This document shows, piece after piece, positions 1 to 64,000 of a stretch of 64,000 bases of DNA; positions within the stretch are counted from its first letter, which is position 1, and each line of letters begins with the position of its first letter. Below the pieces are notes generated by a model. The model ran no database searches and was not told the origin of the DNA. It was given only the letters and a program-made list of their open reading frames with translations. The position numbers were made by a program, and so were the translations under genes. Location: contig NZ_CP080998.1 in assembly GCF_019645835.1 (NCBI RefSeq), forward strand, positions 310,001 to 374,000. Reading direction: 5' to 3'. The stretch is from Mycolicibacterium holsaticum DSM 44478 = JCM 12374. GTDB taxonomy: Bacteria; Actinomycetota; Actinomycetes; Mycobacteriales; Mycobacteriaceae.

Positions 1-1
1 G

Positions 2-892
2 GTCGGCGAACCGCGAGCCATCGACAACCCCAAGGACCACGTCGAGCTCGGCGAATCGCTGGGGTTGATCGATCTGGAGCGCGGCGCCAAGGTGTCCGGC
101 GCGCGGTTCTACTTCCTCACCGGCGCGGGTGCGCTGCTGCAACTCGGCCTGCTGCAGCTTGCCGCGCGGCTGGCGACCGACAACGGGTTCACCCTGATGA
201 TCCCGCCGGTGCTGGTGCGCCCCGAGGTGATGGCGGGCACCGGCTTCCTCGGCGCGCACAGCGACGAGATCTACCGGATCGAATCCGACGACCTGTATCT
301 GGTCGGCACCTCCGAGGTGCCGCTGGCCGGGTACCACGCCGACGAGATCCTCGACCTGTCCGCCGGTCCGCTGCGCTACGCGGGCTGGTCGTCGTGTTTT
401 CGCCGGGAGGCGGGCAGCCACGGCAAGGACACCCGCGGCATCATCCGCGTGCACCAGTTCGACAAGGTCGAGGGGTTCATCTACTGCACCCCGGACCAAG
501 CCGTAGCCGAACATGACCGGCTGCTGGGCTGGCAGCGCGAGATGCTGGCCCTGATCGACGTGCCGTACCGCATAATCGACATCGCCGCCGGGGATCTGGG
601 GATGTCAGCGGCGCGCAAGTTCGACTGCGAGGCATGGGTTCCCACCCAGCAGACGTATCGCGAACTGACCTCGACGTCGAACTGCACGACATTTCAGGCC
701 CGTCGGCTGGCGGTGCGCTACCGCGACGACAACGGCAGGCCGCAGATTGCGGCGACGCTCAACGGCACGTTGGCCACCACCCGCTGGTTGGTGGCCATCC
801 TGGAGAACCACCAGCTGCCCGACGGCAGCGTGCGGGTACCAGAAGCGTTGGTGCCGTTCGTCGGTGCCGAAGTGCTCGAACCGAAAAAGTAA
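2..892 (+). CDS. serS: Seryl-tRNA synthetase, C-terminal part (5' end outside window)
   Basis: The protein charges tRNA-Ser with serine in the cytoplasm, as a class II aminoacyl-tRNA synthetase. The reading frame is open from base 2, so the N-terminal coiled-coil arm is cut off by the window edge and about 296 residues remain. Class II motif 2 is visible as [14 protein letters not shown] with the following RVHQFDKVE, near bases 400-470. Motif 3 is [18 protein letters not shown], near bases 755-810. The seryl-specific [11 protein letters not shown] stretch precedes motif 2. The gene ends in TAA 12 bases before the next gene on the same strand. A tRNA-Ser gene lies 60 kb away in the same window, with no evident functional link. 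Confidence 0.97.
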
Positions 893-904
893 CGCGACCG
901 GTCG

Positions 905-3900
905 ATGTCCGCGCCAGCGTCCGTGCGCCTTGCCGTGCTGGGCCCGATGCGTGCGTTCATCGCGGACGAGATCGTCGACGTGGGTGGTCGACGCCAGCGC
1001 GCGCTGCTGGCCCGGTTGGTGCTGGCGAAGGGGCAGGTGGTGTCGGTCGATCGGCTGGCCGACGATCTGTGGCACGGCGAACCGCCACCGAAAGCCCTTG
1101 CCGCCCTGCAGGTCTACGTGTCGCACCTGCGACGGGCGCTGGAACCCGATCGGCCCAGGCGCGCGGCCGCGACGGTGGTCGTGAGCGCCGCGCCGGGTTA
1201 CTGCCTGACGCTGCCCGTCGAACACGTCGACGCCTGGCACTTCGAAGCCAAACTCGCACAGGCTCAACAGGAACCGCAACCACGCCAGCGTCTGGTTCTT
1301 CTCGAGCAGGCCGTCGCGTTGTGGGGCGGTGATCCGTTCCTCGAGGTGCGCGACGCGCTGTGGGCGGCCCCGGAAGTCGCTCGTCTCGACGAACTGCACC
1401 TCGTCGCCGTGGAAGCGATCGCGCAAACCCGGCTCGCGCTCGGACACGACAGCCAGGTGATCGCGGCGATGCAGAGCCACGTGACCCGGCATCCCAGCCG
1501 GGAGGGCGCCGCGTGTCTGCTCGCCACCGCGCTGTACCGGACGGGAAACCAGGCGGCGGCGTTGGACGTGCTACGCGGCGTCAAGCAGTACCTCGTCGAC
1601 GAACTCGGCCTGCAAGCCGGACGTGCGGTGCGAGACCTGGAATCCGACATCCTGCGCCACGCCGACCGGTTGGCCGTTCCCGCTCCACCGCCCACGCCCA
1701 CGGCCGAGGCGCCGGTGCATCCGCAGCCGCCACTGCCGCCGCTGCGTGGACGCGACGACGAGTTGGCGGTGATCGAGCAGGCGGCCCGAGAGGTGTTGAC
1801 GGGACGCAGCCGACTGGTCTGGATCGGCGGCGAAGCGGGTGCGGGCAAGTCGGCGCTGGCGCGGGCGGCCGCGCAGCGGTTGCGGAGAGCCGGCTTCGAC
1901 GTCAGTGTCGGCAGCTGTCCGGAAACCGATGGTGCGCCACCTGGTTGGGCGTGGACCGAGGTTCTGCGCGATCTCGCGCGCGACGGCGGGTCGGCACTGC
2001 AGCACGATGCGCTCGCACCGTTGCTCCACGACGGCAACCCTGCCGGTGAGTCGGGACCGTTCTGGATGGCGACCGCATTGGCCGCCGCGTTACAGGACGC
2101 GGCCGCTCGACGGCCGCTTGCGATCGTCCTCGACGATCTGCACCGCACCGACGGCCTCACCCTGGAGCTGTTGCGATTGGTCACCGACCGCCTCGAGAAC
2201 ACGGCGGTGTTGCTGATCGGAACCTATCGGCCGTCGGAGTCAGGCGCCGAACTCGAAACCGCACGAGCTGCGTTGATCTCGCAGACATCGGCGCACCTGC
2301 TGCTCGGTGGGCTGGACGCGGCGGCGGTCGCGGCCCTGGTGGCCGACTGCGGGTTGGCGGCTTCCAGCGGCGAGGTGCTGCGCACACTGCGTGAACGCAC
2401 CGGCGGAAACCCACTGTTCGTGCGCGAGATGGCCCGGCTGCTGACGGCCGAGGGGGCAACCGCGGTCGGTACGGTGCCCGTCGGTGTACGAGATGTTCTG
2501 CGGCGCAGGCTGGCCCGGTTGCCAGGGCCGACCGTGACGGCGCTGCGGCAGGCCGCGGTGCTGGGACGCGATGTTGACGTCGACGTGCTCGCAGAGCTCA
2601 GCGGCCGCGGCGTCGACGATCTGCTCGATGCGCTGGAACCCGCGGTGCTGGCCGGACTGCTCGACGAGCCGGCACCATCACGGATACGGTTCGCGCACGC
2701 GCTGATCCGCGACACCCTCTACGAAGACACCTCGCTGCTGCGCCGCGCCCGGCTGCACGCCTCGGCCCTCGCGATGCTCTGCAGTCCTGGCCGCGCCGCC
2801 GACTCCGCCGAACTCGCCCACCACGCCGTGGCGGCTGCTACGAGCGAAACAGCCGTAGAGGCAGCGTCATTCGCGATCGCGGCAGCACGTGACGCCGACA
2901 ACGCTTGCGCACCCGTCGAAGCGGCGAGACTGTGGCGTAGTGCGTTGCAGATGCTGGATCTGGCGCGGCAGTCCAACGCATCGGCAGTCGAGCTGGACGC
3001 GGTCGTCGAGGCCCGCTGCGGGCTGGTGTCCTCGCTGGCGCGCGCCGGAGACGCGGTGACCGCCCGCAGCGAACTCAAACGGGCGCTGGCCGTGGTGCAC
3101 GGCCGCGATGACATGACGCTGCGGGTGCTGTTGGCGTGGGACGCGCCGTTGGTGTGGCGGGTCCGGTCCACCGAACGTCTGGAACTCGACGTGGTCGACC
3201 CGCTGCGGCGGGTACTGGGGACCGACCTGCCGGACGCGGTACGCGCCCGGTTGCTGGTGACGTTGTTCGCCGAGGTCGAGGGCGCCGATCCGGACGCGGC
3301 CGTGGCCGCCGCCGCGGAGGCCGTGGCCCTGGCACGTCGCGTCGAGGACGCCGAGCCGACGGCCCGCAGGTTGGTGTGCGCGGCGCTCAACGCGGCCGCA
3401 TACTGCGCGCTCGGGCCCGACGATGCGGCCAAGCGTGACAGCACGGCAGCCGAGTTCCTCCGGTATGCCGAATCGTCGGGTGAAGCCGACTACGAGGCGG
3501 TCGCGCACTGGCTGGTGTTCCTTTCGGCCGCGTCGCGCTCCGACCTCGTCGCCGCCCAGCGCCACGTCGACCTCGCCGTCGCGCGCGCAGGCACGGGTCA
3601 GCTGGGGCACCTGCTCACGGTGCTGGACATCTTCACCGCGCAGCTGACGGTGCTCGCCGGCCGGCCGGACGATGGGGAGAAGCGCTATCTGCAGGGGTCG
3701 GCCCGGCTGGCCGAACACGGCGCGGTCAACGGCGCCCACCTCGCGGTGATCGGCCGGATCTCCGCGGCGTTGGCGCGCGGTGATCCCAGCCCGCTCGCCG
3801 ACGAGCTGTTGCTCGTCCACGAGCGGGTGTCGACGTCCGTCTGCGAAGCCGCGGTGCTCGCTCTGATCGCGGCAGGCCGAACCGATGAGGCGCGCCGGCT

Positions 3901-4204
3901 GTGGGCAGGACGTGACCCCGTGGAACGGTCCTACTACTGGCTGGCGATGACGACGCTGCGCGCACACGCGGCCGCGCTTCTCGGTGACGTCGACGAAGCA
4001 CGTTGCTGCGCTGAAGAACTCGCCCCCTACAGCGGCCGGATGGCCGGGTTGGACAACGGCAGCCTGCTCACCGGACCGGTGGACGCGGCGCTCGCGGCCG
4101 TCGAGGATCTGCTCGGTGAGACGGTCAAGGCGCAGGCGCACCGCGCAGCCGCCGACGCACTGCGGATGAAGCTGGCGGCCGACGCGGCACGGTTGATCAG
4201 CTGA
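905..4204 (+). CDS. Large BTAD/AAA-ATPase transcriptional regulator (SARP/AfsR-like)
   Basis: A 1099-residue putative regulator. Residues about 5-95 look like an OmpR-type winged helix (LAVLGPMRAFI then GGRRQRALLARLVL). Residues about 100-245 form a bacterial transcriptional activation domain ending in VKQYLVDELGLQAG. An ATPase module follows, with Walker A GGEAGAGKSAL near 307-317 and Walker B LAIVLDDLHRTD near 404-415. The remaining 550 residues are Ala/Leu-rich helices, probably TPR-like. This is the AfsR/SARP plan, in which ligand or protein binding to the ATPase/TPR part is thought to control DNA binding. It starts 12 bases after serS, so the two may be cotranscribed. No biosynthetic cluster adjoins it, so its target is unknown. 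The ATG at 905 is the first start of the frame after the serS stop. Confidence 0.85.
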   Translation: MSAPASVRLAVLGPMRAFIADEIVDVGGRRQRALLARLVLAKGQVVSVDRLADDLWHGEPPPKALAALQVYVSHLRRALEPDRPRRAAATVVVSAAPGYCLTLPVEHVDAWHFEAKLAQAQQEPQPRQRLVLLEQAVALWGGDPFLEVRDALWAAPEVARLDELHLVAVEAIAQTRLALGHDSQVIAAMQSHVTRHPSREGAACLLATALYRTGNQAAALDVLRGVKQYLVDELGLQAGRAVRDLESDILRHADRLAVPAPPPTPTAEAPVHPQPPLPPLRGRDDELAVIEQAAREVLTGRSRLVWIGGEAGAGKSALARAAAQRLRRAGFDVSVGSCPETDGAPPGWAWTEVLRDLARDGGSALQHDALAPLLHDGNPAGESGPFWMATALAAALQDAAARRPLAIVLDDLHRTDGLTLELLRLVTDRLENTAVLLIGTYRPSESGAELETARAALISQTSAHLLLGGLDAAAVAALVADCGLAASSGEVLRTLRERTGGNPLFVREMARLLTAEGATAVGTVPVGVRDVLRRRLARLPGPTVTALRQAAVLGRDVDVDVLAELSGRGVDDLLDALEPAVLAGLLDEPAPSRIRFAHALIRDTLYEDTSLLRRARLHASALAMLCSPGRAADSAELAHHAVAAATSETAVEAASFAIAAARDADNACAPVEAARLWRSALQMLDLARQSNASAVELDAVVEARCGLVSSLARAGDAVTARSELKRALAVVHGRDDMTLRVLLAWDAPLVWRVRSTERLELDVVDPLRRVLGTDLPDAVRARLLVTLFAEVEGADPDAAVAAAAEAVALARRVEDAEPTARRLVCAALNAAAYCALGPDDAAKRDSTAAEFLRYAESSGEADYEAVAHWLVFLSAASRSDLVAAQRHVDLAVARAGTGQLGHLLTVLDIFTAQLTVLAGRPDDGEKRYLQGSARLAEHGAVNGAHLAVIGRISAALARGDPSPLADELLLVHERVSTSVCEAAVLALIAAGRTDEARRLWAGRDPVERSYYWLAMTTLRAHAAALLGDVDEARCCAEELAPYSGRMAGLDNGSLLTGPVDAALAAVEDLLGETVKAQAHRAAADALRMKLAADAARLIS

Positions 4205-4207
4205 GGC

Positions 4208-4894
4208 TCAGCCGAACACGGCGCGTTCGAGGCGCCGGTGGCGCACCGCCAACAGTGCGAACAGCGCACGCAAGAGCGGGTTCACCGTGGCACCCAAGCG
4301 GATGCGCTCGTCATCGGTCATGACCGCCAGATGCCGCGGCGCGTCGAACGACATCCGGCCACCCTTCTGCGCGGTCTTCTCGACGGCCTCCCAATCCGCC
4401 ACCGACACGTGCGCGGTGATCACCGGGAAGATCTCGCGCTCCTCCTCGGCGATGTGTTCGCTGATCAGCGTGTGCAGGTCGCTCAGCTCGGCGGCCATGG
4501 CGGCTGCCGTCGGCGCATCGCCACCTGACACGCGAAACGCCGCGGCCCTGGCACGCAACTGATCCAATCGTGGATCGAGCGCGGCGTGGTCTTCGGTCAG
4601 CTCCGTCAGGTCGACGTGGCTGCCCGCGCTGGCCTCGATCACCGGCCACGCCACCAGATCCTCGGTGCTGTGGTGGTGATGGATCGACTCACACAACAGT
4701 TCCACGTACCGACTGATGGCACGGGCGCGTGATGGTGTGCATCGTTCGCGGCCCTCGGCGAGCGCCGTCACGGTATCGGCGATGCGTCGGCAGTCGCGGA
4801 CCATCGAGCGGTGCGAGAGCCTGATGCCGGTCAGGTCCGGTTCCGGGTCGTCGGCTCGGCGGGGGGTGACGGTCGGGTCGGTCGTCGAACTCAT
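4208..4894 (-). CDS. Hemerythrin HHE-domain protein
   Basis: A 228-residue, mostly helical cytoplasmic protein. It carries histidine-rich metal-site signatures of the HHE hemerythrin family: SIHHHHSTEDLVAWP near residue 75, TEDHAALDPRLD near 100, and LISEHIAEEEREIFP near 150. Family members bind a di-iron centre and act in oxygen, nitric oxide or peroxide sensing or buffering; which applies here cannot be told from sequence. The ATG is preceded by GAAGGAG at a good distance. The gene converges on the BTAD regulator with only 3 bases between the stop codons, and it lies 100 bases downstream of the Rieske-protein operon. Confidence 0.88.
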   Translation of the reverse strand: MSSTTDPTVTPRRADDPEPDLTGIRLSHRSMVRDCRRIADTVTALAEGRERCTPSRARAISRYVELLCESIHHHHSTEDLVAWPVIEASAGSHVDLTELTEDHAALDPRLDQLRARAAAFRVSGGDAPTAAAMAAELSDLHTLISEHIAEEEREIFPVITAHVSVADWEAVEKTAQKGGRMSFDAPRHLAVMTDDERIRLGATVNPLLRALFALLAVRHRRLERAVFG

Positions 4895-4964
4895 GTCGGA
4901 TGCTCCTTCGTCGCTGATCGGGTGTTGCGACGACTGTGCGGGCAGGCACTTAAGAACGACTTAA

Positions 4965-4985
4965 CGCCGGCTTGCCGGGCCGGCG
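4965..4985 (-). terminator. Putative terminator of the Rieske-protein operon
   Basis: A 7-bp perfect GC-rich stem (CGCCGGC/GCCGGCG) with a 7-base loop lies just after the stop of the small 111-residue gene. On the minus strand it is followed by TTAAG. It separates that operon from the hemerythrin gene. A second short inverted repeat (TTAAG-5-CTTAA, 4950-4964) follows and could be part of the hemerythrin promoter region. Confidence 0.5.
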
Positions 4986-4994
4986 GTTTCGCCG

Positions 4995-5330
4995 CTAGTC
5001 CTCCAGCAGCTGATCGAGCATCGCGGTGAACTTCTCGGGATCAGAAGGCGTGAAGGCCGGCCGCCACCGGTTACCCGCGACGTCGAGGGTGATCAGGGTG
5101 TTCTTGCGCGGTCTGCCCACATCCAGCGGGAGCCAGCGGCGCAGGTCCGAACTGCCCCAGAGGCGGAACCGGTGGGTGAACATCCCCAGCGGCTCGGCCT
5201 GGTAGCCACGGATCGCCGTCAGCGGGATGATCTTGGAGGTTCCCGACGGAAAGTGGTAGCGCCGCAACGTGATCGCCTCGCGATCCAGCTGGATCAGGCC
5301 GTCGTCGTAGTACTGCTGCGGGGCGCTCAC
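4995..5330 (-). CDS. Conserved hypothetical protein, small beta-rich partner of the Rieske protein
   Basis: A 111-residue protein that I do not recognise by name. It has alternating hydrophobic strands (ITLRRYHFP, RFRLWGSS, TLITLDVAGNRWRPAF) and a final helix (DPEKFTAMLDQLLE), which suggests a PH-like or small beta-barrel fold. There is no signal peptide or membrane segment. The start is the GTG at 5330, chosen because it overlaps the TGA of the Rieske gene as GTGA. That indicates translational coupling and a shared process with the upstream protein. A longer reading of this frame exists but would lie inside the Rieske gene and is not credible. Confidence 0.7.
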   Translation of the reverse strand: MSAPQQYYDDGLIQLDREAITLRRYHFPSGTSKIIPLTAIRGYQAEPLGMFTHRFRLWGSSDLRRWLPLDVGRPRKNTLITLDVAGNRWRPAFTPSDPEKFTAMLDQLLED

Positions 5331-6895
5331 AGCTTGCGGCACCGCAACTCGTGGCCCTTGCTGGTCAAGCACCGACCGTTCTCCAGGTTCCACTGCCAGC
5401 CGTGCAGGTTGCACGTCAGCGTGGTGCCCTCCACCACGCCGAACTTCGACAGGTCGGCCTTCAGGTGTGGGCAACGGCGCTGAATCTCCCAGCCGTCCAA
5501 GGCGATCGAGGCGGTGTCGTCGTGGGCCTCGGCGAACCAGCCGTCGGCGTAGGCGATGCGTTCGTCGGTGAGGCACTTGAAGAAGGTGTACAGGTATTCG
5601 TTGTAGCCGCCGACCCGCCATGCCGCAAAGCGCGTCGACAGGAAGATGGTGTTGACCCAGTCCGGCTCGTTGTCGCGCACTACGGTGCGCACCAGCTCGG
5701 GGGCGATCTCGAACCCGTAGCGGAACTTCTCGTCGGGAATTGGTTCACGCACAGCACGTTTCGGGAAATCCAGCACCACGGTCTCGTGATGATCACGACC
5801 GTTCAGCCGAAGCTCGACCGGGTAGCCGATACCGTCGCAGATCTGATCGCTCTGGATCATGATCGGCTCGAACACCGCGCGCAGCGGCTCGAGCAGCGGC
5901 TCACCGGCCGCGCGCGCCCAGCTGGCCTTCGCGGCGGCCAGCACCGGCGCCATCCGCTCGGCGTAGTCGGCGATGTAGTCGGCCTTGCCGGTGGTGAAGA
6001 TGGCCTGCACCTCGTCATCGGACATCGGGTGGCGAAGCGAATCCAGTTGTGAGCCGGTGAATTCCGCCGTCGACCCCGGAATCATCAACAACCCGCCGTC
6101 GTGTCCGTGCGCACGCATCTGCTCGAGGAACACCACCTGGTCGGGGAAGATGTTGGCCGGATCGCCGGAGTCGTCGTTGAGGTGGCGCAACTCGGGATCG
6201 AGGAAGCACGGTGGGCCCGCGGAGGGGATGACCCACCTCGCCCCGACCTGGGCGATGTACTGCCGGCAGCGGTCCATCTGTCGCCGGCGCTTCTGGATAC
6301 CGAACGCTTCCTTGGCTCGCGCCGGCATGTCGTAGACCATCGGATACCAGATCGCCCCGGAGTACTGCAGCATGTGCACGTCGACCTGGTCGAAATCGGC
6401 GTGCACCACGTCCAGGTCCACCGGGCGGGCGTCGTTCATGTTGAAGCAGACCGTCTCGCCGTCGTCGACCACCAGACCGGAGTCCCCGATCGGTCCGTCG
6501 GCGGGGGCGCGCAGCGCGATGATCATCACATCGAGATCACCCTTGGGGCCGCTGACGCGGTGTTTGACTGAATCGGTCGTTTCGAAGAACCGGTGAAATC
6601 CGGCCTTCTCGAGTTCGCGGCGCAGATCGGGCACTGGGAAGTCGGGCAGCAGCACCACCGCGTCCTTGTTGACGTGCTCGCGCAGGTTCTTCGGGTCGAA
6701 GTGGTCGGCGTGCAGATGCGAGACGTAGAGGTAGTCGCAGTCACCGAGGGCGTCCCAGTCCAGCGTGCTGTTGTCCGGGAACGGGAACCACGACGCGAAG
6801 TACGCCGGGTTCACCCACGGGTCGCACAGGATGCTGCCAGCCTTGGTGTCGATGCGGAAACCCGCATGCCCGACGCTTGTGACCTGCACCAACAC
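5327..6895 (-). CDS. Metallo-beta-lactamase-fold protein with C-terminal Rieske 2Fe-2S domain
   Basis: A 522-residue cytoplasmic protein. The N-terminal part is a UlaG-like metallo-beta-lactamase fold with the metal motif HLHADHFD near residues 57-64. The C-terminus carries a Rieske iron-sulfur motif, CPHL near 474 (C-x-H) and CNLHGW near 494 (C-x2-H), so both halves of the cluster site are present. This pairing resembles CMP-N-acetylneuraminate hydroxylase, but there the Rieske domain is N-terminal, and the substrate here is unknown. An oxidoreductase or oxygenase acting on a sugar or nucleotide compound is a possibility, not a conclusion. The GTG at 6895 is chosen because GGAG precedes it and the fold begins immediately after. 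It is divergent from the acyltransferase genes. Confidence 0.82.
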   Translation of the reverse strand: MLVQVTSVGHAGFRIDTKAGSILCDPWVNPAYFASWFPFPDNSTLDWDALGDCDYLYVSHLHADHFDPKNLREHVNKDAVVLLPDFPVPDLRRELEKAGFHRFFETTDSVKHRVSGPKGDLDVMIIALRAPADGPIGDSGLVVDDGETVCFNMNDARPVDLDVVHADFDQVDVHMLQYSGAIWYPMVYDMPARAKEAFGIQKRRRQMDRCRQYIAQVGARWVIPSAGPPCFLDPELRHLNDDSGDPANIFPDQVVFLEQMRAHGHDGGLLMIPGSTAEFTGSQLDSLRHPMSDDEVQAIFTTGKADYIADYAERMAPVLAAAKASWARAAGEPLLEPLRAVFEPIMIQSDQICDGIGYPVELRLNGRDHHETVVLDFPKRAVREPIPDEKFRYGFEIAPELVRTVVRDNEPDWVNTIFLSTRFAAWRVGGYNEYLYTFFKCLTDERIAYADGWFAEAHDDTASIALDGWEIQRRCPHLKADLSKFGVVEGTTLTCNLHGWQWNLENGRCLTSKGHELRCRKL

Positions 6896-6970
6896 CCTTT
6901 CTCCGCGACGTATGTGACCCTTCGAGCTTAACGGCAGCAGACGGCGGAAGTCGCATCCGCGCGGGGACAC

Positions 6971-6976
6971 TACGCT
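6971..6976 (+). promoter_or_regulatory. Candidate -10 element for a leaderless acyltransferase mRNA
   Basis: TACGCT fits the actinobacterial TANNNT -10 consensus and ends 7 bases before the GTG at 6984. Transcription would then start at or next to the start codon. No Shine-Dalgarno sequence is visible in the few bases before the GTG. Confidence 0.5.
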
Positions 6977-6983
6977 GGCGGTT

Positions 6984-7760
6984 GTGGAACCGGTATACGG
7001 CACCGTCATCGCACTCGCGCGGCTGTTGTGGCGTGCGCAGGGGTTGACCTTCACCGTCACCGGCGTGGAGAACCTGCCGGTCACCGGCGGGGCGGTGGTG
7101 GCCATCAACCACACGAGCTACTTCGATTTCACCTTCGCCGGGCTGCCCGCCTACCGGCAGGGGCGCGGACGCAAGGTGCGGTTCATGGCCAAGAAAGAGG
7201 TCTTCGACCACAAGGTCGGCGGACCCCTGATGCGCAGCCTGCGCCACATCGAGGTGGACCGCAACAGCGGTGCGGAGTCGTTCGACCTGGCCTGTCAGCG
7301 GCTCAAGGAAGGCGAGCTGGTCGGCGTCTATCCGGAGGCCACCATCAGCCGCAGCTTCGAGATCAAGGAGCTCAAGTCCGGTGCGGCGCGCATGGCGATC
7401 GCCTGCGACGTGCCGATCGTGCCGCACATCGTCTGGGGTGCGCAGCGCATCTGGACCAAGGGCCACCCGAAGAACCTGTGGCGGCCGAAGGTGCCCATCT
7501 CGGTTGCGGTCGGCGAGCCGATCGCCCCGACGCTGCCGGCCGCGGAGCTGACCGCGCTGCTGCATTCGCGGATGCAGCACCTGCTCGAACGCGTGCAGGA
7601 CGCCTACGGTCCCCATCCGCCCGGCGAGTACTGGGTGCCGCACCGGCTCGGCGGCGGCGCGCCGACGCTGGCCGAGGCCGCCCGGATGGACGCCGAGGAG
7701 GCCGCCGCGAAGGCCGCACGGCGCGCGCAGCATCCCGGTGCGACGGGGGCGCCGGGGTAG
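6984..7760 (+). CDS. 1-acylglycerol-3-phosphate O-acyltransferase (PlsC family), first of a tandem pair
   Basis: A 258-residue acyltransferase expected to transfer an acyl chain to lysophosphatidate or a related lipid at the inner membrane face. The catalytic HX4D motif is NHTSYFD near residue 42. The substrate-binding motif is YPEATISRSFE near 115. The family is the counterpart of M. tuberculosis Rv3814c-Rv3816c, which are three tandem copies; here there are two. The GTG start is supported by a -10 hexamer 7 bases upstream. The stop overlaps the next start by one base. The C-terminus (EEAAAKAARRAQ) is charged and Ala-rich. Confidence 0.9.
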   Translation: MEPVYGTVIALARLLWRAQGLTFTVTGVENLPVTGGAVVAINHTSYFDFTFAGLPAYRQGRGRKVRFMAKKEVFDHKVGGPLMRSLRHIEVDRNSGAESFDLACQRLKEGELVGVYPEATISRSFEIKELKSGAARMAIACDVPIVPHIVWGAQRIWTKGHPKNLWRPKVPISVAVGEPIAPTLPAAELTALLHSRMQHLLERVQDAYGPHPPGEYWVPHRLGGGAPTLAEAARMDAEEAAAKAARRAQHPGATGAPG

Positions 7761-8527
7761 TGCCGAAGGAACCCGTATTCCGGACGCTTGAGGTTCTCGT
7801 CAAGGCGGCGGTCAGGGTCAACGGGATCCGCATCACCTATACCGGCCTCGAGCACATCCCCGCCAACGGCGGCGCCGTGATCGCCATCAACCACACCAGC
7901 TACATCGACTGGCTGCCCGCCGCGCTGGCCGCGCACTACCGCAGCAGGCGACTGCGCTTCATGATCAAAGAAGAGATGCAGGAAGTGAAGCCGATCAACT
8001 TCCTCATCAAGCGCACCGGCACCATCCCGGTGGACCGTCGTGCCGGAGCAGGCGCCTACGCGGTCGCGGTGGACCGGCTGCGCGCCGGTGAGCTGGTCGG
8101 CGTGTATCCCGAGGCCACCATCAGCCGCAGCTTCGAGCTCAAGGAGTTCAAGACCGGCGCGGCCCGGATGGCCCGTGAGGCCGACGCTCCGCTGATCCCT
8201 CTCATCGTCTGGGGTGCGCAGCGGATGTGGACAAAGGATCACCCAAGGCGGTTGGGCCGCACCAAGATTCCGATCACCGTCGAGGTCGGTGCGCCGCTGC
8301 GCGCCGCTGAGAGCATGGAGCAGACATTGGCCGAGCTGCGAGCTTCGATGAGCGCGCTGTTGGACAAAGTGCAGCGTGAATACCCGCATCCGCCCGGCAC
8401 GTTCTGGGTGCCGCGCCGGCTGGGCGGCAGCGCGCCGACACCGGAAGAGGCCAGGCGGCTCGACGAAGCCGAACTCGCGGAGCGGGCCAGACGCCGAGCG
8501 CAGCGCGAAGACAAGAGCTCGCGATGA
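7760..8527 (+). CDS. 1-acylglycerol-3-phosphate O-acyltransferase (PlsC family), second of a tandem pair
   Basis: A 255-residue paralogue of the preceding gene with the same motifs: NHTSYID (HX4D) near residue 44 and YPEATISRSFE near 117. Both end in a PPG-WVP-RLGG stretch and a charged tail. The GTG at 7760 shares its first base with the TAG of the upstream gene, so the two are translationally coupled. The frame stays open upstream through the first copy, but that part is a shadow of the first acyltransferase. Individual substrate specificity cannot be assigned. Confidence 0.9.
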   Translation: MPKEPVFRTLEVLVKAAVRVNGIRITYTGLEHIPANGGAVIAINHTSYIDWLPAALAAHYRSRRLRFMIKEEMQEVKPINFLIKRTGTIPVDRRAGAGAYAVAVDRLRAGELVGVYPEATISRSFELKEFKTGAARMAREADAPLIPLIVWGAQRMWTKDHPRRLGRTKIPITVEVGAPLRAAESMEQTLAELRASMSALLDKVQREYPHPPGTFWVPRRLGGSAPTPEEARRLDEAELAERARRRAQREDKSSR

Positions 8528-9342
8528 ACCGGCCCGCGATGATCGCCTCCGATGTGGACGGCACGCTGCTCGACGACGACGAGAAGGTCAACCCGCGCAC
8601 CCGCGCCGTCGTGCACGCCGCCGTGGACGACGGCGCGCGGTTCGTGCTGGCGACCGGCCGTCCGCCGCGGTGGGTGCAACCGGTCGTCGACGCTCTCGGG
8701 TTCGCGCCGGTGACGATCTGCGCCAACGGCGCGGTGATCTACGACCCGGCCACCGACCGCATCATCTCCGCGCGCACGTTGTCGACCGAATTGCTGGCCG
8801 AACTCGCCGACATCGCCACCACGGCCATCCCCGGCGCGGGGTTGGCCGTCGAACGGGTGGGCGACAGCGCCCACGACGCCGCGACACCGCAGTTCGTCAG
8901 CTCACCGGGTTACGAACACGCCTGGCTCAACCCGGACAACACCGAGGTGTCGATGGCCGACCTGCTCAGCGCGCCGGCGATCAAGCTGCTCGTGCGCAAG
9001 GCCGGTGCCCGCAGCGCCGACATGGCCACTGTGCTGGCCGAACCCCTGGCGGAGCTCGCCGACATCACCTACTCCACGAACAACGGTCTGATCGAGGTGA
9101 TGCCGCTGGGCATCAGCAAGGCCTCTGGCATCGAGGAGCTCACCGGCCCGCTGGGGATCGCCGCCGACGAGGTGGTGACGTTCGGCGATATGCCCAACGA
9201 CATTCCGATGCTGCGGTGGGCCGGGCTGGGGGTGGCGATGGCCCACGCCCACCCTGAAGCGCTGGCCGCCGCCGACGAGGTCACGTTGACCAACAATCAG
9301 GAGGGCGTGGCCCACGTGCTGGAACGCTGGTGGGGCCGGTAG
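8524..9342 (+). CDS. Cof-type HAD-superfamily phosphatase (Rv3813c-like)
   Basis: A 272-residue cytoplasmic phosphatase of the HAD IIB (Cof) class. Motif I is SDVDGTLLDDD near residues 9-19. Motif II lies in FVLATGRPP. Motif III/IV is GDMPNDIPML near 221-230. The cap domain lies between about 85 and 190. Family members dephosphorylate sugar phosphates, flavin phosphates and similar small substrates; the substrate here is not determined. The ATG overlaps the TGA of the acyltransferase as ATGA. A strong hairpin follows the gene. Confidence 0.92.
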   Translation: MNRPAMIASDVDGTLLDDDEKVNPRTRAVVHAAVDDGARFVLATGRPPRWVQPVVDALGFAPVTICANGAVIYDPATDRIISARTLSTELLAELADIATTAIPGAGLAVERVGDSAHDAATPQFVSSPGYEHAWLNPDNTEVSMADLLSAPAIKLLVRKAGARSADMATVLAEPLAELADITYSTNNGLIEVMPLGISKASGIEELTGPLGIAADEVVTFGDMPNDIPMLRWAGLGVAMAHAHPEALAAADEVTLTNNQEGVAHVLERWWGR

Positions 9343-9422
9343 GTTTCGGGCTAGACGAGCCAACACCTCGGACGACGCCGTCGGCGTCGATGGCGCGATC
9401 GAACTGATCTAGAGCGAAACGT

Positions 9423-9451
9423 AGTGGGCCCCCGCATCGCGAGGGCCCACT
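9423..9451. terminator. Bidirectional hairpin terminator between convergent genes
   Basis: A perfect 9-bp inverted repeat, AGTGGGCCC and GGGCCCACT, with an 11-base loop lies between the HAD phosphatase (+) and the acidic-tailed exported protein (-). There is no long U-run on either side, as is usual for mycobacterial terminators. Confidence 0.75.
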
Positions 9452-9463
9452 GGTCGGACAGAG

Positions 9464-10954
9464 CTACTCCTGCGAGCCGCTCACGGAGTCCGTACCGTCG
9501 CCGCTGTCGGTGCTGCCCTCACCGGCGCCGGTCGTCTTCGACGTGGTGTCGATATCGGTGTCGGTATCGGTATCCGTATCGGTATCCGCGCTGTCAGCCT
9601 CGTCGGCGTCGGCCGCCTCCTCCGCATCCGTATACGCGTCGCTGGCGTCCGCGTCAGTGACCTCGGTTCCGTCGTTGGCGTCGTCGTCGTCCGCCGTCGG
9701 ATCGCTGGTGCTCTCGTCAGCGGCCCCGGTTTCGTCCGGCGTTGCCGCGACCGGCGTGCCTGCCGCGGCTTCTGTGGTCTTCAAAGGCGACTCGAAAGCT
9801 GTCCCGCCCGAGGAGATGTTGAACGTGGCGGCCGAAGTGCTCGGAATCGCTGCCGGCGAATCGTTGGTCAACGCCGTCTTGGTGACCAGTGTGGTGGCAG
9901 GGGCGGTGTCCGCCGCCGGGGCCTTGGACAATTCGGCCAGCGGGTTGCCGACGCCACTCCACCCGATCGCCTTGGCGATGATCTGACCGAAGGCCACCAG
10001 TGCCCCGATCGGCCCGATTCCGATACCGGGAATCTCCAGCGTGAGCGGGAATCCCATCAAATCGGTGGTGGTGGTCATTCCGATCGAGTTGAAGATCGAA
10101 CCGCCAATGCCAACCGGCTCGCCAGTCATTGGGTCCACACCCGTGGAACCCGGGCTGAACAGCCCACCGAACTGGATGTTGAGGTTGTGCAGGGTGGTGC
10201 CCGGCGACAGCAGTCCCGCGTTGTTGAGCACCGGGACCAGGCCGTCGAGGTTCAAGTTGGCGCCGTTGAGCACCGCACCCACGATGTCGGCGGGGATGTT
10301 GATGACGCCCTGCATCGCGGTTGCGAAGTCTCCCGCGACCAGCGCGCTGACGATGTTGTGCACGCTGTTCACCACCGCCACCACGGGACTGATCACCGGC
10401 CCGGCAAACCCGAACACGATGCCACTGACCGGGGAGGAGAGAACGTTGAGGAGTTCCTTGACCACCGCGACTGCCTGCGGCGGGGTACCCGCCCGCAGCA
10501 ACTTGGGAATCGATTGCAACAGGATCGAGTGCCACCCGTCCAGCGATTCCTGACTCGGAAAGGGATTGATGGTGGCATCGATGCCGAGCAGGGTGGCGGC
10601 GGTGAACGCGGCCTGCACGTTGGCCACCATCTGCCCGAGGACCGTGCCGATGCTGCCCGGGTTCTTCAGCACCTCACTCAGGTAACCGGCCTGGTTCGCC
10701 AGAATCTGTTGCAGCAGCACGGCGGGGGCCTGGGAGAAGGTGTCGCCGATCTGGGTGGCACTGGCAGATGCCGTTTGGAACGCCTCCAGCCACGGCTGCA
10801 AGGGGTTGTAGCTGGCCGCCAATTGCACGGCAGCCGAGCTGACCGCAGGGGGCGACGGCACGGACGTCGGCACCGTCAAGGGATTGACGGCGACGACACT
10901 GGCAGCTGCCAGAGCGAGGCCGACCGTCAGCCGCGAACGCGGTGCTACCTGCAT
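9464..10954 (-). CDS. Exported porin-like protein (GjpA-like) with long acidic tail
   Basis: A 496-residue protein with an N-terminal signal sequence: a basic start (MQVAPRSR), then a hydrophobic LTVGLALAAASVVAVNP and a likely cleavage site before residue 50. The body (about 50-350) is Ala/Gly/Asn/Leu-rich with many GLLSPG, NIPADIV and FNSIG stretches, resembling mycobacterial proteins annotated as outer membrane porin GjpA; this match is from memory and uncertain. The last 80-90 residues are extremely acidic, dominated by Asp, Glu, Thr and Ala, with repeated TD units. The gene occupies the position of a PE_PGRS gene in M. tuberculosis but has no PE domain. AGGGAG precedes the ATG. Confidence 0.75.
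   Translation of the reverse strand: MQVAPRSRLTVGLALAAASVVAVNPLTVPTSVPSPPAVSSAAVQLAASYNPLQPWLEAFQTASASATQIGDTFSQAPAVLLQQILANQAGYLSEVLKNPGSIGTVLGQMVANVQAAFTAATLLGIDATINPFPSQESLDGWHSILLQSIPKLLRAGTPPQAVAVVKELLNVLSSPVSGIVFGFAGPVISPVVAVVNSVHNIVSALVAGDFATAMQGVINIPADIVGAVLNGANLNLDGLVPVLNNAGLLSPGTTLHNLNIQFGGLFSPGSTGVDPMTGEPVGIGGSIFNSIGMTTTTDLMGFPLTLEIPGIGIGPIGALVAFGQIIAKAIGWSGVGNPLAELSKAPAADTAPATTLVTKTALTNDSPAAIPSTSAATFNISSGGTAFESPLKTTEAAAGTPVAATPDETGAADESTSDPTADDDDANDGTEVTDADASDAYTDAEEAADADEADSADTDTDTDTDTDIDTTSKTTGAGEGSTDSGDGTDSVSGSQE
9554..9589 (-). repeat. Hexanucleotide tandem repeat encoding Thr-Asp units
   Basis: Six consecutive 6-base units (ATCGGT and close variants GTCGGT, ATCCGT, ATCCGC on the plus strand) encode alternating Thr and Asp on the minus strand, within the acidic tail of the exported protein. 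Copy-number changes would keep the reading frame. Confidence 0.85.
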
Positions 10955-10996
10955 AGATACTCCCTAAGTCAAGTTATGTTGAAGAGTGATCAGCAA

Positions 10997-11024
10997 AACT
11001 TACTACACGGTAAGCTACTGTCAA
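10997..11024 (-). promoter_or_regulatory. Candidate promoter with TetR-type operator upstream of the acidic-tailed protein
   Basis: On the minus strand, TTGACA (11024-11019) is followed after 16 bases by TAAGTT (11002-10997). The -10 and spacer overlap an inverted repeat, ACTTAC-N6-GTAAGC (10998-11015 on the plus strand), which pairs at 5 of 6 positions per arm. This shape is typical of operators bound by TetR-family repressors. The surrounding 200 bases (10955-11156) are clearly more AT-rich than the genes and contain no coding sequence I can support. Confidence 0.5.
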
Positions 11025-11156
11025 GTAACTTCACGGGATGTGATTATGAACACGTTGCGGCTCGGGCCCGATCAAGAAGGCTTCGGCTTTGTCGCCAAGG
11101 CGTCAGGTGGCTGCCTCGAGGACGGCACCCGGTGAAAGCAAAGTAAATCGAATGCC

Positions 11157-12788
11157 TCAGGTGGGGCTGATCGGAGGGGTGAACCGCTCCAGCTGGGTCG
11201 GCGCATGGTCGACGTAGTTCGACGGCAGGTCGACCGCGATGCCGTCGACCACCCGCGTCACGCCGCCCGTCTCGCGGTCGAAGTTGAGCGTGCCGTGCTG
11301 GAAGTTCTGCACGATCCACAGCGGCTCGTGGATTTCGCCGCTGGTCGGCAGGCCCAGCGCGCCGCGCTCGAAACCCAGCGACCCCCACGCCTTGTAGATC
11401 TCCCCGGTCAGCGGCTGGGCGCCGGTGGGCGGCGACCAGTAGATGGCGCCGCGCTCGAACGTCGCATACCGGGTGCCGTCGTGGCCGGAGGCCTCCGGTG
11501 ACGTCGGATTACCCAGCGGGCTGGTCGGCCCGCCCATCGATACCCAGCGGGCGAAGATCGCGCCGCCGCGCAGCGTGTCCACCAGATCGGCGGGTCCCGG
11601 GGGACTGTTGAACCGCGCAGCGATGTCGCGGATCTGGTCCATCAGCGCGTAGGCCGCATTGCCCGGGCATTCGGTCACGCCGACGTCGCGGTGGGTGAAG
11701 ATCGTCGGCAACGTCGGGGCGGAACCGAACGGGAACTTGGAGAACGAACTGCCCGCCGAGGCCAGCACCACGGAGCCCCTCGGGTCGATGTGGTCCATGC
11801 CCATGCGCCACCCCAGCAGCCGGCCCGTGGTGCCCAACTGGATCGGGGTGGGCGGAACCGCGTCGAAGTTGCCCATCATCGCCACGCCCCAGGTGTCGCG
11901 GTTGAAGCCGCCGGTGTGGGCGCCCTCGACCGGTCTGGTCATCCCGCCCGCGCGCCCTTCGAACACCTGGCCGTACTTGTCGACCAGCGCGTTGTAGGCG
12001 ATGTCGCACCAGCCCAACGTTCGGGTGTGGTACTCGTAGATCGACCGCACGATACCGGCCGAATCCTCTGGCGCGTACTCGTTGCTGCCCGCGGTGTGAT
12101 GGACGATGCCGGCCCGGATCCCGTTGTCGTACCGCGGTTCTCCGCATCGCATCGATTCGTCGGCGCCCCACTGCGCGCGGCTGATGATGACCGGTGGCAC
12201 CCCGGGGCTGTTCACCGCCGACGGCAGCGGCAGGTTGTCCACCGGCGCCTGCGGCGGGCTGATCAGCACCGCGTTGAGGTTCTGCCCGAACGGCTGCTCG
12301 ACGTTCGCGGGCACGTAACCCAGTTCGGGGGTGTCAGCGCCGGAAACATGTTGGGGCGCAGTCGGTTGCGCGCCGGCGGGCCGGGTGACCGCGATCTGCA
12401 CCGTGGTGGTGCGCCCGACGAACACCGGCTCGGTGCCTCGGGGGCCGCCCGCACCGGGGTCGTCCGGGCCCACGCCCTCGAGAGGTTCCACGTCGTACCA
12501 GGGCCCCCAGGCGCCGTCGGCCTTCTTGGCGCGCACTCTGGCCGACGTGCCGGTGAGGTCGGATGCCGTGAGCGCGACCATCGCGAACGGCGTGTCCTGG
12601 TGGATCTCCCGGATCGTCTCGCCGCCGCCGAGGTCGGTCAGCGGCTGCTCGGCCATCTTGGGCGCCTCGAGTGCGGGCGCACGTTCGTCGTCGCCGTCGG
12701 GCAGGCCGTAGATCGCCAACGGCAGCATGACGATCGTCGCCGCGACAGCGGTGAACAGCAACGACGGCATGGGACGGCGGCACGACAC
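11157..12788 (-). CDS. Exported peptidoglycan-recognition amidase with LGFP repeats (Rv3811-like)
   Basis: A 543-residue envelope protein. A signal sequence or anchor (SLLFTAVAATIVMLPLAIYG) starts near residue 9. A PGRP/amidase-2 domain covers about 200-370: ISRAQWGADE, then the zinc-ligand region IVHHTAG, YNALVDKYGQVFEGR, a distal histidine in FTHRDVG and a cysteine in TECPG. Two or more LGFP-type repeats cover about 395-520 (SPLGNPTSPE, RGALGLPTSGEIHE), which are thought to bind arabinogalactan or peptidoglycan. The expected reaction is hydrolysis of the N-acetylmuramoyl-L-alanine bond. The GTG at 12788 is preferred because TAACAT ends 6 bases upstream; an ATG at 12770 is the alternative. 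Confidence 0.9.
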   Translation of the reverse strand: MSCRRPMPSLLFTAVAATIVMLPLAIYGLPDGDDERAPALEAPKMAEQPLTDLGGGETIREIHQDTPFAMVALTASDLTGTSARVRAKKADGAWGPWYDVEPLEGVGPDDPGAGGPRGTEPVFVGRTTTVQIAVTRPAGAQPTAPQHVSGADTPELGYVPANVEQPFGQNLNAVLISPPQAPVDNLPLPSAVNSPGVPPVIISRAQWGADESMRCGEPRYDNGIRAGIVHHTAGSNEYAPEDSAGIVRSIYEYHTRTLGWCDIAYNALVDKYGQVFEGRAGGMTRPVEGAHTGGFNRDTWGVAMMGNFDAVPPTPIQLGTTGRLLGWRMGMDHIDPRGSVVLASAGSSFSKFPFGSAPTLPTIFTHRDVGVTECPGNAAYALMDQIRDIAARFNSPPGPADLVDTLRGGAIFARWVSMGGPTSPLGNPTSPEASGHDGTRYATFERGAIYWSPPTGAQPLTGEIYKAWGSLGFERGALGLPTSGEIHEPLWIVQNFQHGTLNFDRETGGVTRVVDGIAVDLPSNYVDHAPTQLERFTPPISPT

Positions 12789-12794
12789 AGGGCG

Positions 12795-12800
12795 ATGTTA
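12795..12800 (-). promoter_or_regulatory. Candidate -10 element for leaderless amidase mRNA
   Basis: On the minus strand TAACAT ends 6 bases before the GTG at 12788. There is no Shine-Dalgarno sequence, which supports a leaderless transcript and this start. Confidence 0.5.
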
Positions 12801-12865
12801 CGCATGTGTCAGTTGTTACTAATGTTTCGACACGGCCTGCAGGGCGGGAAAGTGACCGACCTGTA

Positions 12866-12904
12866 ACGGCACCGCAGAGCCCAAATCGGCTTCTGCGGTG
12901 CCGT
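12866..12904 (-). terminator. Strong hairpin terminator downstream of erp
   Basis: A 13-bp perfect inverted repeat, ACGGCACCGCAGA and TCTGCGGTGCCGT, is separated by 13 bases that can extend the stem with GCC/GGC. It sits directly after the erp stop on the minus strand and before the amidase gene, so the two genes are probably transcribed separately. Confidence 0.8.
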
Positions 12905-12915
12905 CAGGAACAGGC

Positions 12916-13836
12916 TTAGGCCGGTGGGGCCGGCGCGGGAGCCGGTACCGGTGGCGCCGGCGGCTTGACGGCCGACATGATCGCCGGCATCACCATGCCC
13001 TTGAGCAGGTCGATCGCCTGCCCGGCACCCAGCTGGTTGGCCATGCTGGACAGATCGCCGATGATCCCGCCGCTGCCTGCGGTGCTCGCGGGCATCGTCG
13101 CCAGCGTGGGATCGCCGAGGATCGGATATGTGCCCGCGGCGGGGTCCAGCCCGATCGGCGCCGAGATCGGCACCTCACCGGTCAGCCCGGTGGAGACCGG
13201 GGTGGCCAGCGCCGGATCGGTCAGGGCCGGCGGTGTCGACAGCCCCGGCGTGGTGAGGTCCGGCGTGGTGAGCCCCGGCGTGGTGAGCCCCGGCGTGGTG
13301 AGCCCCGGCGTCGCGGCCGTCGGGCTGGTCAGCGAGGGGGTCGTCAGCCCCGGCGTGGTCAGCGCGGGGTTGGTCAACGAGGGATCGGCCAGCGCCGGAT
13401 CGGTGAGGGCGGGTGCGGTCGCCGTCAACCCGGGCACTGTGGCGCCGGGCACGTCCAGGGTCGGTCCGGTCAGCCCCGGTGTGGTGAGCCCGGGCGCCGT
13501 GAGCCCCGGCGAGGTCAGCGCGGGCGACGTCAGGCCGGGCGAGGTCAGCCCGGGTGAGGTCAGGGAGGGTGACGTGGCACCGGTGCCGGTGAGCAGGCCC
13601 GTCGGCATCGGCGGCAGGTTGATGCCGAACTGCGACAGCCCCTGCGAGAGGGCGGACATGATCTCGCCAGGCAGGTCGGTGATCATCGCGGCCTGCACGA
13701 ACTCGCGATGCGTTGGCGCGGGATCGGTGCTCGCGGACAAGTCGGTCACGGCGATCACTGCAGCTGGACTCGCGACTGCCAGGGCCACGACTGCGCTCGT
13801 GGCTGTGGAAAGCCTGCGGCGTCGGCGGTTCGGCAC
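12916..13836 (-). CDS. erp: Exported repetitive protein Erp
   Basis: A 306-residue surface-exposed protein. The N-terminus is basic (VPNRRRRRLST) followed by a hydrophobic signal sequence (SAVVALAVASPAAVIAV). A central block, about residues 89-205, consists of pentapeptide repeats of the PGLTS/PALTD type. The C-terminal domain is Ala/Gly/Pro-rich with a hydrophobic helix (GQAIDLLKGMVMPAIMSAV) and a Pro-Ala tail. In M. tuberculosis Erp is needed for full growth in the host and repeat number varies between species. The GTG at 13836 is chosen because GAGGAG precedes it at about 6 bases; the frame is open 17 codons further upstream without a good ribosome site. It is divergent from glf. Confidence 0.93.
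   Translation of the reverse strand: MPNRRRRRLSTATSAVVALAVASPAAVIAVTDLSASTDPAPTHREFVQAAMITDLPGEIMSALSQGLSQFGINLPPMPTGLLTGTGATSPSLTSPGLTSPGLTSPALTSPGLTAPGLTTPGLTGPTLDVPGATVPGLTATAPALTDPALADPSLTNPALTTPGLTTPSLTSPTAATPGLTTPGLTTPGLTTPDLTTPGLSTPPALTDPALATPVSTGLTGEVPISAPIGLDPAAGTYPILGDPTLATMPASTAGSGGIIGDLSSMANQLGAGQAIDLLKGMVMPAIMSAVKPPAPPVPAPAPAPPA
13195..13580 (-). repeat. Erp PGLTS pentapeptide repeat block
   Basis: Imperfect 15-base tandem repeats encode PGLTS, PALTD, PGLTT and similar units. The purest run lies near 13258-13315, with consecutive near-identical GTGGTGAGCCCCGGC copies on the plus strand. Repeat number is expected to be variable between strains. Confidence 0.9.
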
Positions 13837-13959
13837 GGAAGTCTCCTCAATATATGGACTACGTCGGGTGGGCGCTCTGGTGAACAACCCAGGTCTCGCG
13901 CTGTCGGCGGAGGACCGACGTGAACGACGTTACTGGTGTGACTACTGAGGCAAAAGTGA

Positions 13960-17232
<3,273 letters not shown>

Positions 17233-17240
<8 letters not shown>

Positions 17241-17757
17241 CTCGGTTCACGGCGAAGAGGCCGTGCTGGTGGCCGTTCAGCGCGCGCTGGCCGGGCGGCC
17301 CGGCGCGCTGGCCGGTGCGCGGGCGCTGAGCCACTTCGGCGAGCACAGCCTCGGCTGGCTGGGCGTGGCCGCGCTGGGGGCGCTGCTGTGGCCGCGGCGC
17401 CGACGCGCCTGGGTGACCGCGGGCGTCGGCGCGTTTCTCGCGCACGCCGCGGCGGTGCTGATCAAGCGGGTGGTGCGGCGTGAGCGTCCGCATCACCCGG
17501 CGATCGCGGTGAACGTCGCGACCCCGAGCCGGCTGAGCTTCCCGTCGGCGCACGCGACGTCGACGACCGCGGCGACGCTGCTGCTGGCCCGGGCCACGGG
17601 GTTGCCGCTACCGGCACTTCTGGTGCCGCCCATGGCGTTGTCACGGTTGGTGCTCGGCGTGCATTACCCGACCGACGTCCTCACCGGCGTCGCGGTCGGG
17701 GCAGCCGTCGCGAAGGCGGTCAGCACGGTCGCCGACCGGAGGGAAGGGGCCCGATGA
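17233..17757 (+). CDS. PAP2-family phosphatase, probable DPPR phosphatase (Rv3807c-like)
   Basis: A 174-residue membrane phosphatase. The three PAP2 motifs are complete: KRVVRRERP near residue 78, PSAHATS near 103 and SRLVLGVHYPTD near 137. It has several hydrophobic helices. By position next to ubiA and by family it is the expected enzyme that removes the 5-phosphate of decaprenylphosphoryl-phosphoribose to give decaprenylphosphoryl-ribose, the substrate of DprE1. That role is inferred from context. It overlaps glfT2 by 8 bases and ubiA by 4. Confidence 0.88.
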
Positions 17758-18716
17758 GCATCTCGAAGGAAAGCAGCGCCGGGGGCGCTTCGCAGTTCAG
17801 CGAAGATCCCACACCGGGCAAGGGGCCGCCGCGCAACGTGGTGACCGGCATCGTCAAGGCCATCCGGCCCCGGCAGTGGGTGAAGAACGTCCTGGTCTTC
17901 GCCGCGCCGCTGGCCGCGCTTGGCGACGAGCGGTACGCCTACGACTACCGCGAAGTCCTGGTCAAGGTGCTGCTGGCGTTCGTGGTGTTCAGCCTCGCGG
18001 CGTCGGCGGTCTACCTCGTCAACGACTCCCGCGACGTGGAGGCCGACCGCGCGCATCCGACCAAGAGGTACCGGCCGATCGCGGCGGGCGTGGTGCCCGA
18101 GTGGCTGGCCTACACCCTGGCGATCGTGCTGGCCGCGGGTTCGCTGGTCATCTCCTGGGTGGTGACGCCCAACCTGGCGTTGGTGATGGCGATCTACATC
18201 GGTATCCAGCTGGCCTACTGCTTCGGTCTCAAACACCAGCCGGTCATCGACATCTGCATCGTGTCGTCAGGCTTTCTCATCCGGGCCATCGCCGGCGGTG
18301 TCGCCGCCGATGTGCCTCTGTCGCAATGGTTCTTGTTGATGATGGCGTTCGGCTCGCTGTTCATGGCGGCGGGCAAGCGGTACGCGGAGCTTCAGCTGGC
18401 CGAGCGCACGGGGGCCAAGATCCGCAAGTCACTGGAGAGCTACACCAGCTCCTATCTGAGGTTCGTGTGGACGCTGTCGGCGACCGCGCTGGTGTTGTGC
18501 TACGGGCTGTGGGCCTTCGAGCGTGACGGCACCGGCGGAACATCGTGGTTCGTGGTGTCGATGATTCCGTTCACGATCGCGATCCTGCGCTACGCCGTCG
18601 ACGTCGACGGCGGCCTTGCCGGTGAGCCGGAGGAGATCGCGTTGAAGGACCGGGTGCTGCAGCTGCTGGCCGTCGCGTGGATCGGAACCCTCGGTGCCGC
18701 AGTCTTCCTCAGTTGA
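17754..18716 (+). CDS. ubiA: Decaprenyl-phosphate phosphoribosyltransferase (DPPR synthase, UbiA family)
   Basis: A 320-residue polytopic membrane enzyme that transfers 5-phosphoribose from PRPP to decaprenyl phosphate, the first committed step to decaprenylphosphoryl-arabinose. The UbiA-superfamily aspartate motif is NDSRDVEAD near residues 90-98. The N-terminus (about 1-35) is hydrophilic. RPRQWVKNVLVFAAPL marks the start of the first helix region. The second aspartate region DVDGGLAGEPEE lies near 282. The ATG overlaps the PAP2 gene as ATGA. Changes in this enzyme are linked to ethambutol resistance in M. tuberculosis. Confidence 0.95.
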   Translation: MSISKESSAGGASQFSEDPTPGKGPPRNVVTGIVKAIRPRQWVKNVLVFAAPLAALGDERYAYDYREVLVKVLLAFVVFSLAASAVYLVNDSRDVEADRAHPTKRYRPIAAGVVPEWLAYTLAIVLAAGSLVISWVVTPNLALVMAIYIGIQLAYCFGLKHQPVIDICIVSSGFLIRAIAGGVAADVPLSQWFLLMMAFGSLFMAAGKRYAELQLAERTGAKIRKSLESYTSSYLRFVWTLSATALVLCYGLWAFERDGTGGTSWFVVSMIPFTIAILRYAVDVDGGLAGEPEEIALKDRVLQLLAVAWIGTLGAAVFLS

Positions 18717-20766
18717 GCAGGCCGGCCTGACGGCTGCGCGCCTGGTGGCGCGCGGGCCGCGGTTTGCCTACGACAAGACCGTTCGCATCAGCCTGTGGGC
18801 CAGCGTCCTAGTGGTCGCGGCCCTGTTCACCTGGGGTGCATGGGAGCGCCGCTGGATCGCCGACGACGGCCTGATCGTGTTGCGCACGGTGCGGAACTTA
18901 TTGGCAGGCAACGGCCCGGTGTTCAACGCCGGCGAGCGGGTCGAGGCCAACACGTCGACGCTGTGGACGTACCTGGTCTATTTCGGCAGCGTGATCGGCG
19001 GTCCGGTGCGGCTGGAGTATGTGGTGCTGGCGCTGGCGCTCACGCTCAGCGTGGCCGGCGTGGTGCTGGCGATGCTGGGCGCCGGCCGCCTGTACGCGCC
19101 GAGCCTGCAGGGCAGGCGCGCGTTGATGCTGCCCGCGGGTGTGCTCGTCTACATCGCGGTGCCACCCGCCCGCGACTTCGCCACCTCGGGACTTGAGAAC
19201 GGTTTGGTGCTGGCCTATCTGGGCCTGCTGTGGTGGATGATGGTGTGCTGGTCGCAGGCGTTTCATGCCAACCGTCCCGCGCGGCGACCGGGACCGCGCG
19301 ACGGTGCGCCGAGCATTCGCAGACAACCGCTCGGCGCCTCGGCCGGCCCGCAGGAGCGGCACGCGGTCAGCGGGTTCTTCGACGGCGCACTGGCTTTCGT
19401 TGCCGGCATGAGCGTGCTGGTGCGCCCGGAGTTGGCGCTGATCGGCGGCGGCGCGCTGGTGATGATGCTCATCGCCGCCCGCGACTGGCGCCGCCGCGGG
19501 CTGATCGTGCTCGCGGGCGGCCTCGTGCCGGTGCTGTACCAGATCTTCCGCATGGGCTACTACGCGCTGCTGTTTCCGGGTACCGCGGTGGCCAAAGAGG
19601 CCTCGGGTTCGAAATGGGCGCAAGGCTTTACCTACCTGGCCAACTTCAACCAGCCCTACCTGCTGTGGGCGCCCGCGATCCTGCTCGCCGGGCTGGCGGC
19701 GGTGGTACTGGTGACCCGTGGGCGGCCGTGGTGGACGCACCGGGCCGCCGCGCCCGGCTACGGATGGCTGGCGCGGATGGTGCAGAGCCCCGCCGCGGTG
19801 GTGATCTTCTTCATCGCCAGCGGGCTTCTGCAGGCGCTGTACTGGATCCGGCAGGGCGGTGACTTCATGCACGGCCGGGTGCTGCTGGCGCCGATGTTCT
19901 GCATGCTGCTGCCGATCGCGGTGATTCCGATCGTGTTGCCCGACACCACTCGGATGGCCCGCGGCGCAGGGTATCTGTTCGTCGGCGCCACCAGCGTGCT
20001 GTGGCTCGCGGTGGCGGGTTGGGCGTTGTGGGCGGCGAACTCCAGCGGGCTGGGCGCCGACGCCACCCGGGTCACCTACTCCGGCATCGTCGACGAGCGG
20101 CGGTTCTACAGCCAGGCCACCGGTCACGCGCACCCGCTCACCGCGGCCGACTATCTGGACTATCCGCGGATGCGCGCGGTGCTGCGGGCGCTCAACGACA
20201 CGCCCGACGGCGCGCTGCTGCTGCCGGCGGGCAACTACGACCAGTGGGATGTGGTGCCCGCGATACCGCCGCCGCCCGACGCCCCGCCCGAGGTGAAGAA
20301 CCAAAAGGGGCCACATACGGTCTTTTTCACCAACCTGGGCATGCTCGGCATGAACGTCGGCCTGGATGTGCGCGTCATCGACCAGATCGGTCTGGCGAAT
20401 CCGTTGGCCGCACACTCCGACCGGCTCGAGGACGGCCGCATCGGCCACGACAAGAACCTCTTCCCGGATTGGGCAGTGGCCGAGGGTCCGTTCCTTAAGA
20501 CATCGCCGTGGATTCCGAGCTACCTCGACGAGGACTGGGTCGCCCAGGCCGAGGCCGCACTGGAATGTCCGGCGACCGAAGCGATGCTGAACTCGGTGCG
20601 CGCGCCGATGGGACCGCGGCGGTTCTTGTCGAACCTGGTGCACGCCTACCAGTTCACCCAGTACCGGATCGACCGGGTGCCGCGCTACGAACTGATTCGG
20701 TGTGGTTTGGAGGTGCCCGAATCCACGGTGCCCCCCTACACCGGCATGCCGGCGACCGGGCCCTAG
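18694..20766 (+). CDS. aftB: Terminal beta-(1->2)-arabinofuranosyltransferase AftB
   Basis: A 690-residue GT-C type membrane glycosyltransferase (CAZy GT89) that adds the terminal beta-1,2 arabinofuranose residues of arabinan, the sites that receive mycolates. A first membrane helix (RISLWASVLVVAALFTWGAW) is followed by the extracytoplasmic catalytic aspartate region RRWIADDGLIVLRTVRNLL. About ten further hydrophobic helices run to residue 450, and a soluble C-terminal domain follows. The GTG at 18694 lies inside the end of ubiA (23-base overlap); a start further downstream near the first helix is possible. A hydrophilic loop around residues 190-225 (GPRDGAPSIRRQPL) looks like an insertion. 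Confidence 0.94.
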   Translation: MPQSSSVEQAGLTAARLVARGPRFAYDKTVRISLWASVLVVAALFTWGAWERRWIADDGLIVLRTVRNLLAGNGPVFNAGERVEANTSTLWTYLVYFGSVIGGPVRLEYVVLALALTLSVAGVVLAMLGAGRLYAPSLQGRRALMLPAGVLVYIAVPPARDFATSGLENGLVLAYLGLLWWMMVCWSQAFHANRPARRPGPRDGAPSIRRQPLGASAGPQERHAVSGFFDGALAFVAGMSVLVRPELALIGGGALVMMLIAARDWRRRGLIVLAGGLVPVLYQIFRMGYYALLFPGTAVAKEASGSKWAQGFTYLANFNQPYLLWAPAILLAGLAAVVLVTRGRPWWTHRAAAPGYGWLARMVQSPAAVVIFFIASGLLQALYWIRQGGDFMHGRVLLAPMFCMLLPIAVIPIVLPDTTRMARGAGYLFVGATSVLWLAVAGWALWAANSSGLGADATRVTYSGIVDERRFYSQATGHAHPLTAADYLDYPRMRAVLRALNDTPDGALLLPAGNYDQWDVVPAIPPPPDAPPEVKNQKGPHTVFFTNLGMLGMNVGLDVRVIDQIGLANPLAAHSDRLEDGRIGHDKNLFPDWAVAEGPFLKTSPWIPSYLDEDWVAQAEAALECPATEAMLNSVRAPMGPRRFLSNLVHAYQFTQYRIDRVPRYELIRCGLEVPESTVPPYTGMPATGP

Positions 20767-20817
20767 CCGCGCCGATCGGAGACGCCCGGTAACACCGCAG
20801 CCCGGTTTCGGCGATAA

Positions 20818-23118
<2,301 letters not shown>

Positions 23119-23143
23119 CGCGGCCGTTTCACGACACCTCGCC

Positions 23144-23177
23144 GACGGCGGCGATCCCTCACGGGGTCGCCGCCGTC
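23144..23177 (+). terminator. Hairpin terminator after fbpA
   Basis: A 15-bp stem (GACGGCGGCGATCCC with GGGGTCGCCGCCGTC, one G-U pair) and a 4-base TCAC loop lie 25 bases after the fbpA stop. It is one of the strongest hairpins in the window. No U-run follows. Confidence 0.8.
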
Positions 23178-23260
23178 AGCCATTTCGGGAGGTTCCAGCC
23201 TGCCGGTGTGATTGACTACCTCGCGCGGGGACATCAGACGAACGTGAGGTGGCGTAGTTG

Positions 23261-24148
23261 ATGCGTGCTTTGATCCGAGGAATTCTGACGGCGGCGCTGA
23301 TGATGGGCATGTGGACCGCCGGAACGTCCATGGCGCCCGACGCCAGGGCCGATGTCGAGATGCTGATGGTGCCGTCGGGCGCGATGGGCCGCGACATCCC
23401 GGTCTCGTTCCTGGCAGGCGGCCCGCACGCCGTCGTGCTGCTCGACGCCTTCAACGCTGCACCCGACGTCAGCAACTGGGTGACCGCAGGCAACGCGATG
23501 GGCACCCTCGCCGGTAAAGGCATCTCGGTGGTCGCTCCCGCCGGCGGGGCGTGGAGCATGTACACCAACTGGGAGCTGGACGGCAGCAAGCAGTGGGAGA
23601 CGTTCCTGGCCGATGAGCTGCCGAACTGGCTGGCCGCCAACAAGGGCCTTGCGCCCGGCGGGCACGGCATCGTCGGCGCCGCGCAAGGCGGCTACGGCGC
23701 GATGGCGATGGCCACGTTCCATCCGAACCGCTACCGCTTCGCCGGTTCGCTGTCGGGCTTTCTGACCCCCGAACGGACCGGGGTCGACGGCGCGATCACC
23801 GCGGGCCTGGCCCAGTACGGCGGCGTCGAAACCCGCAATATGTGGGGCCTGCCACAATTGGGTCGCTGGAAGTGGCATTCGCCCAACGTGCACGTGCAAC
23901 TGCTCGCCGACAACAACACCCGGCTGTGGGTGTTCAGCCCGCCCGCCGGTGGCTGCACCGACCCGGCCGCGATGATTGGCTACTGCGACATCGCCCAGGG
24001 CACCAATCGTGAGTTCTACCAGCACTATCGCGGGGTGGGCGGGAAGAACGGGCACTTCGACTTCCCGACCTCCGGCAACCACGACTGGGGCAACTGGAGC
24101 GCGCAGCTGGCCGCGATGACGGGTGAACTGGTCACCACGATCAAGTAG
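23261..24148 (+). CDS. fbpD: MPT51/FbpD, non-catalytic antigen 85 relative
   Basis: A 295-residue exported protein with the antigen 85 fold. The signal sequence (ALIRGILTAALMMGMWTAG) ends near DARA. The position of the nucleophile serine is changed: GAAQGGYGA near residue 140 instead of GLSMAG. This matches MPT51, which lacks mycolyltransferase activity and is thought to bind carbohydrate or matrix. The His region (NHDWGNWS) is kept. It is somewhat shorter than fbpA because the loop with the disulfide pair is missing. The ATG at 23261 is used, with GAGGTGG upstream; a TTG one codon earlier is possible. Confidence 0.92.
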   Translation: MRALIRGILTAALMMGMWTAGTSMAPDARADVEMLMVPSGAMGRDIPVSFLAGGPHAVVLLDAFNAAPDVSNWVTAGNAMGTLAGKGISVVAPAGGAWSMYTNWELDGSKQWETFLADELPNWLAANKGLAPGGHGIVGAAQGGYGAMAMATFHPNRYRFAGSLSGFLTPERTGVDGAITAGLAQYGGVETRNMWGLPQLGRWKWHSPNVHVQLLADNNTRLWVFSPPAGGCTDPAAMIGYCDIAQGTNREFYQHYRGVGGKNGHFDFPTSGNHDWGNWSAQLAAMTGELVTTIK

Positions 24149-24204
24149 CCGAACCGTTGCCGCGCTGGCCGGGTGGGGCCGGATGCAGCCGGTACCTTGG
24201 AGGA

Positions 24205-24678
24205 GTGCAGCAAGCGGGAACGAGGACGGCGGCGGCAGCGCTGCAGGTGCTACTTGTGATGTCCGCGGCTTTGCTGCTGGCCGGGTGCTCGGGCGACGGT
24301 GTGATCGGGATCGGCCAACCCACCTCGGAGACGGCGACGGTGCACGGCCACGCCGGCGCCGCGGCCCCGGGCCCGCCCGCCGCGGGTGGCAAGTCCAATG
24401 CGCTGGTCGTGACGGACCGGCAACGCGGCTACCTCGACGCGCTCGCGGCCGCAGGCGTCGAACCGTCCAGTGACCTGATGGCGCTGAACATCGGTTCCTA
24501 CGTGTGCCAGGCGCGCGCGGCCAAGCACACCGAGCAGGCGGTGTGGGACATCGTCCATCCGCTGGTGCGCAGCGACGCCGACAGCGACCAACTGTCCGCG
24601 GCGCCGCCGCCATCGGACGCGGATGTCGACGCGACGACCGCCGACTACATTCGCATCGCGACACAACGACTCTGCTAG
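24205..24678 (+). CDS. DUF732-type lipoprotein
   Basis: A 157-residue predicted lipoprotein. A hydrophobic N-terminus ([20 protein letters not shown]) contains a lipobox with the acylated Cys near residue 32. After a Pro/Ala/Gly spacer there is a small helical domain ([39 protein letters not shown] type) with two cysteines, matching the DUF732 family of short exported mycobacterial proteins. The function is unknown. It lies between fbpD and culp6, so a role in envelope lipid handling is possible. The GTG at 24205 is the most likely start, but GGAGGA is unusually close to it; a TTG at 24157 is the upstream alternative. Confidence 0.7.
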
Positions 24679-24697
24679 CGGGAGACCCGAGACATTC

Positions 24698-25705
24698 ATG
24701 GCCAAGTCCAATCGGCGGAAACGCCATCGCATCCTCGCGCTCATCGCGGCCGGGGCGATGGCGCTCGTGGTGGTGTTGATCGCGATTCTGGTGTGGGTGT
24801 GGCAGCGCGCACCCGAGACGCCGCCGACCGCCGTCCCGCCCACCTCCGTGCCCCCCGGCGTGGTGCCGCCGACGAAGAAGCCGCGCCCGGAGTTCCAGGA
24901 CGCCAGCTGCCCCGACGTCCAGCTCATCTCGATTCCGGGGACCTGGGAATCCTCACCGCAGATGGACCCGTACAACCCGGCGCAGTTCCCGATGGCGTTG
25001 CTGCTCAACGTCACCAACCCGATCCGGGCACAGTTCGGCGCCGACCGCCTCGAGGTGTACACCGTTCCGTACACCGCGCAGTTCCACAATCCGTTCTCGT
25101 CGGACAACCAGATGTCCTACAACGACAGCCGCGCCGAGGGTTACCACAAGGCGGTGACGGCGATGACCGAGATGACCGAGCGCTGCCCGCTGACCAGCTA
25201 CGTGTTGGTGGGTTTCTCCCAGGGTGCGGTGATCGCCGGTGACATCGCCAGCGACGTCGGCAACGGCCGCGGGCCGGTCGACGAGGATCTGGTGCTGGGC
25301 GTGGCGCTGATCGCCGACGGCCGCCGTCAGACCGGCGTCGGCCAGGACGTCGGGCCCACCCCTGAAGGTGTGGGCGCCGAGATCACGCTGGACGAGATCC
25401 CGCTGCTCAACGAGTTCGGCCTGGATATGACCGGACCCCGGCCCGGCGGATTCGGGCTGCTCAACGACCGCACGTACGAGATCTGCGCGCGCGGCGACCT
25501 GATCTGTTCGGCACCGCAGTCGGCGTTCAACATCACCCAGCTGCCCAAGACGCTGGAGGTGCTGTCCGGTGGGGCCGGCCAGCCGATCCACGCGATGTAC
25601 GCCACCCCGGAATTCTGGAACGTCGACGGGATGCCGTCCACGCAGTGGACCCTGAATTGGGCGCAGAACGTGATCGATAACGCTCCGCACCCGAAACATG
25701 GCTGA
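24698..25705 (+). CDS. culp6: Cutinase-like mycolate-operon lipase Culp6 (Rv3802c-like)
   Basis: A 335-residue cell-wall-associated serine esterase with phospholipase A/thioesterase activity in M. tuberculosis, essential there and linked to mycolate assembly. A basic start ([10 protein letters not shown]) and one membrane helix ([20 protein letters not shown]) anchor it. A Pro-rich linker leads to the alpha/beta-hydrolase domain with the nucleophile in GFSQGAV near residue 174. Cysteines in [22 protein letters not shown] and LICSAP form the expected disulfides. The start is ATG 24698, 19 bases after the DUF732 gene, with GGGAGA upstream. M. tuberculosis has the same order culp6-fadD32-pks13-accD4. 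Confidence 0.95.
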
Positions 25706-25722
25706 CCTGTGACCGAACAGAT

Positions 25723-25751
25723 TTGGCGAGTGACCAGCGGTCGCCTAACAT
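25723..25751 (+). promoter_or_regulatory. Candidate SigA-type promoter for fadD32-pks13-accD4
   Basis: TTGGCG (25723-25728) and TAACAT (25746-25751) are separated by 17 bases. The spacer contains an inverted repeat GACC-AGC-GGTC (25732-25742) that could be an operator. The region 25706-25913 is otherwise non-coding; TACGAT at about 25837 is a second possible -10. The leader to the fadD32 ATG would be about 155 bases. Confidence 0.5.
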
Positions 25752-25913
25752 TAAGAAATAACTAAGACCAGCGAGCGTCGGCACGCCCGAACCTGCAGCT
25801 CAGAGCGCCCCACGTGGCGCGGGTCGGTAACCCGCTACGATCTGGGGGTTTGGGGTCGCGCGGGGGGCGTGATCAACGGCGTCGATGCGAGTGGTTCTTG
25901 ACAGGAGTATGAG

Positions 25914-27803
25914 ATGGCTTTCCACAACCCGTTCATCAAAGACGGATTGATCAAGTTCCCGGACAACGGCAGTTTGGTCAAGCACGTCGAACGATGGGCG
26001 AAGGTGCGTGGAGACAAGGTCGCCTACCGCTTCCTGGACTTCTCCACCGAGCGTGACGGCGTCGCACGCGATCTGCACTGGGCCGATTTCGGCGCGCGCA
26101 ACCGCGCGGTGGGCGCACGCCTTCAGCAGGTCACCGAGCCCGGTGACCGGGTCGCCATCCTGTGCCCGCAGAACCTCGAGTACCTGGTGGCGTTCTTCGG
26201 CACGTTGTACTCCGGGCGCATCGCGGTCCCGCTGTTCGACCCCAACGAGCCGGGCCATGTCGGACGGCTGCACGCCGTACTCGACGACTGCCATCCGTCG
26301 GCCATCCTGACCACCACCGACGCCGCCGAAGGGGTGCGCAAGTTCTTCCGCACCCGCCCCGCCAAGGAGCGTCCCCGCGTCATCGCGGTCGACGCGGTGC
26401 CCGACGAAGTCGGCGCCACCTGGGAGCCGGTCGAGGTGGAGCACGACACCATCGCCTACCTGCAGTACACCTCCGGTTCGACGCGCATCCCGACCGGTGT
26501 GCAGATCACGCACCTCAACCTGGCCACCAACGTCGTCCAGGTGATCGAAGCGCTGGACGGCGAGGAGGGCGACCGGGGCGTGTCCTGGCTGCCGTTCTTC
26601 CACGACATGGGGCTGATCACCGTGTTGCTGTCGCCGATGCTCGGCCACTACATCACGTTCATGACCCCGGCCGCGTTCGTGCGGCGCCCCGGCCGCTGGA
26701 TCCGCGAGATGGCCCGCAAGGAGGGGGACACCGGCGGAACCATCTCGGTGGCCCCGAACTTCGCCTTCGACCACGCTGCCGCGCGTGGCGTGCCCAAGGA
26801 CGGCGAGGCGCCGCTGGACCTGTCCAACATCAAGTGCATCCTCAACGGCAGCGAGCCGATCTCCGCGGCCACCGTGCGCCGGTTCAACGAGGCGTTCGGT
26901 CCATTCGGCTTCAAGCCGCAGGCGATCAAGCCGTCCTACGGCCTGGCCGAGGCGACGCTGTTCGTGTCGACCACCCCGATGGATGCCGAGCCCACGATCG
27001 TCCACGTCGACCGCGACGAGTTGAACAACCACCGCTTCGTCCCAGTGCCGGAGGACTCGCCGAAGGCCGTCGCCCAGGCCGGCGCGGGCAAGGTCGGCCT
27101 GGCCGAGTGGGCCGTCATCGTCGACAACGACACCGCCACCGAACTTCCCGACGGGCACATCGGTGAGGTCTGGATCAGCGGCCAGAACATGGGCACCGGG
27201 TACTGGGGTAAAGAAGAGGCCACCCGCGAGACGTTCCAGAACATCTTGAAGTCGCGCACCAACCCCTCACACGCCGAGGGGGCGACCGACGCCGCGACGT
27301 GGGTGCGCACCGGCGACCTCGGCGCCTACCACGATGGCGAGCTCTACATCACCGGGCGGACAAAGGATCTGGTGATCATCGACGGCCGCAACCACTACCC
27401 GCAGGACCTCGAGTACTCGGCGCAGGAAGCGACCAAGGCGCTGCGCACCGGGTTCGTCGCCGCGTTCTCGGTACCGGCGAACCAACTGCCCGACGAGGTG
27501 TTCGAGAACGCGCACGCTGGGCTCAAACGCGATCCCGACGACACTTCCGAACAGCTCGTCATCGTCGGTGAGCGGGCACCGGGTGCGCACAAGCTCGACA
27601 TGGGCCCGATCGCCGACGACATCCGCGCCGCGATCGCCGTCCGCCACGGTGTCACGGTGCGCGACGTGCTGCTGACCGCGGCGGGCGCCATTCCGCGCAC
27701 CTCCAGCGGCAAGATCGGCCGACGCGCCTGCCGCGCCGCGTATCTGGACGGCACCCTGCGCAGCGGCAAGATTGCCAACGCCTTCCCCGACGAAACCGAC
27801 TGA
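25914..27803 (+). CDS. fadD32: Long-chain fatty acyl-AMP ligase FadD32
   Basis: A 629-residue ligase that activates meromycolic acid as an acyl-adenylate and loads it on the N-terminal carrier domain of Pks13. The AMP-binding signature is [11 protein letters not shown] near residue 185. The acyl-adenylate region [10 protein letters not shown] lies near 343. The hinge and C-terminal part contain [24 protein letters not shown] and the Lys-bearing [10 protein letters not shown] near 607. The length equals that of the M. tuberculosis protein to within a few residues. AGGAG lies 9 bases before the ATG. It is 19 bases upstream of pks13. Confidence 0.97.
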
Positions 27804-27822
27804 CGGCTGACTTTCCCTGAAC

Positions 27823-30800
27823 ATGGCTGATACACACGAAGACCCGCAGCCCACGGGCTCCGACGACGCGACACCTGAGATCCAGCCGGCACCCGAGCCG
27901 CTGGAATCCGATGTCGCCGCCGAAGCGGCTCCGAAGGCCGCCCCCAGCACCGACATGACGGTCGGCGAGATGCGCAGCTGGCTGCGTAACTGGATCGCCA
28001 ACGCCACCGGCCAGTCCGCCGACACCATCAACGATTCCACCCCGATGGTGGAGCTGGGGTTGTCCTCGCGCGACGCTGTCGCGATGGCCAGCGACATCGA
28101 GGACCTCACCGGCGTCACGCTGACCGCAACGGTGGCGTTCCGGCATCCGACCATCGAGTCGTTGGCCACGGTGATCGTCGAGGGCGAACCGGAACTCGAG
28201 GTCGCCGACGGTGACGAGGACTGGGCTCGCGATGTCGACGAGGACGTCGCCAACATCGCGATCGTCGGTATCGCCACCCGCTTCCCGGGTGACATGAACA
28301 CCCCGGATCAGACGTGGCAGGCCCTGATCGACGGCCGCGACGCGATCACCGACCTGCCCGAGGGACGCTGGGAGGAGTTCCTCGGCGAGCCGCGCATCGC
28401 CGAACGCGTCGCCAAGGCGCGCACCCGCGGCGGCTACCTCAGCGATATCAAGGGCTTTGACGCCGAGTTCTTCGCGCTGTCGAAGATGGAAGCCGACAAC
28501 ATCGATCCGCAGCAGCGGATGGCGCTCGAATTGACCTGGGAGGCACTGGAACACGCCCGCATTCCGGCGTCGAGCCTGCGCGGGGCGAACGTCGGCGTCT
28601 ACGTGGGCAGCTCGCTGAACGACTACAGCTTCCTGGCGATGTCGGACCCGTCGATCGCGCACCCCTACGCGATCACCGGGACCGCCAGCTCGATCATCGC
28701 CAACCGGGTCTCCTACTTCTACGACTTCCGCGGACCGTCGGTCTCGATCGACACGGCGTGCTCGAGCTCGCTGGTGGCCGCACACCAGGGTGTGCGCGCC
28801 CTGCGGTCGGGCGAGGCCGACGTCGCGATCGTCGGCGGTGTCAACGCGTTGATCACGCCGCTGGTCACCGTCGGCTTCGACGAGGTCGGCGGGGTGCTGG
28901 CGCCCGACGGCCGGATCAAATCGTTCTCCGCCGACGCCGACGGCTACGCCCGCTCCGAGGGCGGCGGCATGCTGGTGCTCAAGCGGCTCGGCGACGCGCG
29001 CCGCGACGGCGACGACATCATCGCCGTCATCGCGGGCAGCGCGGTCAACCACGACGGACGGTCCAACGGTCTGCTCGCGCCCAACCCGGATGCGCAGGCC
29101 GACGTGTTGCGCAAGGCGTACAAGGACGCCGGCATCAACCCCCGCGACGTCGACTACATCGAGGCCCACGGCACCGGCACCATCCTCGGCGACCCGATCG
29201 AGGCCGACGCGCTGGGCCGCGTCGTGGGCAGGGGGCGCACCGCCGACAAGCCCGCACTGCTGGGCGCGGTGAAATCCAATGTCGGACACCTGGAGTCGGC
29301 AGCGGGCGCGGCCAGCCTCGCCAAGATGGCGCTGGCGTTGCGCAACGGCAAGATCCCGCCGTCGATCAACTACGCCGGACCCAACCCCTACATCGACTTC
29401 GACGGCGTGCATTTGAAGGTCGCCGACACCGTCACCGACTGGCCGCGTTACAGCGGGCGCGCGATCACCGGCGTTTCCGGGTTCGGCTTCGGCGGCGCCA
29501 ACGCGCACCTGGTGCTTCGCGAGGTGCTGCCGTCGGATCTTGTTGCGCCAGAACCCAAGCCGGAGCCCGAGCCCGAGAAGCCGGCGGCTTCGGAGGCCAA
29601 CGCCGTCTATGTGGGCGGGGTGCGGATGGACGAGTACGGCGAGTTCGTCGATGAGCCGCTTGCGCGAAGAGAATCAGGCTTCGACGACGATGACGACGAT
29701 GACGACGACGGGCTGGATCGGCCGGTGCACGTCGCCGACGACGAACCCGAGCTGCCCGGGCTGACCGACGAAGCGCTGCGCCTGCTGGCGGTGGCCCGTG
29801 AAGAACTCGAGTCGGGCGAACAGCCGACTCCGGTGGTGCCGCTGGCGGTCTCCGGCTTCCTGACGTCGCGCAAGAAGGCCACCGCCGCTGAGCTGGCGGA
29901 CTGGATCGACAGCCCGGAAGGGCGCGCGTCCTCGCTGGAGTCGATCGGGCGCGCTCTGTCGCGGCGCAACCACGGCCGTTCGCGCGCAGTGGTTCTCGCC
30001 CACGACCACGACGAGGCCGTCAAGGGGCTGCGGGCGGCCGCCGAGGGTAAGCAGAGCCCGATCGTGTTCAGCGCCGACGGCCCGGTCACCAACGGACCGG
30101 TCTGGGTGCTGGCCGGATTCGGTGCGCAGCACCGCAAGATGGCCAAGAGCCTGTACCTGCGCAACGACGTGTTCGCCGACTGGATCAACAAGGTCGACGC
30201 CCACGTGCAGGACGAGCGCGGCTACTCGATCGTCGAGCTGATCCTCGACGATTCGCAGGACTACGGCATCGAGACCACCCAGATCACGATCTTCGCGATC
30301 CAGATCGCGCTCGGCGAGCTGCTCAAGCACCACGGCGCGAAACCCGCTGCGGTGGTGGGCCAGTCACTGGGCGAGGCCGCCGCGGCGTACTTCGCCGGCG
30401 GGCTCTCGCTGGAGGACGCCACCCGCACCATCTGCTCACGCTCGCACCTGATGGGTGAGGGCGAGGCCATGCTGTTCGGCGAGTGGATCCGGTTGATGGC
30501 GCTGGTCGAGTATTCGGCCGAGGAGATCGAGACGGTGTTCAAGGGGGATGAAGCCTTCTCCGATCTGGAGGTGTGCGTCTACGCCGCGCCCACCCAGACG
30601 GTCATCGGCGGGCCGCCCGAGCAGGTGGACGCGATCATCGAACGCGCCGAGTCCGAGGGCAAGTTCGCCCGCAAGTTCCAGACCAAGGGCGCCAGCCACA
30701 CCTCGCAGATGGATCCGCTGCTGGGTGAACTGGCCGCCGAACTGGTCGGTATCGAAGCCCATCCGCTGAGCATCGGCTACTTCTCCACCGTGCACGAGGG

Positions 30801-33306
30801 CAACTACATCCGACCCGGCGAGACGATCCACGACGTGGACTACTGGAAGAAGGGGCTGCGGCACAGCGTCTACTTCACCCACGGCATCCGTAACGCCGTC
30901 GACAACGGCCACACCACGTTCCTCGAGCTCGCGCCGAACCCGGTGGCGCTCATGCAGGTCGGCCTCACCACGGCCGCGGCCGGTCTGCACGACGCGCAGC
31001 TGATCGCGACGCTGGCGCGCAAGCAGGACGAAGTCGACTCGATGATCACCGCGATGGCCCAGCTCTACGTGCACGGCCACGATCTGGACATCTGGACTTT
31101 GTTTGAGCGCGGCGAGTACGCCGACATCCCGCCCACCCGGTTCCGTCGCAAACCGCACTGGCTGGAGGCGCGGTTCACCGGCGACAGCTCGACGATGATG
31201 CCGGGCAACCACGTCGCCACGCCCGACGGACGACACGTGTGGGAGTTCTCACCCAAGGGTGAACCCGATCTCGCGGCGTTGGTGAAAGCCGCTGCCGTGC
31301 AGGTGCTTCCGGACGCCAAACTGGTCGCCTCCGAACAGCGCGCGGTGCCCGGCGAGGGCGCTCGGCTGGTGACCACGCTGACCCGTCATCCCGGCGGGGC
31401 CAGTGTGCAGGTGCACGCGCGGATCGAGGAGTCGTTCACGCTGGTCTACGACGCGGTGGTGAGCCGCGGCGGCGCCGCAGGCGCGCTGCCGATGGCGATG
31501 GCCACGGGTGCGGCGGTGGGGTCCGGCCAGGTCCTTGCGGACGACTCCGCTTCACCCGATGTCGCCGCTGACGCGGCTCCGGAGATCCTGCAGGACAACC
31601 TGGCCGCCGGTGCGGGGCTGGCCGCCGGCTTCGCGAAGTGGTCACCGGATTCCGGGGAGACCATCCACGACCGGCTGGGCGCGATCGTCGGCGGCGCAAT
31701 GGGTTACGAGCCCGAGGACCTGCCGTGGGAGGTGCCGTTGATCGAGCTCGGCCTGGACTCGCTGATGGCCGTGCGGATCAAGAACCGCGTCGAATACGAC
31801 TTCGACCTGCCGCCGATTCAGCTGACCGCGGTGCGCGACGCCAACCTGTATGCCGTCGAGAAGCTCATCCAGTACGCGATCGAGCACCGCGACGAGGTGG
31901 ACCAGATCGCCGAGCACCAGAAGACCAAGACCGCCGAGGAGATCGCGGCCGAGCAGGCCGAGTTGATGGGTGGTGCGACCACGGTCGCCGAACTCGAGCA
32001 GGTGCTCGCCGAGCGGACCGGGGAATCCCCGCTGACCAGCGCGGGCACCGCGACCCCGACCGACATTCCGCCGCCGAACAACCCGGCGGGTCCCGACATC
32101 CCGCCCCCGCCGACCGATCCCAGCGGGCCATCGCAGTCGACGGTGGCGGCCGCCTCCAAGCTGCTCACCCAGGAGGCGGTCACCGAGGCGCTGGGCTCCG
32201 ATGTGCCCCCGCGCGACGCCGCCGAGCGCGTCACGTTCGCGACGTGGGCGATCGTCACCGGCAAGTCACCGGGCGGCATCTTCAACGAACTGCCCGCGAT
32301 CGACGACGCGACCGCGACCAAGATCGCCGAACGGCTGACCGAACGCGTCGACGAGGGCACCGTCACCGTCGACGACATCCGCGCGGCCAAGACCATCGAA
32401 GAGCTCTCCAGCACGGTCCGTGAGTACCTCGAGGGTGGCAAGGTCGACGGCTTCGTGCGGGTCCTGCGCGCGCCGAAGGAAGGGTCCGACCAGGTCCCGG
32501 TGTTCGTGTTCCATGCCGCGGGCGGATCGACGGTGGTCTACGAGCCGCTGCTCAAGCGGCTGCCGGCGGACACCCCGATGTACGGCATCGAGCGGGTGGA
32601 GGGCTCCATCGAGGAGCGCGCCCGCGAGTACGTGCCGAAGCTGCTGGAGCTCAACGGCTGGGCGGGCGATGGGGCCAAGCGGGGCCGGCCGTTCGTCCTG
32701 GCCGGATGGTCGCTGGGCGGGGTGCTGGCCTACGCGTGCGCGATCGGGCTCAAGGAGGCGGGTGCCGACGTCCGGTTCGTCGGGTTGATCGACGCGGTGC
32801 GCCCGGGTGAGGAGATCCCGCAGACGCAGGAAGAGACCCGCGCGCGCTGGGATCGCTACGCCCGCTTCGCCGAGCGCACCTTCAACGTCGAAGTGCCCGC
32901 GATCCCCTACGAGGAGCTGGAGAAGCTCGACGACGAGGGACAGGTGCGGTTCGTGCTGGACGTGGTGAGCCAGAGCGGGGTGCAGATCCCCGGCGGGATC
33001 ATCGAGCACCAGCGCACGTCGTATCTGGATCAGCGGGCGATCGACACCGCCGAGATCAAGCCGTACGACGGCGCGGTCACCCTCTACATGGCCGACCGCT
33101 ACCACGACGACGCCATCTACTTCGAGCCGCGTTACGCGACGCGCGCACCCGACGGCGGCTGGGGCGAGTTCGTTTCCGACCTCGAGGTCGTGCCCATCGG
33201 GGGTGAACACATCCAGGCGATCGACGAGCCGTACATTGCGAAGGTCGGCGCCCATATGAGCGAGGCGATCAGCCGGATCGAGTCCGAGGAGAAGCAGGCG
33301 AAGTGA
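27823..33306 (+). CDS. pks13: Mycolic acid condensing polyketide synthase Pks13
   Basis: An 1827-residue type I polyketide synthase that condenses meromycolate with the carboxylated alpha-chain to give the mycolate beta-ketoester. Domains in order: ACP (phosphopantetheine Ser in LGLSSRD near 80), ketosynthase (Cys in DTACSSS near 311; His regions EAHGTGT and KSNVGH), acyltransferase (GQSLGEA near 847), second ACP (LGLDSLMAV near 1311), and thioesterase (GWSLGGV near 1629), which transfers the product to trehalose. It is about 95 residues longer than the M. tuberculosis protein as I recall it (1733). The extra length includes an acidic N-terminal leader, a nine-Asp run near residue 625, and Pro-rich linkers before the thioesterase. 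accD4 follows with a GTGA overlap. Confidence 0.97.
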
Positions 33307-34877
33307 CCACTGAATCTCTCCCACCCACCCGCACAAAGACCACCGCTGAACTACTGGCCGAGCTGCGCGAAAAGCTGGAGCTAGCCAAGGAGCCCGGCGG
33401 TGAGAAGGCAGTCGCCAAGCGCGCGAAGAAGGGCATTCCGAGCGCCCGTGAGCGCATCCACGCGCTACTCGACCCGGGCAGCTTCCTCGAGATCGGCGCC
33501 CTGGCGAAGACACCCGGTGATCCCGACGCGCTGTTCGGCGACGGCGTCGTGACTGGGCACGGCCGGATCAACGGCAGGCCGGTCGGGGTGTTCAGCCACG
33601 ACCAGACCGTTTTTCAGGGCTCGGTCGGGGAAATGTTCGGCCGCAAGGTCGCCAAACTGATGGAGTGGGTGGCCATGGTCGGCTGCCCGATCATCGGCAT
33701 CAACGACTCGGCCGGGGCCCGGATCCAGGACGCGGTGACCTCGCTGGCGTGGTACGCCGAGCTGGGGCGCCGCCACGAACTGCTGCGCGGCCTGGTGCCC
33801 GAAATCTCCATCATCCTCGGCAAATGCGCTGGCGGCGCAGTGTATTCACCGATCCAGACCGACCTCGTGGTGGCCGTACGCGATCAGGGCTACATGTTCG
33901 TCACCGGCCCGGACGTGATCAAAGACGTCACCGGCGAGGACGTGTCGCTCGACGAGCTCGGCGGCGCCGACGCCCAAGCCCGCTACGGCAACATCCACCA
34001 GGTGGTGGAGGACGAAGCCGCGGCGTTCGCCTACGTCCGCGACTACCTGAGCTTCCTGCCCGCCAACACCTTTGACGACCCGCCGATCGTCAACCCGGGC
34101 ATGGAGCCCGAGATCACACCGCACGACTATGAACTCGACTCGATCGTGCCCGACAGCGACAACATGGCCTACGACATGCACGAGATCCTGCTGCGGATCT
34201 TCGACGACGGCGACGTGTTCGACGTCGCAGAGCAGCAGGGTCCGGCGATCATCACCGCGTTCGCCCGCGTCGACGGCCGCCCGGTCGGGGTGATCGCCAA
34301 CCAGCCGATGCACATGTCCGGCGCGATCGACAACGAAGCCTCCGACAAAGCCGCCCGCTTCATCCGGTTCTGCGACTCCTACAACCTGCCACTGGTTTTC
34401 GTGGTGGACACCCCGGGTTTCATGCCCGGCGTCGAGCAGGAGAAGGGCGGCATCATCAAGCGCGGCGGCCGCTTCCTGAACGCCGTCGTCGAGGCCGACG
34501 TGCCGAAGGTGACGATCACGATCCGCAAGTCCTATGGCGGCGCGTACGCGGTGATGGGCTCCAAGCAGCTTTCCGCCGACCTGAACTTCGCGTGGCCCAC
34601 CGCCCGGATCGCGGTGATCGGCGCCGAGGGCGCCGCGCAGCTGTTGGTGAAGCGGTTCCCGGACCCCACCGCCCCGGAGGTGCAGAAGATCCGGGCGGAC
34701 TTCATCGAGGGCTACAACCTCAACATGGCCACCCCGTGGATCGCGGCCGAGCGCGGCTACATCGACGGGGTGATCGAACCGCACGAAACCAGGCTGCTGC
34801 TGCGTAAATCATTGAACCTGTTGCGCGGCAAGCAGATTCAGCGTGTGCAGCGCAAGCACGGCCTCACCCCGATCTAG
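33303..34877 (+). CDS. accD4: Long-chain acyl-CoA carboxylase carboxyltransferase subunit AccD4
   Basis: A 524-residue beta subunit that carboxylates the C24-C26 alpha-chain acyl-CoA as the extender for Pks13, working with AccA3, AccD5 and AccE5. It has the two crotonase-like halves: an N-terminal carboxybiotin/acyl-CoA site region ([22 protein letters not shown]) and a C-terminal half ([25 protein letters not shown]). The GTG start overlaps the pks13 stop as GTGA, so the two are translationally coupled. Its stop is 12 bases from the convergent reductase gene; I see no clear terminator in that gap. Confidence 0.97.
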
Positions 34878-34889
34878 GGCGGCCGAAGG

Positions 34890-35645
34890 TCAGGGCCGAA
34901 CCCACCGGACGATGACGGTTCCGTCGCTGCCGAGCAGAATGTCCTTGCGCCGCATCCGGATCTCGACATGCTCGGACGTGGCGGCGATGCGCCGTGCGGG
35001 TCCGGCCACCATCATCGGGCTGGTGGTTAGACACAGTTCGTCGATCTCGTCGACCGCGACCAGGCCGGAGAACAGGGTGGGGCCGCCCTCGACGAGGACT
35101 CGGTTCAGCCCCAGATCGGCAAAAGCTTTGCGTATTGTGCTGCAAAGGTTCTGACCGGTCGCTACCTCCCGCACGATCGCGCCGGCCGAGGCAAGGCTGC
35201 GCCGCGCCCCGTTGGGTGCACTCGCGGAGACGAACACGATCGGTGGTGTGGCCGCATCGGCCAACAGATGCGGCGGGATCACGGCGCGGCTGGACAGCAC
35301 CGCGAGCCGCAGGGCCGGCGACAACCCGTGCGAACAACGCCACGGTTGCGCGTCGGCGGCGACCTGGATGTCGGCATAGGGCGCCGACGCCGCGGTGGTG
35401 CTCCCGACGAGGATCACGTCGGCAACCTCACGCAACCGCTTGAATACCCGCCGGTCCGTATCCGTGCCCAACTTCCTGCCGGCACCTTCGAGCGTCACGG
35501 CCCCGTCGATGCTAGTGATGAAATTCGCGCGAAGACGTGGCCGGGACAGCCTGTCGGGGTAGGCGAAGAGGTCGCGCAAAGCGTCGTCGGTCAGCGTATC
35601 GGGTTCGTGCACGGTCGAGCGCGATATCGAGGCGACAGCGGTCAT
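34890..35645 (-). CDS. RibD C-terminal-domain reductase (pyrimidine/dihydrofolate reductase-like)
   Basis: A 251-residue NADPH-dependent reductase of the RibD C-terminal family, with the dihydrofolate reductase fold. Characteristic motifs are RANFITSIDGAVT near 45-57, VILVGSTTA near 88, and the nucleotide-binding VLVEGGPTLFSGL near 195. There is no deaminase domain. Family members reduce ribosylamino-pyrimidines in riboflavin synthesis; the M. tuberculosis relative Rv2671 has been reported to substitute for dihydrofolate reductase. It is the last gene of a folE-MFS-reductase unit: its ATG overlaps the MFS stop as ATGA. The context points to pterin or folate metabolism; the actual substrate is not known. 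Confidence 0.82.
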   Translation of the reverse strand: MTAVASISRSTVHEPDTLTDDALRDLFAYPDRLSRPRLRANFITSIDGAVTLEGAGRKLGTDTDRRVFKRLREVADVILVGSTTAASAPYADIQVAADAQPWRCSHGLSPALRLAVLSSRAVIPPHLLADAATPPIVFVSASAPNGARRSLASAGAIVREVATGQNLCSTIRKAFADLGLNRVLVEGGPTLFSGLVAVDEIDELCLTTSPMMVAGPARRIAATSEHVEIRMRRKDILLGSDGTVIVRWVRP

Positions 35646-37093
35646 AGCGCGGTGCTCACATTCGTCTGCGGTTGGTATCTGACCGTCACCGCGCGCTCCG
35701 CCGGCCGCGGGCGGTCGACGAAGAACAGCGCGGTGATCACGCCCAAACCGGCGGCGAACGCCGGCAAGAGCATCGACTGCGACATCGCATCGTAAAACGG
35801 TGTCGCGGGGCCACCGGGTCTGCCGTGCAGCAGCGCTGTCATCAACGCGGCGATACTGGCGCTGCTGAGCACCGCCCCGGCCTGCCGGATCGTGTTGAAC
35901 ACCGCCGAGCCGGCACCCGCCAGGTCGGCCGGTACCGTCCGGGATGCGATGACAGCCAGCGGTTCCCACGTCAACGCGCCGGCGGCACCGATCACTGTGA
36001 GCGGCAACGTCAACCGCCAGACGGGTGTGGACGGGTTCATCTCCAGCGCAAGCCAGCCGAGGGCGAGCGCCATAGCCGCAAAGCCCGGAGCGACGATGGC
36101 CCGCGGATGGACGCGGTCGACGAGCATGCCGACAATCGGGGCCAGCACGCCGGTTGCGATGGCCATCGGCAGCGTCAGCAACGCCGCCTGGGTGGCCGAA
36201 AGGCCCCGCGTGTCTTGTAGATAGAACATCAACGGAACGGCGAAGGCGACGACCGCGAAGCTGGTCAGCGCGATGCCGACGTTGGAGAGGCCGAAATCGC
36301 GGTGGCGGAACAACGTCAGGGGAACCAACGGCTCATGCGGCTGCACCGACTGCCAGACCACGAAGACCGCAAGCAGCGCCAGCCCGCCGAAGATCAGCCC
36401 CCAGATGCCGGGCGCCCAGCTGTGGTTCTGGCCCTCCTGCAAACCGAACACGATCAAACAGATCCCGACGGTGGACAGCAGCACCCCGACGCCGTCGAAG
36501 CGATGCCGCCTGCCGGGTAGCGCGGGTACCAGCCGTAGCGCCAACACCAACCCCAGCGCGCCGATCGGGACGTTGATCAGGAAGATGCCCTGCCAGCCCA
36601 GCCCGTCGATGAGCACACCGCCGAGCAGCGGACCGGTGAACATACCCACCGCCGCGGTGGCCCCCCAGATGCTCATCGCGACGCCGCGGCGTTGGGCAGG
36701 GAAGCTGCGGGTGACCACCGAAAAGGTCTGCGGCGTCAGCAGCGCAGCGCCGATCCCCTGGGCGACCCGTCCGCCGATCAGCATGCCGATGGACTCGGCC
36801 AGCCCGCACCACAACGACGCGGCAGTGAAGATCCCCAGGCCGATGAGGTAGACGGTCTTTGGCCCGAACCGGTCGCCGAGGCGTCCGCCGATCAGCAGGA
36901 ATGCGGCAAACATCAACAGGTAGGCGCTGGTCACCCAGATCACCGCTTCGTAGCCCGCGCCGAACTCCTGTTTGAGCGCCGGGTTGGCGACCGCGACGAC
37001 GGTCGAATCGACGACGATCAAAAAGAAGCCGACCATCATCGCCCACACCGCGCGGAACGGCTGACTGCTCGTCGGCGTGGGCACGTCGATCAC
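35642..37093 (-). CDS. MFS drug-efflux-type transporter (DHA2/EmrB-QacA family)
   Basis: A 483-residue polytopic membrane transporter, probably a 14-helix drug/proton antiporter. The first helix is [21 protein letters not shown], beginning near residue 13. Motif A of the superfamily appears as [15 protein letters not shown] near 68-82. [15 protein letters not shown] near 108 and [15 protein letters not shown] near 153 are the antiporter motif-B and motif-C regions. It is expected to export small lipophilic compounds. The GTG start overlaps the folE stop as GTGA, and its own stop overlaps the reductase start, so all three genes are translationally coupled. The transported substrate cannot be told from sequence. 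Confidence 0.88.
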
Positions 37094-37713
37094 CGTCGTA
37101 ACAGCAGATGCAGCGCCTCAGCCCGCGACGTCGCATCGGTTTTGAACTGACCCCGAACCGCGGAAGTCGTCGTGATGGCCCCCGGCTTACGCACTCCGCG
37201 CATCGCCATACAGAGATGCTCGGCCTCCACGACAACAATGACGCCGCGCGGATTCAACTTATTCATAATCGCCTCGGCGATTTGTCCGGTAAGCCGTTCC
37301 TGCACTTGCGGACGCCGGGCGTATAACTCGACCAATCGAGCGATTTTGGACAATCCCGTTACCCGGCCGTCTTCGCCGGGAAGATAGCCAACATGGGCCA
37401 CTCCGTGGAATGAAACCAGGTGATGTTCGCACGTGGAGTACATCGGAATTTGCTTGATCAGCACGAGCTCGTCATGTTGTTCATCGAACATCGCCGTCAG
37501 CACGTCGTCGGGATCGCTGTACAGACCGGCGAATATCTCGCGATATGCCCGTGCGACGCGGGCCGGAGTGTCGCGCAGACCATCTCGGTACGGATCTTCT
37601 CCGACGGCGACCAGCAAGTCGAAAATGGCGGCTTCAACGGCCGCCTGATCGAATAACTGTGCCCGGCTTACTTTGCCGTTGGCAGTATGCGGCGCTTCTG
37701 GCGACTGCAACAT
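37090..37713 (-). CDS. folE: GTP cyclohydrolase I, probable second genomic copy
   Basis: A 207-residue enzyme that converts GTP to 7,8-dihydroneopterin triphosphate, the first step of folate and pterin synthesis. The zinc ligands and active site are visible: [11 protein letters not shown] near residue 95 and [16 protein letters not shown] near 165. [20 protein letters not shown] is the conserved central helix. Mycobacteria normally encode folE beside ftsH and folP, so a copy here is probably additional; this must be checked in the full genome. A full AGGAGG precedes the ATG. It is the first gene of the folE-MFS-reductase unit. Its upstream region is AT-richer than its surroundings, which hints at transfer. 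Confidence 0.93.
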
Positions 37714-37778
37714 ATTGCCTCCTCGCGCCGCAATACAGAAAGGCCGCTTTCTCCAGGAATTGCGCAGGTATAGCCAAA

Positions 37779-37808
37779 CTAATAGCAGAGCATTTACGTC
37801 ACCGTCAG
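37779..37808 (-). promoter_or_regulatory. Candidate promoter of the folE-MFS-reductase unit
   Basis: On the minus strand CTGACG (37808-37803) is followed after 18 bases by TATTAG (37784-37779). The mRNA leader would be about 60-65 bases and contains AGGAGG. The 139-base region 37714-37852 is noticeably AT-richer than its neighbours. No known riboswitch fold was recognised by eye. Confidence 0.4.
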
Positions 37809-37852
37809 TTGTTTTGGAGAATTCGCGGTGTGGCCTGCTCTGTGGGTGGCGG

Positions 37853-38761
37853 TCAGATCGGCGGCAGTTCGAGCCAGCCGTCGACCTGAAACGCGTCGCC
37901 GCGGGCGACGACCCTCGCGCCGCCGTGGCCCGGATAGTGCGCCGGGATGACCGCGGCGCGCCGCCGCGAGGCCTCGGTGAGAATCCGTCGCCGCGTCACC
38001 GCCGCCGCCTCGAAGTCCTCGTCCCATCCGCACGGATCACCCGGCCGGGCGATCTGGATCGGGCAGTGCGTCAGATCGCCGACGAACACGGCGGGCTTGC
38101 CGGCGTCGAGCCACACCACCGACGAACCCGGGGTGTGTCCCGGGGCCGGACGTAGCCACAGCGACTCGCTGAGCTGGTGGTCGTCCGACCACAGCTCGAT
38201 CTGATCGTCGACCGGAGAAACGCTGTCCCCGAACACCGTTCGGACATGACGCTGTGCCGACTCCTCATCCTCGGTGCGCGGGGTCGACGTCTGCGCGGGC
38301 CCGTCCGGCGCGAAATGCCGGTAGTCGGCCTCGGGCACCAGATAGCGGGCGTTGGGGAAGGTCGGCACCCAGTCATCGCCGTCGCGCATGGTGTTCCAGC
38401 CGACGTGGTCGAAGTGCAGATGGGTGTTGACGACGACGTCCACGACGCCCGGGTCGAAGCCGGCGTTGCGAAGTGTCTGCAGGAAGTCCGTCTGCAGGTT
38501 GTCCAACACGGCCATTCGCGGCCGGGCCTTGCCGTTGCCCGCGCCGGTGTCGACCAGCACGGTCAGCCCGTCGACCTCGATGACCCAGACCTGCAGGGCG
38601 ATGCGCCAGCCGGCGTCGGTCCAGAACGTCGGCGCGAACTCGTCGGCGTGTTCGCGCCAAGCCTGCGCCGGGGTGTGCGGGAACACCGCGGTGGGGAGGT
38701 CGTCGACCTGCCATTCGATGACGCGGGTGAGCGTCGCGTTGCCGAGCCGGACCTGGTCCAC
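37853..38761 (-). CDS. Metallo-beta-lactamase-fold hydrolase
   Basis: A 302-residue cytoplasmic hydrolase. The di-zinc motif is [10 protein letters not shown] near residue 117. Further ligands are PGHTPGSS near 207, the Asp in VGDLTHCP near 230 and the His in IPAHYPGHG near 285. The overall plan resembles N-acyl-homoserine lactonase and related lactonases, but the substrate is unknown. The start chosen is GTG 38761, with GAGG just upstream; the frame continues upstream through embB sequence without meaning. It lies 89 bases downstream of embB on the same strand, separated by a putative terminator. Confidence 0.85.
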
Positions 38762-38811
38762 GAACCTCAGGCTAGGTGACGGCGAGCGTGCGTAAACTTC
38801 GGCAAAACCCC

Positions 38812-38838
38812 GGCGTGTCGCCCTCAAACACACACGCC
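38812..38838 (-). terminator. Putative terminator downstream of embB
   Basis: A 7-bp stem (GGCGTGT/ACACGCC) with a 13-base loop is followed on the minus strand by GGGGTTTT. It lies 13 bases after the embB stop and before the hydrolase gene. Confidence 0.45.
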
Positions 38839-38850
38839 CGCGCAAAGGGG

Positions 38851-41800
38851 CTACGGCTTGATCCGGATGTGGCCGGGGGAGTACAGCCCGCTGTGCGTGG
38901 CGGTGCCGAACTCCAGCTCGGCGGGCTGTGCCTCGCGCGCCTCGGGGGTGGGCTCGAACTTGCGCAGCGAACCCCAATCGCGGCCCCAGTCCTGCGACAG
39001 GTAAGTGGCCATCACATGCGCGCGCAACAGCAGATCGCTGATGCCGAGCAGCCCGCCGCTGAGGCCGTCCTGCCAGGTGTCGGTGTCTTTGCGCTTGGCG
39101 TTGTAGTCCGGTGTGATCCGGAACTTGGGGATCTCGGTGACACCGTTGGCGTGCAGCATCGGCTGCTGACACGGGAACGCCAGGCCCACCGCCCAGTCCA
39201 TCAGCACCGGCTGGTCGGAGCCGACGTACTCCTGAACCGAGCGCAGTTCCGGTACCCGCGGCGGGGTGACCGCCACCCAGTCACCGCGGGTCAGCGAGTC
39301 GTCGTCGGCGACGACGCGGACCGCGACCGCATCGGCGGGGATGTCGGAACGGGCGAACCGCAGATTGCGCCACGACGGGATCGGGCCGAGGTCGTAGGGC
39401 ACCAGCCGGCCCGCGGGCACCGGTGCGCCGTCCTGGCCGGCCGTGGCGTACTCGAGGACGACGGTCTGGCCCTCCGTGCGCCCGTTGAACACGCTGTCCC
39501 CGGTGATGGTGCCCGCGGCGGTGACGACCACCAACGGATGAGCATCGTCGGGCGGCGGTAGCTCGTACCACGCCGAGGTCAACAGGCTCTCCTGCTGCGG
39601 GCCGGTGGCGTAACTCCCGGCCAGCGGCACCCTGGCCGGGTCGAGCTGATACGGCAGCGGCACCGTGGACCCGTTGACGCCGGGGCTGTCGAGCTCGGTG
39701 GAATGATCCCAGTCGTAGTCCGTGCCCGGCATCGGCAGGTTCATCCGGATCGCCTCGGCGACAATCTTTTCCGGCACGCCGTCGGGGGTGAAGCCGACCG
39801 GGTCGACCCCGCCCAGCGGACCCAGCGGGCCGTAGTCGCCCGGCAGCGGCGTCAAGAAGCCGTCGTTGGGATCGGGTTCGACGAGCACGTCGTCGGCCAG
39901 CCCGCAGCCACCGGCGAAGGCCCGCAGGTTCGCCCACGCGTTGGAGTAGGTCGGGTACTGCCGGATCGCGCCCACCAGCATCGAACCGACGAACACCACC
40001 ACCATGAACCCGGCGGTGACGGGGATCGGCGCGGCGGTCAACGCCCGGGTGATGCGGCCCTCGCCGCGGTCACGGGCCGCGAAGTGCAGCCACATCGCAT
40101 ACAGCGCAGCGACCGCGAACAGCGCGAAGAACACCGTGCTGACCGTGACGCCGCCGATCGCGGGCATGTCGTTGTTGAACGGCACACCGAAACTCGACAC
40201 GTACCACCAGCCGTTGGTGGTGGCAAAGCACAGCGCCAGAAGGAACAGCACCGCGGCCAGCACCGCCATCCGGTTGCGCGACCAGCGCAGCACGGCAGGC
40301 GATACCAGCACGGTGGCCAGCGCCGCCATGGCCGCGCCCACCGCGGCGAACAACCCGAAGTGGTGCACCCACTTGGTGGGGGTGAACATCAGGAAGAAGA
40401 TGGTGCCGAAGATGACACCCATCAACCGCCACGCCGGACCCCGGGCGACACCGGGAATTCGCTTGCGCCGCATCATGATGAACATCGACACCAACAGCGA
40501 CAGCGCGGTGATCAGGAAGCCGAACCGCCGCGACAGTGAACCGTCGACCGTCGGCAGGATCAGGTAGTAGTACCGCAGGTTCTCGGTGTACCACTCCTGG
40601 TTGGGCCCGATGTCGGTGCGGATACGGGTCGCCTCGAGCACGGTCGCCAAGGTCTGGTCGAAGAAGACGATCGCCAGGATGACGGTGCCCGCGGCCAGCA
40701 TCGGCGCCACCAGCGGCCAGGTGCCGACCAGACTCCGCCGCCGCACCAGGATCCGCAGGATCGGGCGGCCACCTGCGAGCAGTGCGGCCACCGCGATCAG
40801 CCCCGTCGGCTGAATGCCCAGCGTGAACGCCGCGGTCAGCGTCGCCAGCGCGGCCGGGGTCAACCGGCCCGAGATGATCGCGCGTTCGATCAGCACGTAG
40901 GTGATCAACGCGCCGGTGGCGATCTGGCCCTCGGGACGCAGGCCGTTGTTGAACGGCATCCACGCCGCGAGCAGCACCAGGCCGGCCGCCCACAGCGCGG
41001 GTTTACTGGCCGCCACCGCGGGGCCCAGCCGGGGCAGCACTTCGCGAGACAGCAACAGCCAGCACAGGATTCCGCACACCAGGTCGGGCAGCCGGATCCA
41101 GATGCTGGCGTCGCTGACGCTGGTCATCATCGCCAGCAGGTTGTAGTACCAGCCGAACGGGTCCTCGGGGCTGCCGAACCAGCGGAAGTAGTTCGACATG
41201 TACCCGGCGTGCCCGGCGACGCGGGCCATGCCCAGGATGTAGCCGTCGTCAGACGAGTTGGCCCCGATGACATGCCAGATTAGGAATCCGCCGACGACGG
41301 TGACATCGGTGGCGGTGAACGTGCGCCACCGCTGCGGGATCAGCCGGTGCATCCGCCGCCCGTCGAGGCGGTCCAGCCGCCACAACGCCAGCAGCGCGAG
41401 CACGGTGGAAAGGATCGCCAGCACCATTGCGGTCAGCTTCAACGGCGTTGGCTTGGAAGAGAACCGGGTGTCGATGGTGGCCGATACGGACAGCCCGGGC
41501 GGTGCGGGACCGGTCAACTCGGTGAACACGCCGACGATCTGCGGGCGCAGGTTCGGGTCGGTGAACCCGCTGCGCTGTTCGGAGCCGTCGGACTTGGTCA
41601 GCCCGACGAACGTCGCGAACGTGCCCTCCTCGGTCGACGTGATGTCGATGTGTTGACAGGCAGCCGATTCCACCTCGGCGCGGGGCACGCTGGCCACCAC
41701 CACGTTGCGGTCGGTGATGTCGACCCGTTCGTCGGACACGTTGACGAACAGCGACTGCAGGGCGGCCTGCTTACCGTCGCTGGGTGCGGTGCCGAACACC

Positions 41801-42081
41801 ACGCCACCCGACGGCGGCATCGAGCGGACCACCGCGCAGGGCACGGTCGCGGTCATCGACACCGGCGTCAACGAGATCAGCGGCGAGGTCACGTTGTTGA
41901 GCTGACCGTGCTGCGGCCACTGCAGGGTCGCGGTGGTCTGCACCACCGGCAGCAGCGGGGTCGCGACCGACAACACGAAGCCGATCAGCCCGGCGACGGT
42001 GGCCACCCAGCGCGCGATCGTCACGTCACGGCTCGTCGCGGCGCGGGTCACGGTCTCGGTCTCGGTCATGGCCCGCGTCAT
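38851..42081 (-). CDS. embB: Arabinosyltransferase EmbB (ethambutol target)
   Basis: A 1076-residue GT53-family membrane glycosyltransferase that extends arabinan with alpha-1,3-branched arabinofuranose from decaprenylphosphoryl-arabinose. The N-terminal periplasmic domain (about 55-210) follows the first helix. The catalytic aspartates lie in [14 protein letters not shown] near 275-288. A C-terminal carbohydrate-binding domain starts near 720. Residues matching M. tuberculosis ethambutol-resistance positions are sensitive-type: Met in GMAR (M306), Gly in RPEG (G406), Gln in PNQEWY (Q497). The position of D311 is Gly (VAGHAGYM). The ATG at 42081 overlaps the embA stop as ATGA; a 5' extension of 11 codons is possible but unlikely. 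Confidence 0.97.
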
Positions 42082-45000
42082 GGCAGCGCCCTGATCGGTC
42101 CGTTGCGGCTCCACCCGAAGACGCGTTGCGTGCCCTGTTCGACGGCGGCCTGCGGTGCCTGCGACGCGGGCACCACCCGGTCGTAGCGTTCGATCGAACC
42201 CCAGTCGCGGTACCAGTCACCGCGCAGATACGTCGGAACCGTCGAGGTGCGCAGCAGCGCCTGGATGAACAGGAACGGGCCGCCGTCCTGGGCGGACTGC
42301 CACATGTTCGACGACGACACCACCTGCTTGAAGTTGGGCAGGATCCGGTACTCGGGCAGTTCGGCGATGCCGAGACGCTCGGCGAACGGCCGCTGGCAGG
42401 GGAAGTTCGCGGCCGTCGCGATGTCCATCAGCACCGGGGTCTGCGAGCCGAGGAACTCCTGCGCGGTTTCCAGCACCGGCACCCGCGGCGGCGTGAACGC
42501 GAACCACTGATCGGTCGACAGGTTGGGGTCGTCGGCGACGATGCGCGCGACGTTGGCCTCCGGCGGCGCCCACGACAGCGGGAATCGCAGGTTGCGCCAA
42601 GCCTTTTGGGGGAAGATGTCGATCGGCTGCACCTCACCAAGCGCCTGATAGCTGCCATCGGGGTGGTGCACGCCCCACTGCAGCTTCAGTGACTGTCCGT
42701 AGTTGAACGAACCGTCCTCCTCGTAGTACCAGATGGCACCGGCTGCGGCGACCGTCACCAGCGGCCGGTCGGGGGTGCGAGGCGGCAGCTGATACCACGC
42801 CGAGGTGACCGTCGCCGCCACGTCATTCTCGTCGTAGCTGCCCATCACCGGCGTGCGGTCCGGGTCCAACCCGAACGGCAGGAACACCCGGGATCCGTTG
42901 ATGCCCTCGGGCCCGTACCCGCCGCCGGTACCGGCGGCGTAGCCGATGCCGACGTTGGGCTCGTTCGGTGAGCCGTCGGAGTTGACCAGACCGGGATTGG
43001 CGGTGACCGGTTCGGCGGGTTCCAGGGTGTCGCTGACCCCGTTGGGGGTGAACCCGACCGGGTCCGCACCGCCGAGCGGGCCGTATTCTCCGAAGCGCTG
43101 CCCCGGAACCGGTTGCAGCAGACCGGCATTGGTGTCGCGTTCGACCAGCACGTCGTCGGCCATCGCGCAGCTAGGTGTCGAATTCATCCCGACGAAACCA
43201 GTCAACGCCGACAGGTTCGCCTTGGCGGTGGTGTAGACCGGATAGCGCTGCACGGCGCCCTTGGCCATCGAACCGACCTCGAGCACCACCATGATGATCG
43301 CCACCACCAGTAGCGGTGTGGAGGCCAGCACCCGGTTGCGGCGGGTGTCGGCCACCTGGGTGTGCCCGGCGTAGTCGATGCGGAAATGCAACCACGCCGA
43401 CAGCAGGCCGGTCGCGATCGCCAGCACGAGGAAGATCGTCATCACCGGGACACCGGCCAGCACGGGCTGCTTGTCGAACCACGGCACCCCGTAGTTGCCG
43501 ACATAGAACCAGCCATTGATACCGGAAGTGGCCCAGGCCAATACGAACAGCAGCGCGGTGACGTAGAGCGCGAGGTTGCGTCGGCTGTGCAGCCCGACCC
43601 GCGCGAACGCGAACGCGGTGACCGCGCCGAGCGCACCGGCCAGGCCCGCGAACGCCCCGAACTGCACCGCCCACTTCGTCGGGGTGAACGTCAGCAGCAG
43701 CAGGCCCACCGCGGTCACGCCGATCAACCGCCACACCGGGCCCTTCGCCATCCCGGGCACGCTGCTGCGGCGCAACAGCACCGCGAGCATGCCGAACAGG
43801 CACAAGAACATCACCAGCACGGCAAAGCGCCGGGTCAGCGACGAGTCGACGCTGTCCTCCACGGTGAGGAAGTAGTAGCGCAGAAAGTCCTGATACCAGG
43901 CGATGGTGGGGCCGACCTTGTACTTGATGCGGGCCGACTCGGCGACGGTGGCCAGCGTCTGGTCGCGGAACACCACCACGAAGATCAGGGCGGCCGACGC
44001 GGCCAGCGCGGCCAGCGGGGCCGCCAGACCGTCGACGGGGCGGCGCGCCCGGATGGCTCTGGCGATCGCGCGGGCACCCACCAGCAGCGGCGCCAGCGCG
44101 ATGAGACCCTGCGGCGCCAGCGTCACGGTGAACACCGCGACGACGATCGCGAGCGCCGCCGGCCACAGCCGCCGGGTGCCGATCGCGTTCTCGACCAGCA
44201 TCCAGGCCGCGACCACGCCGAACGCAATCAGCGGTTCGGGGCGCAGCCCGTTGTTGAACGGCAGCCACGCGGCCAGGAACACCGCACCGGCCGTCCACAC
44301 CGCGACCCGGTTACCCGCCAGGCCCGCCTTACCGGGGCCCAGCCGGGCCAGCACGCAGCGGCTGATCAGCAGCCACGTGCCCACCGCGGCCAGGGTTGCC
44401 GGCAGCCGCATCCACACCCCGGCGGTGCTGACCGTCGCCAGCTGCGACAGCACGGACTGGTACCAGTCGAACGGGGCCTCCGTCGCGCCGAAGTAGCGGA
44501 AGTAGTTCGCGGTGTAGCCGGCCTCGTTCGCCACGCGGGCGATGGTCAGGTTGTAGCCGTCGTCGGAGGAGATAGCTCCGATCAGATGCCACAGCAGCAG
44601 CGTGCCGACCACGCCGATGTCGGCCAGCCGGTGCCACCCCCCGACGCGCCAGAACCGGCGCCATCCGCGGGGCACCCGGCGTCCGGAGGTGCGGTCCAGC
44701 ACCGCCAGCGCGACGATCGACGCGATCACGCAGAGCACCCCGAGCACCAGCACGGCGAGCTTGAGGGCGGTCGGGGAGGTGATGAACCGGGTGTCGACGT
44801 CGATCCGCGCGGACAGCTCTGGGCTGGATGTCGCCGCCGCGGCGGCTCCGGCCTGCGCAGGTATCTCGAGCTCGGTGAACACCCCCGCGACCTGGGGTTT
44901 CTTATCGGCGGACAGGGTGCCCGCCGCGCCGGGGATACCGACGAAGTCGGCGCCCACCTCGCCGGGGTTGGCCCAGATGTGCAGTGTGCTGCACGCCCCG

Positions 45001-45389
45001 GCCTGCACCGCGGGCCTGGGGGCCACCGCGGCGACCGAGTCGCGCACCGCGACGACGACGACATCGGAGGTGGCCCGCACGAACAGCCCGTTGCGGCTGG
45101 CGTCGATGCCTGCGGGCGGCACCGTGGAGAGGACCAGCCCGCCGTCGTCCGGCAGCGTCGCGACGGCCTGGCAGGGGATGGAGATGTCGAGCGTGAGCGG
45201 TGCGCCGGACACCAGCGGGGCGGTGATATCGGAGACGAACCCGTCGGGGTCGGCGGCCTGCGGCCACAGAATGGTCGCGGTGGTCTGCGCGACCGGCAGC
45301 AGCGGGGCCAGCCCGCACAGCAGGACGCCCGCGATGCCCGCGACGGCCGCGATCAGTCGCGTCATGCGATGAGACGGGTCGCTGGGCAC
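42078..45389 (-). CDS. embA: Arabinosyltransferase EmbA
   Basis: A 1103-residue GT53 membrane arabinosyltransferase that works with EmbB, probably as a heterodimer, to form the branched terminal arabinan. The catalytic region is [14 protein letters not shown] near 275. The helical core runs to about residue 700. The C-terminal carbohydrate-binding part ends in the family's GPIRALP. The N-terminus [12 protein letters not shown] corresponds to the MPHDGNERSHR start of the M. tuberculosis protein, which supports GTG 45389; ATG 45365 is the alternative. It lies 24 bases after embC and overlaps embB by 4 bases. Confidence 0.97.
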
Positions 45390-45413
45390 GAGGGTCGATG
45401 GTAGGCGACGAAG

Positions 45414-48400
45414 CTAATGACGCAGCGGCGCCGGGCTCCACAGCCCGCTACGCGTCGCCGAACCGAGATCGATCCGCGCCGGCTGCGCGTCCGGGTAGTA
45501 CGGGGTCAACTGCTGAAGGGCGCCCCAGTCGCGGAACCAGTCGTCGGACAGATACGACGGCACCGTGGTGGCGCGCACCAGCAGCTCGGTGATGCCCAGC
45601 GGTCCGCCGCCCAGGTTGTCCATCACCGGTGAGTTGGCCTCTGCGCCGAACCGGTCGGGCAGGATGCGCCACTTCGGCACCTCGATGACGCCGTTCTGGT
45701 GGTCGAACGGCCGCTGGCAGGGGAAGGCCATGCCGACCAGCCAGTCCAGCAGCACCGGGTCGGCCGAGCCGACGACGTCCTGCAGCGTGCGCAGTTCGGG
45801 GATGCGCGGCGGGGTGAGCGCGATCCAGTGCTCGGGGTTGAGGTCGTCGTCGGTGGCGACCAGCCGCACCCGGGTGGCGTCGTCGGGGATGGCGTCCATC
45901 GGCACCCGCAGGTTGCGCCAGGCCGGGGACGCGCCGACGTCGCCGAACACCACGCTGCCCGCCGCGTCGTCGCCCTCGTCGCCCGCCCACTGCACGAGGA
46001 CCTCGCCCGGATCGAAGCGTCCGGCCGCGGCCACCACGAGCAACGGGCCGGTCTCGTCGCGTGCGGGCAGCCGGTACCACGCCGAGCGCAGCGACGCCGG
46101 CTGCTGTGTGCCGCTGCGCCAGCTGCCCATCACCGGCGTGGTGGCCGGGTTCAGCTCGAACGGCAGCCGCGCGCGGGATCCGTTGATCCCCGCAGACGCG
46201 GTGGTGCCGCCCTCGGTGCCGGCCTCGCCTGCGGTGTCGTCGCCTTCGGGGGTATCGGCGAAGTTCGTCGCGGTGCCGGGGCCGCCCATCACCTCGTCCG
46301 CGGACAGGTCCGACGGAATCCCGTTGGGGCCGAAGCCGTCCGACGTTTCGGCGCCCAACGCCTCACCGACGGGGCTGTCCACCGGCGCCAGCATGCCCGC
46401 GTTGGCGTTCTGTTCGACGAGCACGTCTTCGGCCAGCCCGCAGGTCTTGCCGGTCAGCGCTTCGAGGTTGGAGCGGCCCACGCTCCACGCCGGATACTGG
46501 TCGGTCATGCCCAACGTCAGCGACAGCACCTCGAACACCACCAGGGCCCAGGTGGCGATCGCCAACGGCGCCTGGACGACCCGCTGCCAGCGCCGCGGTT
46601 CGCCCGGCGGTGACGCGTCGCGGCCGGAGAAGTGGAACCACGCCGCCACCAGCAGGGCGATCACCGAAAGCCCGAGCAGCATCGTGGTGAAGCCGAACCG
46701 CCACTCCGGGAACTCGTTCGACCACGGCACACCGAAATTGGAGACGTACCACCAGCCGTTGACGGTGGCGAACGACAGCGCGGTGGCGAACAGCACGGCC
46801 GCGGTGAACACCGACCGGTTACGCCGCGAGCGCATCGCGGCGGCGCTGACCGCGACGGCGGCAAGGGCCCCGAGCGATCCGGCCAACCCGGCGAACACGC
46901 CGAAATGGTGGGTCCACTTGGTCGGGGTGAACATCAACGCCAGGAACGAGATGATCGTGATCCCGACGATGCGCCGGCTCGGCCCCAGCGCGGTGCCGGG
47001 AATCCTGAACTTGCGCAACGCCATCGCCACTGAAACCGCCAACGTCAGCAGCAGGGTCAGCACCGCGAACCGGCGGGCGACCGAACCGTCGGGGCTGGTG
47101 GTGAACAGCCGCTCGTAGCGGATGTGCTCGTCGAACCAGGACAGGCTGGGGCCCACCGCCGACTTGAACGTGCTGGCCTGCAGTTCGCCGATCAACGTCT
47201 GGTCGCGGAAGATCAGAATGATCGTCACCGTGGCCGCGGCCAGGATCGGCGCCAGCAGGGCCAGGTAGCCGAACCGCGAAGTATGCGCGGCCACAATCGT
47301 TTTCAGCGGACCGACGGCGACCAGCAGCGCGCCGACCGCGGCGATGCCGGTCGGGCCGGAGAACAGGGTGAGCGCGCCGATGATGATCGCGACCGCCACC
47401 GGGAGCAGCCGGCTGGTGGCCACCCCGCGTTCGACCGAGCACCAGGTGAGCAGGATGCCGAGCGCGATGATCGGCTCGGGTCGCAGCCCGTTGTTCAGCG
47501 GCAGCCAGAACGCCAGGAACAGTCCGGCCGCCGTCCACGCCGCGGCGCGGCTGGACTTGACCGCGTGCCCGAGCCGCGGGATCACCTCGCGGCTGATCAG
47601 CCACCAGCAGGCCAGCGCCATCACCAGCGTGGGCAGCCGCATCCACACGCTGTGGGTGCTGACGTGTGACCACAGCGCCAGCAGGTCGTAGTACCAGCCG
47701 AACGGCGCCTCGGGGGTGCCGAACCACCGGTAGTAGTTGGCCATGTAGCCGGCATGCTCCGACACCCTGGCCATGGTGAGGATGTAGCCGTCGTCGGCGG
47801 TGTTGGCGCCGACGAAGTGCCACCACACCAACACGGCGGTGACCACCCCGTCGAGCGGCCCGAACGACCACCACCGCGGCGGCAGGAAGCGCCTGACCTT
47901 GCGGCCGTCGGCGGTGTCGAGCACGTGCAGCGCGCCGAGCGCGACCACCGTCATCGCCACGCCGAGGATCATCGCGAGCAGTTTCAGCAGCGTCGGCGAA
48001 CTGCTGTAGCGGGAGTCGATGGTGGCCGAGAACTCCAGGCCGGGCGGCGCGGGCCCGGACAGGTCGGTGAACACGCCGACGATCTGCGGGCGGAAGTCGT
48101 AGCCGCTGCGCTCGCCGCTCAGCGGCGCACCGGGATCCTCGCTGTCCGGGCCTTCGACCAGGCCGACGAACTCGCCGGTGACCTTGTCGGCGTGCGCGGT
48201 GAACGTCAGCCGTTCGCACTGCGGGCTGAGCACCGCCGCCAGCGGCGCGCTGACCACCGGGGTGTTGCGGACGATGACCAGCAGGTCGCTGTTGACCCGC
48301 TCGATGAGCAGGCCGCGGTCGACGGCCTTGGGCGCCTGCTTGGGCACCGTGGACAACAGCACCGTTCGGCCCTCGTTGTCGGGTCCGGCCAGGCCAGCGG

Positions 48401-48620
48401 CCGCGCGGCACGGCACCGTGATCGTCAGGTCGGTGGCCACGTAGCCGATCAGCGGCGCGTTGACGCTCTGCAGCACCCCGTTCTGCGGCCAGTTCAGCTC
48501 CGCGGTGGTCTGCTTGACCGGCAGCAGCGGGGTCGCGATCGCGAGCGCCGCGCCGAGCAACCCGGCGACGACGGCGATCAGCCGCGCGGTCCGGTGGTTC
48601 GCCCCGACTTGGCCAGTCAC
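45414..48620 (-). CDS. embC: Arabinosyltransferase EmbC
   Basis: A 1068-residue GT53 membrane enzyme that makes the arabinan of lipoarabinomannan; it is the paralogue of EmbA and EmbB. The catalytic region is [14 protein letters not shown] near 285, followed by [15 protein letters not shown] proline-containing helical segment ([10 protein letters not shown]) lies near 390. The C-terminal domain contains the carbohydrate-binding [12 protein letters not shown] part and ends in [11 protein letters not shown]. The GTG at 48620 overlaps the aftA stop as GTGA. The frame is open about 330 codons upstream, but that stretch lies inside aftA and is a shadow. Confidence 0.97.
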
Positions 48621-50542
48621 GGGGCTTGATCGTAATTGGGCAGCCGGATGGCCAGCACGAACGGTCCGATCTCGGAGACGTCGAAGCGCGGGTCGTCGAA
48701 CAGGGCTTCGTCGAGCTCGACGTGGTAGCGGCGCACGTTGGGCTGGTTGGGGTAGACGTCGGAAGCCAACCGCAGCGTGTAGGAGTCGCCCGCGCCCCCC
48801 GAACCAGCACTGCGCATCAGGAACACCGTCGGCGGTTTCCACGGCAGCGCGTCGAGGGCGTCGATGAACTGGTCGGCGTCGGTCAGGGTGGCCCAGTTCT
48901 CGATCGCATCGGCCCGCTTGTCGAACTGTGCGAGCGGGTTGGCGTAATGCGACGTCAACCCCTGGAACCCGTAGTAGGGGTAGTACGACAGGAAGCTGTA
49001 GTCGGCGGTCATCACCACGGTCTCGTTGCGCGGCAGCCCCGTCACGTCGCGGATCTTCCCGTCGATCTCGCGGTAGTAGCGCTCGGCACCGGGCGGTCGC
49101 CGGTCGGCGCGTTGGCCGTAGCCGTCGGTGTCGGTGTAGGCCACCGCGATGTCGGGGCGCAGCACGTCGGGGATGTCCTGGCTGTACGTCACGGCGCCGA
49201 TGGCGCCGATCGTGGCGGCCGCGGCGACCACGCGCCTGCTCATTTCCGGGCGGTAGCGCGCGGCGATCGCCGACGCGGTTTCGATGAAGCCGAACGCGCC
49301 CGCGGCGGCCAGCAGCACGGTCAGCGTCGGGTTGAGCCGGAACGACAGCAGCGTGGTGCCGGCCAGCGTGGTCAGCATGGACAGCAGCGACCACGCGTAG
49401 ATAGCCAACACGGCGATCGCCAACGCGCCCGCGCGGGTCGATGACCGCGCGCGCCAGACCAGCCACAGCGTGCCCAGCATGCACAGCGCGCCCAGCAGGG
49501 TGAAGTGCAGCATGGGGAATTCCAGTTCGGCGCCTACCGACGGCAGATAGTGCTGCGCGGTGCCCGAGTCGGCCGGCTCGCCGCGGATCGCGGCGGCCAG
49601 CCACGGGGCCCAGCCGATCAGCGCGATCGCGCCGGAGAGCGCACCGATGACGACCAGCCGCAGCAGCGGTTCGGCGCGTCTTGGCTTAATGTCGCCGCCG
49701 GAGCGGCTCCAGCGCGCCACTGTCACTACCAGCGCCATCAGCGTCAGCGTGAACGCGGCGTAGCCGAACAGCAGGGTGTAGAACAGCGCGGTGATGCCCA
49801 GGAAGAGCCCGACGCCGATGACCGCGGCCCAGCCACCGGCCCTAGTGGCGCCCTGGAGCCCCGACCAGGCCAGCACGAACACCGCCGGCAGCAGCGCGGT
49901 GATGATCGCGGCGTACGGTTCGGCCGGTGCGTAGGCGAGCGTTGCCGCGGCGGTGGCCGTCGCGACGATCAGCGCGTATTCGAAGCGAATCATCGCCGCC
50001 CACAACACGAACGCGGCGGTGATCGCGATGGTGATGGAGATGATGGCCCACGGTTTGAACATCTCCCAGCCCGGGATGCCGGTCAGGTCGGCCAGCCGGC
50101 CGCCGATCCAGAACCAGCCCGGTGGATAGAAGGGCGGTAGCCCGTAATACGTCATGTCGTGCAGTGCCGCGGTGTCGGTGAGCCGGGTCAGGTACTCGGT
50201 GCGGAACTGCTGGTCGACCGAAATGCCGTGCAGGTAAAGCTTCGTGGCGCCCAGCGGCATCGCCAGCGTCACCACCGAGAACGCCGACAGGAACGCCGTC
50301 GCACCGCCCCACGCCAGCAAGCGTCTGCCGCGCCGCCACGCCCATCCCGATGCCAACAACCCTGCCAGACAACCGACTTGGCCGACCGTGGTCAGCGCGT
50401 GCAGCTGGTTGGACGAGTTGTACGCCGGCCAGTCCACCCGCGATATCGCGATCAGCGAGATCACCGTGACGACGATCGCCACGGCCGCGCCGGCCGCCAG
50501 CTGGCCGACGACCTTGGTCGGGCTGGCCAGTGCGCCGCGCAT
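48617..50542 (-). CDS. aftA: Arabinofuranosyltransferase AftA (primes arabinan on galactan)
   Basis: A 641-residue GT85 membrane enzyme that transfers the first arabinofuranose from decaprenylphosphoryl-arabinose onto the galactan chain. A first helix ([21 protein letters not shown]) is followed by several more. The conserved [18 protein letters not shown] region lies near 155-172. The soluble C-terminal domain starts near 430. Its length is nearly the same as the M. tuberculosis enzyme. The ATG at 50542 shares one base with the dprE2 stop (TGATG). The stop overlaps embC by 4 bases. Confidence 0.96.
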
Positions 50543-51324
50543 CAGATGGGGAGCTTGCGGAAGATGGGCCGCGGAATGTGCCGCAACACCATCATCACGT
50601 ACCTGAACACCCCCGGTGCCCATACCAGTTCCTTGCCCTTGGCCGATGCTGTGACCGCCAGTTCGGCGACGTCTTCCTTGTCGACGGTGAACGGCGCTTC
50701 CTTGCTGCCGGTGGCCTTCCAGTGCTCGATCGTGGTGCGGGTGCGCACCTGGCCGGGCCGGATGACCAGTACCTGTACCCCGGACTCGCGCAACGCCTCG
50801 CCGAGCCCGAGGTAGAACCCGTCGAGTCCGGCCTTGGTGGAGCCGTACACGAAGTTGGACCGCCGTACCCGCTCACCGGCCGCCGAGCTCATCGCGATGA
50901 TCCGGCCGAAGCCTTGGGCGCGCATCTTCTCGCCGAGCAGCACACCGACCGAAACTGCTGCGGTGTAGTTGATTCCGGCGATCTGCACGGCCTTGGACTG
51001 GTTCTGCCACAGCTCTTCGGCGTCGCCGAGCAGGCCGAACGCCACGATCGCGACGTCGACATCGCCGTGGCTGAACGCGGCGTCGATCACCGCAGGGTGG
51101 CTCGCGGTGTCCAGGGCGTCGAAGTCGATCAGCTCGACGGATTTGGCGCCTGCGGCCTGTAGCTGGGCGACGGCGGCGTCACGGCCCGGGTGGTTCGGCA
51201 GTTCGGCCAGGATGACGCGCGCCGGCGCGTCGCGCAGATACCGCTCGCAGATGGCCAGCCCGATCTCGGACGTGCCGCCGAGCAGCAGAATGGTCTGGGG
51301 GTTTCCCACGGCATCAAGAACCAT
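50542..51324 (-). CDS. dprE2: Decaprenylphosphoryl-2-keto-ribose reductase DprE2
   Basis: A 260-residue short-chain dehydrogenase that reduces the 2-keto intermediate made by DprE1 to decaprenylphosphoryl-arabinose. The NAD(P)H site is [13 protein letters not shown] near 13-25. The catalytic Ser is in IAMSSAAG near 148, and the Tyr-x3-Lys is VYGSTKAG near 161. It is almost identical in plan to the M. tuberculosis protein, with a short insertion near residue 205 ([12 protein letters not shown]). The ATG is 13 bases after the dprE1 stop, and the gene is coupled to aftA by one shared base. Confidence 0.97.
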
Positions 51325-51337
51325 GTGCGGGCACCAT

Positions 51338-52699
51338 TTACAACAGCTCCAAACGTCGGGCCATGTCGGACGCGAACACCGAGTTGGGATCGACCTTGCG
51401 GCGCATGGCGATCCACTCGTCGATTCGCGGGTACATGGCGTGGAAGGTCTCCGCGGTGGTGCGGGAGTCCTTGGCGGTGTAGAGCCGGCCGCCGAACTCC
51501 AGCACCCGACGGTCCAGGTCGGTCAAGAATTCACCCAGCCCCGGCTTGACCGGGAAGTCGACACAGACGTTCCAGCCGGGGATCGGAAAGCTCAGCGGCG
51601 CTTGGTTTCCGGGGCCGAACAGCTTGAACACGTTGAGGAACGAGTAGTGGCCCGACCGCTGGATGTCGACGATGATCGCCTTGAACTCGTCGACCGCTTC
51701 GGTGGGCACCACGAACTGGTATTGGGTGAAACCCGCGGGCCCGTATGCCCGGTTCCATTCGCCCAGCATGTCCAGCGGGTGGTAGAACTGCGTCAGGTTC
51801 TGGATCTTGCCGCGGTAGGTGCCCGACTTGCGGTACCACAGCTCCCCGATCGGCCCGAACGTGTACTTGTTGGCCAGCCCGTTGGGGAAGATGTCGGGGA
51901 AGGTAAGCAGTTGCGGCGCATCGAATTTCAGCGGGTCGCGCTGGAGTTTGGCGGGCAGCTGGTCCAGCCGGGCCAGTGAGCCGCGTGATATCGCGGCGCG
52001 GCCGAGCTTGGGTGGCGCGCTGATCGCGTCGAACCAGGCGCTGGAGTAGGTGTAGTTGTCCTCGCTGCCGTCGCTGTGGAACGCGATTGTCTCGTCCAGG
52101 TTCGCGGTGACGTCGCCGTCGGCGATGAAGTACGCCGTTTCGGTCGGCGTCATCTCGATCGTGGCGCGCAGGATGATGCCGGTAAGCCCGTTGCCGCCGA
52201 CGGTCGCCCAGAACAGTTCGCTTTCGGGCCCGTCGGGGGTCAGCCGCCGGATCTCGCCCTCGGCGGTCAGCAGGTCGATCGAGCGGACATGGTTACCGAA
52301 ACTGCCGGCGCTGTGATGGTTCTTGCCGTGGATGTCGCAGGCGATCGCCCCGCCCACGGTGACCTGCCTGGTGCCGGGCAGCACCGGCACCCACAGCCCG
52401 AACGGCAACGCCGCCTTCATCAGCGTGTCCAAGCTCACGCCCGCGTCCACGTCGACGATGCGGGTCTCGGCGACGATGGAGTGGATCCGGTTCAGTGCCG
52501 TCATGTCGATCACCAGGCCGCCGCCGTTCTGGGCGTTGTCGCCGTAGGAGCGGCCGAGCCCGCGGGCGATGACGCCGCGCTGGCCCGTCGTCGCCACCGC
52601 CTGCGCGATGACCTCGACATCCGGTGTCGACAACACCTGCGCGACTGACGGGGCGGTGCGTCCCCAGCCGGTCAGGCGTCGTGTCGTGGTCTCGGACAT
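51338..52699 (-). CDS. dprE1: Decaprenylphosphoryl-beta-D-ribose 2-oxidase DprE1
   Basis: A 453-residue FAD enzyme that oxidises decaprenylphosphoryl-ribose at C2, the first half of its epimerisation to arabinose; it is the target of benzothiazinones. The FAD-binding motifs [15 protein letters not shown] near 69 and [20 protein letters not shown] near 130 are present. The cysteine attacked by benzothiazinones (C387 in M. tuberculosis) is kept in [10 protein letters not shown] near 379. The ATG at 52699 is supported by TACCCT ending 7 bases upstream. It heads a continuous run dprE1-dprE2-aftA-embC-embA-embB. Confidence 0.97.
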
Positions 52700-52706
52700 C
52701 GTGACG

Positions 52707-52712
52707 AGGGTA
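52707..52712 (-). promoter_or_regulatory. Candidate -10 element for dprE1, probably leaderless
   Basis: On the minus strand TACCCT ends 7 bases before the dprE1 ATG, and there is no ribosome binding site. It may drive the whole arabinan operon of about 14 kb. Confidence 0.5.
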
Positions 52713-52814
52713 CCGTGCGGCCCGCGCGCGTCATCACCGCTGAATTTTGCGTACAGGGCCATCGATTGGGCCGCACAACGACCCTCAACGCCAAATTGCG
52801 CGGCCGGGGGCGGG

Positions 52815-53225
52815 TCAGCGCAGCCGGAAGATGACCGCGCGCTGCACGACGAAGTTGATCACCGTCGCGGTGCCCTGGGCGATGACGAACGCGACCGGCA
52901 CCCGCCACGGCTTGTCCTCCCACGCCACGTACAGCAGGTAGTTGATGCCGACCTGCGCGGCGTAGGTCACCGCGTAGAGCGCGCATACCGCGATGAACCG
53001 CGCTGTGCTCGGCGGCGCCTGAAAAGTCCATCGGCGGTTGATCAGATAGGCCGTGGTGGTGCCCGCGATGAAGCTGAGGGTCTTGGCCACGTTCACGTGC
53101 AGCCCGACCGCCAGAAACGCCACGTACAGGCCGAAGTCGACGATCGCCGACAGCCCGCCGGTCACGATGAACCGCCAAACCTGGGTGCCCAGGCTCAGGG
53201 TCGGTTGCATGGGGGGCTCGGCCAC
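52815..53225 (-). CDS. GtrA-family membrane protein (Rv3789-like)
   Basis: A 136-residue protein with four membrane helices ([80 protein letters not shown]). The family signature [11 protein letters not shown] is present. The M. tuberculosis counterpart Rv3789 lies in the same place next to dprE1 and has been proposed either to translocate decaprenylphosphoryl-arabinose or to anchor AftA; the role is unsettled. The start is GTG 53225, with ATG 53210 as the alternative. 115 bases separate it from dprE1. Confidence 0.9.
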
Positions 53226-53252
53226 CGCAGCAGCTTACGGGTCGCCCGCTCG

Positions 53253-54707
53253 TCAGCGCCGCAGGCCGCTGGACTCGAGCACGTCGCACAGGGCCTGGAC
53301 GCATCCGGCGAAAGCGTGTTCGGCGGGTGTCCCGAACCCGACGATGACGCCGTCGGGGCGGGGCACGTGCGGCCCGGCGAGCGGATGACGCATCATCGAC
53401 AGCCCCTCCAGCGCGAGACCCGTGTCGGCCGCGCGGCGCAGCACCTCCGGTTCGGCGCCGTCGGGCAGGGTCAACAGCAGGTTGAGCCCCGCGTTGAGCC
53501 CGCTGAGAGTGATGGAAAACGGCTGCAGCGCATCGACGAGCGTGTCGCGGCGGCGCCGGTACCGCAGCCGCATGCGCCGGATGTGCTTGTCGTAGCCGCC
53601 GCCTGCGATGAAGTCGGCCATCGTCAGCTGCGAGATCGCGTCCACATAGAACTGCGATCCGCCCGCGGCACCGATGACCGGCTCGACGAGGTCGGCAGGC
53701 AACGCCATCCAGCCCAGCCGCAGCGCGGGCGACAGGCTCTTGCTGGCCGAGCCCAGATACACCACCCGGTCCGGGTGCAGCCCCTGCAGCGCGCCCACCG
53801 GCTGGCGGTCGTAGCGCAGTTCGCCGTCGTAGTCGTCGTCGAGGACGTACCCGTCGGTGCGTTGCGCCCAGTCGACCACCGCGGTGCGCCGCGTCGGATG
53901 CAGCGGCATGCCGAACGGGCTGTGGTGCGCCGGGGTGAGCAGCACCGCGGGCACGTCGAGCGTGTCGAGTTCGCCCACCACCGCGCCACGCTCGTCGACA
54001 CCGATCGGGGTCGTCGCCATCCCCATCGCCGCGATGACATCGCGAAAGATGAACAGCCCGTAGGCTTCTACGGCGATCGGGCGCTGACCGGAAAACACCC
54101 GGGTGAGGATTTCCACGCCGTGGCGCACACCGGCACAGATCACGATCGACTCCGCGCAGGTGCGCACCCCGCGCACCCGTGCCAGGTACTGCGCCAGCGC
54201 CTCGCGCAGTTCTTGGCGCCCGCGCGGGTCGCCCATGCGCAGCGCCTCGGTCGGTGCGCGGCCCAGCGCGCGGCGCATCGAGGCGACCCATTCGTTGCGC
54301 GGGAACTCCGCGACATCGGGTGAACCGGGCATCAGGTTGTGCGTCGGCACCACCTTCACCCCGCGCGGGCGGGCAGGCGCCTGCGTGCCCGCCGCGTTCA
54401 CCACCCAGGTGCCCGCACCCTGCCGCGACGCCAGCCAGCCCTCGGCGACCAGTTCGGCATACGCCTCGGCGACGGTGTTGCGGGCCAATCCGAGGTCGAC
54501 GGCCAGGCTGCGCGACGGCGGCAGCATCGTGCCGGGCGCCAGCCGGCCCGACCGCACGGCGTCGCGCAGGGCGGTGAGCAGCGTTTCCCGCGCACCGCGC
54601 GCCCCGGGGGTAATGGCCTGCTTCAGGTCGAGGTGCAGATCCCACGGCCCCGCATTGGCCCATGAAGCCACCGGTGTATTGAACCATGCAGGCGGGACAT
54701 TACGCAC
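53253..54707 (-). CDS. MocR/PdxR-type regulator (GntR helix-turn-helix plus aminotransferase domain)
   Basis: A protein of about 484 residues. Residues about 25-105 are a GntR winged helix (LLTALRDAVRSGRLAPGTMLPPSR, with LARNTVAEAYAELVAEGW split across its core). The rest is a fold-type I aminotransferase domain with the PLP site in VYLGSASKSLSPALRLGW, where the Lys is near residue 320, and an Asp-rich LDDDYDGELRY. Such proteins sense PLP or an amino acid and control a divergent neighbour. The neighbour here is the AhpD-like gene, with only 13 bases between the two starts if GTG 54707 is used. GTG 54671 is an equally possible start and would leave room for an operator. Confidence 0.85.
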   Translation of the reverse strand: MRNVPPAWFNTPVASWANAGPWDLHLDLKQAITPGARGARETLLTALRDAVRSGRLAPGTMLPPSRSLAVDLGLARNTVAEAYAELVAEGWLASRQGAGTWVVNAAGTQAPARPRGVKVVPTHNLMPGSPDVAEFPRNEWVASMRRALGRAPTEALRMGDPRGRQELREALAQYLARVRGVRTCAESIVICAGVRHGVEILTRVFSGQRPIAVEAYGLFIFRDVIAAMGMATTPIGVDERGAVVGELDTLDVPAVLLTPAHHSPFGMPLHPTRRTAVVDWAQRTDGYVLDDDYDGELRYDRQPVGALQGLHPDRVVYLGSASKSLSPALRLGWMALPADLVEPVIGAAGGSQFYVDAISQLTMADFIAGGGYDKHIRRMRLRYRRRRDTLVDALQPFSITLSGLNAGLNLLLTLPDGAEPEVLRRAADTGLALEGLSMMRHPLAGPHVPRPDGVIVGFGTPAEHAFAGCVQALCDVLESSGLRR

Positions 54708-54713
54708 TAGCGT
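54708..54713 (+). promoter_or_regulatory. Candidate -10 element for leaderless AhpD-like mRNA
   Basis: TAGCGT ends 7 bases before the ATG at 54721. It overlaps or adjoins the 5' end of the divergent MocR gene, so binding of the regulator here could affect both directions. Confidence 0.45.
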
Positions 54714-54720
54714 TGGCGGT

Positions 54721-55179
54721 ATGACAACCATCGAGAAAGTCCGTCGGATCAACCTGAACCAGGTGTCGCCCGAGGTGTACGAGGCGATGATCGCGCTGAA
54801 CAACGCCGCGACCAAGGATCTCGACCCCGACCTGGCCGAGCTGATCAAGATCCGCGCGTCGCAGCTGAACCACTGCGCGTTCTGCCTGGACATGCACACC
54901 GCCGACGCACGCAGACGCGGCATCTCCGAGCAGAAGATCACCCTGCTGCCCGCGTGGGCAGAGGCCGAGGGCGTCTACACCGAGCAGGAGCAGGCCGCGC
55001 TCGCGTTGACCGAGGAGATCACCGACCTGACCCACCGGCATGTCGCCGACGAGGTGTACGCCAGGGCGGCGGCCGCGTTCTCCGAACGCGAACTCGGTCA
55101 AGTGATCGCGATGGCGCTGACCATCAACGCGTGGAACCGTATCGGCGTGACGACCCGCCTCCCCGTGCCCAAGCGGTAA
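54721..55179 (+). CDS. AhpD-like carboxymuconolactone decarboxylase-family protein
   Basis: A 152-residue helical protein. The redox-active CxxC motif is in LNHCAFCLDMH near residues 57-64, with the downstream His of the AhpD proton-relay type. The family includes alkylhydroperoxidase AhpD and uncharacterised thiol peroxidases, so peroxide or disulfide chemistry is likely and lactone decarboxylation unlikely. It is divergent from the MocR regulator and probably controlled by it. It converges on the exporter permease with 53 bases between stops. Confidence 0.87.
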   Translation: MTTIEKVRRINLNQVSPEVYEAMIALNNAATKDLDPDLAELIKIRASQLNHCAFCLDMHTADARRRGISEQKITLLPAWAEAEGVYTEQEQAALALTEEITDLTHRHVADEVYARAAAAFSERELGQVIAMALTINAWNRIGVTTRLPVPKR

Positions 55180-55232
55180 TACCGTCGAGGTGTGCGGACC
55201 CGGTGTGGGACCTCGCCCGTCCGGCCGGCCCG

Positions 55233-56063
55233 TTAGACCCAGTACGCGACGCGGGCACGGTACTGGCGCATCGCGAACGCGGCCAGGATCCAGCCGATCA
55301 CGGTCAACACGATCACCACCACCCAGTGGTGCAGCTCTTGGTCGGCGCCTAGCAGCGGGGCGCGCACGATGTCCAGATAGTGCAGCAGCGGGTTCAACTC
55401 GACGATCTTGAGGTAGTCCGCGGCACCCTGCTGTTTGAGGGTGGACTCGTTCCAGATGATCGGCGTCATGAAGAACAGCAACTGAACCAGGCTGACCAGC
55501 AGCGGGCTGATGTCGCGGTAGCGGGTGGCCAGGATGCCGAAGCACAACGACACCCACACGCAGTTCAACACGATCAAACCCATCGCCGGGATCACCGCGA
55601 GCGCGGTCCACGACCACGGTTTGGGAAAGATGATCGCGATGATCACGAAGATGATCATGTTGTGCCCGAACAGGATCATCTGGCGCCACACCAGGCGGTA
55701 CACGTGCACCGACAGCGGGGTCGGCAGCTGTTTGATCAGACCCTCGTTGGCGATGAACACCTCGGCGCCCTCGAGGATCGACGCGTTGATCATGTTCCAG
55801 ATGATCAGCCCGAGCGTGACGTATGGAAGATGTTCGGACAGTTCGAGTTTGAACAGCTTGGAATACAGCAGGCCCATCGCCACGGCGGTGGCGCCAGTGG
55901 CGATCGTGATCCAGAACGGCCCCAGCACCGAGCGGCGGTACCGCTGTTTGATGTCCTGCCAGCCCAGGTGCAGCCACAGCTCGCGCTTGGCGAAACCGGC
56001 GACCAGGTCGCCCCACGCGCGGCCGAATGTCTTCGACTGCGCGGCGGCGTCGGTGAACGTCAT
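55233..56063 (-). CDS. rfbD: Galactan/polysaccharide ABC exporter permease (Wzm, Rv3783-like)
   Basis: A 276-residue ABC-2 type permease. An amphipathic N-terminus (LWLHLGWQDIKQRYRRSVLG) is followed by about six membrane helices. The family motif FWITIATGATAVAMGLLYSK begins near 52. Together with the ATPase encoded two genes upstream it is expected to move the lipid-linked galactan to the periplasm. The ATG at 56063 overlaps the glfT1 stop as ATGA; an upstream extension inside glfT1 is not credible. Operon order on this strand is ATPase, glfT1, permease. Confidence 0.93.
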   Translation of the reverse strand: MTFTDAAAQSKTFGRAWGDLVAGFAKRELWLHLGWQDIKQRYRRSVLGPFWITIATGATAVAMGLLYSKLFKLELSEHLPYVTLGLIIWNMINASILEGAEVFIANEGLIKQLPTPLSVHVYRLVWRQMILFGHNMIIFVIIAIIFPKPWSWTALAVIPAMGLIVLNCVWVSLCFGILATRYRDISPLLVSLVQLLFFMTPIIWNESTLKQQGAADYLKIVELNPLLHYLDIVRAPLLGADQELHHWVVVIVLTVIGWILAAFAMRQYRARVAYWV

Positions 56064-57046
56064 CTCTTTGTCCCGTCGTTCCCCAGCCTCCCCTGCGCTG
56101 CGCGCGTGGGCCCATCGGGCGGGTGGTGCCCCCATCGCTCGTCCAGGTGTGCGGGCCTGCCGAACCTCTCCTTACGGCCCGAGCGCCGCAGCCGTATCCA
56201 CTCCATCAGCCCGGCGGGGTCGCGCCGCGACACCAGGAAGTACCAGCCGAACCGGGCCCACTCCTGAAACTGCAGCCGCCGAAGCCCTGGCTGCGACAGC
56301 AGGTAACCGCGGTTGCGGTACGTATAGAAACGTTTAGCAGCGCTTTCCGGATACTGCGTGTGCATCCGGCCCCCGAGGATGGGCTTGAACTCGTCGCCGC
56401 CCTGCGGGTGCAGGTAGACCGCGGTCAGGCACGTCCCGAACGGCAGGCCGGAACGCACCAGCCTGCGGTGCAATTCGGTTTCGTCACCGCGGAAGAACAG
56501 CCGCAGATCCGGTACCCCGACGGCCTCTAGCGTCGACGCGGCGAACAACGCCCCGTTGAACAGCGAGGCGATTCCCGGCAGCAGGTCCTGCCCGGCGTCG
56601 GTGCGCAACTCCTCGACCCGTCGCCGCCACGCCACGCCGCGGCGCAACGGAAACGCCAGCCGGTCCGGTTCGTCGAGGTCGCACACCATCGGCGACACCT
56701 CGGCCAGGGCGTGCCTTTTCGCGCATGCCACAAGGGTGCCAAGCACCTCGGAGTCCGCGGGGCGCCCGTCGTCGTCGGCCAACCACAGCCAGTCCGCACC
56801 CAACGCCAGCGCGTGCAGCATCCCCAACGCGAAACCGCCTGCGCCACCGAGGTTTCGGCGCGAACCCAGATATGTCGTTGGCACCGGCTGGCCGGCCACC
56901 AGTTCGGCCACCCGGGGGTCGTTGTCGTTGTCGACGACGATCAGGTGATCCGGTGCGCGGGTCTGGGCCGTCACCGCCTCCAGCGACTTGGCCAGCTCGT
57001 CGACGCGCCGATGGGTGACCACCACGGCGCAGACCGTCTCGGTCAT
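56060..57046 (-). CDS. glfT1: Galactofuranosyltransferase GlfT1
   Basis: A 328-residue GT2-family enzyme that adds the first galactofuranose residues to the decaprenyl-linked rhamnosyl-GlcNAc linker. The nucleotide-binding start is VCAVVVTHRRVDELAKSL. The acceptor/donor region contains GSRRNLGGAGGF near 62. The metal-binding aspartates are in LWLADDDGRP near 87. A second conserved FRGDETELHRRL lies near 190. The ATG overlaps the ATPase stop as ATGA, and its end overlaps the permease start. This is consistent with coupled synthesis and export of galactan. Confidence 0.95.
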   Translation of the reverse strand: MTETVCAVVVTHRRVDELAKSLEAVTAQTRAPDHLIVVDNDNDPRVAELVAGQPVPTTYLGSRRNLGGAGGFALGMLHALALGADWLWLADDDGRPADSEVLGTLVACAKRHALAEVSPMVCDLDEPDRLAFPLRRGVAWRRRVEELRTDAGQDLLPGIASLFNGALFAASTLEAVGVPDLRLFFRGDETELHRRLVRSGLPFGTCLTAVYLHPQGGDEFKPILGGRMHTQYPESAAKRFYTYRNRGYLLSQPGLRRLQFQEWARFGWYFLVSRRDPAGLMEWIRLRRSGRKERFGRPAHLDERWGHHPPDGPTRAAQGRLGNDGTKR

Positions 57047-57834
57047 CGCTGGCGCGTTTCTTCGAGCACTTCGCGGACGTGCCGGGCGGCGTCCTCACCC
57101 TCGTAGGCGCGGACCACCTCTTCGATGCCGCCGGTCATCTTGACGGTGCCGTGGTCGATCCACATCGCCGTATTGCACAGCCGGGCCAGAAATTCGTTGG
57201 AGTGGCTGGCGAACACCAGGATGCCGGAGCGCTCCACGAGCGCCGACAGCCGTGACTGGGCCTTCTTCAAGAACTCGGCATCCACCGCGCCGATACCTTC
57301 GTCGAGCAGCAGGATCTCGGGGTCGATGCTGGTCACCACGCCCATCGCCAGGCGCACGCGCATTCCGGTGGAGTACGTGCGCAACGGCATCGACAGGTAG
57401 TCACCCAACTCGGTGAACTCGGCGATCTCGTCGATCTTGGCCAGCATCTGCTTGCGGGTCTGCCCGAGGAACAGCCCGCGGATGATGATGTTCTCGAACC
57501 CCGAGATCTCGGGGTCCATCCCGACGCCGAGGTCGAACACCGGCGCCACCCGACCGGTCACCGTCGCGACGCCACGGGTGGGTTCGTAGATGCCGGACAG
57601 CAGCCGCAACAGCGTCGACTTGCCCGCGCCGTTGTGGCCCACCAGCCCGACGCGGTCACCCAGTTCCAGCGACATGGTGATGTCGCGCAGCGCCTCGATG
57701 ACGACGACGTTGGACTCGTTGCGTCCGATGGCGCCGCCGGCCTTGCCGAGGAAAGCCTTCTTCAACGAGCGTGACTTGGCGTCGAAGATGGGAAATTCCA
57801 CCCACGCATTGCGGGTCTCGATACGCGGGACCAA
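57043..57834 (-). CDS. rfbE: Galactan/polysaccharide ABC exporter ATPase (Wzt, Rv3781-like)
   Basis: A 263-residue ATP-binding subunit. Walker A is GHNGAGKST near residues 67-75, the ABC signature is TYSTGMRVRLA near 152, Walker B is ILLLDEGIG near 172, and the switch His is in FASHSNE. It lacks the long C-terminal sugar-recognition domain of some Wzt proteins. The start is TTG at 57834, supported by GGAG 8 bases upstream and by the good N-terminal match; no ATG or GTG fits. The gene lies 9 bases downstream of bpa. Confidence 0.92.
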   Translation of the reverse strand: MVPRIETRNAWVEFPIFDAKSRSLKKAFLGKAGGAIGRNESNVVVIEALRDITMSLELGDRVGLVGHNGAGKSTLLRLLSGIYEPTRGVATVTGRVAPVFDLGVGMDPEISGFENIIIRGLFLGQTRKQMLAKIDEIAEFTELGDYLSMPLRTYSTGMRVRLAMGVVTSIDPEILLLDEGIGAVDAEFLKKAQSRLSALVERSGILVFASHSNEFLARLCNTAMWIDHGTVKMTGGIEEVVRAYEGEDAARHVREVLEETRQR

Positions 57835-57843
57835 TACCGGCTC

Positions 57844-58350
57844 CTACAGATACTGTCCGGTGCCGTGCCCGCCGCGCGGACCCGCCGGGCCGGCCATCCC
57901 GGGCGGCAGCGCGCCCTGACGCATCTGCTCGAGTTGTTGACGCGCCGCCATCTGCTGGGCGAACAGCGCCGTCTGGATGCCGTGGAACAACCCCTCCAGC
58001 CAGCCCACCAGCTGTGCCTGCGCGACCCGCAGTTCGGCGTCGGACGGCACGACATCGTCGGTGAACGGCAGCGTCAGCCGCTCGAGCTCCTCGCGCAGTT
58101 CGGGCGCCAGGCCGTCCTCCAGTTCGGAGATGCTGGTCCGGTGGATCTCGCGCAGCCGGTTGCGGCTGGCCTCGTCCAGCGGCGCGGCCCGCACCTCTTC
58201 GAGCAGCTGCTTGATCATGGTGCCGATGCGCATCACCTTGGCGGGCTGTTCGACGAGGTCGGTCAGCGATTTGCCGTCGGATTCCTGATCGGCCGCCGTG
58301 GGATCGCCGCCGATGATTTCGATGTTGTCGTCGTCGCTGTTCGTGGTCAT
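57844..58350 (-). CDS. bpa: Bacterial proteasome activator Bpa (Rv3780-like)
   Basis: A 168-residue protein that forms a dodecameric ring and opens the 20S proteasome independently of ATP. An acidic N-terminus ([12 protein letters not shown]) precedes a helical core with [20 protein letters not shown] near 45. The C-terminus ends in the proteasome-docking GQYL after a Gly-rich tail. The ATG at 58350 is used; GGAG is immediately adjacent, so a start a little further upstream (for example ATG near 58428) cannot be excluded. It lies 9 bases upstream of the exporter ATPase gene and may be cotranscribed with it. Confidence 0.9.
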
Positions 58351-58717
58351 CTCCGTGAAGTTCCCTGTAATGGCCGTGTTATGGGTTCGCGCCGTTCGTA
58401 ACTTATCTGGCGACAGTAGCCCTTCGATCATCGTGCACGGGTTTGCGCCGGGCACGGCCGGACAGCGGCTACTTGTAGCAAATCGGAATGCAAGTGCTGG
58501 CGGCGCCCGGAATTCGGCATGCGAGCAGCCTGCGGGTCACGCACCGGCGCACCGCAATTTGAGGCGGGCAACGCCTGTGCAATTAGGACTCCGCAGCGCT
58601 AGCTCACTGGACTACTATGGCCTCGCAGGCGACCCAGCCCGGCAGGGCGGGTGGGGCCGGCATCGACCGAAGTTTCGTGTCGGTTGTGATTTCACACACG
58701 GTCAAAGGTGGGCTGGC
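58351..58717. other. Divergent intergenic region between bpa and the SufS-like gene
   Basis: 367 bases without a supported gene. TACTAT at 58613-58618 is a good -10 for the plus-strand gene and would give a leader of about 95 bases. For bpa, CATAAC or TTACAG near 58370-58395 are weak candidates only. The middle part (58440-58600) has mixed composition and no repeats or hairpins that I could identify. Confidence 0.5.
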
Positions 58718-59914
58718 ATGGCATACGACGTCGCCCGGGTGCGGGGCTTGCACCCGTCTCTGGGCGACGGCTGGGTGCATTTCGACGCACAGCACGGGAT
58801 GCTGCTGCCCGACACCGTCGGCCGGGCGGTGTCCACCGCCTTCCGCGGGTCGATGCCGACCCCGGTGGGGCCGCATCCGTCGGCTCAGCGCAGCGCCGCA
58901 GTGCTCAGCGCGGCGCGCCAGGCGGTGGCCGACCTCGTCAACGCCGATCCGCGCGGGGTGGTGTTGGGCCCCGACCGCGCGGTGCTGATGACGGCGCTGG
59001 CCGACGCGTCGTCGTCGCGGGTCGGCCTTGGCTACGAGATCGTGGTGACCCGGCTCGACGACGAGGCCAACATCGCCCCCTGGCTGCGCGCCGCGAACCG
59101 CTACGGCGCCAAGACCAAGTGGGCCGAGGTCGACATCGAGACGGGCGAACTGCCTACCTGGCAGTGGGAAAGCCTGATCACCCGGCCCACCCGGCTGGTC
59201 GCAATCACCTCGGCCTCTTCGACTTTGGGCACGGTCACCGATCTGCGCGCGGTCACCAAACTCGCCCACGATATCGGCGCGCTGGTGGTCGTCGACCATT
59301 CCGCGGCCGCACCGTACCGGTTGATCGACATCGACGAGATCGACGCCGACGTGGTGGCCCTGAACGCGGTCGCGTGGGGCGGTCCGCCGATCGGCGCGCT
59401 GGTGTTCCGGGATCCGTCGATGATCGACTCGTTCCACTCGGTGTCGTTGAACCCGCACGCTACCGGGCCGGAGCGGCTGGAGGTCGGCACCCATCAGTTC
59501 GGCATGCTCGCAGGCGTCGTCGCCAGCATCGACTATCTGGCCGCACTCGACGAATCGGCGAGCGGCACCCGCCGCGAAAGGCTCGCGGTCTCAATGCAAT
59601 CGGCCGCGACGTACATGGACCGGCTGTTCGAGTACCTGCTGGCCTCGCTGCGGTCGCTGCCGGCGGTGATGGTCATCGGCAGCCCGGAAGTCCGGGTTCC
59701 GGTGCTCAGCTTCGCGGTCACCCACGTACCCGCCGAACGGGTGGTGCAGCGGCTCGCCGACAACGGCATCCTGGCGATCTCCAACGCCAGCTCGCGGGTG
59801 CTCGACGTCATCGGCGTCAACGACATCGGCGGCGCGGTCACCATCGGGCTGGCGCACTACACCACGTTGGCCGAAGTCGATCAGCTGGTGCGGGCGCTGG
59901 CCTCGCTAGGCTGA
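58718..59914 (+). CDS. Cysteine-desulfurase-like protein without the PLP lysine (Rv3778c-like)
   Basis: A 398-residue protein with the fold-type I aminotransferase/SufS plan: VDHSAAAP near 193 matches the cofactor-binding D-x-A/G region, and HQFGMLAG and the C-terminal [16 protein letters not shown] are conserved. The segment that should hold the Schiff-base lysine (S-x-H-K in SufS) reads [10 protein letters not shown] near 215, with Ala in place of Lys and Val in place of His. As I recall it, the M. tuberculosis relative also lacks the Lys, so the change is a family trait. Normal desulfurase chemistry is therefore unlikely. The ATG has AGGTGG upstream. It converges on the quinone reductase with a 9-base overlap. 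Confidence 0.85.
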
Positions 59915-60892
59915 GCTGTCGTCGACGCGCAGCAGAATCTTGCCTGCGACGTCACCGGATGCCAGCAGTTCGTGTGCGGCGCCGGCCTCTTGAATGGGGA
60001 ACTCGGCGCCGATAATCGGTCGCACCTGACCACTTTCGACCATCGGCCAGACGTTGGCGATCACCTCGGCGACGACGTCGCTTTTGCTGCCCCGGCCGCT
60101 GACCGGGCGGGCCCGCAGCGCGGTGGCGAAGACCCCGCCGCGCTTGCCCAAGAGCTTGCCGATGTTCAGCTCGGCCTTCGCGCCGCCCTGCATGCCGATG
60201 ATCACCAGCCGGCCGTCGGGCCCGAGCGCGTCGATGTTGCGGTCGAGATAGGCCGCTCCCATGAGGTCGAGGATCACGTCGGCGCCGTCGGACTCGGCGC
60301 GGATGCGTTCGACGAAATCCTCGTCGCGGTAGTTGATGGTGATGTCGGCGCCCAACTCCGAGCACAGGTCCAACTTGTTGCGCGATCCCGCGGTGACCGC
60401 GACCCGGCAGCCGAGCGCCCGGCCGACCTGCACGGCGTGGGTACCGATGCCGCTTCCGCCGCCGTGCACGAGAACCACCTGGCCGGACCGCAGGCCGGCC
60501 GTCATCACCAGGTTCGACCACACCGTGCACGCGACCTCGGGCAGCCCGGCGGCGTGGTGCAGGCTCACCCCGGCGGGAACCGGCATCACCTGCCCGGCCG
60601 GGACCGCGACGAACTCGGCGTAACCACCGCCCGCCAGCAAAGCGCAGACCTGTTGACCGACGGACCATTCGGTGACACCGTCGCCGACCGCGGCGATCGT
60701 GCCCGAGACCTCGAGGCCCAGGATCTCGCTGGCGCCGGGCGGCGGCGGATACTTGCCTGCGGCCTGAAGCAGGTCGGCGCGGTTGATCCCGGCGGTGTCC
60801 ACCTTCACCAGGACCTGCCCGTCACCGGCCTCGATGTCGGGTACTTCCTGCCAGGTCAGTCGATTTTCGGTTTCGGCCAAGACAGCATGCAT
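59906..60892 (-). CDS. NADPH:quinone oxidoreductase, zinc-independent MDR family (Rv3777-like)
   Basis: A 328-residue medium-chain dehydrogenase/reductase. The N-terminal catalytic domain has [19 protein letters not shown] near 36-54, with no zinc-ligand cysteines. The NADPH-binding Rossmann motif is [14 protein letters not shown] near 144. It resembles PIG3-type quinone oxidoreductases, which reduce quinones or related electrophiles. TAGCGT ends 7 bases before the ATG, so the mRNA is probably leaderless. It is divergent from a MarR-type regulator and shares a palindromic control region with it. The 3' end overlaps the SufS-like gene by 9 bases. Confidence 0.92.
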
Positions 60893-60899
60893 TCAAATA

Positions 60900-60905
60900 A
60901 CGCTA
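60900..60905 (-). promoter_or_regulatory. Candidate -10 element for quinone reductase, leaderless
   Basis: On the minus strand TAGCGT ends 7 bases before the ATG at 60892. Its -35 zone falls inside the palindrome at 60910-60943. Confidence 0.5.
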
Positions 60906-60909
60906 CTAC

Positions 60910-60943
60910 GCTGGGAAAACAGTATCGCCGATACCTTCCCAGC
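60910..60943. promoter_or_regulatory. Nested palindromes, probable MarR operator
   Basis: An 8-bp inverted repeat, GCTGGGAA (60910-60917) and TTCCCAGC (60936-60943), encloses a 13-base palindrome GTATCGCCGATAC (60922-60934). Both lie between the two candidate -10 elements and cover the -35 zones of both divergent genes. Confidence 0.65.
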
Positions 60944-60958
60944 AATAAAACGAATGTT

Positions 60959-60964
60959 TACTAT
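60959..60964 (+). promoter_or_regulatory. Candidate -10 element for the MarR gene, leaderless
   Basis: TACTAT ends 6 bases before the ATG at 60971. A weak -35 (TTCCCA, 60936-60941) is 17 bases upstream and inside the right arm of the palindrome. Confidence 0.5.
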
Positions 60965-60970
60965 GGCGGA

Positions 60971-61483
60971 ATGGAGGGGATCATCGGGGGACGTACTGCC
61001 AGTGATATGCCGGGTCTCGACATCGCTGAACAACGGTCGTGGCAAAACTTTCTGGATTCGGCGCTGCGGTTGTACGCGACGCTGAACCGATCTCTGGTCG
61101 ACGCACACCACCTCACGCTGAACGATGTGCGGCTGCTCGACATTCTCGACAAATCCGCGACCGGGTCCTCGCGCATGGGGGATCTGGCCGACAGTTTGAT
61201 GTCGCTTCCGAGCCGGGTGACGCGGCAGATCCGGCGGCTGGAATTGCAGGGTCTGGTGCGCCGCGGCGCCAGCCCCGACGACGGGCGCGGCGTGCTGGCC
61301 ACCATCACCGACGACGGCCGCACGGCGGTGCGCGAAGCGCTGAAAACCTACGGCGAGGGGGTGCGCGTGCACTTCCTCGGCCGGCTGTCGCGCCCGCAGG
61401 TCGCCGCGATGGGGGAGAACTGCCGGCGCATCAGCGTGGCACTCAAGAGCGGTGCGCCACCGGCCAAACTCGGCCGGGTGTAA
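60971..61483 (+). CDS. MarR-family transcriptional regulator
   Basis: A 170-residue winged-helix regulator. The DNA-binding part is about 45-115: LNDVRLLDILDKSA, MGDLADSLMSLPSRVTRQIR as recognition region, LELQGLVRRGASPDDGRG as the wing. Dimerisation helices lie at both ends. It is divergent from the quinone reductase and probably represses it, and itself, in response to a quinone or phenolic compound, as is usual for this arrangement. ATG 60971 is supported by the -10 hexamer; ATG 61007 is an alternative. The frame is open far upstream but that part is a shadow of the reductase gene. Confidence 0.87.
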   Translation: MEGIIGGRTASDMPGLDIAEQRSWQNFLDSALRLYATLNRSLVDAHHLTLNDVRLLDILDKSATGSSRMGDLADSLMSLPSRVTRQIRRLELQGLVRRGASPDDGRGVLATITDDGRTAVREALKTYGEGVRVHFLGRLSRPQVAAMGENCRRISVALKSGAPPAKLGRV

Positions 61484-61505
61484 CCGGCCCCGTAACCTTG
61501 TCGGC

Positions 61506-61592
61506 GGTGGCGTGGCAGAGCGGCCTAATGCACTCGCCTTGAAAGCGAGAGACGGCTAACACCGTCCGGGGGTTCAAATCCCTCCGCCACCG
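61506..61592 (+). tRNA. tRNA-Ser (anticodon TGA)
   Basis: An 87-base class II tRNA. The acceptor stem GGTGGCG pairs with CGCCACC, followed by the discriminator G typical of tRNA-Ser. The anticodon stem CTCGC/GCGAG encloses the loop CTTGAAA, with anticodon TGA at 61540-61542. A long variable arm (GACGGCTAACACCGTC) and the T loop GGTTCAAATCC are present. CCA is not encoded. It lies 22 bases after the MarR gene. The following 112 bases (61593-61704) contain only the promoter of the next gene. Confidence 0.97.
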
Positions 61593-61692
61593 CGGTACCT
61601 CATCGGCGGGTCTCGGCGGCGAGTGTGGGATTGTGTCACGCTTCCGCGGCGAAAACGTGCGGGTAGCCCACGTTCGGCGGTCAACCGCGGAC

Positions 61693-61698
61693 TAGCGT
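61693..61698 (+). promoter_or_regulatory. Candidate -10 element for the small membrane protein, leaderless
   Basis: TAGCGT ends 6 bases before the ATG at 61705, and no ribosome binding site is visible. Confidence 0.45.
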
Positions 61699-61704
61699 GA
61701 CCCT

Positions 61705-62115
61705 ATGACGACGTCGCCGGCGCGCACCACGGTCGGGTTCGTCGAGGTAACCCTGGTGGTGTTCGGTCTCTACTCGCTGGCCATCGGGCTGTTCATGATG
61801 TTCGCCCCCGGAGCGTTCTTCGACACGCTGGGCACCTTCGGAATCCGCAACGACCACTACATCTTCGACAACGCGACGTTCGAGGTGCCCCAGGGCCTGA
61901 TGTTGTTGGCGGCGCTGCGCTGGCGGACGTGGCGGGTTCCCGCGCTGGCGTTCGCGACCCTGCACTGGGCGCTGCACACGATCAGCCACGTCGTCGACCC
62001 GCATCACGGCGCGGGCGACTGGATCGGGTGGCTGGAGGCCGGCGGCCTGGCGGTCACCACGGTGATTCTGGCGATTGCGTTGCGCGCCAGCATCGTTACC
62101 GCAAGGACGGGCTGA
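61705..62115 (+). CDS. Small four-helix membrane protein of unknown function
   Basis: A 136-residue integral membrane protein with about four hydrophobic helices (TLVVFGLYSLAIGLFMMFAP, FEVPQGLMLLAALRW, VPALAFATLHWALHTISHVV, AGGLAVTTVILAIALRA). Several His residues lie at helix ends (LHWALHTISHVVDPHHGAGD), which could bind a metal or haem. I do not recognise a named family with certainty; it is loosely like DoxX/DUF4345-type proteins. The stop shares one base with the next start (TGATG), so it is coupled to the epimerase-like gene. Confidence 0.75.
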   Translation: MTTSPARTTVGFVEVTLVVFGLYSLAIGLFMMFAPGAFFDTLGTFGIRNDHYIFDNATFEVPQGLMLLAALRWRTWRVPALAFATLHWALHTISHVVDPHHGAGDWIGWLEAGGLAVTTVILAIALRASIVTARTG

Positions 62116-63026
62116 TGCGCGTGTTGGTCGCCGGTGCGACGAGCGTGCCGGGACTTCCGCTGCTGCGTGAACTGGGTGCCCGCGGTCACGACGTCGTCGG
62201 CATGACCCGGTCTTCGGCCAAGACGGCCGAGATCGCGGCGACCGGCGCGCGACCGGTGGTGGGCGATGTGTTCGGCCCGGCCCAGATCGACGCGGTGGTC
62301 GCCGACCTTCGGCCCGACGTGGTGATCAGCCTGCTGACCACGCTGCCGAAGCGAGGACCCATGCGGGTCAAGGACTTCGAGCCCGCGCGGAAGCTGTGGG
62401 GCAGCGGTGCACCGAATCTGGTGCGCGCCGCCCAGCGCGCCGGTGTGCGACGCGTGGTCGCCGAGTCGGTGCTGTTCGCGTACGGATACGGTTCGACCGG
62501 GCCGGCGCTGATCGACGAAACCGATCCGTATCCAGGCCCGCCGCCGCCGGGTGGAGCCGACATGCTCAACGCGCTTCGCGGCATGGAACAGACCGTGCTG
62601 ACGTCGGGTGAGCACAGCGACACCGAGGGAATCGTGTTGCGCTACGGCGTTTTCTACGGGCCCGACGTACCGCACACCAAGATGTTCACCCGGCTGGTGA
62701 AATGGTGGTTGCTGCCCGCGGTCACCGGCTCGGGCGTCGTGTCGTGGATCCACATCGACGATGTCGTCACAGCGACCGCCGATGCCGTGGACAGGGGCCG
62801 GGGCGGACAGCTCTACAACATCGTCGACGACCGGCCGCAGTCCTTCGGCGACTACGTGCGCGAGATGGCGGCCGGGCTGCATCGGCCGCGGCCGCTGCCG
62901 ATCTCGCCGCGGGTGTTCGGGTTGATCGCGCCCTACGGCGCGGCCGCGTTCGGCGACACGTGGTTGCCGCTGTCCAACGCCAAGGCCAAGGCCGAACTCG
63001 GCTGGACGCCGCGTCCCCGGGTCTGA
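62115..63026 (+). CDS. NAD-dependent epimerase/dehydratase-family protein
   Basis: A 303-residue extended short-chain dehydrogenase. The Rossmann motif VLVAGATSVPGLPLL near 3-17 differs from the usual GxxGxxG by a Val-Pro, so cofactor binding may be altered. The catalytic-type region is VAESVLFAYGYG near 115, with a Tyr but no clear Tyr-x3-Lys. WIHIDDVVTAT near 213 and a GLIAPYG region follow. The substrate is unknown. It is translationally coupled to the small membrane protein upstream and converges on echA21 with one base between stops. Confidence 0.85.
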   Translation: MRVLVAGATSVPGLPLLRELGARGHDVVGMTRSSAKTAEIAATGARPVVGDVFGPAQIDAVVADLRPDVVISLLTTLPKRGPMRVKDFEPARKLWGSGAPNLVRAAQRAGVRRVVAESVLFAYGYGSTGPALIDETDPYPGPPPPGGADMLNALRGMEQTVLTSGEHSDTEGIVLRYGVFYGPDVPHTKMFTRLVKWWLLPAVTGSGVVSWIHIDDVVTATADAVDRGRGGQLYNIVDDRPQSFGDYVREMAAGLHRPRPLPISPRVFGLIAPYGAAAFGDTWLPLSNAKAKAELGWTPRPRV

Positions 63027-63027
63027 A

Positions 63028-63852
63028 CTATTCGCCGGTGAAGTTCGGCGGCCGCTTCCCGAATGCCGCGCTGATGCCCTCGGTGAGGTCCTTCGACGGC
63101 AGGAACGCCGAATTCCACGCCGCCACATACCGCAGGCTCTCCGAGACGCGCGCGATGCGCTGCTGGTCGAGCACGTCCTTGACCCCGGCGACCGTGAGCG
63201 GCGGGTTGGCGGCGATCTCCGCAGCGGTGGCGTGCGCGGCGGCCAGCGACGCCTCGGCATCGGCGTAGACGTCGTTGACCAGGCCGATCCGCTCGGCCCG
63301 CGCGGCGTCGATGTCCTTGCCCGTCAGGGCGAGTTCACGCAGGTGACCGTCGTTGAGGATGAGCGGCAGCCGGGCCAGGCTGCCGACGTCGGCGACCATC
63401 GCCAGCTTGATCTCCCGCACCGAGAACTTCGCGTCCGCGCTCGCGTACCGGATGTCGACGGCCGAGATCAGGTCCACCCCGCCGCCGATGCACCAGCCGT
63501 GCACCGAGGCGATCGTCGGGGTGCGGCAATCCGCGACGGCGCTGATCGAGCCCTGCATCCGCAGCACTGTGGCGTGGAAGTCCGCCCGCGGCCGCGCTGA
63601 CGCCCCGTCGGTCAGCACACCGGACAGCGTGTCGCCCATGGCCGGCACGTCGAGCCCATAGCTGAAGTTCTTGCCGGACCCGGTCAACACGATCGCCCGC
63701 ACGTCGCGATCGGCGTCGAGCTCGGCGAACACCTCCGGCATCTCCGCCCAGAACGCCGGCCCCATGGCGTTGCCCTTACCGGGACCGATCAACGTCACCG
63801 TGGCGACGTGATCCGCGATGTCGACGGTGACGGACTCATAGGTCTGGCCCAT
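63028..63852 (-). CDS. echA21: Enoyl-CoA hydratase/isomerase-family protein EchA21
   Basis: A 274-residue crotonase-fold protein, the same length as M. tuberculosis EchA21. Oxyanion-hole regions are GKNFSYGLDVPAMG near 65-78 and VHGWCIGGGVDLI near 121. The active-site segment VREIKLAMVADVGSLARLP near 149 resembles delta(3,5)-delta(2,4)-dienoyl-CoA isomerase, which uses a Glu in the K/R-E and an Asp in ADVG, rather than the two Glu of a hydratase. Isomerisation of dienoyl-CoA intermediates in the oxidation of unsaturated fatty acids is therefore more likely than hydration. ATG 63852 has TAGCCT ending 8 bases upstream; the frame is open 12 codons further. Confidence 0.88.
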   Translation of the reverse strand: MGQTYESVTVDIADHVATVTLIGPGKGNAMGPAFWAEMPEVFAELDADRDVRAIVLTGSGKNFSYGLDVPAMGDTLSGVLTDGASARPRADFHATVLRMQGSISAVADCRTPTIASVHGWCIGGGVDLISAVDIRYASADAKFSVREIKLAMVADVGSLARLPLILNDGHLRELALTGKDIDAARAERIGLVNDVYADAEASLAAAHATAAEIAANPPLTVAGVKDVLDQQRIARVSESLRYVAAWNSAFLPSKDLTEGISAAFGKRPPNFTGE

Positions 63853-63860
63853 GGTGCAGA

Positions 63861-63866
63861 AGGCTA
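63861..63866 (-). promoter_or_regulatory. Candidate -10 element for echA21, leaderless
   Basis: On the minus strand TAGCCT ends 8 bases before the ATG at 63852. It lies just after the stop of the partial gene at the window edge. Confidence 0.4.
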
Positions 63867-63871
63867 GCGTT

Positions 63872-64000
63872 CTACGGCGGGCCCCCACCCAGCAGGACGT
63901 CGTTTACCGTCGCCGAGGGCAGGAACTGACAGGCGGCTTCGACCAGGATCTGCCCGATCGTCTCGCCGTCGGGACCCAGCGGGTTGTTCTTTTGTTTGAG
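63872..64000 (-). CDS. C-terminal end of an unrecognised protein (5' end outside window)
   Basis: The last 42 codons of a gene that enters from beyond the window edge on the minus strand and ends in TAG at 63874-63872. The visible end contains KNNPLGPDGETIGQ, a short helix (ILVEAACQFLPS), ATVNDVLLGGG and a final Pro-Pro. I do not recognise the family. Codon use matches neighbouring genes, which supports a real reading frame. Confidence 0.5.
   Translation of the reverse strand, partial: LKQKNNPLGPDGETIGQILVEAACQFLPSATVNDVLLGGGPP

Follow-up and report, generated by a model that had tools for sequence, protein, structure and literature searches.

Within the window, by which we mean the whole 64,000-nucleotide stretch analyzed here (taken from a source genome of one contig and 5,623,714 bases), three genes on the minus strand encode, in order, a GTP cyclohydrolase I, an MFS pump, and a reductase with the RibD_C fold. 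The coordinates confirm the gene order claimed by the first-pass annotation of this DNA, as well as the 4-base overlap that it described at both the folE/MFS and the MFS/reductase junction. The features of the region are as follows:

33303-34877, plus strand: accD4, downstream of the unit and on the opposite strand.
35645..34890, minus strand: Rv2671-like reductase with the RibD_C fold, ATG start, 251 aa (PF01872 over cut-off).
37093..35642, minus strand: DHA2/EmrB-type MFS pump, GTG start, 483 aa (TIGR00711 over cut-off).
37713..37090, minus strand: folE paralogue, GTP cyclohydrolase I, ATG start, 207 aa, with which the unit begins (PF01227 and TIGR00063 over cut-off).
37723-37718, minus strand: AGGAGG, the ribosome-binding site of folE, read from the sequence itself, 4 bases before the ATG.
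37778..37797, minus strand: conserved upstream element GTAAATGCTCTGCTATTAGT, a possible promoter or operator (from alignment and a genome pattern search).
37853-38761, gene-caller coordinates: gene for a metallo-beta-lactamase-fold (MBL) protein, between folE and embB.
38851-42081: a gene that we take to be embB, the emb names at this locus being those of the first-pass annotation.

The unit does lie between accD4 and the emb locus, as had been stated, although the MBL-fold gene that precedes embB had gone unmentioned. Equally correct was the description of the folE upstream region as AT-richer than its neighbors and equipped with a full AGGAGG: the 139-base gap 5′ of folE is 54% G+C, as against 66-70% in accD4, the MBL gene, embB, and pks13. 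We note that the GC3 of the window folE (37090-37713) is 0.65, compared with 0.89-0.92 in the same four genes.

The window FolE scores 246 bits against PF01227 and 235 against TIGR00063 (cut-off 181.6), and it is predicted to convert GTP to dihydroneopterin triphosphate. It is not the only such enzyme of its host, for a search of the source genome returned three GTP cyclohydrolase I genes. The housekeeping folE (C1:584.6 kb, L098) is preceded by a 776-aa gene and followed by genes of 288, 127, and 167 aa, sizes that fit the order ftsH-folE-folP-folB-folK; this is presumably the separate ftsH-folE-folP locus whose existence the first-pass annotation had raised. The window and housekeeping proteins are 76% identical over the alignment and are the same at all 14 of the zinc and active-site positions examined, which are those of E. 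coli FolE. The idea that the window gene encodes a zinc-independent back-up FolE was rejected because the zinc ligands are kept. The third folE is divergent (L097:9247-9843, corresponding to G000:C1:1521764-1522270; 48% identical to the window copy) and is found near luciferase-like, carboxymuconolactone-decarboxylase-type (CMD), DoxX, and HTH genes.

The pump matches MFS_1 of Pfam with 193 bits and TIGR00711 with 280.1 (cut-off 230.2), which assigns it to the DHA2/EmrB subfamily. Its nearest paralogue in the source genome, 61% identical, lies near genes of the kgd type and for a DEAD-box helicase, surroundings that by gene order we take to be those of Rv1250. In a tree built by a quick method with 18 long-form pumps included, the 28 cassette pumps (one from each genome found to carry the unit, as described below) form one branch (SH-aLRT 94) next to the long-form Rv1250-like pumps. 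The likeness to those pumps has its limits, as the paralogue is a 624-aa protein with a long charged tail whereas the 483-aa cassette pump has no such tail. Rv1250 showed no association with rifampicin resistance in one study of clinical isolates (PMC6762166), and thus no substrate can be transferred from Rv1250 to the cassette pump.

RibD_C (PF01872, 75 bits) is the sole Pfam match of the reductase, which has no deaminase domain and does not reach the cut-offs of the models for the riboflavin enzymes RibD/RibG (TIGR00227, 41.9 vs 150.15; TIGR00326, 33.1 vs 156.35). It also scores below the cut-offs of three NCBIfam models bearing on the Rv2671-type pyrimidine reductase family, PRK14059 (NF010664, the nearest, 159.2 vs 226; NF010665, 143.5 vs 274; NF010663, 126.8 vs 184). 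The nearest solved structure, both by sequence and by predicted fold (model with a mean pLDDT of 82, poor in loops 47-55 and 216-219), is Rv2671 of M. tuberculosis. Together with the reductase tree, this upholds the kinship to Rv2671 that had been proposed from the window alone. In that tree, drawn without L007 (an extra row), L099, and L101, the cassette reductases form one clade (100/100) separate from Rv2671, and a comparison of origin from mycobacterial Rv2671 with origin from another genus gave a p-AU of 0.195. The source genome contains six RibD_C matches, one of which (L100) sits in an Rv2671-type neighborhood; the cassette reductase is 33% identical to this Rv2671 orthologue and does not share its neighborhood. 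The cassette reductase resembles Rv2671 in its fold but differs from it in its clade, its coupling to a pump, and the sites at which it is found.

Rv2671 is described as a DHFR and not a riboflavin enzyme (PMC12855090), its overexpression is reported to permit knock-out of dfrA and to confer PAS resistance (PMC4879365), and simulations name N44, D67, and E193 among its contacts with antifolate inhibitors (PMC10530724; contact numbering shifted by 12 for our comparison). Every one of the 28 cassette reductases has the equivalent residues N41, D64, and E186 (the comparison of contact positions covered all 28, alignment A1 and the structure model 22 of them). At the same positions one riboflavin RibG row from the source genome has K, A, and E, and so keeps one of the three, while the sampled Rv2671-type rows have D and E in 24/24 and N in 23/24; further positions of the contact loop differ between the cassette reductases and Rv2671. 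Since the three contacts are common to nearly all sampled relatives of Rv2671, they point to kinship and a compatible pocket rather than to activity or antifolate binding. From its family we infer that the cassette reductase may reduce dihydrofolate.

To see how the unit is distributed, we searched a drawn sample of 297 genus genomes, in each of which the 9 or 10 top candidates were scored. Reductases at least 60% identical to that of the window occur in 28 of them, the source genome included, and the next matches listed are at most 42% identical. In all 28 carriers the pump and reductase genes overlap by 4 bases (in L084 according to gene-caller coordinates), and in 14, again counting the source genome, folE is directly upstream of the pump. 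The overlaps are therefore beyond chance, given the recurrence of the pump/reductase overlap in every carrier and of the three-gene order in 13 genomes among the other 296 searched in the genus. The first-pass annotation's notion of a three-gene cassette holds insofar as the three genes stay together in those 13 genomes; what is conserved throughout, however, is the pump-reductase pair, since 14 of the 28 carriers lack folE and another two have an altered copy. Neither of the findings that the first-pass annotation had said would weaken the special-cassette idea, a single folE in the genome or a trio not conserved elsewhere, was made. The pair would thus be the core of the unit, and FolE an add-on absent from half of the carriers.

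Beyond the genus sample, a one-genome-per-species scan with two peptide patterns (84,980 species) found 24 loci at 60-76%, every one of which bears the title Mycobacterium or Mycolicibacterium, as well as 20 loci at 23-48%, none with such a title. In 301 family genomes, other genera reach at most 46% identity to the cassette reductase. Sixteen of 20 stretches around other-genera matches (18 genomes) have the k5-k6-k7 neighbors also seen at the Rv2671-like gene of the source genome, the four without them being L152, L158, L161, and L163, and none of the 20 contains a gene of the cassette-pump cluster. Among the best 120 of 2090 matches in a set of 5.8 billion proteins, full-length members are at least 60% identical and the next at most 46%, with no named carrier outside the mycobacteria but one partial sequence labeled Dietzia.

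The pump-reductase pair is found at accD4/emb in 12 genomes, in the iol locus in 10, and at five other kinds of site in 6. With seven kinds of site, the emb/accD4 neighborhood, which the first-pass annotation had highlighted, has no special significance. In 28 further genomes, of which 16 carry the unit at another place and 12 lack it, the 1.5 kb that follow accD4 contained no gene of the unit, and the accD4-emb interval is a variable boundary across the genus. Five neighbors checked at this boundary (window 34878-38850; L166-L193), which occupy the place of the unit, encode a solute-binding protein, a Ser/Thr kinase, a DUF4331 protein, an oxidoreductase of the molybdopterin type, and an acyl-CoA dehydrogenase; at L076, DUF4331 and kinase genes stand beside the unit itself. 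In an accD4 tree of 40 genomes, based on one gene that itself adjoins one of the unit's sites, non-carriers are interspersed with carriers. Assigning the labels (unit at emb, elsewhere, or none) takes 9 changes where the least possible is 2, although they are still clustered compared with a shuffled mean of 19 changes.

Intact cassette FolE copies are under strong purifying selection. Of the 14 copies, 12 keep all 14 of the zinc and active-site positions examined, and in nine pairs of intact copies (from 11 hand-chosen pairs) dN/dS was 0.04-0.11 for FolE; the pump and the reductase gave 0.15-0.34 and 0.14-0.27, respectively. The two altered copies, L070 (G068; L070:7274-7852) and L091 (G014; L091:7358-7972), are both open frames, the former without about 15 residues, and the two pairs that include altered copies gave FolE values of 0.32 and 0.21. 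These two genes look as if they were decaying, while in both units the pump and reductase frames remain open.

In a 57-row FolE tree from which three long-branch rows were left out (L097, the third copy, and the altered L070 and L091), the 12 intact copies group as a single clade (100/100). A split with support of 100/94 divides the mycobacterial side, this clade included, from 27 rows belonging to other genera, and a comparison of placement inside with placement beside the housekeeping mycobacterial copies gave a p-AU of 0.249. The GC3 of the cassette folE genes is 0.65-0.80, lower than that of their own pump gene in 14 of 14 units, and the housekeeping folE of the source genome, at 0.83, is above that range. 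The GC3 of 0.65 had hinted that folE was recently acquired from an AT-rich donor, an idea disfavored by the fact that the 12 intact copies fall with the mycobacterial rows in this split.

A search of 15 genomes for the sequence GTAAANNCTCTGCTANTAGT, with at most 2 mismatches allowed, gave a single match in 11 of them, always just upstream of the operon, while the same pattern read backwards, as a control, gave 3 matches in the 15 genomes. A second site within 2 mismatches was found in none of the 15 genomes, and the notion of a wider regulon was dropped. Of the 14 units that have folE, 13 carry a short form, CTCTG(C/T)TA, upstream; of the 14 that lack folE, 2 carry it (L089 and L093, before the pump). 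The short form thus accompanies the unit to some of its other sites (G133, G014, G082, and G054), the iol site not being among them. A scan of 37600-37950 revealed no sigma-70 promoter or terminator, and the element has no match to the sigma-70 consensus. A riboswitch upstream of folE was likewise discarded, as a search of 37600-38000 against Rfam gave no match with an E value of 1 or less. Nor does any regulator gene recur beside the unit in the neighborhoods of the carriers.

Mycobacteria are intrinsically resistant to antifolates. We tentatively favor the interpretation that the unit is an antifolate-tolerance operon, combining a pump, a reductase bypass, and an extra supply of pterin. Export of an antifolate-like compound would fall to the pump and production of tetrahydrofolate during a block of the normal DHFR to the Rv2671-like reductase, with the additional GTP cyclohydrolase raising the flow of pterin into the folate pathway; in this scheme co-transcription, dihydrofolate as the reductase's substrate, an antifolate as that of the pump, and a benefit from the additional FolE are all inferred. 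The mechanism draws on the published role of Rv2671, on the absence of a constant further enzyme, and on Plasmodium, where extra copies of GTP cyclohydrolase (GCH1) are tied to antifolate resistance, with a slight direct effect on drug sensitivity (PMC4005822). The retained contact positions of the reductase and the low dN/dS of intact FolE copies also speak for it. Both flanking enzymes belong to the folate pathway or to a DHFR-like side branch and the pump to a drug-efflux subfamily, so that extra copies of folate-pathway enzymes stand beside a drug-type pump, as expected of an antifolate-resistance unit. The invariant coupling of pump and reductase and the lack of any other enzyme that recurs beside the pair across its sites fit a self-contained protection unit; they also leave the deazapurine-like product suggested by the first-pass annotation without support. 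Against antifolate tolerance are the sub-threshold NCBIfam scores of the reductase, the sharing of its contact positions with nearly all sampled Rv2671 relatives, the differences from Rv2671 elsewhere in the contact loop, the slightness of the direct effect in Plasmodium, the absence of folE from 14 carriers and its alteration in two, the presence of dfrA in every one of them, and the lack of a recurring regulator.

The source genome has one DHFR gene, and DHFR (PF00186, dfrA) is present in 28 of 28 carriers, which excludes replacement of a missing DHFR and means that any bypass by the reductase would be an extra. The source genome also contains paralogues of all three genes (the housekeeping folE, the Rv1250-like pump, and the Rv2671-like reductase). 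It is conceivable, though we hold the idea with some doubt, that mycobacteria assembled a self-contained cassette from chromosomal gene copies, which moves between sites and joins export, bypass, and boosted supply.

If the unit does not confer antifolate tolerance, the pump and reductase might detoxify and export some other compound, the reductase acting on a drug or a pollutant, with folE caught upstream in some lineages. The constancy of the pair at so many kinds of site, 10 of the 28 being in the iol locus, would suit this explanation, as would the fact that several named carriers are environmental strains; but we consider it unlikely, for where FolE is present it is mostly intact and strongly constrained, which would not be expected of a bystander, and the reductase family has a folate-like pocket.

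Also improbable, in our estimation, is a role of the unit in producing and exporting a reduced pterin, with FolE providing dihydroneopterin triphosphate, the reductase reducing the pterin, and the pump secreting it, as a RibD-fold counterpart of folE-folM. The coupled order of enzyme, pump, and reductase and the purifying selection on FolE are consistent with such a pathway, and folM, the gene for dihydromonapterin reductase, often clusters with folE in other bacteria (PMC5587915). On the other hand, the pair persists in the 14 carriers without folE, no phosphatase or further pterin enzyme recurs in the neighborhood, and the reductase, with RibD_C as its only Pfam domain, is outside the FolM family. 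Moreover, the Biopterin_H (PF00351) hydroxylases, known users of such cofactors, were found in 0 of 28 carriers, compared with 1 of 14 named genomes in a control search; supply of a cofactor to aromatic hydroxylases is disfavored on the same ground. Least probable of all is a loose cluster of duplicated genes that share no role, to which the patchy occurrence (28/297 genomes), the 9 label changes on the accD4 tree, and the altered folE of two genomes might point, but against which stand the order and overlaps fixed across sites, the single clades of FolE and reductase and single branch of the pump, and the clustering of the labels relative to shuffled ones.

Returning to antifolate tolerance, each part of the unit is of a known kind, and as far as our literature search shows the combination is undescribed: titles and abstract openings among the matches listed for folE, Rv2671, efflux, and trimethoprim contain no description of it, in agreement with the first-pass annotation, which knew of none. 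The closest arrangements are the folE-folM clusters, in which a GTP cyclohydrolase I gene is likewise next to a pterin/folate-type reductase gene and in which folM mutation has been linked to trimethoprim resistance (PMC5587915 and PMC7909661). Unlike these, the cassette has a RibD-fold reductase in place of FolM, a pump in between, a dispensable folE, and carriers without a phenylalanine hydroxylase family protein. The gain of GCH1 copies in Plasmodium is similar in linking extra GTP cyclohydrolase I to antifolate resistance, but concerns the copy number of one eukaryotic gene and not a bacterial operon with a pump and a reductase.

Rv2671 is a precedent for a RibD-fold enzyme that can stand in for DHFR. 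If our interpretation is true, a conserved, relocating operon that couples such an enzyme to a pump and to the pathway's entry enzyme would point to pressure from natural antifolates on mycobacteria in the environment, and it would allow the function of the Rv2671 family to be studied in a clean genetic setting; were the product an exported pterin instead, it would be a new mycobacterial metabolite.

Two relocated units adjoin genes linked to B12 and folate. In G133 (L080:4758-8145), cbiMNQO-like cobalt transport genes lie 78 bases downstream of the unit, and in G082 (L089:9205-15330) metH is upstream of it on the same strand. As MetH and B12-synthesis genes contribute to sulfa resistance in M. 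smegmatis (PMC5070874), we regard these two neighborhoods as suggestive and no more. In G066 (L081:10911-11516), a second, short RibD_C protein of 201 aa is encoded in divergent orientation directly upstream of the cassette folE.
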